The position numbers were made by a program, and so were the translations under genes. DNA of 64,000 bases from Acholoe squamosa (lineage: Eukaryota; Annelida; Polychaeta; Phyllodocida; Polynoidae): the NCBI GenBank assembly GCA_949317995.1, contig OX439045.1, positions 7,311,674-7,375,673 of the forward strand, given 5' to 3'. Shown here piece after piece: positions 1-64,000 of the stretch (positions within the stretch are counted from its first letter, which is position 1; each line of letters begins with the position of its first letter). The notes beneath the pieces were generated by a model. The model saw nothing but the letters and a program-made list of their open reading frames with translations, ran no database searches and was not told the DNA's origin.

Positions 1-187
1 TGACTAATTGGGCCAAAATTATTTGGAATATCTAAGCTCAAGATATCTCATTTGAAAGCCCATGATCTAAACTTAAAAATACTATTTCCCACCAAGAGGC
101 ATGTTATTCCTCGTCTGGTCACAATATATATTTATATATTGTAAAGTAAAACTAAAGGGTTGAAGATGAATTGCTTGTATCTCACAG

Positions 188-652
188 GGACATGTCCTGC
201 TGGTCAGCCCCCTGTGTGGATCATGGACAGCACAAAGTCAGTGCCAGAGAAGCACATCACTATTGAGGACCCTGAACCAGGAGCAGAGCATGATGTCAAC
301 CAGGCTCGTCCAAAGAACAAAAAGCTCAGATTTGCCAGGTTCCCAGGAGGCAAGCCATCTGTCACAGTTGATATCGATGAAGAAGGGCATGATCACAGCT
401 ATGCTACTGTATATGCTGTCAAGATCTACAATGACAACCTAGAGACTATCAGCATCTACAAGAAGGAGACTGATGATGATGAGGAATGGACAAAGGTCTA
501 CACGGGAACCATCCCAAGTGATGGAGAAATCAGGTTCCCCAATGGTGAGCAGATGGGCAAGATCAAGATTGTTCCAGAAACTGGCAGTGAGACAAGGGAC
601 AACGAGTTCCTCGTCTTCAACTTTGATGTCGCCATCTGTAGCTACACAAGTG
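188..652 (+). CDS. Mucin exon: single-exon beta-rich module 1
   Basis: The exon is 465 nt, phase 1 on both sides (acceptor cacag|GG, donor G|gtaagt). It encodes a ~155-residue module that starts TCPAGQPPVWIMDS and ends near FNFDVAICSY. The two Cys near the ends are the only cysteines and probably pair. The alternating hydrophobic/polar strands and the closing FxFDVAxC motif suggest a discoidin/CBM-like beta-sandwich; the fold is inferred, and I do not recognise a named family. It is near-identical to the exon at 3819. The preceding exon is upstream of the window. Confidence 0.9.
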
Positions 653-3600
653 GTAAGTGACACCTTCATGAAAATCAGTGATATCTTTTAGTTAGATGAA
701 TGGTCATATGTCTTTAGATAGAGAAATCTATGCCTGTGCAGGCCTATGGGATGTTCTTCGGGAATGGCAATGGGAAAAATGTGATTGTATCTCATTTGGG
801 GTTCAGATTAGGAGATATGGTGTAAAGTTGTGTAAATTCATTTATACTCGACTACAATGTCAGTAAATCAGAAATAACTTTAACTATCTTTCACAGAGAC
901 AACTACAGTAATGCCAACAACAACAACCAAGATGCCAACAACAACCAAGACTATCATGCCAACAACAACAATGCCACCAACAACCACCACAAAAATGCCA
1001 ACAACAACAAAGACAACCATGCCAACAACAACAGAAATGCCAACCACAACAAAGACAACCATGCCAACAACCACCAAGACAACCATGCCAACAACCACTA
1101 CTGAAATGCCAACAACAACAAAGACAACAATGCCAACTACCACAACAGAGATGCCAACCACTACTAAGACCACAATGCCAACAACTACAACTGAAATGCC
1201 AACAACCACAAAGACAACAATGCCAACAACCACAACTGAAATGCCAACAACAACTAAGACTACCATGCCAACAACAACAATGCCACCAACAACCACCACA
1301 GAGATGCCAACAACAACCAAGACAACAATGCCAACTACAACAGAAATGCCAACCACAACAAAGACAACCATGCCAACAACCACCAAGACAACCATGCCAA
1401 CAACCACTACTGAAATGCCAACAACAACAAAGACAACAATGCCAACTACCACAACAGAGATGCCAACCACTACTAAAACCACAATGCCAACAACTACAAC
1501 CGAAATGCCAACAACCACAAAGACAACAATGCCAACAACCACAACTGAAATGCCAACAACAACTAAGACTACCATGCCGACAACAACAATGCCACCAACA
1601 ACCACCACAAAGATGCCAACAACAACAAAGACAACCATGCCAACAACAACAGAAATGCCAACCACAACCAAGACAACCATGCCAACAACCACCAAGACAA
1701 CCATGCCAACAACCACAACAGAGATGCCAACCACTACTAAGACCACAATGCCAACAACTACAACGAAAATGCCAACAACCACAAAGTCAACAATGCCAAC
1801 AACCACAACTGAAATGCCAACAACAACTAAGACTACCATGCCAACAACAACAATGCCACCAACAACCACCACAAAAATGCCAACAACAACAAAGACAACC
1901 ATGCCAACAACAACAGAAATGCCAACCACAACAAAGACAACCATGCCAACAACAACAAAGACAACCATGCCAACAACAACAGAAATGCCAACCACAACCA
2001 AGACAACCATGCCAACAACCACCAAGACAACCATGCCAACAACCACAACAGAGATGCCAACCACTACTAAGACCACAATGCCAACAACTACAACGAAAAT
2101 GCCAACAACCACAAAGTCAACAATGCCAACAACCACAACTGAAATGCCAACAACAACTAAGACTACCATGCCAACAACAACAATGCCACCAACAACCACC
2201 ACAAAAATGCCAACAACAACAAAGACAACCATGCCAACAACAACAGAAATGCCAACCACAACAAAGACAACCATGCCAACAACCACCAAGACAACCATGC
2301 CAACAACCACAACAGAGATGCCAACCACTACTAAGACCACAATGCCAACAACTACAACTGAAATGCCAACAACCACAAAGACAACAATGCCAACAACCAC
2401 AACTGAAATGCCAACAACAACTAAGACTACCATGCCAACAACAACAATGCCACCAACAACCACCACAGAGATGCCAACAACAACCAAGACAACAATGCCA
2501 ACAACAACAGAAATGCCAACCACAACAAAGACAACCATGCCAACAACCACCAAGACAACCATGCCAACAACCACTACTGAAATGCCAACAACAAAGACAA
2601 CAATGCCAACTACTACAACAGAGATGCCAACCACTACTAAAACCACAATGCCAACAACTACAACCGAAATGCCAACAACCACAAAGACAACAATGCCAAC
2701 AACCACAACTGAAATGCCAACAACAACTAAGACTACCATGCCAACAACAACAATGCCACCAACAACCACCACAAAGATGCCAACAACAACCAAGACCACA
2801 ATGCCAACAACAACAGAAATGCCAACCACAACCAAGACAACAATGCCCACAACCACCACCAAGATGCCAACCACCACAAAGACCACAATGCCAACAACAA
2901 CAACTGAAATGCCAACCACTACTACATGTAACTATTTCACATATCATATTTTCTGTAATAGGTTTGACTTTCCTTTCACACACTAGTTTCTATATTTGAA
3001 TTGAAAACACCTTGACCATGGTTTTTTTACTTGAAGTTTCTTCTTTCGAGTAATGGTCAGTGAAACTTTACTTTCTGGGTAATGACAACAGGATGAGAAA
3101 GTTCCATGAGTTGGATTTTATTCTGTGGAACTTTAACATAATAGTAAAAGACATGTACCATTCTTTATACAGATATGTTTTTGAGTACAAGATAGAGCTA
3201 TGTAGTATCAGTAATTAAAAAGAGAAATAACATGAAAAGTACACTAAAATGATCAAGACAAATTTTTTATGAGAAATCCAATGGTACTCCAAATTCTATA
3301 TTTCCAAGGAAAACAGTCCATTTTTGGGGATGCAAAAGGAATATTTAAGAGGACAATAAGCATCATATATGAGGCTTTCGGGTTGCCATGGAAACAAGGA
3401 AAATGACCTCATACTGACATTTTTCAACCTACATTTCAAATATCTCATAAAGAACCAAGAATTGATAACAGACCTCGAAAATTCTTTTAAGAAACCAATC
3501 TTAGGATAAAAACATCATATTTGTTTGACAATCTTTCGGGAAACATAATTTCTACTGTTTTTGAAATATTGACGGGAATATGAAGCATTTTAGAGCTTAT

Positions 3601-6600
3601 TTACCATTTCCAGTTAAGCATAGCAACCCATATTTGACTAATTGGGCCAAAACTATTTGGAATATCTAAGCTCAAGATATCTCATTTGAAAGCCCATGAT
3701 CTAAACTTAAAAATACTATTTCCCACCAAGAGGCATGTTATTCCTCGTCTGGTCAAATATAGTTATATATTGTAAAGTAAAACTAAAGGGTTGAAGATGA
3801 ATTGCTTGTATCTCACAGGGACATGTCCTGCTGGTCAGCCCCCTGTGTGGATCATGGACAGCACAAAGTCAGTGCCAGAGAAGCACATCACTATTGAGGA
3901 CCCTGAACCAGGAGCAGAGCATGATGTCAACCAGGCTCGTCCAAAGAACAAAAAGCTCAGATTTGCCAGGTTCCCAGGAGGCAAGCCATCTGTCACAGTT
4001 GATATCGATGAAGAAGGGCATGATCACAGCTATGCTACTGTATATGCTGTCAAGATCAACAATGACAACCTAGAGACTATCAGCATCTACAAGAAGGAGA
4101 CTGATGATGATGAGGAATGGACCAAGGTCTACACGGGAACCATCCCAAGTGATGGAGAAATCAGGTTCCCCAATGGTGAGCAGATGGGCAAGATCAAGAT
4201 TGTTCCAGAAACTGGCAGTGAGACAAGGGACAACGAGTTCCTCGTCTTCAACTTTGATGTCGCCATCTGTAGCTACACAAGTGGTAAGTGACACCTTCAT
4301 GAAAATCAGTGATATCTTTTAGTTAGATGAATGGTCATATGTCTTTAGATAGAGAAATCTATGCCTGTGCAGGCCTATGGGATGTTCTTCGGGAATGGCA
4401 ATGGGAAAAATGTGATTGTATCTCATTTGGGGTTCAGATTAGGAGATATGGTGTAAAGTTGTGTAAATTCATTTATACTCCACTACAATGTCAGTAAATC
4501 AGAAATAACTTTAACTATCTTTCACAGAGACAACTAGAGTAATGCCAACAACAACAACCAAGATGCCAACAACAACCAAGACTATCATGCCAACAACAAC
4601 AATGCCACCAACAACCACCACAAAGATGCCAACAACAACAAAGACAACCATGCCAACAACAACAGAAATGCCAACCACAACAAAGACAACCATGCCAACA
4701 ACCACCAAGACAACCATGCCAACAACCACAACAGAGATGCCAACCACTACTAAGACCACAATGCCAACAACTACAACTGAAATGCCAACAACCACAAAGA
4801 CAACAATGCCAACAACCACAACTGAAATGCCAACAACAACTAAGACTACCATGCCAACAACAACAATGCCACCAACAACCACCACAGAGATGCCAACAAC
4901 AACCAAGACAACAATGCCAACAACAACAGAAATGCCAACCACAACAAAGACAACCATGCCAACAACTACCAAGACAACCATGCCAACAACCACTACTGAA
5001 ATGCCAACAACAACAAAGACAACAATGCCAACTACCACAACAGAGATGCCAACCACTACTAAAACCACAATGCCAACAACTACAACCAAAATGCCAACAA
5101 CCACAAAGACAACAATGCCAACAACCACAACTGAAATGCCAACAACAACTAAGACTACCATGCCAACAACAACAATGCCACCAACAACCACCACAAAGAT
5201 GCCAACAACAACAAAGACAACCATGCCAACAACAACAGAAATGCCAACCACAACAAAGACAACCATGCCAACAACCACCAAGACAACCATGCCAACAACC
5301 ACAACAGAGATGCCAACCACTACTAAGACCACAATGCCAACAACTACAACTGAAATGCCAACAACCACAAAGACAACAATGCCAACAACCACAACTGAAA
5401 TGCCAACAACAACTAAGACTACCATGCCAACAACAACAATGCCACCAACAACCACCACAGAGATGCCAACAACAACCAAGACAACAATGCCAACAACAAC
5501 AGAAATGCCAACCACAACAAAGACAACCATGCCAACAACCACCAAGACAACCATGCCAACAACCACTACTGAAATGCCAACAACAACAAAGACAACAATG
5601 CCAACTACCACAACAGAGATGCCAACCACTACTAAAACCATAATGCCAACAACTACAACCGAAATGCCAACAACCACAACCAAGATGCCAACAACCACAA
5701 CCAAGATGCCAACAACAACCAAGACTATCATGCCAACAACAACGCTGCCACCAACAACCACCACAAAGATGCCAACAACAGCAAAGACAACCATGCCAAC
5801 AACAACAGAAATGCCAACCACAACAAAGACAACCATGCCAACAACCACCACTGAAATGCCAACAACCACCAAGACAACCATGCCAACAACCACCACTGAA
5901 ATGCCAACAACAACAAAGACAACAATGCCAACTACCACAACCGAAATGCCAACAACAACCAAGACTACCATGCCAACAACAACAACTGAAATGCCAACTA
6001 CAACTAAGACTACCATGCCAACAACAACAATGCCCCCAACAACTACCACAAAGATGCCAACCACAACCCAGACCACAATGCCAACAACCAGCACCAAAAT
6101 GCCAACTACAACAAAGACCACCATGCCAACAACAACAACTGAAATGCCCACAACTACAAGTAAATAGTTTCAAATCTACCATTTGCACATTCACAAAGCT
6201 TTGAATGACTTCAATCATGAATCCTATTTCTCCTCAGTCATTAGCCGTAGTCTAACCATACACCCAAATAATCCCACATATGCTAACTGACATAATGTGA
6301 CCACTATTTATTAAAGAGACTGTATATGAGTGTTCAGTGGTACCACCCTCAAGTTTATGGCCCCCTCCTGCTGGGTGTGTATATTAAGGCTGCCTTGTCG
6401 GCCTCACCTTCAGATGGGAGACAACCTTTAGAGGATTGAATATTTTGATTATTGTTAGCTGGTTAAATGTCATTAATGCGATCTTTTGTTATCTTTTGAG
6501 TTATTGATGTAAACCTGTCTATTATTGTTCACAGCTACTTGTGACCTGAAGTGGATGCTGAAGGAGGTAGAGACCACCAAGGTCAGGTATGAACAACTTT

Positions 6601-9600
6601 ATCCTGCCTACAACAACAAGGAGGACCTCGACAATGAAGAACTCAAGAAGGCTTTCAGTGCCCTCCTCAGCGATGGTGAGGGACTCGATGTAATAAAGAA
6701 GGCCGAGTTTGGCATCATGGGACTGTCTCGCTTCAATCGCACTGCACTGGTAAGCGGCTACTTTCTTCTCGATGCTCATCATTTTGGTGTTAGATACATT
6801 GGGAACCATTGCTCAATCATCCACAGAAGTAACTGGAATGCAAGAGTGATGAGCTGTTGATGGTGTAAAACTGGTCTGAAATAGATAGATAGAACTAAAC
6901 GACCGTGGTGTACGAGGTGGCCGATCCACCACGAGGGGGGCGGGTCTCCCCCCGAGGGGTGGATTGGCCACTGAGGACACCAGGGGAGTTTAGTTCTATA
7001 TTTATTTTATGTTTTTAGAGTATTTAATCAACTGAAAATTAACAAAATCCGTTACCGTATTGCCCTGTACAACGGGCGGTCCGCCATTTTGAATGATTAC
7101 ACGCACCCAGAAAGAGGCTACGGTACTGGATCGGCCGCTGTGGTGGATCGACACACGTTACGCCACTGGGGGTGTGGCGATCGGCCGCGCAATGCTATCT
7201 CTACGGGAAGAAGTTATTCACATAAAATAATAAAAAAATCCTCCCTGCAGTCAATCATGTCAGGAAATAGATTAAATAGTTTTTGGAGTATCTAGCATAA
7301 TGGAATTCCTTCACTTATCGTTGGCACCATGATATAGTTATCAGCACTATGGATCATTGCAATCGAAGTTTAGGCTTCAGACACAAATAATGTGTATGTT
7401 GCTTTCTGTCTTGCCATTGAACCCTCAACCATGTAGCTGTATTCACTTCAATGATGTCTCTGTAATCTGAAATGGCTTTTATTCTATCCACTTGGATAGA
7501 AGGTTCAAGTGAAAATAGTGTCACTAATTTGATGTTGATATACCCACAGGCTGAGGTCCATGCACTGAAGATCACTGGCAAGAACCTTGGAAAGATCGAC
7601 CTTTATTACAAGACGACCAACGATGAGATGGTTGAAGTGCTTAGCAAGAAGGAAATGCCAGAGGGTGGCATCTTGAGTTTCGAGCCACCTGTCCTCATGT
7701 CCTCCTTCAAGTTCACGGTTAGTTAATAACCTTTTTTATTAACCATTTAACCCTTTATTAATACAGTTTAATAAGGATATTACTGTTGGTAAAACAGACT
7801 GTAAACCATGGATATAAGCCTCTCGTCAGTCTAAATTATACATGTTTAGATGAATTTTATTACAAATATTTCACATATATGCATCTATTTCTTTAGGTAA
7901 GGTCAATCCTGAATGGAAAGAAGGTTGTTAAGGGCCTGAAGATTGACCTGTTGGCTTGTGGAGAAGGAATCGACTTCGTACCATATGAGCCAACCATCAC
8001 TGTGCCAACATGGACAAGTGAGTATTGCCCTTCCTCAAATTCATGGACATCACAGATTAATCAAAGAGCTTCTTCTTCAGCTATATGATAATATAATAGA
8101 CAGGAGGGACATTATTGAAGAGAATAATGTCATATCACAGGGAAACCTTTATTAATTAAGTTCATGATATAAGTTGATATTTTTTTCTTCCATGCAAAAA
8201 CCAAAAAAAAAGAACTTTTTCTGTCTTAGGAGATTGTATATGTACACTGAAAACAACCTTCGGTAGTCATTTTAAAGAGCGCGGTGTGGTCGCTGACACC
8301 CATACCATGGTCTATGATAATTATACACACATAAGACACCATATAGAGGTTATGTACCAAAGATAGGCCTCCTTCTGATGACTTTGTGTCCACAATATGA
8401 TGATTTACGGTTTTCCATTTTTTCATCGTACACTGAAAACCTAGAAGTTCTGAAACTAGTCAGCGGTGACCACTTTAGGTCCTCAAGTTGATGATACCTA
8501 AAACTACAGCTTTAGGTAGTCAAAATGACAACTTTAAGTCGTCATCCTGATGACCTGAGTCATCAATATGACGACTCTGTTCTGTCAGTATTGTCATCCT
8601 GATGACTCAGGTCGTCAGGATGACAACCTAAAGTCGTCATTTTGACTATCTAAAGCTGTAGTTTTAGGTATCGTCAACTTGAGGACCTAAAGTGGTCACC
8701 GCTGACTAGTTTCGGATCTTCCATGTTTTCAGTGTAGGTTTGAGAACCTCCAAAGTTTTCGCTGCGGAAGACAGCATGTTCAACATAGCCACTTCATTAT
8801 TTAACTTGAAATAGTATGGCAGCATAGCTAGAGTACCAACATTCAAAGAACCCCTCCTTGGCAAATATTACCGGCATCATTTAGTACACTGAAGGTGTGC
8901 AGTACATGAGTGTTTCAGTTTTGCAATTGTTTCTATTTCAGCCACAACAGTCATGCCAACAACAACCACAACACTTATGCCAACAACCACAAGTAAGTTT
9001 ATGATTTTACAATTTAAAGTAAAGTCTGATTATGATATAAAGAATTTTTTTCAACCATGCAGAAGAGGATATTAAAAAAGTGAGATGAAAATCTGAGAAT
9101 GATGGAAATGAAAAGTTCTTGAATGGAACCTAGTTCCTTGATTTCTTAACTTATGACTTAAAATGTGAGATTTCTAAAAACATCCTTAATTCATTTGTAC
9201 ATCTTGCCTGAAGAAGAACAATAAATTTGTTTGATACGTCGCCACCAAGAAAGTACATACCCCCCTCTCTCAATGTGAATTACACCAATGAAAATATCAA
9301 ACATGAATTCGATGTGTCTGGTTTTGTGTGGATATTTAGTTACTTTTAACATTAATTTATTTTCACAGCTCCATGTAAGATCGTTGATGGAGTCAGAGAT
9401 GCTAGCTATATCCCCGATGGCCACATTACCTCTAATGTTGAGGGCGTAAACGACATCTCCAACATCCGCAAGGGTAGTGGTAACAAGTGGATGGTCGCTG
9501 TACCTACCGACAAGGACGCACCATCCCCAGCCATCACTTTTAGACTGGCACCCAAGGACAAGTTCCAGACTGTAAGTACACTGAAAACCTAGAAGTTCTG

Positions 9601-12600
9601 AAACTAGTCAGCGGTGACCACTTTAGGTCCTCAAGTTGACGATACCTAAAACTACAACTTTAGGTAGTCAAAATGACGACTTTAAGTCAGATGACAACCT
9701 AAAGTCGTCATTTTGACTACCTAAAGCTGTAGTTTTAGGTATCGTCAACTTGAGGACCTAAAGTGGTCACCGCTGACTAGTTTCAGAACTTCTAGGTTTT
9801 CAGTGTAGACACCTATTAACTCACCAAATTACTACTGTAAATACCCGTTCATAAGCCGACCTCACTCATTAGCTATAGACTTTGATGAAATATCATAAAG
9901 CGCTGGTTCCACAGGCATAAATCAGTCAGATTAGCACTAATCCGACCGATTTCTTTCTATACTTTTGATATATTATAAATCGTCGGATTAGAGCTATTCC
10001 GACTGATTGTATGGCTGTGGAACCAACGCTTAAGCCGATTATGGTGTATAATTTTCACCAATTTCTCTTTAATCTATTGTAATAAAACCCTGCTCATAAG
10101 GCAGGGGTAGACTTTAGCTAAAAATTGCCGGTACTGGCAACCTGATAGAGGCATTATAGCATTGGAAAATTTACTGACACGGTACCACCCATTTTCAATT
10201 GACATGAAATGGGTGTTGGTATTTTGAAACGCTCTTCAACAAGTTATTACTGGAATATGATAGGAATCATTGAGGGGAAATAGCTGAAGCACTACAAATC
10301 ACAAAAAACTAGGCTGATACACCTACTTCTATTACAAAAAAAGGGGAAAATATCTTATAAATGTTTTCCCAAAAAAAGTGCCTAAATTACTGCCCTAAGT
10401 TGTCCTCTACTCTCATTATTCACATTGTTTATATTATTGTAATTGCAGAAGGAAGTCTACAAGGTAGTCATTCGTGGCAATGTCGCCGTGGCTTCACTCC
10501 GCTTCAAGGACACCGAGAAGGAAGACTTCATGAAACAGGAGCTTTATGAATACATTGACGCAAAGGAACCAATGGTCATTGATCCAGTTGAGGATGCTTT
10601 GTACCTGCAGGTCATTCTGGAATCTCCAAAACTGAATGAGAATGGAAACAGGCCTAAGAACTACAGAGTCGTAGTCGAGATCTATGGCTGCTTCGAATAT
10701 GGTAAGTAGAAGAATCCACCACTTGTGCTGAACTATTCCTGTTGTGTTCTGTTCTATGCTAGATATATTAGATCGGTTTTAGGGCAGGAGTCAGTAAAAA
10801 AGCTTTTGCCTTTCATCTGAATTTTTTATTTCTGCCATCTGTACATATGATAATGTAATATGGAATACAAAAGAATATCTAATGGAAATTTCAGGGTCAG
10901 GAAACAAAGTGTATTGAATGGCTCAGTAGATTTTGCGTTCAAACACAGAATGAATAGATATCTGATATGTTTGTACTATTATTCTAGTCCCAGTCACCAC
11001 AACAGAGATGCCAACAACAACAACAGTCATGCCAACAACAACAAAGACAACCATGCCAACAACCACAACCAAAATGCCAACAACAACAAAGACGACCATG
11101 CCAACAACCACAACTAAAATGCCAACAACCACAAAGACAACAATGCCAACAACAACAATGCCACCAACAACCACAACCAAAATGCCAACAACAACAAAGA
11201 CGAGCATGCCAACAACCACAACTAAAATGCCAACAACCACAAAGACTACAATGCCCACCACAACTGAGATGCCTACAACCACAAAGACAACCATGCCAAC
11301 AACCACAACAAAGATGCCAACAACAACAAAGACAACCATGCCAACAACCACAACAAAGATGCCAACAACAACAAAGACAACCATGCCAACCACAACAACC
11401 TACATGCCAACAACCACTAAGACAACCATGCCAACAACCACAACAAAGATGCCAACAACAACGAAGACAAGTATGCCAACCACAACCACCTACATGCCAA
11501 CAACCACTAAGACAACAATGCCGACAACCACAACAAAGATGCCAACAACCACCAAGACTACAATGCCAACAACAACGATGCCACCAACAACCACCACAAA
11601 GATGCCAACAACAACCAAAACTACCATGCCCACCACAACAGTAATGCCAACAACAACAAAGACCACACTACCAACAACTACAACTAAAATGCCAACAACC
11701 ATGTCTACAACTACCATTATGCCAACCACAACCAAGACTACAATGCCAACTACAACAACCACTATGCCACCAACTACCACAACAGAAATGCCAACTACAA
11801 CAAAGACAACAATGCCAACAACCACAACAAAAATGCCAACAACAACTAAGACCACTATGCCAACAACCACCAAGACAACCATGCCAACAACCACCACAGA
11901 AATGCCAACAACTACAACAGAAATGCCAACAACCACCAAGACTACAATGCCAACAACCACAACAAAGATGCCAACAACAACAAAGACAACCATGCCAACA
12001 ACCACAACATGTAAGTTCATACTTGGCTTTTCTTGCCCGCCCACTTACTATCTTAAAAATCTATTTAGAATCAAAGCAGCCATTAACAGTAACTACAGTT
12101 CTCTGAATATATTTTGATAGAACTTTCTAAAGCAAGTTTGTTGTTCATTTTACTTTTAAAAAATTGCCACATCATACAAAAAAACAATCACAGTCTAAAG
12201 CGACTTGGACTGTTTCATATCCCATTACAACACACCTGCCTTTAAGCACAGGATATGGACCTTAGTAAGATTATGAAAAAAGGTTTGATGAAAGATAATA
12301 CTTTGAACTGTCATCTAGTGATTAGGGGTGACAACTAGGATGACCGTTTCGATTGAAACCAGTTTCGTCTGACAACATTAAGGTCCAGGACCATTTCTTT
12401 CATAATTATTTCCTTCTGTCAAATGGGTTATACAGGACATCAAGTTAGGAAAACTATCAAAATATATACATTCATTTATACAGGGATGTGTGCGCCTGGT
12501 CAGCCCCCAGTCTGGATCATGGACAGCACAGACTCTGTGCCAGAGAGCCACATCACCATCGATGACCCTGAACCAGAGGCAGAACATGACGTCAACAGGG

Positions 12601-15600
12601 CTCGTCCAAGCAATCCAAAGCTCAGATTTGCCAGGTTCCCAACAGGCAAGCCATCTGTTACTGTCAATATCGATGAGGAAGGACATGCTCACAGCTATGC
12701 CACCGTATTTGCCATCAAGATCTACAATGATAATCTTGAGACAGTCAACATCTACAAGAAGGCAACTGATATTGATGAGACCTGGACCAAGGTTTACACT
12801 GGAACCATCCCAAGTGATGGAGAAATCAAGTTCCCTGATGGCGAGCAGATGGGTATGATCAAGGTCGAACCTGAGACTGGCAGTGAGACAAAGGATAATG
12901 AGTTCTACATCTTCAACTTTGATGTTGCCGTTTGTGGATATGGACGCCGTAAGTATCCGAAACCATTATTTTTAGAAAAAATGAAATAATATGGAGATAG
13001 CAGTGATTGATACATACCAAGGTTTACCATAGCACATGGATCTAATTACTTGAAACTAAATATGCCTCCTAGTCATTAGTAGCAACCGTACCTCAGGTGT
13101 ATCTACAGAGATTGTACTTGATCATAATTACAGGTTTAAATTTCATCGAAATAGCCAGATGCATAAAGGTCCTCATAGTAAAGCACATATATAAATGTAG
13201 GACTTGCATCACAATACTTTGAAGTTAGTCATAGTAATACCTGATAGGGATATATATAGTGACCTATCAGGATTGATTATCAGCCAATGAAATGATAGCA
13301 ACTACTCAATCCAAACCTCTCCAGGGGTTAATGGTATCCATCTGATAACTGCTATCAGTGATAACTCAAGTGTATACCAGCTTTGGCAATGGCTGCACCT
13401 ATTGGACATCCTGCAACCTTCCTGTATCAAAATAGGTTCGCAGGACTTGGTCTGACTAAGGATTATGTATTCAGCTGTTGAGGCGAAAAATTGCTTGGAT
13501 TGGTAGTGCAACATAGTGTAGGATTATCGCATGTAGGTGTACAATATATGCCTCCTCAGTTAAAACACCTGGGACAGCTTTATCAAACTTACAACATACT
13601 CAAATTTATCCCTTAAGGGCTCCATCTCAATCGATAACCCTCAGTTAGCATAGACGTGAAAATAAGCAGGTAGATTGTGTCTTCAAATGCAAATTATCAT
13701 TTTGACTCTTCAGTAGTGAGAGTTCAAAGGTAATGAAGATGAATTGATGGAGTGAATCAGAATTTTAAAAAAAGATCTCGCATGTCAAAACCAGACACTG
13801 CAAATAAAGGTAGACTCTTCTGTATGCTTTATTCCACATTGAAGTTTACAATTGAATAAATGGCAGTGCTGCATGTAGGACCTGCACATCTGTCAACTGC
13901 AAAAAGTGGAGTATGGATGTGCTCTTTGAGTCATTCTGTATACAGTGCATTGGCACACATCAAATTGGAAATGTAGAGGTTAACAATGAAATATATTTAG
14001 TTAAACCCTGCAGGAGGAAATATCATTGACCTGATATTGTCAATACATTAAAGAATTCTCGTGTAATTTTTCCAGACACAACAACCGTTATGCCAACAAC
14101 CACAACAACAATGCCACCAACCACTACAACAAAAATGCCAACAACAACAAAGACAACCATGCCAACAACAACAACAACCAAAATGCCAACAACAACAAAG
14201 ACAACCATGCCAACAACAACAACCAAGATGCCAACCACAACAATGCCACCAACAAGCACAACAAAGATGCCAACAACAACCAAGACTACAATGCCAACCA
14301 CAACAACAAAGATGCCAACAACCACCAAGACAACCATGCCTACAACCACCACTGAAATGCCAACAACAACAAAGACAACAATGCCAACAACAACAACCTA
14401 CATGCCAACAACAACAAAGACAACAATGCCAACAACAACAATGCCACCAACAACCACAACAAAGATGCCAACAACAACCAAGACTACAATGCCAACCACA
14501 ACAACAAAGATGCCAACAACCACCAAGACAACCATGCCTACAACCACCACTGAAATGCCAACAACAACAAAGACAACAATGCCAACAACAACAACCTACA
14601 TGCCAACAACAACAAAGACAACCATGCCAACAACAACAACCTACATGCCAACAACAACAAAGACAACTATGCCCACAACAACAATGCCACCAACAACCAC
14701 AACTAAAATGCCAACAACAACAAAGACAACCATGCCAACAACAACCACTGAAATGCCAACAACAACAAAGACAACAATGCCAACAACAACAACCTACATG
14801 CCAACAACAACAAAGACAACCATGCCAACAACAACAACCTACATGCCAACAACAACAAAGACAACTATGCCCACAACAACAATGCCACCAACAACCACAA
14901 CTAAAATGCCAACAACAACAAAGACAACCATGCCAACAACAACCACTGAAATGCCAACAACAACAAAGACAACCATGCCAACAACAACCACTGAAATGCC
15001 AACAACAACAAAGACAACAATGCCAACAACAACCACTGAAATGCCAACAACTAAGACTACCATGCCAACAACAACAACCTACATGCCAACAACAACTAAG
15101 ACAACTATGCCAACCACAACAATGCCACCAACAACTACCACAAAGATGCCAACAACAACCAAGACCACAATGCCAACTACAACTACTGAAATGCCAACAA
15201 CAACAAAGACAATAATGCCAACAACCACAACTAAAATGCCAACAACAACTAAGACAACTATGCCAACAACAACTACCTACATGCCCACAACAACTAAGAC
15301 TACCATGCCAACAACCACAATGCCACCAACAACCACAACCAAGATGCCAACAACAACTAAGACAACAATGCCAACAACCACAACATGTAAGTTACTTAAT
15401 ACTGTTACATGAGAAATCTTATTCTCGTCTAATAACCATGTTAAAAGAGCTTATTTGTGTCCAGCATTGGGTCTTTTCCTAGTCTGAGAGAAAGTATAAA
15501 AGATAGCAGAGGTGCTTTTAGAGGAGAGGGTACGCATTTGATGGAAAAGTTTTTCCCTAGAAATATATTCCTTAAAGCTAAATCTCATTCCTATACCTGA

Positions 15601-18600
15601 TTATCCTTGGGAAGGTGTTGAACAGATCACCCTAGACAAAGCCTCTGCCAGAAGCTAATTCCCTCCACACCACTACTTGGCATATCCCTATTCATTTGGA
15701 GACTTAATATATCAGTCAATATTGATGTATGTATACATGTAGCGGCCGAATACTGTCAGATGGGTACTTGAAGTTGCAGATGTCAGTATGTTGGCTGATC
15801 CTCCCAGGGTTCTCCCACTATGTGCTTTTGCATAGGCATAGGCTTTTGTATTTTACTGGTGACAGCCTTCTATAAATTTTCGAATCCTTAAAATCCGCCA
15901 ACTAAAACTTAAGTCATGGCAACTTTATCAAAGTTACTTGTTTAAAATGTTTTATATATGTCATATGTCCAAAATGTGTATGTATTCAGTCAATGCTGAT
16001 CCATGATGGTTATTGATGTTAAATTGGAAAATTATTGCATCAAACTTCAGGCTACAACTTGTGTCTGGAAAAATCCTTAGAGGTGCACCAGCGATCAATC
16101 CACACATATAAGCTTTGCATGCCTCATGATTAAGTCAGGTATTACAGTAATAAGTACTTTAATGCATTATATAAATTGGTGTCATATAGCACAAATGTAG
16201 CATTAAAGACAAAGTCCCGACAGCTGTATTCTAGTATTGGAAGTATTTGACGATGAGGAATCATTCACGCCAGAGCACAGTTGTAGAATCTCCCATTTAT
16301 CTCATCTGCTCATTACATGAGATTAGCATTATCGGAAAGACCATAAATTTGGACTGAAATTACAGATAGGAATTTGATGTAGGTTGTATTGATTAAGAAT
16401 TATTTTTAAATTCAATTTCATTTAAAGGTAGAGCATGAAGCAAAGTAATTCTTATTTCCTTACACAGTCACAACAACAGTAATGCCAACAACAACAACCA
16501 CCAAGATGCCAACAACAACCAAGACAACAATGCCAACAACTACAATGCCACCAACAACCACAACAAAGATGCCAACCACTACAAAGACTACCATGCCAAC
16601 AACCACAATGACAACAATGCCAACAACCACGACAGAAATGCCAACAACCACCAAGACAACAATGCCAACAACCACAACAAAGATGCCAACAACCACAAAG
16701 ACTATAATGCCAACAACAACAGAAATGCCTACAACAACCAAAACCACAATGCCAACTACCACAACAGAGATGCCAACAACCACCAGGACAACCATGCCAA
16801 CAACAACAATGCCACCAACAACCACAACAGAAATGCCAACAACAACCAAGACAACCATGCCAACAACCACAACAGAAATGCCAACAACCACAAAGACAAC
16901 TATGCCAACAACAACAGAAATGCCAACAACAACCAAGACCACAATGCCAACTACCACAACAAAGATGCCAACAACCACCAGGACAACCATGCCAACTACA
17001 ACAATGCCACCAACAACTACCACAAAGATCCCAACAACAACAAAGACCACAATGCCAACAACCACAACTGAAATGCCAACAACTACAAAGACAACAATGC
17101 CAACAACCACAACTGAAATGCCAACAACAACAAAGACCACAATGCCAACAACCACAACAGAAATGCCAACAACCACAAAGACCACTATGCCAACAACAAC
17201 CAAGACCACAATGCCAACTACCACAACAAGGATGCCAACCACCACCAAGACAACCATGCCAACAACAACAATGCCACCAACAACCACAACAGAAATGCCA
17301 ACAACAACCAAGACAACCATGCCAACAACCACAACAGAAATGCCAACAACAACAAAGACAACTATGCCAACAACAACAGAAATGCCAACAACAACCAAGA
17401 CCACAATGCCAACTACCACAACAAAGATGCCAACAACCACCAAGACAACAATGCCAACAACCACAACATGTAAGTTATAAAATGCTTTATTTAGACCTGG
17501 TCTCATGACTTGCCTGATTTTCAAAAGGGGGGATTGCTACTATTAAGCATCTTGCAGTCATCAAGCTTGTCAGCTCATTTCACATTTGCCCTTAACATCA
17601 GTATTATTAACATAATGCTTTGATATTTATTCTTACAGGGATGTGTGCCCCAGGCCAGCACCCAGAATGGATCATGGACAGCACAAAGTCAGTGCCAGAG
17701 AACCACATCACTATAGAGGACCCTGAACCAGGAGCAGAGCATGATGTCAACCAGGCTCGTCCAAGCAACAAGAAGCTCAGGTTTGCCAGGTTCCCAGGAG
17801 GCAAGCCATCTGTCACAGTTGATATTGATGAGGAAGGACATGATCACAGCTATGCTACTGTACATGCTGTCAAGATCTATAATGACAACCTAGAGACTAT
17901 CAGCATCTACAAAAAGGAGACTGATGATGATGAGGAATGGACCAAGGTCTACACTGGAACCATCCCAAGTGGTGGAGAAATCAGGTTCCCCAATGGCGAG
18001 CAGATGGGCAAGATCAAGATTGTTCCAGAAACTGGCAGCGAGACAAAAGACAATGAGTTCCTCGTCTTCAACTTTGATGTCGGCATTTGTGGATATGGCC
18101 GTGGTGAGTATTCTTTTTTTTTTAAATTCAATTTTCCCCTTATGATTATAAAAATCTGAAGTAGGGAAGTCAGGCACTGGCCATGGCTCTGCTTGCTATA
18201 TTTGTAGTCCCATATTAGCTGAGTAACACAGCCTACCATGGCTGACATTATAAGTTGCATCCCTATGTCTTGTCTCTTTTTATAAATGTGAGTCAACATA
18301 CAGCGGCATACTTTGTAGTTGTTTTTGCTGCTTCCTACCTACACTTTTCAGGCCCTTACTATTTAACTTGAATCCTTTTCAAAACACGAAACAAACGGAA
18401 GAATTGGCTGATTAAGTCTATCCTAAGTATGACTAAGAACTAATAGACACAGTGTATTATTCTATATATGGCAGCTGACTTTCCCACTTTTAAATTTGAT
18501 TCAGTAGGTACAGCCCCTCTGGGAGGATTTCAAGGTCAATAAAAGTATAAACCCTAATATAAATTAACCACGGATCCTAATAGCTGGTCAACTGGGCCGT

Positions 18601-21600
18601 AGGAGAAATTATCTCTAGATTACATTCTGCACTAATTGATACAGGCTCAGTAACTTTTAGTGGAAACTAATATCCAGAATATCTTTGGCCTAGGGGCATT
18701 TCATTCTCATATCTACTGAACTATTCTTCTTTATTAATTTGAGCGTGTAGAATTCAATGGAAGTGGTCATTTTTTCAATGAAGCATCTTGAAATGAGAAG
18801 ATGTACTTTCTACTGTAGCTAAATGATAAAGAAGAATAGTTTCCTAACTTTTAGAATGAAATGCCTCTAGGCCCCACTACTGTTGAAATATCATTGAAAA
18901 TAATCTAGACTACTTTTGAGGGCTGGTCGCAGGCCGTGACGCTGCTCCGCCAGCATGTCACCTTCACATTGGAGGCTCCCACAAAGGCACTTTATGTCCA
19001 ATTAAATAGTCCCCAAGGGAAATGGTTGCCATGGCAGCAGGAACTAAAGATGCTGAAAAATATCCAATCCCATTGACTAATCTTACTATGTTTTAATCAG
19101 CGGGTTAAATATGCTTTAAAAAAAATTGAAATTTCTATCAAACATATTTTGTGAGAATCCAGAATCCTCTCAGGAAATCAATTTCATTAATAACATAGAA
19201 AAAAAATTACCTTCATGCTAATTGCTTCCTACAGTATCGACTACAGTAATGCCAACAACTACAACCAAGATGCCAACAACGACAAAGACAACAATGCCAA
19301 CAACAACAATGCCACCAACAACCACAACAAAGATGCCAACAACCACCAAGACAACCATGCCAACAACAACAGTAATGCCAACCACAACAAAAACAACCAT
19401 GCCAACTACCACAACCCAGATGCCTACGACCACCAAGACTACCATGCCAACCACAACAAAGACAACCATGCCAACAACCACAACAGAAATGCCAACCACA
19501 ACAAAGACAACCATGCCAACAACCACAACAGAAATGCCAACCACAACAAAGACAACAATGCCTACAACCACAACTGAAATGCCAACAACCACCAAGACAA
19601 CAATGCCAACAACCACAATGCCACCAACAACCACAACAAAGATGCCAACAACCACCAAGACAACCATGCCAACAACAACAGTAATGCCAACCACAACAAA
19701 AACAACCATGCCAACTACCACAACCCAGATGCCTACAACCACCAAGACTACCATGCCAACCACAACAAAGACAACCATGCCAACAACCACAACAGAAATG
19801 CCAACCACAACAAAGACAACCATGCCAACAACCACAACAGAAATGCCAACCACAACAAAGACAACAATGCCTACAACCACAACTGAAATGCCAACAACCA
19901 CCAAGACAACAATGCCAACAACCACAATGCCACCAACAACCACAACAAAGATGCCAACAACCACCAAGACAACCATGCCAACAACAACAGTAATGCCAAC
20001 CACAACAAAAACAACCATGCCAACTACCACAACCCAGATGCCTACAACCACCAAGACTACCATGCCAACCACAACAAAGACAACCATGCCAACAACCACA
20101 ACAGAAATGCCAACCACAACAAAGACAACCATGCCAACAACCACAACAGAAATGCCAACCACAACAAAGACAACCATGCCAACAACCACAACAGAAATGC
20201 CAACCACAACAAAGACAACAATGCCTACAACCACAATACCACCAACAACCACAACAAAGATGCCAACAACCACCAAGACAACCATGCCAACAACAACAGT
20301 AATGCCAACCACAACAAAGACAACCATGCCAACAACCACAACTGAAATGCCAACCACAACAAAGACAACCATGCCAACAACCACAACAGAAATGCCAACC
20401 ACAACAATGACAACAATGCCTACAACCACAACTGAAATGCCAACAACCACCGAGACAACAATGCCAACAACCACAATGCCACCAACAACCACCACCAAGA
20501 TGCCAACAACCACCAAGACAACCATGCCGACAACCACAACAGAAATGCCAACCACAACAAAGACAACCATGCCTACAACAACAACAGAAATGCCAACAAC
20601 CACAAAGACAACCATGCCAACAACCACCACTAAAATGCCAACAACCACAAAGACAATAATGCCAACAACTACAACTGAAATTCCAACAACAACTAAGACT
20701 ACCATGCCAACTACCACAATGCCACCAACAACCACAACCAAGATGCCAACAACAACAAAGACCACAATGCCAACAACAACTGAAATGCCAACAACTACAA
20801 AGACTACTATGCCAACAACTACAACAGAAATGCCAACAACAACTAAGACTACAATGCCAACAACAACCACAAAGATGCCAACTACCACAAAGTGTATGTT
20901 ATATCTTTTCTTTCAATATTCTACTTATTACTTTTAAGATGAATTTATATTTTGCATCATATTATCACACTACATCAGTTTTTTCTTATTCATTCCTCAA
21001 TTTCCTTTATGATAGTGGCCTATATATATAGATCTTAATCTTCCTTCGCCACCCTCCCTGAAGAAGCTGAGGTCTAGGTGGTATGACTGTCTCAGCTTCA
21101 GTGGTGTTTAGATAAAATATGCTGGAAATTCCCTCCTGTACTCAGATGACTTATAATAAGTGCATCATTATGACTCAATAGGAATGTATCAAGCTGATCA
21201 GGTCCACATGATACATGAGTGAAGACTTAGCATGGTAGTCAGCCGAGTGTGAAAAAAGCAATGGACAACTCAAAAATGTTACCATAGCAGACAACCATGC
21301 ATGGATGAAGATTTAGTAAGGTAGTCAGCCAAGTGCGAACAAAAATTTACGACACAAAAATATTAACAGAGCAAACTGCCATTATACACTTTACAAACAT
21401 GCTTAGTAGTGAAGCTGTTACAGCTTTTGAAATTTCTGAGTTCACAGAATCTTCAAATGGCTTCATTCATGTGTCAAATTAGTTAGGCTTTTTAACATAT
21501 ATATTACACTTTTACTTTTGTACAGAAGTGGTGAGCTTGGTGAGCCAAAATTATTTGCCAATTAGTGTTTCCAACCGATATAATTTAACTTATAACAAAA

Positions 21601-24600
21601 TATGCTACTTCATTGATACAGGGATGTGTGCCCCAGGTCAGCCCCCCATTTGGATCATGGACAGCACAAAGATTGTGCCAGAGAACCACATCACTATTGA
21701 GGACCCTGAACCAGGAGCAGAGCATGATGTCAACCAGGCTCGTCCAAGCAACAAGAAGCTTAGATTTGCCAGGTTCCCAGGAGGCAAGCCATCTGTCACA
21801 GTTGATATAGATGAGGAAGGACATGATCACAGCTATGCCACAGTATTTGCTGTCAAGATCAACAATGACAACCTAGAGACTATCAGCATCTACAAGAAAG
21901 AGACTGATGATGATGAGGAATGGACCAAGGTCTACACTGGAACCATCCCAAGTGATGGAGAAATCAAGTTCCCCAACGGTGAACAGATGGGCAAGATCAA
22001 GATCGTCCCAGAGACAGGCAGTGAGACAAAGGATAACGAGTTCCTCGTCTTCAACTTTGATGTAGCAATTTGCGGATATGGCCGTGGTGAGTATCAATTG
22101 AAAGGCATAGCCAGCCGTAGCACTCCTAAATAGCATAATGATTATTTGATTGTATATCATTCAGTAAGCTTGTACAAACCTCAAATTATGAAAGAAAATG
22201 CTTTTGAAAACTACCTGTCCTAAGGTTATCATATATAGCCATAGCCAGACTGATTGTCTCATAAATAAATAACATTAATGCGAGACATAGAATCAATTGT
22301 GTGGTCATCCTTTTTCCTTGAAGTGAAATTGTAGTTTGGTAAGGGAAATGTATAAAATTCATGAAGTTCAAAATGGAAAAACAGTATCCAAGTGAAACAC
22401 TTGCATTAGTGTTTCATTCAAGGAAACCATGGTTAAAGCTCATCTCTAATTGTTCAGTCAATTATATATCCTTAAGGAAGGATTTAACATTCTTGAAGTT
22501 TTCAAAAATTCACAAGATTGGTAAGTTAAAAAACTGAAACAATAAACAAATGCATTAATTATTGTCTACAGTGTCAACAACAGTGATGCCCACAACAACA
22601 ACAACCAAGATGCCAACCACAACGAAGACTACCATGCCAACAACTACAATGCCACCAACAACCACAACAAAGATGCCAACAACCACTAAGACAACCATGC
22701 CAACAACGACCACTGAAATGCCAACAACTACAAAGACAACAATGCCAACAACTACAACAGAAATGCCAACAACTACAAAGACAACAATGCCAACAACCAC
22801 CACTGAAATGCCAACAACCACAAGGACAACAATGCCAACAACCACAACTGAAATGCCAACAACAACAAAGACAACCATGCCAACAACCACAATGCCACCA
22901 ACAACTACAACAAAGATGCCAACAACCACCAAGACAACAATGCCAACAACAACAGAAATGCCAACCACAACCAGGACAACCATGCCAACAACTACAACAG
23001 AAATGCCAACTACTACTAAGACAACAATGCCGACTACCACAACTGAAATGCCAACAACAACTATGACTACCATGCCAACAACCACAACTGAGATGCCAAC
23101 AACCACCAAGACCACAATGCCAACAACAACAGAAATGCCCACAACAACAAAGACAACAATGCCAACTACCACAACAGAAATGCCTACAACCACAAAGACA
23201 ACAATGCCAACAACCACAACTAAAATGCCAACAACCACAAAGACAACCATGCCCACAACCACAACTAAAATGCCAACAACAACAAAGACTACCATGCCAA
23301 CAACCACAACTAAAATGCCAACAACAACAATGCCACCAACATCCACAACCAAGATGCCAACAACAACTAAAACTACTATGCCAACAACAACTCAGATGCC
23401 AACAACAACCAAGACCACAATGCCAACCACCACCACTGAAATGCCAACAACCACAAAGACAACAATGCCAACAACCACAACTGAAATGCCAACAACCACA
23501 AAGACAACCATGCCCACAACTACCAAGACTACCATGCCCACAACAACAACAGAAATGCCAACAACAACAACATGTACATATTCCATATTACATATAATTC
23601 AGACCCTGTGATCTATCTCTGAAAATATTCCGGTAAACTTATACACCTATATGGAAGTATTTTCCAAGTTGTCAACGTTTGGTTATAAACTATTACATTC
23701 TTGTGAACTGACGGTTGATGTAGCTCCTAAAAAGAATGTTTTCAGCATACAGCACTGAACTTATTTTTCCTTTCTTCACTAGATAGGCCTGTCTAGATAT
23801 TGATAATTGAACACCATGAAACTTGAGATGGCACAGCTCAAGAGTTTTCTTTTTGTTGTTGTATACCTAATAAAGGAGTTTTAAATAATCTTGTTAGCCT
23901 GGAACAAAGCATCTGAAATTGTAAATACTCAGAACATTATATTTCAACCTCCATTCCGGGTTTGATCCAGAACCATATCTCAGAGTTCACTCCAGAAACT
24001 GTACTTATTAACTAGCCTTTTATAGGTTGAGATAAAGCGGCCGCCCAGCGAGACACTAAAGGTGTCAAAATATATAGCCATAAGTGTCATATATTGTAGA
24101 TAATTAACCTTTAATGATTGGTTCGTTAGTTAACCGAATCCTCACTTAAGGAAAGAAACATGATAATATTATTTGATAGTTGACTTAATCAAATCAAGAG
24201 GTAAGAGTTGACTGCCATGACCTAAGGAAAGATGTTCATCGTCAGAAACTGATCTTGTTCATTCCTGGATGTTAAAGATAGATCATGTACTAAATTTCTT
24301 AAGAACATGAATAAGCAGATGAGCAAATTATCCAACATAAACCGCAAAAAAAACAAGGTCATTACTGGAAACAGCAATAAAATAACTTAACATTAGGTAT
24401 GTTTTACACTGTCCAAAGGAAAGAATTGTTAGCAAATGTAGAAATGTTATTTCAACGTCTGTTTACTCAATGATGTGCAAAGAGAGTCCTATTGAAGACA
24501 TTCATTCATATTTAATTTGTTTCCACAGTATCAACAACGGTAATGCCAACTACAACTACAAAGATGCCAACAACCACTAAGACTACAATGCCAACAACAA

Positions 24601-27600
24601 CAATGCCCCCAACTACAACCACTAAGATGCCAACAACAACCAAGACAACAATGCCAACAACAACTGAAATGCCAACAACCACAAAGACAACAATGCCAAC
24701 AACCACAACAGAAATGCCAACAACAACCAAGACAACAATGCCAACAACCACCACCAAGATGCCAACTACCACAAAGACCACAATGCCAACAACCACGACT
24801 GAAATGCCAACAACAACCAAGACAACCATGCCAACAACCACCACTGAAATGCCAACAACAACAAAGACAACAATGCCAACTACCACAACCGAAATGCCAA
24901 CAACAACCAAGACTACCATGCCAACAACCACAAAGACTACCATGCCAACAACAACAATGCCACCAACAACCACAACAAAGATGCCAACAACAACCAGAAC
25001 AACCATGCCAACAACAACAGAAATGCCAACCACTACAAAGACAACAATGCCAACAACCACAACCAAGATGCCAACCACAACCAAGACAATCATGCCAACA
25101 ACTACAACTGAAATGCCAACAACAACAAAGACAACTATGCCAACAACCACAAAGACAACCATGCCAACAACCACAACCAAGATGCCAACAACAACCAAGA
25201 CAACAATGCCAACAACCACAAAGACAACAATGCCAACAACCACAACTGAAATGCCAACAACCACCAAGACTACCATGCCAACAACAACAATGCCACCTAC
25301 AACCACAACAAAGATGCCAACAACAACCAAGACCACAATGCCTACAACAACTGAAATGCCAACCACAACCAGGACAACCATGCCAACAACTACAACACGA
25401 ATGCCAACAACCACAAAGACAACTATGCCAACAACTACCACTGAAATGCCAACAACAACAAAGACCACAATGCCAACAACTACCACAGAAATGCCAACAA
25501 CCACAAAGACAACTATGCCAACGACCACAACAAAGATGCCAACAACAACCAAGACTACAATGCCAACAACTACAATGCCTCCAACCACAACAACCGTTAT
25601 GCCAACAACAACCACAACAATGCCACCAACAACTACCACTACCATGCCAAGTATGTACTCCTTTTGTGTTAAATACTGCATACATTTTTTTTTCATTCAA
25701 TCATCCATCAAATGCAATGAGTGAAAACGTTTTCGTTTTTTTTTTAATAAATCAGAAGTAATCAGAAATGTTTCCCTATCACGTTTTCGGACTCTGACTA
25801 TTCATGCATTGTGCAAAGTGTACAGAGTTGATTCGCTCAACACAGACTTGCACACTATTTTAAAGCATTTCAACAGAAAAGAAAGAAAGGTAATCAAGGC
25901 ACACTTTAGCTACCATTATATGTGGGATAGTTTAGTCCTCTATTATAATGCCTCAATATGTATTGTTAAACATGTGTACATAACGACACTTTCAGCCACC
26001 ACATGGTTCGTGTCTACCACAACACCACCAGTGACCGGTACACCAACACCAACACCAAGCAGTAAGTCGGAATTTTCCAACCTTTTAGAAACTGTATAGT
26101 CGTAGAGCAACAGATTCTCAGCAAACGGTAAACTGACCGTTGCCATATAATCTTACCCCCATATGCGGTTGACATTAGGGACGGGGTTGTGGTCCAATGA
26201 TATGGCACTATCTGTAGGTATGGGGACTGGGGTTCCCTGAAACTCCAAACAACCTTTTCACCACTGACCCTCATTCTTTTTCAAGCTTTAGAGGCATTTT
26301 GCATTAAATGCATCATGCCTAAACTATGAGACTGGAGCTCTCCATGATGGTTGGCTTGATGCTCCAATGAAGCTCAGGTGGACAGACTTGCCAGCTCTTC
26401 ATATGTGCACCGTGCCGACTAACGGGCATGATGCACTAATGCTTTGGTTGTCTTCTCAAATTTCTAGACCATCTCCATTTAAATCAACATGAGTGTATGT
26501 GTGCTTATCACTGAAGTTATGTTGTTCCAGCTTAATATTACAAGGACATGATTCTTTCCTTAATTTATGAGAATTATTGGATGTATATAAGACACACCTT
26601 ATAATACGCCAGAGATTACATCATTTAAAAAACCTGCATGTTAAACACTTGTTGTTCCAGCCACAACTACTCCAAGGCCAACCACCACCACAACAATGCC
26701 AACAACCACAACCATGCCAACCACAACTACAGAAATGCCAACCACAACAACATACATGCCAACAACAACTACAGAAATGCCAACCACAACCAATACCACA
26801 ATGCCAACAACCACAACATACATGCCAACAACAACAAAGACAACCATGCCAACCACTACAACATACATGCCAACAACCACAAAGACCACAATGCCAACAA
26901 CCACCACTGAAATGCCAACAACAACCAAGACTACAATGCCAACAACCACAACAGAAATGCCAACAACTACAACAACCTATATGCCAACAACCACAACCAT
27001 GCCAACAACAACTACATACTCAAGTAAGGATCTTATCATGTTCCTCCCCAGATATTAATGCTAGTTTTGACATAGATTTTCTCAAATAGATGCACATAAT
27101 ATCATAGCTTAAAGAGCATGCAGGCCTGGATGAACAAAGCTGGCTTCGGGTCTATCCCAGTTTAACTACCCTAAAACCCAAGTAATAAGCCAGATTTTCT
27201 TTCTTATTATTGACCAAAATTGGCTTCTATATTTCTTCGGAAGTCTACTCCAGCTTATGACCAGGGTTTTATTACCATAGATTTTAGAGAAACATGTTAA
27301 AATTTCGTCCTAAAATCGGCTTATAACATTTCCCCAAACTCTACCCCTGGCTTATGACTGAGGTCGGCTTATAAACAGAGGGCTTTACGGTATTCACAAA
27401 CCTAGAGATGTGTACATAGATAAAACTAAACGACCGTGGTGTACGAGGTGGTCGATCCACCACGAGGGAGTTGTCTCCCGAGGGGTGGATCGGCCACCGT
27501 TATTCACATAAAATAAAAATGTTTCCATGTTGCTGCTTTTAGCACCCTGTGAGAACCCTATCTGGGGCATGAGGCACTCCATCCTGATCCCAGACAGCCA

Positions 27601-30600
27601 CATCCTTATCGAGAACTCCGACAGGGACTTCGAACCAAGCGACATCCGCCCTGGTGGTGCTGGACTCATCCTGCCACTCCAGCGCACAGGCTTCACACCT
27701 GTAAGTGGACATAGTATTTAGCTTGAATTCTTTAACCCTTTAAAAACAATCTACAGTAGGTCTAACATTGACTGCAGTAGATACTGTGGTAGGGTTAACG
27801 TCAACGCCCATTATATAGGAATTGTATAGGAATTACAAATATGTCTGTCCTGCTACGAAATGAAGTACTTTCTTGGAGCCTGCCCCACCATGGCCAGCTC
27901 ACTCATTTCCTCAGTCCTTAAAGGATTAAAATCAATCAGTGGTTCACACTCAATAATTGGCTGGATGTATTAATGTGAGTGCTGGGGAGTCTGTTCCTTA
28001 ACACTGCATTGATGCCAGTGCTCCAGGAGTGTATGGCAGTGAGCTGGCGTCATCAAAAGAAAGTGAGAACTGTACTGATTAAAGAATCATCTTTTCAAAG
28101 AAGCCATTAAAATCATATAATGCAAACATACAAAAATTAGCGGCAAAAAATCTGCACTGGGTATATGGCTAATTGAAGTGTTATAAGGAGTTTAACACAA
28201 CATAAATTTCATAAAACCCTACTTTTCCATACACCCTGCAAATCATTCACTTATAAATATCACTGCCTTTTCTGCAATAGGCCACAGTAACCATTGATTT
28301 GGATCCATACGATGATGAGAACGGCCACGTTGATGTCATCTCTATCCGTCTTGCCGGAAACGTTGATGTTGTTGATCTTGCCTTCAAACTTGAGGATGAC
28401 TCTGGCCCATGGCAGATGATCTACAACATTGACGCCACTAAGGTTATCGTGATCCCACACGCCAGCAGGTTAGCCATTAAATCCATCAGGGGCTATGATC
28501 AAGTGGTGTACTCCCTGGTAGAAATATACATGGTGCACAAAAAAAAGCGCACCCTTTACTGTAAGAAATATTTTCTGATGTCATCAAAATTACAGTGCAA
28601 TCCTCATCCCAAAGTTCCCAGAGAACCGTCATTATTTTCACAGAATTTCCTTGTACAAATGTGTACCACCATACTGCCACCTGGGGCTTCTTCTGAAAAC
28701 AACACTTGCTTAATGCTATTCAATTACGGTGGTCCACTGTTCAGTTTTACAAGGATCCCTGGTAGATTATTAGATATTTTTTACAATCTGAGTTAATGTG
28801 AGACCTGTTGATCTCTGGCAGACTCTATAAAACCACTGCAATGGGTGACTCTCAATGAAAAGGGAAACAAGCCACATCTTATGGGAAATGTAATGACATT
28901 ATGCCTCAATCACTGCAAAAACATTTTTGATTAATTAATTTCAAGTAAAATTTTTGATTGAACAATTTCAAGTAACATTTCAAGCTGAATATCATTGGCA
29001 TATTGCAAAGTAAAGCCCCTTTAAAGCACTTTTTAGGTTAAAGCTATTGAAATAAGTGAAGAAATGACCTCTGTTCTTACTTGTTGCAGCAAATTGGCCA
29101 AGGTGAAGATTACCCCAGTCACACCAAACCGTTTCGATGCCGATTTCTTCGACTTCTCTATTGACATATACGGATGCTTCAAGTTCCCACCAACAACAAC
29201 ACCAATGCCAACAACGACAGTCACAATGACAACAACACCAGGTACATTTCCCGACATCTTAAAGTGTTTTAACCTGAATTTTTTTTAGTTCTACTAAAAT
29301 ATTTCATTAATTTCAGTGTACCGTAAAACCCCAGTCATAAGCCAGCTTCTAAATTTCTCCCAAAGTCTCCCAAGGGCTTATGACTGAGTTTTTTTATTTA
29401 CTATAGATTATAGTGAAAACAGTGAAAATTTGGCCCCAAATTCGGCTACTAGTATTTCCTCTAAATCTACCTCTGGCTTATGACTGAGGTCGGCTTATGA
29501 GCGGGGTTTTACTGTATATGCAATAAGTATATATTACTCCATTGATGTTACAATATTGGGGACCAACACTCAATATCTATCCAAAAATCGCAAATCTGCA
29601 GTTGTTAGCTCTACTTCCTTACAAACCTGTATAAAGCTGTATACAGTGGATTATTGCCCACAGCATACACTCTATAATCATGCTGTATTTTTTCCCTTAC
29701 AGTGTGCAGACCACCACTGCTGGAGACCCACTGCCTGTGTAATAAGACCTGTGACAGCATGGACACCCAGTGTCCACAGCTCGGAGATCCCGACTGTATC
29801 ATCGGTTGCCAGTGCCCACCCACCATGGTCCTGCATGACGGAGTCTGTATCCAGGAGGAGCAATGCCCATGTACCTACAACGGAACAACATACGCCGTAT
29901 GTATATCTATTTAACACGAAACCCTTTAAGGCCACTGATGCAGGAGTGCATCATGCCTATTGGATGGGCATGATGCACCTATGAAGTGCTGGCGAGACTG
30001 CACGCCAGCACTTCATTGTGAATCAATCCCATAGTCTCAGCATGATTCATGGAGGACAGTCTTCTGACCATTTAAGAATATCAACCATGTTGGGTTCAGA
30101 TAATGCATGAATAATCATACAGGGCTACCAATAAGGTCTAAATGTATACATCAGTTTGACCAATAGGTCTATATAAAATGTATTGGGGTCATGCAAAAAG
30201 GGTATGGCAGTAGATAAGAGTGGCACCATGCAGCCTGCACTCTATCAGTGTATTGTTTTTTTACTATCAGCCATTAAAAAGTAATATAATGTATTGTATG
30301 AATGTCGCATGCTCAGCATTTTGACATAGATTTATATAGAGAGAACTAAACGATTGTGGTGTACAAGGTGGCCACCGAGTACACCAGGGGAGTTTAGTTC
30401 TCTATTTATTTTATGTTTTTAGAGTGTTTAGTTAACTGAAAATTAACAAAATCCCATACCGTAGTTCCCCGTACGAGCGGCAGTCCGCCATTTTGAATGT
30501 TTACATGCGCCTGGAATGAGGCTGCTGTGGTGGATCAGCCGCTGTGGTGAATCGGCACATGTTACGCCACTGGGGGTGTGCGGATCGGCCCTGCAATGCT

Positions 30601-33600
30601 ATCTCTATGGGAAGAAGTTATTCACATAAAATAAAATGCTTTCTATTGACAGTTCGGACAGGAAGTATTCAGAGACACCTGCAGACAAGGAATCTGCAGT
30701 GACAAGTCTATCCAGATCATTGACCTTGATCCCAGTAAGTGTAAAACTAAACATTTTAAAAATGTACCTTCACTAGTCCCCTTAATAACTTAGTAGACAT
30801 TTAGCTCTCTCATTCAATCGCTTCAAAAATCCCCATTCAAAATATTTCATATGAATATTTGATATGAAATAATTGAATTGGACCCACTCTCATGCTATGT
30901 AGAAACCTTTAAAACCAGGCATATATAAATACATGTACTATAGAGATAGCTGTTAGATTCTTCCATTCTGTAAAACTTTATAAATCCTTTCTAGCTGAGA
31001 CAGACTTCAAATGCCAATGGTGCATTATCAATGTCACATTTTTGACAAGTAATGTTATCAACGAGGGTGTGGTTGTCCTATGATTGAGACACAATTACCA
31101 TTTATACGACGGATTCAATAGAAAATGCAACTGAATTGACCTGAAAGTCAGAGCAACTGATACTAAACCATGATCAATTACTATACAGGTTTCCCTAGCC
31201 CACTTAAAAGGGTCAATATATCCTCATTCCTATCCCCTCAGATGAGTGTGGGGGGCACTGACACATGCCTCCATGATATGTTTAGTGTAGTTCTTGCCAT
31301 GAATATGACCAGAGCTGTCAAAATGGCATTCAATGGCTGTCACTCACTCACTCACTCACTCACTCACTCACACTCACTCATTCAATTCGTATCCATATAC
31401 AGAAAAATTGGCATTGATCAGTCGGAATATTTACTAATTAGAAATTGACTGGACCGTACCTTTAAATACAACCCCTGACCCTCCACTTACAGGACCAGAC
31501 AGCTGTGACTGTGTACCAACTAACTGCACCACCTGTGAGCGTACCAAGTCTGGTGAGCTGAAACGCGTCGAGTTCTGTAACATCACTGAGGACGAGTGCC
31601 GTGCCCAGGGTAAGACACTCTGTAAGCAGGAGCAGGACGGAGAGTGCTGCAAGTGCTGCGATGTCGGCTGTACCGACAATGGAGTTACTCATGCTGTAAG
31701 TTGAAACTACATTTCAAGTGGTCACATTTAAGTATATCTGCATTTATTTCAAGATGAAACTGATGAATGGCACTCATCATCCATCACTCAAACCAAATCT
31801 CATTTTTGCAATTTTACAGAGTAATAGATAGAACTAAACGGCCGTGGTGTACAAGGTGGCCGATCCACCACGAGGGGAGACTCCCCCCGAGGGGTGGAGC
31901 GGCCACCGAGTACACCAGGGGAGTTTAGTTCTATATTTATTTTATGTTTTTAGAGTCTTTAATTAACTGAAAATTAACAAAATCCGTTACCGTATTGCCC
32001 CGTACGAGCGGCGGTCCGCCATTTTGAATGTTTACATGCACCCAGAACGAGGCTACGGTACCGGATCGGCCGCTGTGGTGGATCGGCACACGTTACGCCA
32101 CTGGGGGTGTGCGGATCGGCCCTGCAATGCTATCTCTATGGGAAAAAGTTATTCACATAAAATAATAAGGTTTACTCTTTGCATGGCAAAGATGAATCAA
32201 TAGCTCAGTACTGAGCCTAACACATGAGGCTTTCCGAGTATAATTTGATTCTTGTGAACCTGTGTCCAATTATTTATACCAGTGATAATGCAACTATCAA
32301 TGAGGAACTTGCTAATTGTGTGCGCACTTTATATTAGCGCTGAGAACAATTTCTTACTCACTGACCAGTTTAAATACCAGAATACCATCCTTATGTTTAA
32401 TAACTAAATTATGTTTATTGTTTTATTGTAAACAACATGTTCTTTTACAGTGCGATGAGATGTGGAATAATGGTCCATGCGAGACATTCACTTGTAGATG
32501 CCCACCACATGTGCCAACGTGGACAATTGAACACAATAAGACAGAGTGCATTACAACAGAGTGTGGACCTGGCTACATCTATGTGAAGAAGCCAAACCAG
32601 TGAGTGCAGTTTATGATATCATACCATAATCATAGTTGATGTGCAGTATATATAATATTATCATAAAATTGACTTTGAGCTGAATACAGCTGCCTTTTTA
32701 TCATATTGATGAATATCATAGATGATACTCTGAAACAAAGTTGGGAGTTAGTGGCACAAGAAAGTGCTTAATTTTCTAGTGGGCACAATTTAAGATGACT
32801 TGAATGGGTGCAGAGGGCAGATCTGTCCTTGCCACATGGCCAGCGTTCAGTCCCAATCAGAGCATTATTAAAAAAGTTTCTCTTTGTTCCTATTTAGGAA
32901 ATTAAGGGGGAGGGGGCAACAGAAATATACACCATGAATGACACTGTTTTTAGGCCATCCAGCACCTTTTCCTTATTGCTTTGATACAATCAGTATACAA
33001 CATGCTATCTGAATCTTATAGGTGCTGTGGAACATGCAAACCAATCTACACAACAACAACTGAAATGCCAACAACAACCAAGACAACAATGCCAACAACC
33101 ACAACAGAGATGCCAACAACAACCAAGACAACAATGCCAACAACAACAACAGAAATGCCAACAACAACCGAGACAACGATGCCAACAACAACAACAGAAA
33201 TGCCAACAACAACCAAGACAACAATGCCAACAACAACCATGCCACCAACAACAACCACAAAGATGCCAACAACAACAAAGACCACAATGCCAACAACAAC
33301 AGAAATGCCAACTACCACAAAGACAACCATGCCAACAACAACTACCAAGATGCCAACAACCACAAAGACCACAATGCCAACAACCACCAAGACAACCATG
33401 CCAACAACAACCATGCCACCAACAACCACAACAGAAATGCCAACAACTACTAAGACAACAATGCCAACAACTACTACAATGCCAACAACAACCACCAAGA
33501 TGCCAACAACTACAAAGACAACTATGCCAACAACCACAACCAAGATGCCAACAACAACCAAAACAACAATGCCAACAACAACCACCAAGATGCCAACAAC

Positions 33601-35928
33601 AACCAAGACAACAATGCCAACAACCACAACAGAAATGCCAACCACCACAAAGACAACAATGCCAACAACTACAATGCCTCCAACAACTACAACAGAGATG
33701 CCCACAACTACCAAGACAACTATGCCAACAACAACAGAGATGCCAACAACAACAAAGACTACAATGCCAACAACCACAAAGACAACCATGCCAACAACAA
33801 CAACAGAAATGCCAACCACAACAAAGACAACCATGCCAACAACCACAACAGAAATGCCAACCACCACAAAGACTACCATGCCAACAACCACCACTGAAAT
33901 GCCAACAACAACCAAGACAACCATGCCAACAACAACAATGCCACCAACAACCACAACAAAGATGCCAACTACAACAAAGACTACCATGCCAACAACAACA
34001 ATGCCACCAACAACCACAACAGAGATGCCAACCACAACAAAGACAACAATGCCCACAACCACAACCACTATGCCAACTACTACAACATACTGTAAGATCT
34101 AATTCTTTTGTAAAGTAATTTGTCAATTATAAGTCAGAAAATCTACTATTTTGATTTGCATAACAGTATACTGAACACAGAATGACTCGCTGGTAAACTG
34201 GGGAACATATTTTGTATTATATCAGGAGCTCCTGCTATTCATGTCCTGGCTTAAGAAATGTTTCACAAGAAACCTTGACAAAAGTGGGGTGTTCTATTTG
34301 CAACTGTTGAGCAGATTGACACTCTTGCATCAAATTGTCATATATCAAATTTATAGCAGTAAGAGTGTCAGTATATCATCATTTGTTAAAAAGCAATGAG
34401 CAAATGCCACACGTCCCCACCTAAAGTAGGATTTCCCCTTATATACATGTGCTGACATTTTGCTAATTTCCCTTTATAGGTGAGTACAACGGCACGGCCT
34501 ACAACCTTGGCGAGACGTGGTCCCCATCTCTATGTATGGAGTGCCAGTGTAGTATGGATGGTAAGATGACATGTAAGGACAAGACTGAGCTGTGTGAGAC
34601 CACCGAGTGTGATGGAGAACTGGTCAGGGAGCCAGGCACATGCTGCCCCGTCTGCAGTAAGTGTTACTTACCTACATATTACTCTTTTGAATATATTTTT
34701 ATATTCAAAGCAACAGTACATCGAGGATTCAGTATTTTTTATTAATACCAGTCTTCGAAATTCAATTTGGTATAGGAATACTGAAACAAGGATCAAACAC
34801 TAAATCCTTAACCATGCATTTATAAGCAGCAGCCTTTTTATTGCCACAGAAAAAAATGGGATTGAATTATACCAGAAGGTTATATAAGATGTAGGCCTAC
34901 ACAAGTTGTTGATGATTGATAGCAACCAGGAATATCTTATTTAGTATCTTACAATGATACTGATACTTAAGATAATCAGTAAAATGTACAAGGTGTACAT
35001 AATTTCATACTTCTTCAAGTGACCTGAGTGCATTGCCCAACTTGGTAAAAGAATATATCGACTCCACACACATTTTTAACATAAATATATCTTATTTCAG
35101 AGCCAAAGAACTCCACTTGTGTGCACAAGTCTAAGAACGTCACAGTTAACATCGATGGCTGCGTGTCTGATGGACCAGTAGAGAAGACTATGTGCCAGGG
35201 TACATGTGACTCCAACGCAATGGCCATGTTCAGTGCCCCATACATGAAGACCGACTGTAAGTGTTGCAAGCCAACCAAGATGACCAAGGTCAAGATTCCT
35301 CTCACATGCGGTAAGTCTGTTTAATCTTTTTACATAACATTTTAGAGGTATAACAGAAGGAAATATGTTGTATATCTATTGAATACATAATTTTATGATA
35401 AACTCTGATTTACTGGCAGTTTATGGCATATTTCATATAAAGCTCAGGTAATGTCCTTGGATGTCTTTAATTACCAAGTTGGTCAAAGAAATGTTGCATG
35501 AATGATTAATCTTCCTTACTTAGTGGTTAAATCACAAATTATATTGTCTAGTTGTCTGACTAGACAGGATGTTTTAGATACATGATAACCATAGACTTGA
35601 CTTTTTTTAGTACGAATTTTCTTTATTGTAGTAAAATGTTATTAGTGATTAGCATTCAATATTATTGTATTCTTCAACAAAGCTGGATAGGTACCTTCAA
35701 TTCACCCATATACCTAAGCTATTTAATACTCACTGTTAAACAGACTCTTGTACAGTAACAATTAAAACACTAACCATTGTATCTTTATCTCTTACAGCTG
35801 ATAACACTGTGGTGATGCATGAGTTCGTACAGATCCAGTCCTGCGCCTGTGAGGCCTGTCAGTACAACCCATTCGCACCCACCAATAAGCACGTACCAGC
35901 CATCACCACCAATGTCGAGTCCGATTAA
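188..35928 (+). CDS. Giant secreted gel-forming-type mucin, 3' part (32 exons)
   Basis: The exons join as 188-652, 897-2927, 3819-4283, 4528-6159, 6535-6749, 7550-7717, 7897-8017, 8942-8992, 9369-9571, 10449-10701, 10988-12010, 12484-12948, 14076-15386, 16468-17469, 17639-18103, 19235-20893, 21622-22086, 22572-23573, 24529-25650, 25996-26061, 26661-27023, 27543-27700, 28281-28468, 29090-29241, 29703-29896, 30653-30734, 31493-31695, 32451-32599, 33022-34091, 34480-34656, 35101-35310 and 35798-35928. Every junction is GT-AG and phase-compatible, giving 5,752 codons and a stop. The order is eight beta-rich modules interspersed with Thr-rich repeats, then TIL, Cys-rich/VWC-like, Thr-rich, VWC and CTCK. 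From family knowledge, such a protein is secreted, heavily O-glycosylated and dimerised through the cystine knot. The start, signal peptide and any VWD domains are upstream of the window. No vertebrate MUC orthology is claimed. Confidence 0.93.
897..2927 (+). CDS. Mucin exon: Thr-rich repeat block 1 (677 codons)
   Basis: The acceptor is tttcacag|AG and the donor T|GTAACT; the exon is phase 1 on both sides. It is built of MPTTTKTT (24 nt) and MPTTTTE (21 nt) units, which together form a 15-residue pair. The pair is interrupted about every 80-110 residues by MPPTTTT (seven times). The Thr-rich sequence is a dense O-glycosylation substrate. Lys and Glu alternate, so the backbone is a polyampholyte, and Met starts each unit. 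Two KST variants occur. Sequence following the donor reads on into the intron and is not coding. Confidence 0.93.
2928..3818 (+). other. Intron; no other feature seen up to the duplicated segment
   Basis: AT-rich intron sequence. From 3634 it repeats the sequence at the start of the window; before that I recognise nothing. Confidence 0.7.
3819..4283 (+). CDS. Mucin exon: single-exon beta-rich module 2
   Basis: The exon is 465 nt, phase 1-1, and near-identical to the exon at 188. It differs by a Tyr to Asn change (KINNDN) and a few silent bases. The two terminal cysteines are conserved. Confidence 0.92.
4528..6159 (+). CDS. Mucin exon: Thr-rich repeat block 2 (544 codons)
   Basis: Same MPTTTKTT/MPTTTTE architecture as block 1. 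The 5' end is identical to block 1 and the 3' end divergent (MPTTTTKM pairs, MPTTSTKM, TQTTM, one LPPTTTT). The donor is ACAA|GTAAAT and the exon is phase 1-1. The first bases of the next intron are open but end at TAG 6165-6167. Confidence 0.92.
6160..6534 (+). other. Intron; nothing recognised
   Basis: No repeats or coding signals seen. Confidence 0.6.
6535..6749 (+). CDS. Mucin exon: split module A, part 1
   Basis: Acceptor ttcacag|CT, phase 1 in; donor CTG|gtaagc, phase 0 out. It encodes 71 codons beginning with TCDLKWML, with a charged segment (NNKEDLDNEELKK). Together with 7550-7717 and 7897-8017 it makes a module that starts and ends with Cys like the 465-nt modules but is far diverged, particularly at the N-terminus. 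Its family relation to the other modules is inferred from position, the terminal cysteines and the LKIDLLAC close. Confidence 0.85.
6885..7232. mobile_element. MITE family A copy (hairpin-headed, about 350 bp)
   Basis: Begins AGAACTAAACGACCGTGGTG and folds back on itself over the first ~110 bp (end of hairpin CACCAGGGGAGTTTAGTTCT). It then runs through ATTTATTTTATG to a terminal TTATTCACATAAAATAATA. Four further copies lie at 27416, 30337, 31823 and 46525. It has no coding capacity. Confidence 0.85.
7550..7717 (+). CDS. Mucin exon: split module A, part 2
   Basis: 168 nt, phase 0-0, between acceptor cccacag|G and donor ACG|gttagt. Encodes 56 codons (AEVHALKITGKNLGKIDLYY...), a beta-rich core with IDLYYKT, equivalent to the ISIYKKE strand of the single-exon modules. 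Confidence 0.88.
7897..8017 (+). CDS. Mucin exon: split module A, part 3
   Basis: 121 nt, phase 0 in, 1 out. Encodes VRSILNGKK... and closes the module with LKIDLLACGEG, matching the FxFDVAxC end of the single-exon copies. It then gives a short Pro/Thr linker. Confidence 0.88.
8431..8734. mobile_element. MITE family B copy 1 (long palindrome, TA target)
   Basis: The two halves are inverted copies of each other: CACTGAAAACCTAGAAGTTC at the left and its complement ending GTTTTCAGTG at the right. TA on both sides (8429-8430, 8735-8736) is typical of Tc1/mariner-type target duplication. A fragment of the same end occurs at 8244. Confidence 0.88.
8942..8992 (+). CDS. Mucin micro-exon, Thr-rich (17 codons)
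   Basis: 51 nt between acceptor atttcag|CC and donor A|gtaagt, phase 1-1. Encodes TTVMPTTTTTLMPTTT. It begins like all the large Thr-rich exons (..TTVMPTTT), so it is either a contracted block or a seed not yet expanded. Confidence 0.88.
9369..9571 (+). CDS. Mucin exon: split module B, part 1
   Basis: 203 nt, phase 1 in, 0 out. Starts PCKIVDGVRDASYIPDGHIT, matching the CPAGQPP..SVPEKHIT start of the 465-nt modules. The donor ACT|gtaagta is immediately followed by a family B MITE. Confidence 0.9.
9579..9805. mobile_element. MITE family B copy 2, abutting a splice donor
   Basis: A shorter palindrome (227 bp) with the same CACTGAAAAC ends flanked by TA (9577-9578, 9806-9807). The left TA is inside the splice donor gtaagTA of the exon ending at 9571. 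Confidence 0.88.
9836..10105. mobile_element. MITE family C copy carrying a nested palindromic MITE
   Basis: The outer part resembles ATAAGCCGACCTC...ATAAAACCCTGCTCATAAG, related to copies at 27165 and 29322. Inside it, 9898-10031 is a separate inverted repeat with ends AAGCGCTGGTTCCACAGGC and the complement GCTGTGGAACCAACGCTT. Confidence 0.7.
10449..10701 (+). CDS. Mucin exon: split module B, part 2
   Basis: 253 nt, phase 0 in, 1 out. Encodes KEVYKVVIRGNVAVASLRF... and closes with YRVVVEIYGCFEY, the module-ending Cys. The VVIRGN strand matches AVKIYNDN of the single-exon copies. Confidence 0.9.
10988..12010 (+). CDS. Mucin exon: Thr-rich repeat block 3 (341 codons)
   Basis: Phase 1-1, donor ACAT|GTAAGT. 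It is Lys-dominated (MPTTTTKM, MPTTTKTT) with few Glu, includes Tyr variants (MPTTTTYM) and has an irregular centre (MSTTTIM, TLPTTTT). The antisense strand is open only because the repeat lacks stops. Confidence 0.92.
12011..12483 (+). other. Intron; nothing recognised
   Basis: No repeat or coding signal recognised; ordinary acceptor acag before the next exon. Confidence 0.6.
12484..12948 (+). CDS. Mucin exon: single-exon beta-rich module 3
   Basis: 465 nt, phase 1-1. Starts MCAPGQPPVWIMDSTDSVP and ends FNFDVAVCGYGR. It is the most diverged of the five single-exon copies (VNIYKKATDIDETW, DGEQMGMIKVEPE), so it is not part of the most recent duplications. Confidence 0.92.
12949..14075 (+). 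other. 1.1-kb intron; nothing recognised
   Basis: AT-rich and unique-looking; no coding or repeat signal seen. Confidence 0.6.
14076..15386 (+). CDS. Mucin exon: Thr-rich repeat block 4 (437 codons)
   Basis: Phase 1-1. MPTTTTYM (Tyr) units are frequent and recur in a regular cycle with MPTTTTEM and MPPTTTTKM, giving a higher-order period of roughly 60-90 residues. It is followed directly by another Thr-rich exon, with no module between. Confidence 0.92.
15387..16467 (+). other. Intron between two Thr-rich exons; no module exon found
   Basis: At comparable positions elsewhere a 465-nt module sits here. I see no remnant of one and no recognised repeat. Confidence 0.55.
16468..17469 (+). CDS. 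Mucin exon: Thr-rich repeat block 5 (334 codons)
   Basis: Phase 1-1, start TTTVMPTTTTTKM. Contains Arg variants (TTTRTT) and four MPPTTTT interruptions, one followed by KIPTTT. The 5' and 3' parts repeat each other (MPPTTTTEMPTTTKTT run). Confidence 0.92.
17639..18103 (+). CDS. Mucin exon: single-exon beta-rich module 4
   Basis: 465 nt, phase 1-1. Starts MCAPGQHPEWIMDST and ends FNFDVGICGYGR. Very close to modules 1, 2 and 5. Confidence 0.92.
18104..19234 (+). other. Intron with an inverted-repeat (MITE-like) element at about 18605-18912
   Basis: Arms at ~18685-18745 (GGGGCATTTCATTCT...CTATTCTTCTTTATTA) and ~18820-18880 (GATAAAGAAGAATAG...GAATGAAATGCCTCTAGG) are reverse complements. The rest shows nothing. 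Confidence 0.65.
19235..20893 (+). CDS. Mucin exon: Thr-rich repeat block 6 with 309-bp higher-order repeat (553 codons)
   Basis: Phase 1-1, donor GTATGT. MPPTTTT landmarks fall at 19309, 19618, 19927 and 20236 (the last as IPPTTTT), exactly 309 bp (103 codons) apart, so 103-residue super-units are tandemly repeated about three times. Val and Gln variants (VMPTTT, TQMPTTT) mark fixed places in each super-unit. Confidence 0.93.
20894..21621 (+). other. Intron; nothing recognised
   Basis: Unique-looking AT-rich sequence. Confidence 0.6.
21622..22086 (+). CDS. Mucin exon: single-exon beta-rich module 5
   Basis: 465 nt, phase 1-1. Starts MCAPGQPPIWIMDSTKIVP and ends FNFDVAICGYGR. Shares KINNDN with module 2. 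Confidence 0.92.
22087..22571 (+). other. Intron; nothing recognised
   Basis: No repeat or coding signal seen. Confidence 0.6.
22572..23573 (+). CDS. Mucin exon: Thr-rich repeat block 7 (334 codons)
   Basis: Phase 1-1, start STTVMPTTTTTKM, donor CAT|GTACAT (weak +4/+5). Rich in MPTTTTEM; contains RTTM and MTTM variants. It has the same length as block 5 by coincidence or common descent. The next exon is again Thr-rich without a module between. Confidence 0.9.
23574..24528 (+). other. Intron between two Thr-rich exons; nothing recognised
   Basis: No module remnant found in 955 bp. Confidence 0.55.
24529..25650 (+). CDS. Mucin exon: Thr-rich repeat block 8 (374 codons)
   Basis: Phase 1-1, donor CAA|GTATGT. 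Standard units, with a Pro-rich end (MPPTTTTVM, MPPTTTTTM). Confidence 0.9.
25996..26061 (+). CDS. Mucin small exon, Thr/Pro-rich (22 codons)
   Basis: 66 nt, phase 1-1, acceptor tttcag|CC, donor A|gtaagt. Encodes TTWFVSTTTPPVTGTPTPTP, a non-canonical Thr/Pro linker without the MPTTT unit. Confidence 0.85.
26062..26660 (+). other. Intron with a diverged MITE family D fragment (~26285-26445)
   Basis: Shows TGCATCATGCC...GATGCTCCAATGAAG...GGGCATGATGCACTAATGC, matching family D copies at 29913, 39386 and 45094 at reduced similarity. Confidence 0.6.
26661..27023 (+). CDS. Mucin exon: Thr-rich repeat block 9 (121 codons)
   Basis: Phase 1-1. Begins TTTPRPTTTTTMPTTT and uses MPTTTTYM and MPTTTTEM units. 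It is the third block with Tyr variants and the last before the final beta-rich module. Confidence 0.9.
27165..27395. mobile_element. MITE family C copy
   Basis: Inverted-repeat sequence with AAAACCCAAGTAATAAGCC at one end and GGCTTATGACTGAGGTCGGC near the other; closely related to 29322-29516. Confidence 0.65.
27416..27516. mobile_element. MITE family A, internally deleted copy next to an exon
   Basis: Has the hairpin head (ACTAAACGACCGTGGTGTAC) joined directly to the tail TTATTCACATAAAATAAA, with the ~240-bp middle missing. It ends 26 bp before the exon at 27543. Confidence 0.8.
27543..27700 (+). CDS. Mucin exon: split module C, part 1
   Basis: 158 nt, phase 1 in, 0 out, acceptor gcttttag|CA. 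Starts PCENPIWGMRHSILIPDSHI, matching the CPAGQPP..HITIE start of the other modules. Confidence 0.9.
27701..28280 (+). other. Intron; nothing recognised
   Basis: No clear repeat or coding signal. Confidence 0.55.
28281..28468 (+). CDS. Mucin exon: split module C, part 2
   Basis: 188 nt, phase 0 in, 2 out (AGCAG|gttagc). Encodes ATVTIDLDPYDDENG and ISIRLAGNVDVVDL, the equivalents of VTVDIDEEG and VKIYNDNLETI. The frame stays open past the donor to 28796, but the phase-2 join to 29090 is the one that continues the module. Confidence 0.88.
28469..29089 (+). other. Intron; nothing recognised
   Basis: AT-rich, with a run of TTTTTGATTAATTAATTTC near 28930. Confidence 0.55.
29090..29241 (+). CDS. 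Mucin exon: split module C, part 3, plus Thr linker
   Basis: 152 nt, phase 2 in, 1 out. Ends the module with FDFSIDIYGCFKF, then a short PPTTTPMPTTTVTMTTTP tail, so module and Thr-rich sequence share one exon here. Confidence 0.9.
29322..29516. mobile_element. MITE family C copy
   Basis: GTAAAACCCCAGTCATAAGC at the left and its complement GCTTATGAGCGGGGTTTTAC at the right; terminal inverted repeats of ~20 bp. Confidence 0.8.
29703..29896 (+). CDS. Mucin exon: TIL domain
   Basis: 194 nt, phase 1 in, 0 out. Encodes 64 codons with eleven cysteines. It starts CRPPLLETHCLCNKTC and contains GCQCPPTMVLHDGVCI and EEQCPC, the pattern of trypsin-inhibitor-like domains that follow VWD-C8 in mucins and VWF. 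No VWD or C8 precedes it here. The NKT and NGT sequons are possible N-glycan sites. Confidence 0.92.
29913..30060. mobile_element. MITE family D fragment
   Basis: AACCCTTTAAGGCCACTGAT, then GCAGGAGTGCATCATGCC and CGCCAGCACTTCATTG. It begins 16 bp after the exon ending at 29896. Confidence 0.75.
30337..30636. mobile_element. MITE family A copy abutting a splice acceptor
   Basis: Head GAGAACTAAACGATTGTGGT, tail TTATTCACATAAAATAAA; the arms of the head hairpin are partly deleted. The tail ends 16 bp before the exon at 30653, leaving only TGCTTTCTATTGACAG as the acceptor region. Confidence 0.85.
30653..30734 (+). CDS. Mucin exon: Cys-rich (E/VWC-like) segment after TIL
   Basis: 82 nt, phase 0 in, 1 out. 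Encodes FGQEVFRDTCRQGICSDKSI, the short two-Cys stretch that typically follows TIL in mucin C-termini. Confidence 0.85.
30735..31492 (+). other. Intron with a (TCAC)n microsatellite at about 31340-31381
   Basis: About ten TCAC units; nothing else recognised. Confidence 0.7.
31493..31695 (+). CDS. Mucin exon: Cys-rich segment
   Basis: 203 nt, phase 1 in, 0 out. Encodes 67 codons with 13 cysteines (CDCVPTNCTTC, GECCKCCDVGC) and the sequons NCT and NIT. It corresponds to the Cys-rich stretch between TIL and VWC in mucin C-termini; the exact domain name is uncertain. Confidence 0.88.
31823..32167. mobile_element. MITE family A copy (full length)
   Basis: AGAACTAAACGGCCGTGGTG to TTATTCACATAAAATAATA, closely similar in length and sequence to 6885-7232. 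Confidence 0.87.
32451..32599 (+). CDS. Mucin exon: VWC-like domain, part 1
   Basis: 149 nt, phase 0 in, 2 out. Encodes CDEMWNNGPCETFTCRCPP and ECGPGYIYVKKPNQ. Followed in the next exon by CCGTC, giving the VWC ending PGY...CCGxC. Confidence 0.88.
32600..33021 (+). other. Intron; nothing recognised
   Basis: No repeat or coding signal seen. Confidence 0.6.
33022..34091 (+). CDS. Mucin exon: VWC end fused to Thr-rich repeat block 10
   Basis: 1070 nt, phase 2 in, 1 out. The first codons finish the VWC domain (CCGTCKPIY). The exon then runs directly into about 340 residues of MPTTTTEM/MPTTTKTT repeat and ends TTTTY. This is the only large repeat block joined to a Cys-rich domain within one exon, and it separates the two VWC domains. 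Confidence 0.92.
34092..34479 (+). other. Intron; nothing recognised
   Basis: No repeat or coding signal seen. Confidence 0.6.
34480..34656 (+). CDS. Mucin exon: VWC domain
   Basis: 177 nt, phase 1-1. Encodes a complete VWC: CEYNGTAYNLGETW, then CMECQCSMDGKMTC, and the closing GTCCPVC. NGT is a likely N-glycan site. Confidence 0.95.
34657..35100 (+). other. Intron; nothing recognised
   Basis: No repeat or coding signal seen. Confidence 0.6.
35101..35310 (+). CDS. Mucin exon: cystine-knot (CTCK) domain, part 1
   Basis: 210 nt, phase 1-1. Encodes 70 codons with NSTCVHKSKNVTVNIDGCVS and CQGTCDSNAMAMF, then DCKCCKPTK, the spacing of the C-terminal cystine knot that dimerises mucins and VWF. 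It has the sequons NST and NVT. Confidence 0.95.
35311..35797 (+). other. Intron; nothing recognised
   Basis: No repeat or coding signal seen. Confidence 0.6.
35798..35928 (+). CDS. Mucin last exon: end of CTCK, stop codon
   Basis: Encodes the last knot strand (VQIQSCACEACQYNP) and a short tail ending in VESD; stop TAA at 35926-35928. Confidence 0.95.
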
Positions 35929-36098
35929 ACACATGACGAATCGACACTTGAGAAGGACGAGAGGATGAAACTAGTCAAACACAAACAATGTGATGATTTA
36001 AATTGTAATGATTAATATATAAAGAGAAAGCTCTCTATATCAAAGCTATAGAGCTTCTAATTAATCAGAACCTGCTTGTGTATTATCTGCTAAAATGA

Positions 36099-36104
36099 AA
36101 TAAA
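36099..36104 (+). terminator. Polyadenylation signal of the mucin gene
   Basis: AATAAA 171 bp after the stop codon, in an AT-rich 3' UTR. A second AATAAA lies near 36207. Confidence 0.75.
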
Positions 36105-36514
36105 ATATATATTTATCTGCATGCAAATTTGTCTACTTTGTTGTCTATTGTGATATGGGATATGGGACATCTTTCTCACAACCACAACCAATTACCTTAA
36201 GTATCAAATAAACAAAAAATGAATATCAAAGAAATACACAACAATTATATTGAACAAAAAAAAAGAAAATCACTGTGAATAAAATTTAAGTGAAACACTT
36301 TTGCAGTACACAGATTGAAATAAGGCTTGGGTTAAACATTACTGCAGAAATTAAATAGGCTACCAACATCCAACATCCAACAGGAATTAGTTCTCATATA
36401 AACCAATCCTTGAGAGGTGTAATCAGAATAATAACAGTGTAAATCAGTGCGCTTTCACAGTGGCTTCGCAGTGCCCATACAACAAATCAATCTGTTATGC
36501 GGTACTGTGGTGAG

Positions 36515-36792
36515 CAGGAGGCTGTTGCGAAAAGAAATGGAATTAAATTCTCACTGTAGCTATTTGATCTGCCAATTCTTGGCTCTTCCCCACCATGAGA
36601 ATCGACTTCCCCAGAGAATTGGTTCCTACTTGAGAATTACACCCCAACTCTGGACCACTCCTATACCACTCCTCTGACCGATTCTTTTTTTGCAACACAC
36701 AAGGGAATCAATTCCTTGAGGTGAGTGAGTTCCATTTTGGGAATAGCACCTCCTACAGAACCAATTCCAAATCTTCTCGCAATGGCCTCCTG
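36515..36792. mobile_element. MITE family F copy 1
   Basis: Terminal inverted repeats CAGGAGGCTGTTGCGA / TCGCAATGGCCTCCTG, with subterminal GAATCGACTTCC...GAATTGGTTCC motifs inside. Confidence 0.8.
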
Positions 36793-37592
36793 GAATGTCA
36801 AGGGCCATCCAGTGAACTGTATTGTGTTATGATTAGGCACTTCATCTCAAGCCAATATGCTGATAGGGGCTATCAGTGATTGGGACAATATATATGCATG
36901 GTAGAAGAGATGAGCATTTAGAAACTATTTTCCATGTTTCCAGAAAATTTCAAATCTGTCTTTTTATTGGATATGCCAACTTTCAACATATTGCACTATT
37001 GCAGAAACAAACTGAGTCTGAATATTGAAGAATGACATATAATAGAAAAGCACCCTTTGTTAACCTTAGAGAGATGTGACCTATTTATGCCCATATATAT
37101 TTACACACTGGTGAGGTATATGAATCCATCACTCCTCATCACCAGCAGTGTCCTACCTTTTAGCACCCAGTCCATATATAGATATAAATCACTAAATGAA
37201 ATGAAGGATCAGGGCCATTTCATTAATCATGGAATAGATTTGCCATACTTGTCCAGGAAAGGCAGGGGATTATAAGATAATTCCGGAAATTTCCTCAGGG
37301 AAAGTCATGGAAAATGTGAAGTTTGATATTGTAAAGCAACATCTAATTGTAAAACTCATTTTGCTATCATAAGTCACAGAATCTCAGTTTAAGTATTGTG
37401 TGGGAGCCCTGGAAGGTATTTCAAAATGGTTGGGAATTGTATTCTTACTGTAGGTAACTAACCTTCTCTTTCCCGGCTCCTCTCCGCCCTAAGAAGCAAC
37501 TTCCCACCTTATACTGCAATGGAATTCACTTACTCTGAATTTAATAGACAGTGGGGAAAAAAGTGGGGGAAGTGTTTCTATGATTGGACACA
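36793..37592. other. Intergenic; partial MITE family F sequence near 37430-37570, otherwise nothing recognised
   Basis: AGCAACTTCCCACC and GGAATTGTATTCTTACTG resemble the interior of family F. Confidence 0.45.
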
Positions 37593-37890
37593 CCTGGAGG
37601 CTATTGCGAAAAGAATCGGAAACGGATTCTCACTGTCGTAACTCACATTTCAGTTCCTGGCTGGTCTGCTGCTTAGAACCAACTTCTCACCCTACACTCA
37701 GAACCAATCCTCTTTGTGTGAATAATTCTGGGAAGCATTCCCCAATTCATGGAAACTTAAGAATCAATTCTATAGCCTATTAACTTGCTGTAAAACAGGG
37801 GAGAAGTCATCACTTAAGATTAGTCAGTTCCCATTTGGGAATAGCACCTCCAACAGAATTGAATTCCTGTCCTTTCGCAAAACCCTCCTG
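37593..37890. mobile_element. MITE family F copy 2
   Basis: CCTGGAGGCTATTGCGAAAAG at the left, CTTTCGCAAAACCCTCCTG at the right, same interior as 36515-36792. A third, truncated copy follows at ~37930-38100. Confidence 0.75.
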
Positions 37891-38369
37891 AACGCATCAG
37901 GGTTTGAATTAATTGTATATTACTTAGGCTAGGTAATTGAAGGAAGGAACTAGCTGAGAGTGGGTTCTTTCTCGGGAAGTACACACAGATTCTGGACCAT
38001 CCCTGAACTACTTTTGGCATAAAAACCAAGAATCAATTCTCTGAGTCAATTCCATTTCGGGAATAGCACCTCTGACAGAACTCAATTCCAATTTTTAATA
38101 CACACTCTAATTATGGGGAGCAGGGTTAATGCCCACAACACTATTATACTGTGTTGCTTATCAATGAATAAATAATGGCTCACTCAGTTCTACTAAACTC
38201 TAAATGTTGAACACAGGTTCAACTTGTAACATAATAGCCTATTATACTGGGTACCAACATGTGATGCGGTGAGGGCAGAAGCTGGGACATTGGGTAGGGA
38301 ATGGATTTATTTCCTTACTTTATCTATGAATGAGATATGGCAGTGTAATTAGTACGTATACTCAGATCG

Positions 38370-38920
38370 GAATCTGCACTCTTTGGCAAAACACATTTTC
38401 ATTATCTAAACACTTTTTCTAAAACACTTTTACACTTTTCCTGCAAAAGTGTTCATGTTTATAAAAGTATTTTAATACTTGGTTCCAATCCAACTCACCA
38501 GGTGACAGGGGCCAGAGAATCAATGTTGATAACTGGATGATCAATATTCATCAAATTGCTATCAAAATAAATTCAATATTCTCTACCTGCAGAGAGACAG
38601 CAATATGCAGTAGGAAGGACTCACTAATCCTTAAACTGGGACCATGGGTCTATTAGGAAAATTAAATAATAGCGAGGACTTTGTCTGAAGCTCATCTTAA
38701 ACACTTTCTGAAACTAAACACTTTATTCTCAGAATCATTTAAACACTTTTTTCAACTAAAACACATTTCAATCAAAACACTTTTGAATTTTTGAACAATT
38801 TTTGAAAAAGTGGACAGTGTTTTGTCCAAAAAAAAGTGTTAAACAAAGTGTTAGAAGAAAGTGTTTTGAATATAGGTAAAAGTGTTTAAAAACAAAACAC
38901 ATTTTTTAGTGTCTGTGCTT
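38370..38920. repeat. Cluster of AAACACTTTT / AAAAGTGTTT motifs arranged head to head
   Basis: More than 15 copies of AAACACTTT or its complement. Forward copies dominate 38390-38790 and reverse copies 38800-38900, so the segment can fold back on itself. Confidence 0.7.
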
Positions 38921-39385
38921 AGATTTCACCATATGGGCAATCTTTAAGTCCAAGTGCAATGCAAGAAGGGGTTAAGGTTTCACCCAATTTCCAAAAAGGG
39001 GATTGGGAAAATTCAGTGTATACTCACTTAAAACCACTAAATCCAATCCAACAATATTAAAAATGACCACTCCCTTCCTGTAAATAATGTGTATAGCTGT
39101 CCCCATCTCACTCTTAATGTCTGCTCCCTCCCCATCCCTTGCATGTTATATATAAAGGGAGGGATGACAGCTTAGGTTCTATATGTCAGTACCACTTGTA
39201 ACGTTAAGGTAAGGTAAGCACCACCTCTTATATCTCCATTGGTCTAAAAAAAAGCAAGTTCATGGAATACCTGGGTGTTAAAATCAATTTTGAGCATTAT
39301 GAATAGTATTCAAATCATATGTGCTGGTCTCAAATGAGAGCCGGGGGTCAATTATTATTGATTTTTTTTAAATGCACTGTATAAT
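38921..39385. other. Intergenic; nothing recognised
   Basis: No ORF, repeat or RNA signal seen. Confidence 0.5.
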
Positions 39386-39645
39386 TAACCCTTTAAAGGC
39401 CGCTGATGCAGGAGTGCATCATGCCCATTGTTTGTCAAGATGCACTAATGAAGTGCTGGCAAGACTGCTCGCCAGCACTTCATTGGAGCATCATGCTGAC
39501 TCATAGGTGCTTATGTATAGACCCCGGAGCATTGGCATAATGCTCCAATGAAGTGCTGCCAAGTAGTTTCGCCAGCACTTCATTAGTGCACTATGCTGAC
39601 CAATGGGCATGATGCACTCCTTTACCCGCGGCCCTTAAAGGGTTA
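39386..39645. mobile_element. MITE family D, full palindromic copy
   Basis: TAACCCTTTAAAGGCCGCTG at the left, GCGGCCCTTAAAGGGTTA at the right. Two internal AATGAAGTGCTGGC...GCCAGCACTTCATT hairpins. Confidence 0.85.
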
Positions 39646-40416
39646 CTAAGATGCAGGTAAGAGAGAGGATTATCCATGCATTCTGATATTTAGAGAATAG
39701 ACAACGATCTTCTTCAGATCAAGACTGTCAGATGCATTTGTGCATTATAGGACAACAGGCAGTTGAGATGTGAAGAAGGAGTTGTCTATTGTCTTTATAA
39801 AAGGTTGTACATTTCATTCCAATCACTTAAGTACCCGATTAAGGTATGTCTAGACCAATTAATGGCTACACTCCAGTAGTATGACATGTATGATTAGTGC
39901 TTCATGTATACATGACCCTTACATGTTTAATGATGGTTTAGAATAATAATAATAAAAAAGACAACTACTGAAGCAAATTCCCAGTATTCCCTAAGTTTGG
40001 GAGATAACCAATGTTTTCACAACATATCCTTAGGACTGCCAGTACTTTCTGTCAGGGCACAACCAAAACGTATTGATGTGGGTAGTAAAAAGGGGGTCTC
40101 AAAATACCAGTACTTTCTGGTGGTTCACTGCCAAAACGTTTTATGTGTAATAGATTTTTCAATTTTTTGGCTACCATACAGTAATAATGTGTATTCAAGG
40201 ATGGATTTCTCTCTATTTTCAATATAATTTCCGGTTAGTAATACACACTATCCAACACTGGTAGTTGCACTCACAATGGAAAAACGTTTTAAAACGTTTT
40301 GGCATCCCTGCTATGAAGAGAGGTATCATGTAAAGCAAAACATTTTGATGTGTATTGTGAAGTAAAATCATACAGCTGTCTGTGTGCCAAAACGTTTTGG
40401 AGTGTTCTGTGGAGAA

Positions 40417-43400
40417 ACATGGTACCAGTACACATCACATGGTGATACATGGTACCAGTACACATCACATGGTGATACATGGTACCAGTACACATCACAT
40501 GGTGATACATGGTACCAGTACACATCACATGGTGACACATGGTACCAGTACACGTCATATGGTGATACATGGTACCAGTACACATCACATGGTGATACAT
40601 GCACCAGTACACATCACATGGTGATACATGGTACCAGTACACATCACATGGTGATACATGACACCAGTACACATCACATGGTGATACATGGTACCAGTAC
40701 ACATCACATGGTGATACATGGTACCAGTACACATCACATGGTGATACATGACACCAGTACACGTCACATTGTGATACATGGTACCAGTACATGTCACATT
40801 GTGATACATGGCACCAGTACACGTCACATTGTGATGGCTGGCACCAGTACACATCACATGGTGATTCCTGGCACCATTACACGTCAGATGGTGATACATA
40901 GTACCAGTACACGTCTCAAGGTGAGACACGGCATGGTACCAGTACATGTGTACCAGTACATGTCACATTGTGATACATGGCACCAGTACACGTCACATTG
41001 TGATGGCTGGCACCAGTACACATCACATGGTGATTCCTGGCACCATTACACGTCAGATGGTGATACATAGTACCAGTACACGTCTCAAGGTGAGACACGG
41101 CAGCAGTACACGTCTCATGGTGGTAACTGTACCAGTACATGTCACATTGTGATACATGGCACCAGTACACGTCACATTGTGATGGCTGGCACCAGTACAC
41201 ATCACATGGTGATTCCTGGCACCATTACACGTCAGATGGTGATACATAGTACCAGTACACGTCTCAAGGTGAGACACGGCAGCAGTACACGTCTCATGGT
41301 GGTAACTGGCACCAGTACACGTCTCATGGTGATACATAGCACCAGTACACGTCCCATGGCGATAACTGGGACCAGTACACGTCACATGGTGATAACTGGC
41401 ACCAGTAGACATCACATGGTGATACATGGCACCAGTACACATCACATGGTGATAACTGGCATCAGTACACATCATATGGTGATAACTGGCACCAGTACAC
41501 ATCACATGGTGATACAAGGCACCAATACACGTCATATGGTGATACATGGTACCAGTACATGTCACATGGTGATACAGGGCACCAGAACAGGTGACATGAT
41601 GATACGTGGCACCAGTACACGTCACATGGTGACACAGGGCACCAGAACAGGTGACATGATGATACATGGCACCAGTACACATCACATGGTGATACATGGC
41701 ACCAGAACAGGTGACATGGTAATACATGGCACCATTACACATCACATGGTGATACAAGGCACCAATACACGTCATATGGTGATACATGGTACCAGTACAC
41801 GTCACATGGTGATACATGACACCAGTACACGTCACATTGTGATACATGGTACCAGTACACATCACATGGTGATACATGGTACCAGTACACATCACATGGT
41901 GATACATGGTACCAGTACACGTCATATGGTGATACATGGTACCAGTACACATCACATGGTGATACATGCACCAGTACACATCATATGGTGATACATGGTA
42001 CCAGTACACTTCACATGGTGATACATGACACCAGTACACGTCACATTGTGATACATGGTACCAGTACACATCACATGGTGATACATGGTACCAGTACATG
42101 TCACATTGTGATACATGGCACCAGTACACGTCACATTGTGATGGCTGGCACCAGTACACATCACATGGTGATTCCTGGCACCATTACACGTCAGATGGTG
42201 ATACATAGTACCAGTACACGTCTCAAGGTGAGACACGGCAGCAGTACACGTCTCATGGTGGTAACTGGCACCAGTACACGTCTCATGGTGATACATAGCA
42301 CCAGTACACGTCCTATGGCGATAACTGGCAGCAGTACACGTCTTAAGGTGAGAAACGGCAGCAGTATATGTCTCATGGTGGTAACTGGCACCAGTACACG
42401 TCTCATGGTGATACATAGCACCAGTACACGTCCCATGGCGATAACTGGCACCAGTACACGTCACATGGTGATAACTGGCACCAGTAGACATCACATGGTG
42501 ATACATGGCACCAGTACACATCACATGGTGATAACTGGCACCAGTACACATCACATGGTGATTCAGGGCAGTAGACATCATCAGTAGATACATGTTACGA
42601 GTACACATCATATGGTGATACCTGGCACCAATACACATCACATGGTGATACATGGTACCAGTACACATCACATGGTGATACTGGGCACCAAAACAGGTGA
42701 CATGATGATACATGGCACCAGTACACGTCACATGGTGATACAGGGCACCAGAACAGGTGACATGGTGATACATGGCACCATTACACATCACATGTTGATA
42801 ACTGGCAGCAATACACATCACATGGTGACATATGGCAACAGTACACATCATATGGTGACATATGGCAACAGTACACATCACATGGTGACATATGGCAACA
42901 GTTCACATCACATGGTGACATATGGCAACAGTACACATCACATGGTGACAAATGGCAGCAATACACATCACATGGTGATTCAGGGCAGTAGACATCATCA
43001 GTAGATACATGTTACGAGTACACATCATATGGTGATACCTGGCACCAGTACACATCACATGGTGATACATGGTACCAGTACACATCACATAGTGATACAT
43101 GGCACCAGTACACATCACATGGTGATACATGGTACCAGTACAGATCACATGGTGACACATGGTACCAGTACACATCACATGGTGATACATGGTACCAGTA
43201 CACATCACATGGTGACACATGGTACCAGTACACATCACATGGTGATACATGGTACCAGTACACATCACATGGTGATGCATGGCACCAGTACACATCACAT
43301 GGTAATACATGGTACCAGTACACGTCACATTGTGATACATGGTACCAGTACATGTCACATGGTTATACATGGTACGAGTACACATCACATGGTGATACAT

Positions 43401-43486
43401 GGTACCAATACACATCACATGGTGATACATGGTACCAGTACACATCACAAGGTGATACATATTGTGACACATGGCACCAGTACACA
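40417..43486. repeat. 30-bp minisatellite, about 102 copies
   Basis: The unit reads ACATGGTACCAGTACACATC followed by ACATGGTGAT. A composite block marked by GTGATGGCTGG, GTGATTCCTGG and GGTGAGACACGGCAG recurs starting near 40831, 41000, 41179 and 42139, showing unequal-exchange amplification of multi-unit segments. Because 30 is divisible by three, long reading frames exist on both strands, but there is no sign of a protein. Confidence 0.97.
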
Positions 43487-43649
43487 ATTCAACATGACTG
43501 CCTAGGCTAATGATTTCTAGATAAAGGTATGACACAGTGCAGTTGCATGTATAAGAGGACCATGCAGGCTAATGATGCAATACATGGCATAAGATAATTT
43601 CATACGATGATACATGGTATCAGGTCATTAAATTATCCTTCTAAATTTG

Positions 43650-44480
43650 TACTAAAGGCACAATGGTCTTATATGGAAGGACATGCCTATTTATTACACA
43701 TCAAAACGTTATGGCCACTGTGGTAATCTTTCTACCAATGTGTTCTAGAACGTTTTGTATTGAAGGAAATACCTGTTTATTACACATTAAAACGTCATGG
43801 CCACTGGGGTTATCTTTCTACTGATGTGTTCTAAAACGTTTTGTATTGAGGGAAATACCTGTGTATTACACATCAAAACATTATGGCCACTGTGGTAATC
43901 TGCCTGCCAAAACATTCTAAAATGTTTTACTTTAAAGGAAATACCTGTTCAGTACACATCAAAATGCTATGGCCTCTGGACTAATCTTCCTATCACTGTG
44001 TTCTAAAACGTTTTGTATTGAGGGAAATATATGTGTATTACACATCAAAACGTCATGGCAACTGTGGTAATCTTTCTACCAATGTGTTCTAAAACCTTTT
44101 ATATTGAAGGAAATACCTGTTTATTACACATTAAAACGTCACGGCCACTGGGTTAATCTCTCTACCAATGTGTTCTAAAACGTTTTGTATTTAGGGAAAT
44201 ACCTGTGTATTACACATCAAAACATTATGGCCACTGTGGTAATCTGCCTGCCAAAGCATTCTAAAATGTTTTACTTTAAAGGAAATACCTGTTCAGTACA
44301 CATCAAAATGCTATGGCCTCTGGACTAATCTTCCTATCACTGTGTTCTAAAGTGTTTTGTATTGAGGGAAATACCTGTGTATTACACATCAAAACGTCAT
44401 GGCCACTGGGGTAATCTTTCTACTAATGTGTTCTAAAACCTTTTGTAATGCAGGAAATACTTGCTTAGTACACTCTGATA
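43650..44480. repeat. 86-bp satellite with 344-bp (4 x 86) higher-order period, about 9 to 10 units
   Basis: TATTACACATCAAAACGT starts recur every 86 bp (43691, 43777, 43863, 43949...). The variant pair with CATCAAAACATTATGGCC recurs after 344 bp (43875 and 44219). Confidence 0.93.
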
Positions 44481-44940
44481 CGCTATGGCATTTAACCATT
44501 GTAGGCATACTCCTCTTGAATTCAGCTTGATACAGAAAAGCCAAATCCTCCTAATACGTATTGCAATTGATTAGCAATTAGGTAATTAATTAAATACAAA
44601 TCCTGTTATATTGGATTATTTCAAGGTTGCTTATAATATTTTAAGCATTATTCCAATAAGTAGTCATGTCATTGGAGACCTTGACAAAATATGTCGTCAT
44701 ATTAATTGGTCCTGAATTCAACATGATTTTTCATTTTTGAAATAATTAGCTAATCATCCATTTTCAAGGTTAATTAAGGTATATATGCATGTAACTGATA
44801 GATAAAATTCCTTTCTTGGCATAAGTCAAAAGTATGTGACATCTTAAATAGAAATGTGTTTCATCTCTGAGTTCTTCCTCCAAAGAGATATTCTACATCG
44901 AAGTTCATGAAATGTGCAAAAATCAATGGCAGTTTGGGGC
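44481..44940. other. Single-copy stretch inside the 5-kb element; nothing recognised
   Basis: AT-rich, no coding signal. Confidence 0.5.
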
Positions 44941-45093
44941 TCTCCAACCTCAAGATTACTGGCATTTTGAAGGGGCCTTTTTACTACCCACATCAATACG
45001 TTTTGGAGGTCCACTGACAGAAAGTACTGGTATTTTTGAGGGCCGTTTTTACTACCCACATTAATACGTTTTGGTTGTGCTAAGGATATTCAT

Positions 45094-45330
45094 TAACCCT
45101 TTAAGGGCCGCATAATGCATTAATGCATCATGCCCATTGGTCGTCATGATGCACCAATGAAGTGCTGGTGAGACTGCTCGCCAGCACTTCATTGGAGCAT
45201 CATGCCGACCCTCTGGGAGTATATGTGTCAACCTTGTAGGGTCGTCATGATGCTCCAAAGAGGTGCTGGCGAGACTGGTGTATCGTGAGGACCAATTTGC
45301 ACTCCTACATCAGCGGCCTTAAATGGTTTA
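45094..45330. mobile_element. MITE family D copy
   Basis: TAACCCTTTAAGGGCCGCAT to CAGCGGCCTTAAATGGTTTA, with the same AATGAAGTGCTGG hairpins as 39386-39645. It lies four bases after the 5-kb element's right end. Confidence 0.83.
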
Positions 45331-45855
45331 AGGCTGACTTTCCAGCACCCGATTTGCCTACTATATTGACAGTCTCGCCCGGTCGGGATTCTAGGGAATA
45401 CCTCTCTCGTGTATGGGGATGATGGTCCCCATTTTCTGGGGAAGATTACTATGCGAGGTACCTGCCTACAAACTAGCACTACAGCAACCAGCGGAAAAAA
45501 ACTTCTTTTACCCACAAACGCTAGTTGCCAGAGATGACTCACGCTAGTGGTCGAGGTGGGGGCAGATTGCTATATCGGTTGATAGGCCTACCACTTTACT
45601 CCTGCCAGGTGACTTTTCCCAAAGTATTCAGTGGTGGGGCATGCATTCTGTTTGTCTACAGAAGTGTGCACGTTCTATGAGTATGTCGGCTTATCTGCTT
45701 ATACAGCTACCAAATTAGGTGGTGGAATATGACCCTAAATGAACTCCCTCAGATGGTGTAACATGATTTGGTGCTAACATGCTTCGCTATGATGTGATTC
45801 TTTAATGATTTATCTAACTATACTGATTACTTGATGCATCTGACCACATTTTCAG

Positions 45856-45926
45856 GGTCCACAGTGGGTAAGATTGTATACCGCTCCAATAAGCAATACA
45901 AGAATGGGAAGCCAATCAACCAACAG
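45856..45926 (+). CDS. Exon of an unrecognised second gene
   Basis: 71 nt after acceptor cattttcag and before donor CAG|gtaagg. In the open frame it reads STVGKIVYRSNKQYKNGKPI, leaving two leading bases (phase 1 in) and phase 0 out. Earlier exons were not found. I do not recognise the protein; the call rests on splice signals and phase compatibility with 50586. Confidence 0.55.
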
Positions 45927-46524
45927 GTAAGGACTTTAATGAAATTATAGGATAATCATATGCATGGTGAGAAAACTACATTAGAGATGGGTTTTACAGA
46001 AAAAAAGGATATAAGGAAGATGGGTCAGGGAAGCCATACCTTCCTGTTTTCTATCCACTCTGCCTGGTGTACATACATGTACATGTATCTGTAAAAGTCA
46101 TCTCTAATTAATTTTTCTCACAATGAATAAAATCACTTTAGCTCACAAAAAGGCTTTGAACAATTATCCGCCTCAATTACCTCCATTCCTCAATTTGTGC
46201 TCTACTAGCCCACTTATAATCATCTATTTCTCCTCTTTTCTGTCCCCTCATATTTGTGTGGTGCACACATGGGCGGGCACCGAAACGTTCCTCTGAAATA
46301 GTGTAATGTAGTTTTCTCACCATGAATATCACCTTAGCTGTCAAAATGGTGTTAAACATCTATTACTCACTTGCTCACTCCATTCCTCAATTACAGCAAT
46401 GTATGTATATTACATACTTGTTACTTAAGAACCATTACATAATTGTCACTTGAACCTTTATATTTTTTTTAATTAGGAGGAGGGTAGTGTTTCCCTCTTT
46501 TGGGCGCCACTAATCAGAGTATAA
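45927..46524 (+). other. Intron; nothing recognised
   Basis: No repeat or coding signal seen. Confidence 0.5.
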
Positions 46525-46811
46525 AGAGAGAACTAAACGACCGTCAGCCACCGAGAACACCAGGGGAGTTTAGTTCTCTATTTATTTTATGTTTTTAGAG
46601 GGTTTAAATAAGGAAAAATCAACAAAATCAATTACCGTAGTTCCCAATACGAGCGGTGGTCAGCCATTTTGAATGTTTACATACGCCCGGAACAAGGCTG
46701 CGGTACCGGATCGGCCGCTGTGGTGGATCAGCACACGTTACGCCACTGTGGGTGTGGCGATCGGCCCTGCAATGCTATCTCTATGGGAAGAAGTTATTCA
46801 CATAAAATAAA
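46525..46811. mobile_element. MITE family A copy
   Basis: GAGAACTAAACGACCGTCAG (shortened hairpin head) to TTATTCACATAAAATAAATA. Fifth copy in the window and the only one outside the mucin gene. Confidence 0.83.
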
Positions 46812-47432
46812 TAACGCAGTCATACAGATGCAGTAATACAGATGCAATATCCTCGTGTGCGAGTGCTGTAATTCCAATGAGTGCCAGTCTTAAATAAGCA
46901 CCGGAGGTACAGGGGTCGTGAAATATATCTGAAGCACTAAAAACTGTATCTTGAATAAGCGCCTGTCTTGTATAAGCACCAGGGGTAATGGCCCCTCCCA
47001 ATCTATAAGCACGGTGACATCCCCTATAACAATGGTGTTTCTTCCTAAGGTGGTCCACTGACATCTCTTTTTGGTGCAACTTTGTAAGGTGAGATAGGTT
47101 CGTGGTTAACCCCGCTTAAGTGTAGATGTCACTAGATGACACACTATGATTACATGGACAGGTATAACATGTCAATTCTTTGATAATATCTAATTATCAT
47201 TGAAAATGAGTAGGAATAAACTTATTTGATGATACATAATGCCTTCTCATAGACATATGGCATGAACAGACTAAGATATGTTATTATATGATGGACTCAT
47301 ACCAAGTATTTCAAAACATACATTTGGAACACCACTCTCAATGACATTCATGAATATACTCCTCAACTTGTGTGTGTTAGCAAAGGCTAATTACACTCAG
47401 GCTACGCCCTCATGTAATTATTAAGCTAATAG

Positions 47433-48320
47433 ATGATGGATATCGGGGCCCTAGGGCTGTATATGGTGTATATACCTGAGCCGCGAAGCGGCGAGGGTAT
47501 ATACACCATATACAGCCCGTGGGGCCCCGATATCCATCACCTAATAGGTTTATACCACCATTTCCTCCATTTTGTATCAATTTCTTACCTGAAATCCAAA
47601 GAATATAGCCAGGCGAAGACATTTTGGAAGTGCAAGCGACACGGCCCGTGTCCGCTCTGCGCGAAGCCATTGTTTTTGTTCCTTGCCGGGAGAGGTATCG
47701 CTGTGTATACACTCACTTTTCGTATGGAATCCAGCCATGACACGTCTTCAAATTAAAACATACACATCCTTAGATATTCTAGATGAGTACTTCATGCTTG
47801 ATATGTCATATATATTCGAAATAAATAAGAATCCATTGATTTTCCAAACGGGTCCGAAATTTTCGGCGTCTTCCTCGTACAGCGAGCGGATGGCCTATAT
47901 CTACATCCGGGCCACTGACACACTTTCGCCGGACAAGGAGGTGGGTGGGAATGGCCGTTCCGCGACTCGCTTACGATGGAAAAATCAATGGATTCTCCTT
48001 TATTTTGAATATATCGGACATAATACGTATGGAGGGATCATCTAGACTGTCTAAGGATATGTATGTTTTATTTTGAAGACGTGTCATGGCTGGATTCTAT
48101 ACGAAAAGTGAGTGTGAACACGGCGGTACCCCTCCCGGCAAGGAACAAAAACAATGGCTTCGCAAAGAGCGAACCGGGCCGCGACTCGCGTACGTTGGGA
48201 AAATCAATGGATTCTTAGTTATATCGAAGAAAATGGAGAAAATTAGCACGTATTCCTCGTCTATGGATCGAATACTTCTTGGGATTTTAATATTATAACA
48301 TGACAAGCTTGGAATCAATA
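47433..48320. mobile_element. Complex inverted-repeat element (about 0.9 kb)
   Basis: It opens with a near-perfect palindrome (47433-47540: GATGGATATCGGGGCCC ... GGGGCCCCGATATCCATC). It then has a second pair of arms at 47640-47785 and 48046-48186 (GAAGCCATTGTTTTTGTTCC against GGAACAAAAACAATGGCTTC), with AAAATCAATGGATTCT repeated between and after the arms. No coding capacity is apparent. Confidence 0.75.
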
Positions 48321-48394
48321 CGAAAACTGAATGGAAACGTACTTCTAGGACCTCAGGTTAGAATTTATTTACTTTCGCATTGTGTTTCATCACC

Positions 48395-48465
48395 GTTCAG
48401 TGTGGCGCTATGGCTAAGGCCTTCGCCTACCACCACTGCGGCCGGGGTTCAATCCTGATATGAGT
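48395..48465 (+). repeat. tRNA-like sequence 1
   Basis: Has TATGGCTAAGGCC as an A-box-like stretch and GGGGTTCAATCCTG as a B box. No convincing cloverleaf; probably a SINE head or tRNA pseudogene. Confidence 0.45.
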
Positions 48466-48915
48466 ATGGACGATTTTTCACATTGAAACAATGGCGAGGC
48501 TAAATTTCTATGTCCGCCAGCGTCTCCAAAAATATTCTAAGTCCAACTTGACCCCGAAAAAGTATATACCAAAAATTTCAAAAATGCACATGGGTGGTAT
48601 ATGCAGAATAATGCACGGCTAAACTGCATATAAACCCACCGGAAGTGCCGAAATCGTGGTATAACCTTCACTAACACACACGCGTCATGAATTATCCATT
48701 GATTACTTGTTCACTAAGCTGTAGGGTGTATTAAGCCTAACACATAAGTGGTTTGTTAAACACTATAAAGAAATATAGAAATTAAGGTCAGCGTATGACA
48801 GAAGCCCATTATTTCATACAGACAAGGATTTCAGATGGTCAAACATTCAACTTCCTAAGGCAGTCTAATTAATCGATGTATAGTTTGTGCATTCCTGGTT
48901 TCAGTGTCCTTATTG

Positions 48916-48990
48916 CTCCTTGGTGGGATTTGAACCGGGTACCTCCTTATTGTCACTCCTTTGTGCTCCTATCTGTGCTACCAGGGCAGG
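48916..48990 (-). repeat. tRNA-like sequence 2
   Basis: On the minus strand CTGGTAGCACAGATAGG (A box) and CCCGGTTCAAATCCCACC (B box). Probably tRNA-derived. Confidence 0.5.
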
Positions 48991-49212
48991 TGTTGAAAGT
49001 GGCACTATCAATATGATATTTCAACCATAGACCTACTACAGTGAGATGTCATTGGTCATATGAGGCCCAGTAGACTAATAGGAAACACAGACTGGAGTGA
49101 CCATAGTAAGGAAAAATGCCCAAAGTAAGGACAAAATATATTTAATGTCCACAATGTCCTCAGTAAGTGTGGCACAGTCCTACTTATATGCCTTTTGCAA
49201 CCTGGCTCACCA

Positions 49213-49288
49213 GTTGTAGAGGTGGCACAGCGGTAGGATTCTCGCTTTGCATGTGAGGGGTCTCAGGTTCAAGTCTCGGTGATGCTGA
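49213..49288 (+). repeat. tRNA-like sequence 3 (anticodon TGC, Ala-like)
   Basis: GGTGGCACAGCGGTAGGATT (A box), anticodon arm CTCGC-TTTGCAT-GTGAG with a good 5-bp stem, and CAGGTTCAAGTCTCGG (B box). The T stem pairs poorly, so a pseudogene or SINE is likelier than a working tRNA. Confidence 0.5.
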
Positions 49289-49489
49289 GGAACATTTTTC
49301 TTTTTTTTTTCAGTTTAATAGGAAACATCTCATCTTTTGCAGTGTATTTCTAAGACCTAACTTTGTAGCTAAGTGCAATAGATGCTTGCTTGAAAACTGA
49401 CAGAATCTTCAACATCTGAAAATAGCAAGAAAATAAATTGTTTGCATAACAAAAAATTTCAGGTTGATAACTTGCAGCTTTTGAAGAGC

Positions 49490-49563
49490 ATCCCTGGGCT
49501 GGAATCGAACTCAGGACCTTCTCATATGAAGGTAAACATGTTACCACTACACCATGTTGACTG
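49490..49563 (-). repeat. tRNA-like sequence 4
   Basis: Minus strand: ATGGTGTAGTGGTAACATG (A box), CCTTC-ATATGA-GAAGG arm with a six-base loop, GAGTTCGATTCCAGCCC (B box). The short loop argues for a pseudogene. Confidence 0.5.
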
Positions 49564-49900
49564 TGCTGAAAGATCTGTGTGTTGAAAGCTGGTATTCTAC
49601 TTTTTTCCAAGCCCAAAAACATTAGAAATATGCCTGGGACCATATGTCACTTTTACATTTACTGCAAAGATATGATCATACTCTAAATGTTTTAGTGATT
49701 AATTCCTATTATATTCCTATATAGATGAGATTATATTCTTAGATATCATGGTTACAAGGACTAGAGGATAATAGAAAGGATATTGAGTATGTGCAAGAAC
49801 GGGTGACGGGGGGGCTTAATAGGGAACAATTTTCTCACAAACCCATTATGAATGCATATTCATGCTCATGTTGTAGCAATAAGATTGACTTTACAAAAAT

Positions 49901-49973
49901 TCTGAATGGGGCTTGAACTTACCACTTTCAGATGCAGAGTTCAGTGCCATATCAACTGAGCTAATGAGGCACA
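49901..49973 (-). repeat. tRNA-like sequence 5
   Basis: Minus strand: ATTAGCTCAGTTGATATGGC (A box) and AAGTTCAAGCCCCATT (B box). The anticodon stem does not pair, so it is probably a pseudogene. Confidence 0.5.
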
Positions 49974-50166
49974 TGGTGTGGTTGGTGCTAGGATATGATA
50001 TAATCTTAGACATCAGTGTAGGGGCTAGACCCCTGCTTTGCTGGAGTATTCGGTTAGATTCAGACTGAGTATGGCACCATGCCTGAGCCTTGTGCCACAC
50101 TCATGCTGATCCTTTTTCCCAATGTGTGGCATTGAAGCAGGCTCAGCATGAGTATGGCATGTCAGG

Positions 50167-50191
50167 TGAGAGCCTCTAGCAGAGGCTCTCA
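50167..50191. repeat. Perfect short hairpin
   Basis: GAGAGCCTCT-AGC-AGAGGCTCTC lies inside a repeat-like stretch (50000-50270) with further GGCTCAGCATGAG/CTCATGCTGA inverted copies; probably a MITE. Confidence 0.6.
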
Positions 50192-50585
50192 TGATACTCA
50201 GGCAGCGCCAGAGACTAGGTGAAACTCAGGCCGATGCTCTTTTTTTCCGTCAGTGTAGTACTGGACACTCCAATGTATGAGGGACTGAGTATGAGCACTA
50301 AGGTGATTATCTTTCATCTCTACGGCAATATCTGAATGTATATAACTATTGTGAAATTTAAAATTCTCACTTGAATCGTGGATCAGATCTGTAGTGTGGG
50401 GTGATACAAGGATTTTGTGAGAGTTTGTCTAAACAAGCTTTGCCGCACTGATACAGAGAATTCTTGTTGAAAAACTACCGAGAATCTCACCTCACTGTAC
50501 AGGGAATCTTCGGGCAACGGTGAGCACTAAATTGCCATTGATTCATTGTTATTTAAGTAAATTATTTTTTACTGTGTTCTATCAG

Positions 50586-50681
50586 GATGATGCTACCCAA
50601 GGGACAATTCATTATGCCATGTCCCCATGTACTGATGTTACAGGCATCACCAACTACATCAAAGACAACTGTGACTTGGTG
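50586..50681 (+). CDS. Exon of the unrecognised second gene
   Basis: 96 nt, phase 0-0, acceptor ctatcag, donor GTG|gtgagt. Encodes DDATQGTIHYAMSPCTDVTG and then ITNYIKDNCDLV. Two cysteines; no family recognised. Confidence 0.6.
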
Positions 50682-51088
50682 GTGAGTTTGATTAGTCACT
50701 TCCAAGAACCTATTGTCCTAAACCCATAATCTATAAGCTGAATCTTTTGGTATCGGTTGGAGTTTTGCCCATAGGAAAGATTTTGATCAGGGATCAAAAT
50801 CAACTTCACTTTGAAGCTTATAGGTTAGGTTTTACCATAGATTAGAACGACATAAAACTGCACTGGAATATTCATGGACTATTCATTGGTACATGACAGA
50901 CGAGACACCTTATTTCATCATATTTTATTCAAAGCAGTTAAGAAAAAAAAATGTTCACTTTGATCTGCGATTAATATCATGTGAAATTTGTTAAAATCCA
51001 GCTAATTCACATCTACCTAGCAACTTGTGAAAACATTGTTTAATGAAGGCTGATTTATCGTTATACTTCATTATGCCCAATGACTCAG

Positions 51089-51174
51089 GGGATATACTGG
51101 TGAAGTCATCAGGTGTGGGTGGTGCCGCCTTCAGGACACAAATAGAAACTCAACTGAACTGCAAGTAAGTCTAA
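51089..51174 (+). CDS. Exon of the unrecognised second gene
   Basis: 86 nt, phase 0 in, 2 out, acceptor gactcag, donor CAA|gtaagt. Encodes GDILVKSSGVGGAAFRTQIE and TQLNC. The phase-2 end joins 51608 in frame. Confidence 0.6.
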
Positions 51175-51309
51175 ACTAATGCTATACACAATCAACACTA
51201 ATGCAAGCATTGCAAGTAAAAGTCATGATGTCTTTGCTCTACTTGCTAATTACACATGAATTACGTGCAAGTGCAGCATATGAAATATGCACATATTGAC
51301 ATATTTACC

Positions 51310-51475
51310 GCAGTACCCCGCGTATACAGACAACCCTGCATATAAGACGCACTCTGAGTTTTGAGCACCTAAACATTAATCTAATGTAATTTTATCCCGC
51401 CTATAAGCCCCACCCCTTGTTTTACAAGTTCTCTAAGGCACAATAGGTGTCAAATTCCTATAAGGTGCACCTTAT
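51310..51475. repeat. Probable MITE fragment
   Basis: ACCCCGCGTATACAGACAAC..., GCATATAAGACGCAC and CCCGCCTATAAGCCCCACC resemble a dispersed 'ATAAGACGCAC' repeat; boundaries are unclear. Confidence 0.4.
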
Positions 51476-51607
51476 ACACATAATTGTAGGTATAACAGTA
51501 TTGCCATGGATAAGCCTAGCCTGTATTCAGAGTCTGTTTTCTAAGGGCAGGATAGGAAATTCAACCTCCCACCATATTCAAGATTCAACTCCTTCCGTTC
51601 TATGCAG

Positions 51608-51801
51608 GATGAAACTGATACCAGAGTTTGACTGTTTCTGTCAGGCATTTGTCACAGTAGAAAAGACGACCCCAGCTGCAGAGCTCCTCATGCCCCTGTC
51701 TCCTGAGAGCCAGGCCATCGCAGATGCAGAAAACGAGAAACACAAGAACCGCTTCAAAGCAATAATGGCGATGATGAAGGACCATTTGCAGATGAAGATT
51801 G
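51608..51801 (+). CDS. Exon of the unrecognised second gene (Ala/Glu/Met-rich helical segment)
   Basis: Acceptor ctatgcag, phase 2 in. Encodes MKLIPEFDCFCQAFVTVEKT then a likely helix (ADAENEKHKNRFKAIMAMMK). A strong donor G|gtgagc lies at 51801, but the frame stays open and coding-like (GELPAGHKTLKEEDRPRLLL) to at least 51896, so the exon may end later. Role unknown. Confidence 0.55.
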
Positions 51802-52069
51802 GTGAGCTGCCTGCAGGACACAAAACGCTGAAGGAGGAAGACAGACCACGACTGTTGCTGATTGCAGGGTCAGGGTCTGGTATCATGCAGCTAGGTATAA
51901 TGGATAAACAGTTTTGTATGGCCATATCAGCCTGTATAAACAGTGAGTGTCAAAATTGTCAATCTTTGGCATTAGGGTTATATGCTAAAAGCATATGGTC
52001 AATTGCACTGAGATGGGGACAAACCCATTTTTCACCATGGGAAGGGGTTAATGTGACTAAAGATTGAAC

Positions 52070-53325
52070 ATTTTGGATATTTGTCATTTCCATTAGGTGG
52101 GTAAGGTCAGGATCCTGCTTGGAAACTATGGTTTTGCCCATGTATCATTTATATTTAAAGCAGCAGACTACAAAATATATTTCAAACGTTTTTTCATGGT
52201 GCTCCCACTGGTATGGGGCAAAGTAAAGAGAAAATGCATTGGAAATGTATAATTCTTTTATATTTCCACTAGCCCCCAATATTTAACATTATATATAATC
52301 AATTCTTGAACTATTTCGCTTATCTGCCTTGAGTTATTGCTTAAAACCTTGTGGTGTAGGTAGAGTGGAACCATACATGCCTCATTCTTTAATACATGAT
52401 AGTGGGGAGAAATAAATCATATTTATCAAATGCAAAAATATAATTAGAAAGAATTAGGTGTCAACTATCAGTCATTAGGTAAAAAATTTTAGATTCATTA
52501 ACATTATACCTCAGTATTGCCATATTTGAAATTGCAATGTGATTTGGTGTAGTTTTAGAGGAACCATACGTACCACATAAAGTGATTCCTCCAGTGCATA
52601 GTTATGGGATTTCCTAGAGATGCATGGTCATAAAGATTAACCACTTATGCACCTATCTACATGTAAATATTACAGTCCCATTACACAACTCAATGGAAAT
52701 CTATGGCAGTTTTTCCATGTCAGGAACCGTACATGCCACATGAAACCATACAATATGTATCATGCCTGAAATATCATGAATTGAGAAGTTTTGTTGTTAT
52801 GAGAGATTACTATTATAAAAGGACAGTGCCCAGCATCATGCAAAAATGATATCAAATGAAAGTCTTCACTTGATGGTGGAAAAATTAACTCCCCAAAAAT
52901 GAGCCTATTTGGACCAGAATCCCATAGGAACTAATGCTAAATAATGGAATTGACTCTAAAATTGGCAATTTTTGATATTAGTGTTCCCAATTTTCAGGGT
53001 AGGTGCCTCAGTGCACCAGTATTTTGGACACACAATTTCAAGCAGTTTAATTTTTACCGCTTAGTGAGCCCTGTGTGACCCCAACTCAGTGCAATTGACC
53101 ATATGCATTATATTATTAAGTGACAGTTTTAAATGAGGGGAGGGGGTAGAAACAGGCTGCTGCAGTATCCTTCATCAATGAGCTGCCTTTCCTACTTATT
53201 CATACTAAATATCATTGTTATACAGCATCTGTCTGTAAAGTCTCAAAGGGGCAATGTGGTGTGTGTCAGATTCTAAGATTTTCCTGTTGTGAGTGTTGTA
53301 CATATTTGACTTTACCCATTTATAT
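52070..53325 (+). other. No feature recognised
   Basis: AT-rich, probably intron. A missing exon may be here, since the phases of 51608-51801 (ends phase 1) and 53404 (begins phase 0) do not match. Confidence 0.4.
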
Positions 53326-53403
53326 AGGTGCTATAAAAAGTATGGAACTTTTAGCTCTTGCCTAAAGCTGTGGTCTATGTATAGACATCTTAACATCTTA
53401 CAG

Positions 53404-53496
53404 ATGAACACTGATGGTACATTCCATATGGTGGACGGCATCTACACCGGGGGTCGCTTCATGTACAGTCTATCCTCTATCCTCACAGGGGAAAAT
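53404..53496 (+). CDS. Candidate further exon of the second gene
   Basis: 93 nt, phase 0-0, acceptor cttacag, donor AAT|gtaagt. Encodes MNTDGTFHMVDGIYTGGRFM then YSLSSILTGEN. It does not join directly in phase to 51608-51801, so either one exon is missing or it belongs to another transcript. Confidence 0.45.
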
Positions 53497-53935
53497 GTAA
53501 GTGCTACACTCCAATAGTATGACATGTATGATTAGTATGATATGATACTTAGCCTGATCCTAGGGTGACACTCTGGCTCAGGGACACAGTCAAATGTTCG
53601 GGGAGACAGTCCACGGAAATGCTGTAGTGAAAAAAAGTGTCTCGGTAGACGGTTGTGTATAGGCAGCATACTTTTTGCCAAGAGTCAGCTCTGACCAATA
53701 GCTTGAGTGGTAAACAAGTGTCTCTGTGACATCAGGCCATAGTTAAGCAGTATTTATTCTAAAGAAAAAAAAAAACACTTAGATGGTGAGGCCAAGGCGT
53801 GCCAGAAAATAATAGATTCAAGTTATCCTTTGTACTTGTGGGTAGTCTGCTTCGATCATCCAAACAGAGAATGTTAATGGATGTGGCCTTACATGATAAC
53901 ATTTGGTGTTTTAGGATTTTGACTAGTTGGTAGAG

Positions 53936-54043
53936 ATGGCAGAAAACTCTGATGGTAAAACAGTAGACATCTTTATTTCTGATCTAATTGGAGACAGCAG
54001 TAAAGCTGGGCCTAAAGATAATGTTTATGAAGTTATGGGCTGA
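53936..54043 (+). CDS. Small ORF of uncertain status (35 codons)
   Basis: ATG...TGA encoding MAENSDGKTVDIFISDLIGD... followed by SSKAGPKDNVYEVMG. It lies just past the inverted gag fragment; no family recognised; may be chance. Confidence 0.2.
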   Translation: MAENSDGKTVDIFISDLIGDSSKAGPKDNVYEVMG

Positions 54044-54281
54044 AAAAAGGAGACAGAGGAGAAGCATGCCTTTCCCTTCGGGAAGGGTGTAACTACGCTG
54101 ATTGGTAGGTATCATCATAGAGTTGATTTATCATTAAAACAATTAAGGCTTGCAACTGTAACATTTAAACTGTTAGATGTATCTTTTATGTTTTTATCTA
54201 CAATCAGTACAGTGGATTTTCAAAATTCAAAAACTTATGAATATCTCATGAGAAGTCCTCCCTCTACCACCTGACCCTTCT

Positions 54282-55393
54282 TTAGAATTTTGGGGAATCA
54301 TTTACGGAGAACTTACCCAAAATTTTGGCCCACCCTATGAGGTGCACCAGGAGTCCATTATCCCGTATAAAAGGTTCATCTATTTTTTGTGCACAGAGTG
54401 CAGTCCTGGAGATGATATTGTCTCGAGTAGCAAAATACTCTTTTAGTTTATACACTACATTGGTCCATGTCAACATATCAGGTGTGGCACTTTCCCTGAA
54501 GGATTCAAACCAAGCTAGTGCTTGTCCTTCAAGGTACTTGGGTAAATATGTAACCATGGTGTCACTGTCAGTTACTTTGTACTTATCCTTCAGATATTCT
54601 GGGAATTTGTGATCAATGAATAATGCTGTTGACATGAGTGGTGATGGGTGAGAAAAAGCTTTGGGTTTTGTTACCTCATGTTGCCTGATCTTTCTGTCGT
54701 CATGTTGTTGTCTGTCTATGAGCTTGGTCACGTTGGACACCATAGAGATGATGTCATCCTTGGATCCAGAGGCAGATGGTGTGACAACAGATGTGGTTGT
54801 GGGTGTGGGAGGCTGGGATGATACCATCTTCATGAGATCTGCTATCTGTTGTTGTTGTCTATCCAGGGCCTTCTGCTGGGTGTCTATCGCCGCATTCCTC
54901 TCTGCCAATTGTTGGCTGAGGATCCTCTCCCTCTCCTCCTGCTGGGACTTGTTGGTCTCTAGGGCAGTAACTGCATCTTGGATGGCCTTCTCATAGGCCC
55001 TAATCTTCTCAGCTGTCTGATTAGGTTGGGGCCTTCATCGGTGTCCATGATGGAGGATGTGGGAGATATGTCTCTGGAGGAGTGGCTGTCAGAGGCCGGT
55101 GCTGGGGTGGAAGATCTAGATGAGGGTGTGGATCCACCCCCTGAGGCAGATCCTTCTTCCCCTGAGGTAGATAGCGTGAGTTGAGCGTCCTGTAGAGATC
55201 CCTGGGAAATGTTGGATCCCTGAGAACTGGTTGTTCCCTGAGTAGACAGGGTGGGTGGTGTGGGGTCTACTGAGTGTGAGTCTGTTGTATTGGAGGCTGA
55301 GTTGCCCCCTGTGGGTCTCCTAGATCTAGGTGGGAGGGAGACCTCTTCAACAGGTCCCTGACTACGTAAGGTCTTTGTGTGTTGTTCTGCCAA
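54282..55393 (-). pseudogene. Retroelement gag-like gene, one frame break, no pol
   Basis: The reading frame runs right to left. The upstream part (55393-54959) is Ser/Thr/Pro-rich and disordered. A change of frame near 55015-55025 leads into a Gln-rich coiled coil (DTQQKALDRQQQQIADLMK). A segment with YLEGQALAWFESFRE and a following W..V...L..YF pattern, typical of retrotransposon Gag capsid (Retrotrans_gag), comes next. The C-terminal Zn knuckle, protease and polymerase are absent. The frame is also open upstream through the heptad repeat at 55420-55745. LTRs were not found. Confidence 0.7.
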
Positions 55394-55419
55394 CTTGACT
55401 GATAAGAACTTGATGTGTG

Positions 55420-55745
55420 GGGAGACCTCACTGACGTGTGGGAGACCTCACTGACGTGTGGGCGACCTCACTGACGGTTTGGGAGACCTCACTGACGTGT
55501 GGGAGACCTCACTGACATGTAGGCGACCTCACTGACATTTTGGGAGACCTCACTGACATTTTGGGAGACCTCACTGACATGTGGGAGACCTCACTGACAT
55601 GTGGGAGACCTCACTGACGTTTTGGGAGACCTCACTGACGTGTGGGTGACCTCACTGATGTTTTGGGAGACCTCACTGACGTGTGGGAGACCTCACTGAT
55701 GTGTGGGAGACCTCACTGACATGTGGGAGACCTCACTGGTGACCT
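55420..55745. repeat. 20/21-bp tandem repeat (about 16 units), VSEVSxx heptad on the minus strand
   Basis: Units GTGTGGGAGACCTCACTGAC (20 bp) and GTTTTGGGAGACCTCACTGAC (21 bp, written here as GTTTTGGGAGAC + CTCACTGAC). The 21-bp form encodes VSEVSQN on the minus strand in frame with the gag-like gene; the 20-bp forms break that frame. Confidence 0.9.
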
Positions 55746-56985
55746 TATTGAACATGGTGTCAAGGTCACTGGGTGGGTGGAGTGGGATTTACTGTGTGTG
55801 ATTGTTTTTAGTAATGTTGCCAGCTTGACTTATAAGAGCCTGTGAGAATTGGGATCTTAGTAGGATGTTCTCCACCACTTTGTCATACTAGTAATTGTGC
55901 ATGATCAAGTTGTCATATGAGAAATATCATATGACTAGTGGTATATAGTGTAAATCCAACAAGCTCTTATAAATAGTGTTATTTCCAGTTATCACTGGTT
56001 TATTCTGCTTTAGGCAACATGTAAGAAATATCAATCACACAGTTGTTAGTATGCAGGTAATTTCCACATACAGTAAATATACAAGTGTTTATAAAGTATA
56101 ATGTTCTGTTCCACTCCACCTGTGAGGTAATAATAATAATACAATGTCCAGTATAGTTCTAGGTGGGTTCCCACACCTAGCTCCTGACCTGCTGCTTAGA
56201 GGAATAATATAATAATGTATAACTTTACCCTCTAGTAGATGTCTTGTAGGAGATAGCCTCTGGCCACTAGTGGTTCAGCCCTATGCCTGTCTGGCATAGT
56301 CTAACCATAGTGTAGAGCTATAGCAGGTAGCAGGAGTGATGACTGGAGATGTTACCTCTAGGGTGGTTCAGGTGATTCTGATTTCTAGGAGTAGCAGCCA
56401 GTGCTATTTGTACCATTTCTTGCCTTTGCTCCTCAGACTGACTGGAGCCAGTGGCATCTGCCTAACTCTGCAATTGTTTGAGGGGAGTCTTTCATGTGTC
56501 ACTGGGTGCACAAAGGACCCCCATGTCCCCCATTGTCTTGGTCGGTTCTGTAACTTCAAACCCTCATATCTCGGTGGTTTACACCGTTACAACCGCCATT
56601 TTGGGCATGCGTGGAGTTGAATATGTCAAGTTACAAATGCCCGCTTGCCGGCCGCGTAACTTGTGCTGGTTTGTCTGTAGCGCATTCTGAGGTCGAATTA
56701 GTCTACATGGCGTAACTTCCTTAATAAGAGTTCCGCCTTGTTCTTGGGCTCATTTTGACCGTCTAATTATGGGCTTTCCATAAATGCTTTGATATTTGAC
56801 CTAGGTTGCTCAGGAGCGATGCTAGAGCGACCGGAAGGTTATGGCGTCGTGACTTATGTAAGCTATTGTTCAGTGTTTGGGTGCTCAGACACCCGTGACG
56901 GCGTCAGCGGTGCCCAGGCACCCCTAACGGCCGGTTGCATTCACTTACAAGTTATTAAATTGTGCACTGGACCATGAGGTCGGTC
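55746..56985. other. No gene recognised; left flank of the virus-like element
   Basis: No convincing ORF. A ~30-bp direct duplication (GTGGACCATGAGGT-type, also GCACTGGACCATGAGGTCGG) at 56960-57040 lies at the 3' edge of the BIR ORF. Confidence 0.5.
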
Positions 56986-56987
56986 AC

Positions 56988-57203
56988 TTAGACCCTTAAA
57001 AGCATTATATTATGCAGTGGACCATGAGGTTGGTTCCTTTGGTGATGTAACTTATGTATATTTGATATATCTGGTGTTCCAATGTAAAAAAATCCATGGG
57101 CAGCGAGTTTCTCTACCAAAGGTTGGTTCTTAGGCCATGTGAAATCGTTGAAAGTGCTGATTCTCTTGGATAAATCGGTGAAAAGTGCGTACTTGGGCAC
57201 CAT
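56988..57203 (-). pseudogene. Truncated BIR (inhibitor-of-apoptosis) domain ORF
   Basis: From ATG at 57203 (complement) it encodes 71 residues. SKRISTFNDFTWPKNQPL then KLAAHGFFYIGTPD match the N-terminal half of a BIR domain (Arg-x-x-(S/T)-F, WP, LA..GF.Y.G..D). The zinc-ligand half (CxxC...H...C) is missing and is replaced by unrelated sequence ending at the duplicated GGACCATGAGG segment. It is therefore unlikely to fold as a BIR. From family knowledge, BIR proteins bind caspases or their regulators, and DNA viruses of invertebrates carry them. The open frame extends upstream to 57410 without an ATG. Confidence 0.65.
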
Positions 57204-57545
57204 TTTCTTGACACACGAGGTACGTAGGTAGTAGACTGTAGGTAGGTAGGTAGCCGGGTAGGTAGGTGACGGTAGTGGTGATGCCTGTGTGTCGATTGTG
57301 GATGTATACCAGTGCCGGGCAGGTTTATATAGTGGTGTTAAATTCGCTTTCCAGCTGTTTACTCCCTTTTTTTTGTGTAGCGACTTAAGATTTAGACACC
57401 CATGGTGCACACCTCCTTCATGTAAGCTTACCTCAAACTACAAAGAGCTTTCTCCACCTTGCCTCCGTCTCCGTCTGTCTCGGTTTTCAATGTACCGCAA
57501 TATATATCTGACCACATCACCCCTCCTCATGTGATCCATCAGTAC

Positions 57546-58103
57546 TCAAATGAGTTCATGATGTGTACTGGTGGGTTTAGCTGCCCACTTCTTCAATACT
57601 TTGAAGGCGTGGAGAGATAGATCTTGTTCCGGTTGTTGAGCGATGCTAGTTAGCCTATCAAAATCCAATTCTAAATACATACCCATATCTCGCCACTCCC
57701 TGGATAGAACTTCAGACATGGACATAAAGTACCTCTCCATTAAAAGCGGGTCGGGGTTGTTGTAATCCAGGTTGTGCTCCTTGAAAAAGTTCTGCGTCCC
57801 ATACAACAGGTCTAAGTCGACGAACACTGACATAGGCCACCAAGCTTTGAACATCACCATACACATGTCCTCCGACATCTTGATAATGACCATCAACTCT
57901 AGAACTTCAGAGGGAAGCTCCAAATAGATTCCCAATTTTTTCCAAGATCCAGTTAACTGCCTTTCTATTTCATGAAGCAAATCATCATCATATCCCAAAT
58001 TGTTCTGGTACGGTCCCATAATACAGTGGTCATCCCGTACACTCACTTCACATACGTCAAGAGAGGGAGCCAACGGGGTGGGTTGTTGAGTTTCAAGACT
58101 CAT
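57546..58103 (-). CDS. Predicted protein with two tandem Death-domain-like repeats
   Basis: ATG at 58103 (complement), 185 residues, undisrupted. Residues ~55-100 (ERQLTGSWKKLGIYLELP, with MVIIKMSEDMCMVMFKAWW) and ~130-185 (SREWRDMGMYLELDFDRL, then IAQQPEQDLSLHAFKVLKKW) both follow the Death-fold pattern W(+)xLGxxLxL...I......A...L.xW. The fold is inferred from pattern only. From family knowledge, Death domains join apoptosis and inflammatory complexes, so a virus-borne two-domain copy could act as an adaptor decoy. Its intactness contrasts with the broken neighbours. An in-frame TTG extends the frame to 58178. Confidence 0.6.
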   Translation of the reverse strand: MSLETQQPTPLAPSLDVCEVSVRDDHCIMGPYQNNLGYDDDLLHEIERQLTGSWKKLGIYLELPSEVLELMVIIKMSEDMCMVMFKAWWPMSVFVDLDLLYGTQNFFKEHNLDYNNPDPLLMERYFMSMSEVLSREWRDMGMYLELDFDRLTSIAQQPEQDLSLHAFKVLKKWAAKPTSTHHELI

Positions 58104-58220
58104 ATTGTCTGCAAAATCGTCGAAAGGGGTCGGTAGGCAGGTAGGCAGACAGTGGTGGGTGGTAGGTGCGGTAGTCAAAGTGGTCAGCAGTGATATAGTC
58201 TTTTAAGAGAAATTGATCTT

Positions 58221-58228
58221 TTTATATA
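58221..58228 (-). promoter_or_regulatory. TATA-like box for the Death-domain ORF
   Basis: Minus strand TATATAAA, about 120 bp upstream of the ATG at 58103. Part of a divergent intergenic region. Confidence 0.5.
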
Positions 58229-58729
58229 GGGTGATTTAATCCTATTTACAGTGGGATACTCCCACCATCTTTTGGATCTGTTGACATCAAACAGTAAGAC
58301 ACTGTCACAAGTGTATTTAGTCGGATTACTTTTAAAATCTCATTGAACAAGGCAAAAGGTGTTGTGATAATTACCCTAAGTCTATTTTACAGGTGTAAGG
58401 CGCGGGCATTTAAGCCTATTTTCAGCTGGATACTCTCACCGTTGTGTAGCGACTTATCAGCATGAGCCTTTGGATCTGTTCACATCAAACAGAAGGAGAA
58501 GGGCGGTCGCTCGTTAAGGTATTATGAGATTACCCTCCCCGGTGGGGTGTGTGTAAACGAGATAAGACACTCAGTTTTCTAATCCTGTTTAGACAAACTT
58601 TAATTTGGATCCCCCCTACAGTGGAGGGTTCCTTCCTTTGAGTAAGACACTCTGTGACTATAGGATTAGGGACGTTAATTTTCCCTTTCATCTATTAAAA
58701 CTGTAGTAAAAACCTTATCTCATGAGGCG
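58229..58729. promoter_or_regulatory. Divergent intergenic region with repeated blocks
   Basis: GGATACTC[C/T]CACC and TTTGGATCTGTT[G/C]ACATCAAACAG occur at 58253-58294 and 58428-58492; GTAAGACACT...GTGAC recurs at 58293 and 58642. The block lies between oppositely oriented ORFs and probably contains shared control sites. Confidence 0.5.
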
Positions 58730-58737
58730 TATATAAG
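58730..58737 (+). promoter_or_regulatory. TATA-like box for the Ala-rich ORF
   Basis: TATATAAG 32 bp upstream of the ATG at 58769. Confidence 0.5.
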
Positions 58738-58768
58738 GAAGGGGAAAAATATCTCTACTTCCCTCACC

Positions 58769-59784
58769 ATGAGTAGACGAACACCTCCTAAGCTCCAGCT
58801 TTCAACAAGGAAGACAAAAAGAAGAACCAGGAGTTCTTTGTCTTCTTCTATGGCTGCTGCTGCTGCTGCTGAAGTTGTGGGTGCTCCTGCTGCTGCTTCT
58901 GCAGGTGCTGCTGCTGCTGCTTCTCCTGCTGCTACAGGTGCTACTACCCCTGTTGCAGCTGCTGCTGCTACTGCTGATTATGGTGTTGTTAGACTTGACA
59001 GGCAGGCTTCTTACTGGCCACAACCATTTTATAACCCCGTTCCTACTGTTACCACTACTGGCCACTACCGATGTAAGTCCTGGTCCTGCTGCTGCTGCTG
59101 CTGCTGGCGTTGGTGGTGTTGGTGGTGGTGGTGCTGGTGTTGGTGTTTGTGTTGATGCTGGTGGTGCTGGTGCTGGTGGTGCTGGTGCTGCGCCTGCTCC
59201 TGCAGCTGTTGTCACTACTTGCGCAAACACTGATGGTTACAGTGACACACATTATTATGTTGAGACCCAGAAGGAGCTAGAGGAGGAGGAGGAGGAAAAT
59301 AATGAGGCGGCAGTGGCGGCGGCAGTGGCGGAGGAGGAGGCAGACGATGAGGAAACAGAAACAGAGGAGGAGGAGACGATGCTTTCTCCAGCGGTGGGTC
59401 AAAGAGCACCCGATTTACTCACCACCGCTATCGCGAACTCTCTATCAACCAACGGGTACTGCTATCCACCAGCGGGCACCGACGTCGAGCAGAGTCGGAG
59501 CGAGTTTTTTTTTTACCCCCTTGACTCTTACGACCCACGACGTATGGTTATCTTCTTCTAAGAAGACATGAGATAGCAATGCGGGCCCTCCTCCTGTTGC
59601 TGGTTCTGCTGTTGATTCAGCTCTCACTGATGGTCCTCCCCTTTCTTCTTTGAAACCCTCTACGGGTAAAAAGAGGAGGTTCACCAAAAGTCATAAGGAC
59701 CAGACATCCAAGAAGAAAAAATTGGTAGTCAAAAGTGAACTACCACCACCACTACCAATATTTGACCACGGTCCCAAATAAGAA
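58769..59784 (+). pseudogene. Low-complexity Ala/Gly/Glu-rich, Lys/Arg-rich ORF with frame breaks
   Basis: Starts at ATG 58769 with a basic segment (RRTPPKLQLSTRKTKRRTRS), then poly-Ala. The frame changes near 59070 (GCTGCT repeats) into Gly/Ala-rich and then Glu-rich sequence (ELEEEEEENNEAAVAAAVAE), which stops at 59561. A third open stretch follows at ~59572-59784 with KKRRFTKSHKDQTSKKKK and ends at TAA. The basic, disordered composition would suit a DNA-binding or virion-core protein of the element, but I recognise no family. GCT/GGT repeats may have expanded by slippage. Confidence 0.4.
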
Positions 59785-60058
59785 CGTCACCCACGTGCAC
59801 AGGTACGAAAGCACCAAGAAAACCCCGACACAGGATGGTGTGACTTTTTCCCCCAAGGGGCTAAAAGAGGTAGGTGACAAAAAGGAAATTATCCTTGAAT
59901 TTCTTAACAGCGTTAGGTTAGAACGAGACTGTGAGTAGGTGTGTACTTACTTTGTGTAGATACGATGTGTATATAGATGTACAGGTAGAAATACACAGAC
60001 AGAAAGAAAGTAAGACTACAAACAGACTCCTCGTTTCTCTTCACGTATAAGTAACTCA

Positions 60059-63000
60059 GTGAAAATATATGTGAAAAGTGTTTCAAAATTTTCAAGAGGG
60101 TGTACAATTATGAGAGACACGTTATTCCTAATTTTGTCCTCTGTGCGGCGAAGGAAATTGCAAAAAATCACCTGTCGACGGGAATCTCTGGACAGGGTGA
60201 CTATTCCTCCCATAATACGCGCTATACCACAGGGTGAGGAAATGTTCACCCAAAATTGGCCCACTATACAAACCGGAGTCAGGGTGCACAGGGCTCACGT
60301 GAGCGTAACAAACTTAAGACTACCAACCGGTGAGTTGAGTGACGTTGTAGATACCATGCGTCAGATTCACATCGCGCAAAGATTCAAATACAAAGTGGGC
60401 TTGTCAGTAGGGTTAATATTACAACACAGGGAAAACAGAGACAAACTACGCTACTTTCACGCGTCCCAAAACAATGCAACTCTTTTACAACCCCTCCCCA
60501 CCATAACTAATTCAGAAACTCTGGAAGACTTCCTCTCTCTCATGAAAAACACTATCACTTCTGAAGAAGTACAGAAACTTTGGGACTCTGACACCAAGTG
60601 GAAAGTTCTTTTTCCCACCAATGTGAACATTTGCATTTACATAGGGCCCAGAGAATTTCCCATAGGGGGGAGGGTTACCCAATCGGGTCGGCTGAAAAAA
60701 AGAGGGGGTGTGTAGATTTTCCTGACAGGGACAAGTTATGCGTCTTTCGCTGCATATCCTTTCACTTATACAAGACAGGCAAACACGCTTCAAAATTGTT
60801 ACGTCAGTTCGATGCCACTGCAAAACCCGAAACCTTTCCAGGTGTGACGATGAGTGACTTACCGAGGTTAGAGAGTTTGTTCGACGAACAAATAGCGGTT
60901 TACACCACCCGTAAAGCAAGAGGTCAGAACCTGAAGAACCGAGTCGTCCTGATCAGACTACCTTTAAAAACTTTGACCACCCGAGGTAAAGTAAACATTT
61001 ACCTGTCTGCGAAACACGGTCTACACGTGTCCCTCATGACGGATTTCAATGAATACGCCGGCATCTATGAATGTCCCAAGTGTAAGTTGGCCTTCACAAC
61101 TAAGTTCACAGGAACCAGCTTTCCGATTGCAGACAAGTGACCTTGAAGTACGTAGGTGGAATCTACCAGAATTCGAAAACGATTTTCAAAGCGCCAGGAG
61201 ATTTTTCCATTTTTCCTCCCAACGGTTGTTCGAGAATGTACCCATACAAAATCGCCTTCGATTTCGAAGCTTTCTTCAGACCGACCCAACAACCGTCAAC
61301 CGATCAAGTGACAGTCCGGTGGGAACACGCACCTCTGACGGCTAGCGTCGCATCCGACTTTCCAGGACACAAAGGTCCAGTGTCCTTTTTGAGAGAGTCT
61401 GACGCCAATTCCAACCCCTTGTTGAATAGAGTTTTGAATTACATCAACAACATCAGCAAGGGAAGAAACGCTGAAACTTTACCGACCGACATTAGCAAAG
61501 TTAGACGAGGAGGCGTCATTGAGTCCTTCTGGCAGCTTTTCTTTCGCTCAAACTCGGGAAAAGCACCCTTTAGTCCAACTGAAGAAGAGACTTCTGAGAT
61601 ATCTCTGGCAAGTTCCGGTCGTAGGTTTCAACTCGGGGCGTTACGACTTAAATCTGATCAAAGTACAGCTTCACTCGTTCTTCTCCTCCAAAGACCGAAA
61701 GAACGAAGAATTCAGCTTCATAAAAAGAAGTAACCAATACTTGGCGATTTACACTCGGCACACTGTTTTCTTGGACGTAGTAAACTATTTGGTTATAACT
61801 ACGCGAATTACCAGAGATGAGCACAAAGGTCACTTTCCTTACGAATGGATGATGTCTACCAGGAAACTGGAAAACAGAACTGTTCCACCGAGGTCTGCTT
61901 TCGACAGCAAACTGACCGGCACCAAGATGTCTGAATCTGACTACGCCAAATGTGAAAAAAGTTTGGTCCGACGAAAAGATGCAAACTTTCAGAGATTACT
62001 TGATCTACTACAACAACAAAGAGGTGAAACCCTTCATAGAGGCACTGAATAATCACGCTAAATTTTTCAAGGATTGCAACATCGACATGTTCAAAGACGG
62101 CAACTCCCTTCTGGGTTTGACTTTACGGTTCCTTTTTCAAAGCACAGAAACTCTGTTCGTAACCTTTCACCAGTTCGACTCCATTCTCTGATAAAAAAAA
62201 ATCTGGTCGGGGGACCTTCCATAATTTTCCATAGATTTCACGAAAAGGGAACACAAGCTAGGCAAAAAAGCGAGAACGTGCGAGCACAAACTAGGTGTAG
62301 AAGCTAACTCTCTGTACTTGCGGTGCATGAGCGCAGCGCACTGCATAGGTTATTACCTGGTGAGACAACCCAACACCGAGTTCAGACCGAAAATCAGACA
62401 AAGACAGTCTAAGAGCACTTTAGAGTGGCTATGCTACGTGGAGTATGCCCGCCGCGGGGAACTTCGCCACGCCTTCAACGGAGGGGAGGTGTCTCTGGGT
62501 TGCCGAAAAATTCGCGTAGAGGGGTTTCACCCACCCTCTAATACCGTGTTCCAATTTCACGGGTGTTGGTACCACGCTCATGAGTGCATACCACTGCGCA
62601 GATATTTGTGTGCTTCAGACAGGAACAAGAGACGTGAGAGAACAGCTAGAGTAAGCACTTACTTGAAAGCAATAGGTCACAAGTTGATCGTCGTATGGGA
62701 GTGTGAATGGAGGAAAATGAAACGTCAGAATCCGCAGGTTACGAACAACACTGGAGCGTCGACGACTTGAGAGTGCATCGAAACCCCATGACAGAGCGTG
62801 ACATTATATCCTCTGTAAAAAATGGAAAAATATTAGGTTTGATTCCGGTGGACATTACCACCCCGCCTCTCCTACGTGAATACTTAGAGGAAATGACTCC
62901 TATATTCCAGAACGTGACCATTTCGAAATCTGACATAAGAACTCACATGTCAGACTTTGCAAACAAAGAAAACGTGTTGAACGCTCCTCAAAGATCCTTG

Positions 63001-64000
63001 ATAGATAGTTACCATGGAAAAAAATTCTCTTGGGAACACCTCTCCATAAGTGGTATCTGGATCACTGTTTGACAGGGACCAAGGTGAACATGTTGATAGA
63101 ATACTTTCCTAGACGACCCTTCGCCGATTTCTCAGACGAAGTAACCGCGGCGCGAAGACATGGAGATGTAAACGCAGAGGGGCAAATTCTCTCAGACTGT
63201 TACAAGTTAATGGGGAACAGTGCGTACGGTAAAACAATTTGCAACAAAGGAAAACACACCACAGTTAAATACTCTAGCGGTCGAAACTTCGAATTATTGA
63301 CCAATTCCTGGCAATTCAAAAAGGGTGCCGAGTTGACCCCAGATCGCTTTGAAGTCAAACTGCAACCGAAAACAGTTAAGAACAACCTCCCTCTTCAAAT
63401 AGGGTTCATGGTGTACTAGTACACCAAGTTGAAAATGTTCACGTTCACGTTCGACTTTCTGGATAAATTTATCGATCAGCACGATTGCGCTCTTTGTCGA
63501 ATGGACACCGACAGTCTTTACATGGCCTCAGCAGGAAAACGTTCGACAAACTTGTGAAAGCTGACCTGAGAGAGTCGTACTTCAGCGAGAAGCGAAACTG
63601 GATCCCGACAGTGGTGTGTGATGATCACTTAGATGCTTTCATGAAAACAAAAACCGAAGGTGTGAAAGAATGGGTCCCCCTTGCTTGTTGTCAGAGTCGT
63701 TATGTTCATGACAAAAAAACTTCCGGTCTTTTCAAATCCGAGTGGGAGGGTGACGGAATTCTAAGTCTCAACTCCAAGACTTACATTTGCTACGACAAAG
63801 ACTCGGTAGGTGAAAGAAAATAAAAAAATGGAGTGCAAAAGGTGTCATGAAAAAAACAAAATGTTCAAGAACCCAAAGACTTCTTGGATGTTCTTTTAAA
63901 TAAAAAAACTATCCATACTCTTAACACAAATTTCAAAGTAATAGAAAACTAAATGCACACTTACACTATAGAGAAAAAGGGTCTGAGTTACTTATATGTG
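60059..64000 (+). pseudogene. Protein-primed family B DNA polymerase, Polinton/adintovirus type, frame-broken and cut by the window end
   Basis: Recognisable blocks in order: an N-terminal region with YFHASQNNATLL (~60450); Zn-like ECPKC (~61069); YVGGIYQ and exonuclease motif I FDFEAFF (D 61260, E 61266); Exo II VGFNSGRYDLN (~61617); YYNNKEVKPF (~62007); FQFHGCWYHAHEC (~62550); VKNGKILGLIPVDI (~62815); polymerase motif YKLMGNSAYGKT (63201-63236); catalytic MDTDSLYM (63501-63524); GLFKSEWEGDGI (~63727) and a C-terminal block up to 64000. Breaks: frame changes near 60700, 61110, 61540, 61955, 62195, 62300, 62740, 63020, 63540 and 63830, and a TAG at 63417-63419. The family is that of Polintons/Mavericks and adintoviruses. 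No integrase, capsid or ATPase gene lies inside the window. Confidence 0.92.

What the first reader, a model, noticed from the sequence alone, without database searches (positions are those of the whole stretch)
56988..64000. Virus-like element pairing a Polinton/adintovirus polymerase with Death-domain and BIR genes
Within 7 kb there is a protein-primed PolB, a divergent Ala-rich basic ORF, an intact ORF with two Death-domain-like repeats and a truncated BIR domain, with TATA-like boxes in a shared divergent control region. Large DNA viruses are known to carry anti-apoptotic genes. A mid-size element holding both a Death-fold adaptor and an IAP fragment next to PolB would be a compact cell-death-control cassette and may be undescribed. 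That the ORFs belong to one element is inferred from proximity and orientation.
Basis: partly seen in the sequence, partly recalled or inferred. Interest (0 to 1): 0.88.

Follow-up and report, generated by a model that had tools for sequence, protein, structure and literature searches.

The report
Mini-Polinton carrying paired cell-death genes
The window holds a broken copy of a virus-like jumping element of about 10 kb, repeated through an animal genome, that pairs its own DNA-polymerase gene with two genes resembling cell-death regulators (a FADD-like adaptor and an inhibitor-of-apoptosis domain), which suggests that it keeps host cells alive while it copies itself.

Summary
The genes are there, and that they belong to one element is now shown. 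In the host genome (1.48 Gb; capped lists of 150 places per gene), 49 of 150 Death copies have BIR within 3 kb, all 49 downstream on the same strand (random mean 0.11); 25 have the polymerase within 8 kb, 24 of them divergent (random mean 0.26). Two copies followed to both ends measure 10,535 and 9,528 bp, with AGTAGT...ACTACT ends and 6-bp flank repeats (6/6 and 5/6 letters): Polinton-style integration, yet no integrase or capsid match in 17 ORFs scanned and no gap above about 1.7 kb for one. The window copy is dead: polymerase split among frames, BIR halved, Death ORF lacking 14 internal residues and its last helices. Relatives have stop-free Death frames and complete BIR domains. The Death family's best solved-structure match by sequence profile is FADD (E 5e-7); the predicted fold found no match. 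The polymerase is named by motifs and weak profiles; none passes a cut-off. Likely function, inferred: blocking death signalling while the element replicates. Ten searches of an open-access library found no description; the main adintovirus paper was not held.

The parts
57078..57203 (-). BIR gene remnant: first half of a BIR domain; element homology stops at about 57078
   Evidence: PF00653 24.1 bits, positions 1-35 of 70; no second half found by motif scan of the window; homology end; complete BIR in relatives, E 1e-17 to 4e-17
57325..57331 (-). TATA-like box upstream of the BIR gene
   Evidence: consensus match, function not tested
57441..57545 (-). cut-off C-terminal piece of the Death gene (35 codons after the premature stop)
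   Evidence: BLASTP to P0001, 15 of 29 identical, E 1e-8
57546..58103 (-). tandem Death-domain (FADD-like) gene, 185 codons left; 14 internal residues and the C-terminus missing
   Evidence: family profile matches FADD E 5e-7
58104..58768 (.). divergent control region with a TATA-like box at 58228(-) and one at 58730(+)
   Evidence: the same divergent layout in 24 of 25 Death-polymerase pairs
58769..59561 (+). Ala-rich/acidic ORF broken over two frames, upstream of and on the same strand as the polymerase
   Evidence: the acidic end matches 8 of 20 upstream stretches (L034, L036, L037, L038, L040, L041, L042 and, in L019, the same place as L034; one search lists 7 stretches)
59735..59938 (+). 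coding piece between the Ala-rich ORF and the polymerase, conserved in other copies
   Evidence: tblastn 53-70% identity in 8 of 20 upstream stretches
60059..63823 (+). B-family DNA-polymerase gene, broken into nine overlapping frame pieces
   Evidence: N-terminal C2H2-like motif in another frame at 60070-60144
63819..63824 (+). polyadenylation-like AATAAA at the end of the polymerase gene
63825..64000 (+). element continues past the window: small ORF X, then the right inverted repeat, ending ...TACTATACTACT at G000:C11:7377411, which would be window position 65738
   Evidence: L044

Best explanation
The stretch from about 57078 to 64000, running on to about 65738 outside the window, is a decayed copy of a Polinton/Maverick-derived element of about 10 kb. 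Layout: inverted repeat, BIR gene, tandem Death-domain gene, divergent promoters, Ala-rich/acidic coding stretch and DNA polymerase, small ORF X, inverted repeat. Shown: the parts, their recurrence in this order and orientation, terminal repeats, flank repeats, decay of this copy. Inferred: the element replicated with its own polymerase, was integrated by an integrase supplied by another element, and used two proteins against host cell death: a FADD-like adaptor without a caspase, acting as a decoy that caps death-receptor or caspase-8-type assemblies, and a single-BIR protein that binds caspases or IAP antagonists.
For: Own-genome searches: at least 150 places each for Death, polymerase and BIR. 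Co-localisation: Death-BIR 49 of 150, all same strand and downstream, median start distance 712 bp, random mean 0.11, maximum 3 in 1000; Death-polymerase 25 of 150, 24 divergent, random mean 0.26, maximum 4; BIR-polymerase 32 of 150, 31 opposite strand, random mean 0.30; 11 triads. Letters: polymerase core pieces in 8 of 20 upstream stretches; BIR within 1.5 kb in 10 of 20 Death loci. Termini: C18 copy 10,535 bp flanked by GAATAC on both sides, arms 89% alike over 742 columns; C2 copy 9,528 bp flanked by CTCCAC and CTCAAC. Mobility: L005-L008 are 99.2-99.7% identical from a sharp AGTAGT end and have different flanks. Selection: Death dN/dS 0.14-0.16 between two type B subfamilies, 0.35-0.60 within type A. 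FADD match E 5e-7.
Against: No functional data. No polymerase piece passes a curated profile cut-off, and three solved-structure searches gave nothing relevant. The predicted Death model (pLDDT 74, pTM 0.48) has twelve helices but no structural match. 12 of 20 upstream stretches show no polymerase core piece, including L031 and L033, whose Death regions are window-like. Of 150 Death copies 87 have neither gene listed nearby, which the capped lists may explain. Type A dN/dS of 0.35-0.60 is only moderate. CpG content is higher in the element (polymerase 0.92, Death 0.53) than the mean of 54 background windows (0.32), but 9 of those 54 also reach 0.5, maximum 0.97. In the L009 type the BIR gene lies on the other side of Death, divergent (3 of 10 BIR-bearing loci).
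Confidence: 0.72

Rival explanations
1. The Death and BIR genes are ordinary host immune genes, spread as retrocopies or tandem duplicates, that happen to lie beside polymerase fossils.
For: Molluscs have expanded and partly intronless IAP families, and oyster IAPs with death-domain architecture are described (passages of PMC8917759). Intronless copies fit retroposition.
Against: Strict co-orientation and spacing with each other and the polymerase far beyond random placement; in C18 and C2 both genes lie inside the inverted repeats and flank repeats; four near-identical L005-L008 copies share a sharp AGTAGT end.
Confidence: 0.05
2. The 10-kb elements are internally deleted, non-autonomous remains of a full virus-like Polinton/adintovirus that also has integrase, ATPase and capsid genes; the Death-BIR pair is ordinary virus cargo.
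For: A second lineage (type B) in the same genome has a Death gene, then a 1856-aa polymerase-like ORF and a 234-aa ORF with a P-loop motif. Polintons normally carry integrase and capsid genes (recalled).
Against: Four independent window-type copies have only a small ORF between polymerase and the terminal repeat region (L044, L046, L049, L051), so the short layout is the amplified form. A fuller window-type copy was not seen, but was not systematically sought either.
Confidence: 0.4
3. The Death gene is pro-death: a toxin-like or defence function that kills infected cells, with the BIR gene as its counterpart.
For: A FADD-like adaptor can promote caspase activation (general knowledge); the two genes are adjacent and co-oriented, as a paired system would be.
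Against: No caspase or other effector was found in the ORFs scanned. 101 of 150 listed Death copies have no listed BIR gene within 3 kb, including stop-free ones without a BIR match within 1.5 kb (L004-L008, L012-L015), which does not fit an obligate antidote.
Confidence: 0.1

Closest known systems
Maverick/Polinton elements
   Same: Polymerase-like gene with B-family motifs, AGT-type termini, inverted repeats of about 0.7 kb, 6-bp flank repeats (definitions recalled)
   Different: About 10 kb; no integrase, capsid, ATPase or protease match in the window-type copies examined; carries a Death-BIR pair
Adintoviruses (passages of PMC11071296 seen; founding paper not held)
   Same: Animal-associated, polymerase gene, integrated DNA
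   Different: [quoted passage not shown] none of these was found here, and the words death, apoptosis and IAP do not occur in it
FADD, animal death-receptor adaptor
   Same: Two death-fold modules in 214-242 aa; best solved-structure match of the family profile, E 5e-7, running from the end of domain 1 through domain 2
   Different: Pfam sees two Death stretches rather than a death-effector plus a Death domain; intronless; multi-copy in mobile elements
Single-BIR inhibitor-of-apoptosis proteins of viruses and animals
   Same: Complete BIR domains in relatives, E 1e-17 to 4e-17
   Different: Pfam reports no RING domain in the four relatives scanned; always found here in a mobile element context when paired with Death
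Viral death-fold decoys such as vFLIPs (recalled)
   Same: A virus-type element encoding a death-fold protein without an effector
   Different: Two Death domains rather than two death-effector domains; different kind of element

Membership tests
Maverick/Polinton | B-family, protein-primed type DNA polymerase | tested here: inconclusive
   Motifs NSAYGKT and DTDS, DNA_pol_B_2 E 0.051, PHROG DNA polymerase E 0.048, all under cut-off; no solved-structure match
Maverick/Polinton | Terminal inverted repeats starting AGT | tested here: met
   AGTAGTATAGTATG at both ends of C18, similar at both ends of C2; arms 89% alike in C18
Maverick/Polinton | 6-bp target-site duplication | tested here: met
   C18 GAATAC/GAATAC; C2 CTCCAC/CTCAAC, 5 of 6; not testable for the window copy, whose left end is lost
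Maverick/Polinton | Retrovirus-like integrase gene | tested here: not met
   No Pfam match in 17 window-type ORFs scanned; no unassigned stretch above about 1.7 kb in C18; larger copies not surveyed
Maverick/Polinton | Capsid, packaging ATPase and protease genes | tested here: not met
   Not found in window-type copies (same calls). Type B has a P-loop ORF, best Pfam E 0.0064, under cut-off
Adintovirus | Hexon, chromodomain integrase and OTU-like PolB N-terminus | tested here: inconclusive
   No Pfam match in the ORFs scanned; broken frames and no adintovirus reference held
Death-domain superfamily | Pfam Death above the curated cut-off | tested here: met
   All six relatives, 41.6-62.5 bits against 22.6; the decayed window copy reaches 20.5
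FADD | Death-effector domain followed by Death domain | tested here: inconclusive
   Profile match to FADD covers the end of its DED and its DD; Pfam calls both modules Death; fold search without match
IAP/BIR proteins | Complete zinc-binding BIR domain | tested here: met
   Complete in relatives L009, L018, L021, L023; only half in the window copy

The most novel reading that the evidence does not exclude
A capsid-less and integrase-less Polinton replicon: an amplified family of elements of about 10 kb whose whole gene set is a polymerase, one small unknown ORF and a two-gene cell-death shield (FADD-like decoy plus single-BIR protein), moved by integrase from larger relatives. It would be a selfish replicon that invests in host-cell survival rather than in particles.
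Probability: 0.45. Interest if true: 0.88.

Novelty: new variant of a known kind. Interest (0 to 1): 0.77.

Why it matters
It gives a concrete, multi-copy case of a Polinton-type animal element carrying a paired death-fold and IAP cassette. That links mobile elements to the repeated spread of apoptosis genes in invertebrate genomes and makes a test possible: some multi-copy intronless Death or BIR genes annotated as host immune genes may be element cargo. The short layout also raises the question of what selects for a cell-survival cassette in an element that seems to lack particles of its own.
Full report
What was checked. The 7-kb end of the window holds, on the minus strand, a half BIR gene (56988-57203) and a 185-codon Death ORF (57546-58103) and, on the plus strand, an Ala-rich/acidic ORF and nine overlapping pieces of a polymerase-like gene (58769-63823). 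Profiles give BIR 24.1 bits (cut-off 22.9) over its first half only, Death 20.5 bits (cut-off 22.6), and for the polymerase only sub-threshold matches (DNA_pol_B_2 E 0.051; a PHROG DNA polymerase E 0.048). The window's left part is a mucin-like repeat region.

The Death family is real. One public protein was found with the window ORF (56% identity, E 5e-49), and six with the two-sequence profile. All six pass the Pfam Death cut-off (41.6-62.5 bits) with two stretches each; the two domains align to each other (E 2.9e-8). Against solved structures the family profile matches FADD best: five FADD sequences at E 5e-7 to 6.9e-7, then ankyrin and RIPK1 Death domains. The match runs from the end of domain 1, where family HRQDLL aligns with FADD RRHDLL, through domain 2; that RxDL is a death-effector hallmark is recalled. 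The model of P0003 has twelve helices but modest confidence and no structural match.

The window copy is decayed. Fourteen internal columns present in all six relatives are missing. After the stop the reading frame continues with 35 codons similar to the relative's C-terminus (E 1e-8). The polymerase is split among frames, while eight of nine pieces fall in order on one 1856-aa ORF elsewhere. Homology with other copies stops at 57078, in the middle of the BIR domain.

It is a dispersed element. The host assembly has 1.48 Gb in 63 contigs. Searches returned capped lists of 150 places each for Death (2130 first-look candidates), polymerase (2036) and BIR (1075). From the listed coordinates: 49 of 150 Death copies have BIR within 3 kb, all 49 same strand and downstream; 25 of 150 have polymerase within 8 kb, 24 divergent; 32 of 150 BIR copies have polymerase within 9 kb, 31 on the opposite strand; 11 complete triads. 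Random placement gave means of 0.11, 0.26 and 0.30 (contig lengths were approximated by the largest coordinate seen). 87 of 150 Death copies had neither neighbour in the capped lists.

Letters of copies. Of the 20 best Death loci, 10 have a BIR match within 1.5 kb: 7 downstream on the same strand and 3 (L009, L010, L011) upstream and divergent. Four BIR ORFs scanned give complete domains, E 1e-17 to 4e-17. Of 20 upstream stretches of about 6.5 kb, 8 hold polymerase core pieces, one more holds only the upstream coding pieces, and 11 show no polymerase-side match, one of these with BIR. 15 of 20 Death loci are stop-free over the aligned part; dN/dS is 0.14-0.16 between two type B subfamilies, 0.35-0.60 within type A, and saturated otherwise.

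Ends. L005-L008 are 99.2-99.7% alike from a sharp AGTAGT boundary and have different flanks. Window-type copies end ...TACTATACTACT on both outer sides. The C18 copy spans 10,535 bp with GAATAC on both sides; its arms are 89% alike over 742 columns. The C2 copy spans 9,528 bp with CTCCAC and CTCAAC. The window copy's right end lies at G000:C11:7377411, window position 65738. In the C11 copy the BIR-side terminus was not found, and L049 lacks the ACT end.

Gene content. Between the repeats the window-type copies hold BIR, Death, the Ala-rich/acidic stretch, polymerase and ORF X. 17 ORFs from window-type stretches gave no integrase or capsid match in Pfam (the BIR ORF of L050 matched BIR as expected), and the largest unassigned gap in C18 is about 1.7 kb. 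A second lineage, type B, has Death near its AGTAGT end, then the 1856-aa polymerase-like ORF with C2H2 motifs and a NADAR-like end (E 3.7e-6, under cut-off), then a P-loop ORF. I did not follow type B to its other end.

Mechanism. Shown: anatomy, recurrence, mobility, decay. Inferred: replication by the element's polymerase, integration by an enzyme from elsewhere, and a two-part block of cell death. The FADD-like protein has adaptor modules without a caspase, as a decoy would; the BIR protein could bind caspases or IAP antagonists. The opposite sign of action is not excluded.

Literature. Ten searches of an open-access library found no description of such a cassette; the adintovirus founding paper was not held. 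Host identity was not determined.

Noticed in passing
window 884-34102, +: Mucin-like host gene region: repeated MPTTTTKMPTTTKTT blocks alternating with a conserved domain of about 170 aa (CAPGQPPVWIMDSTK...), with strong strand skew; no Pfam match for two of its unique ORFs.
   Followed up: partly
L045 1210-6777, G000:C3: The type B polymerase-like ORF of 1856 aa ends in a NADAR-like domain (PF08719 E 3.7e-6, under cut-off; PHROG 1017 E 2.6e-8), a possible polymerase-NADAR fusion.
   Followed up: partly
L009, L010, L011: Third arrangement: the BIR gene lies upstream of Death on the opposite strand, so the pairing recurs in another order.
   Followed up: partly
L046 5920-8854, minus strand, G000:C18: A second, more distant polymerase fossil (KLLGNGSYGKT...DTDS) a few kb from the C18 copy.
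   Followed up: no
window 54282-55034, minus strand: Ty3-like gag fragment (Ty3_capsid E 1.7e-4, under cut-off) beside a 20-bp tandem repeat at 55411-55738.
   Followed up: no
window 40410-43460: 3-kb array of a 30-bp tandem repeat, about 101 copies.
   Followed up: no
L051 2928-6548, G000:C11: Reverse-transcriptase-like ORFs lie just beyond the right end of the C11 copy (judged by eye, not by profile).
   Followed up: no
L044 280-942, L046 220-925, L051 8570-9367: Conserved small ORF X between the polymerase and the terminal repeat, without a Pfam match.
   Followed up: partly
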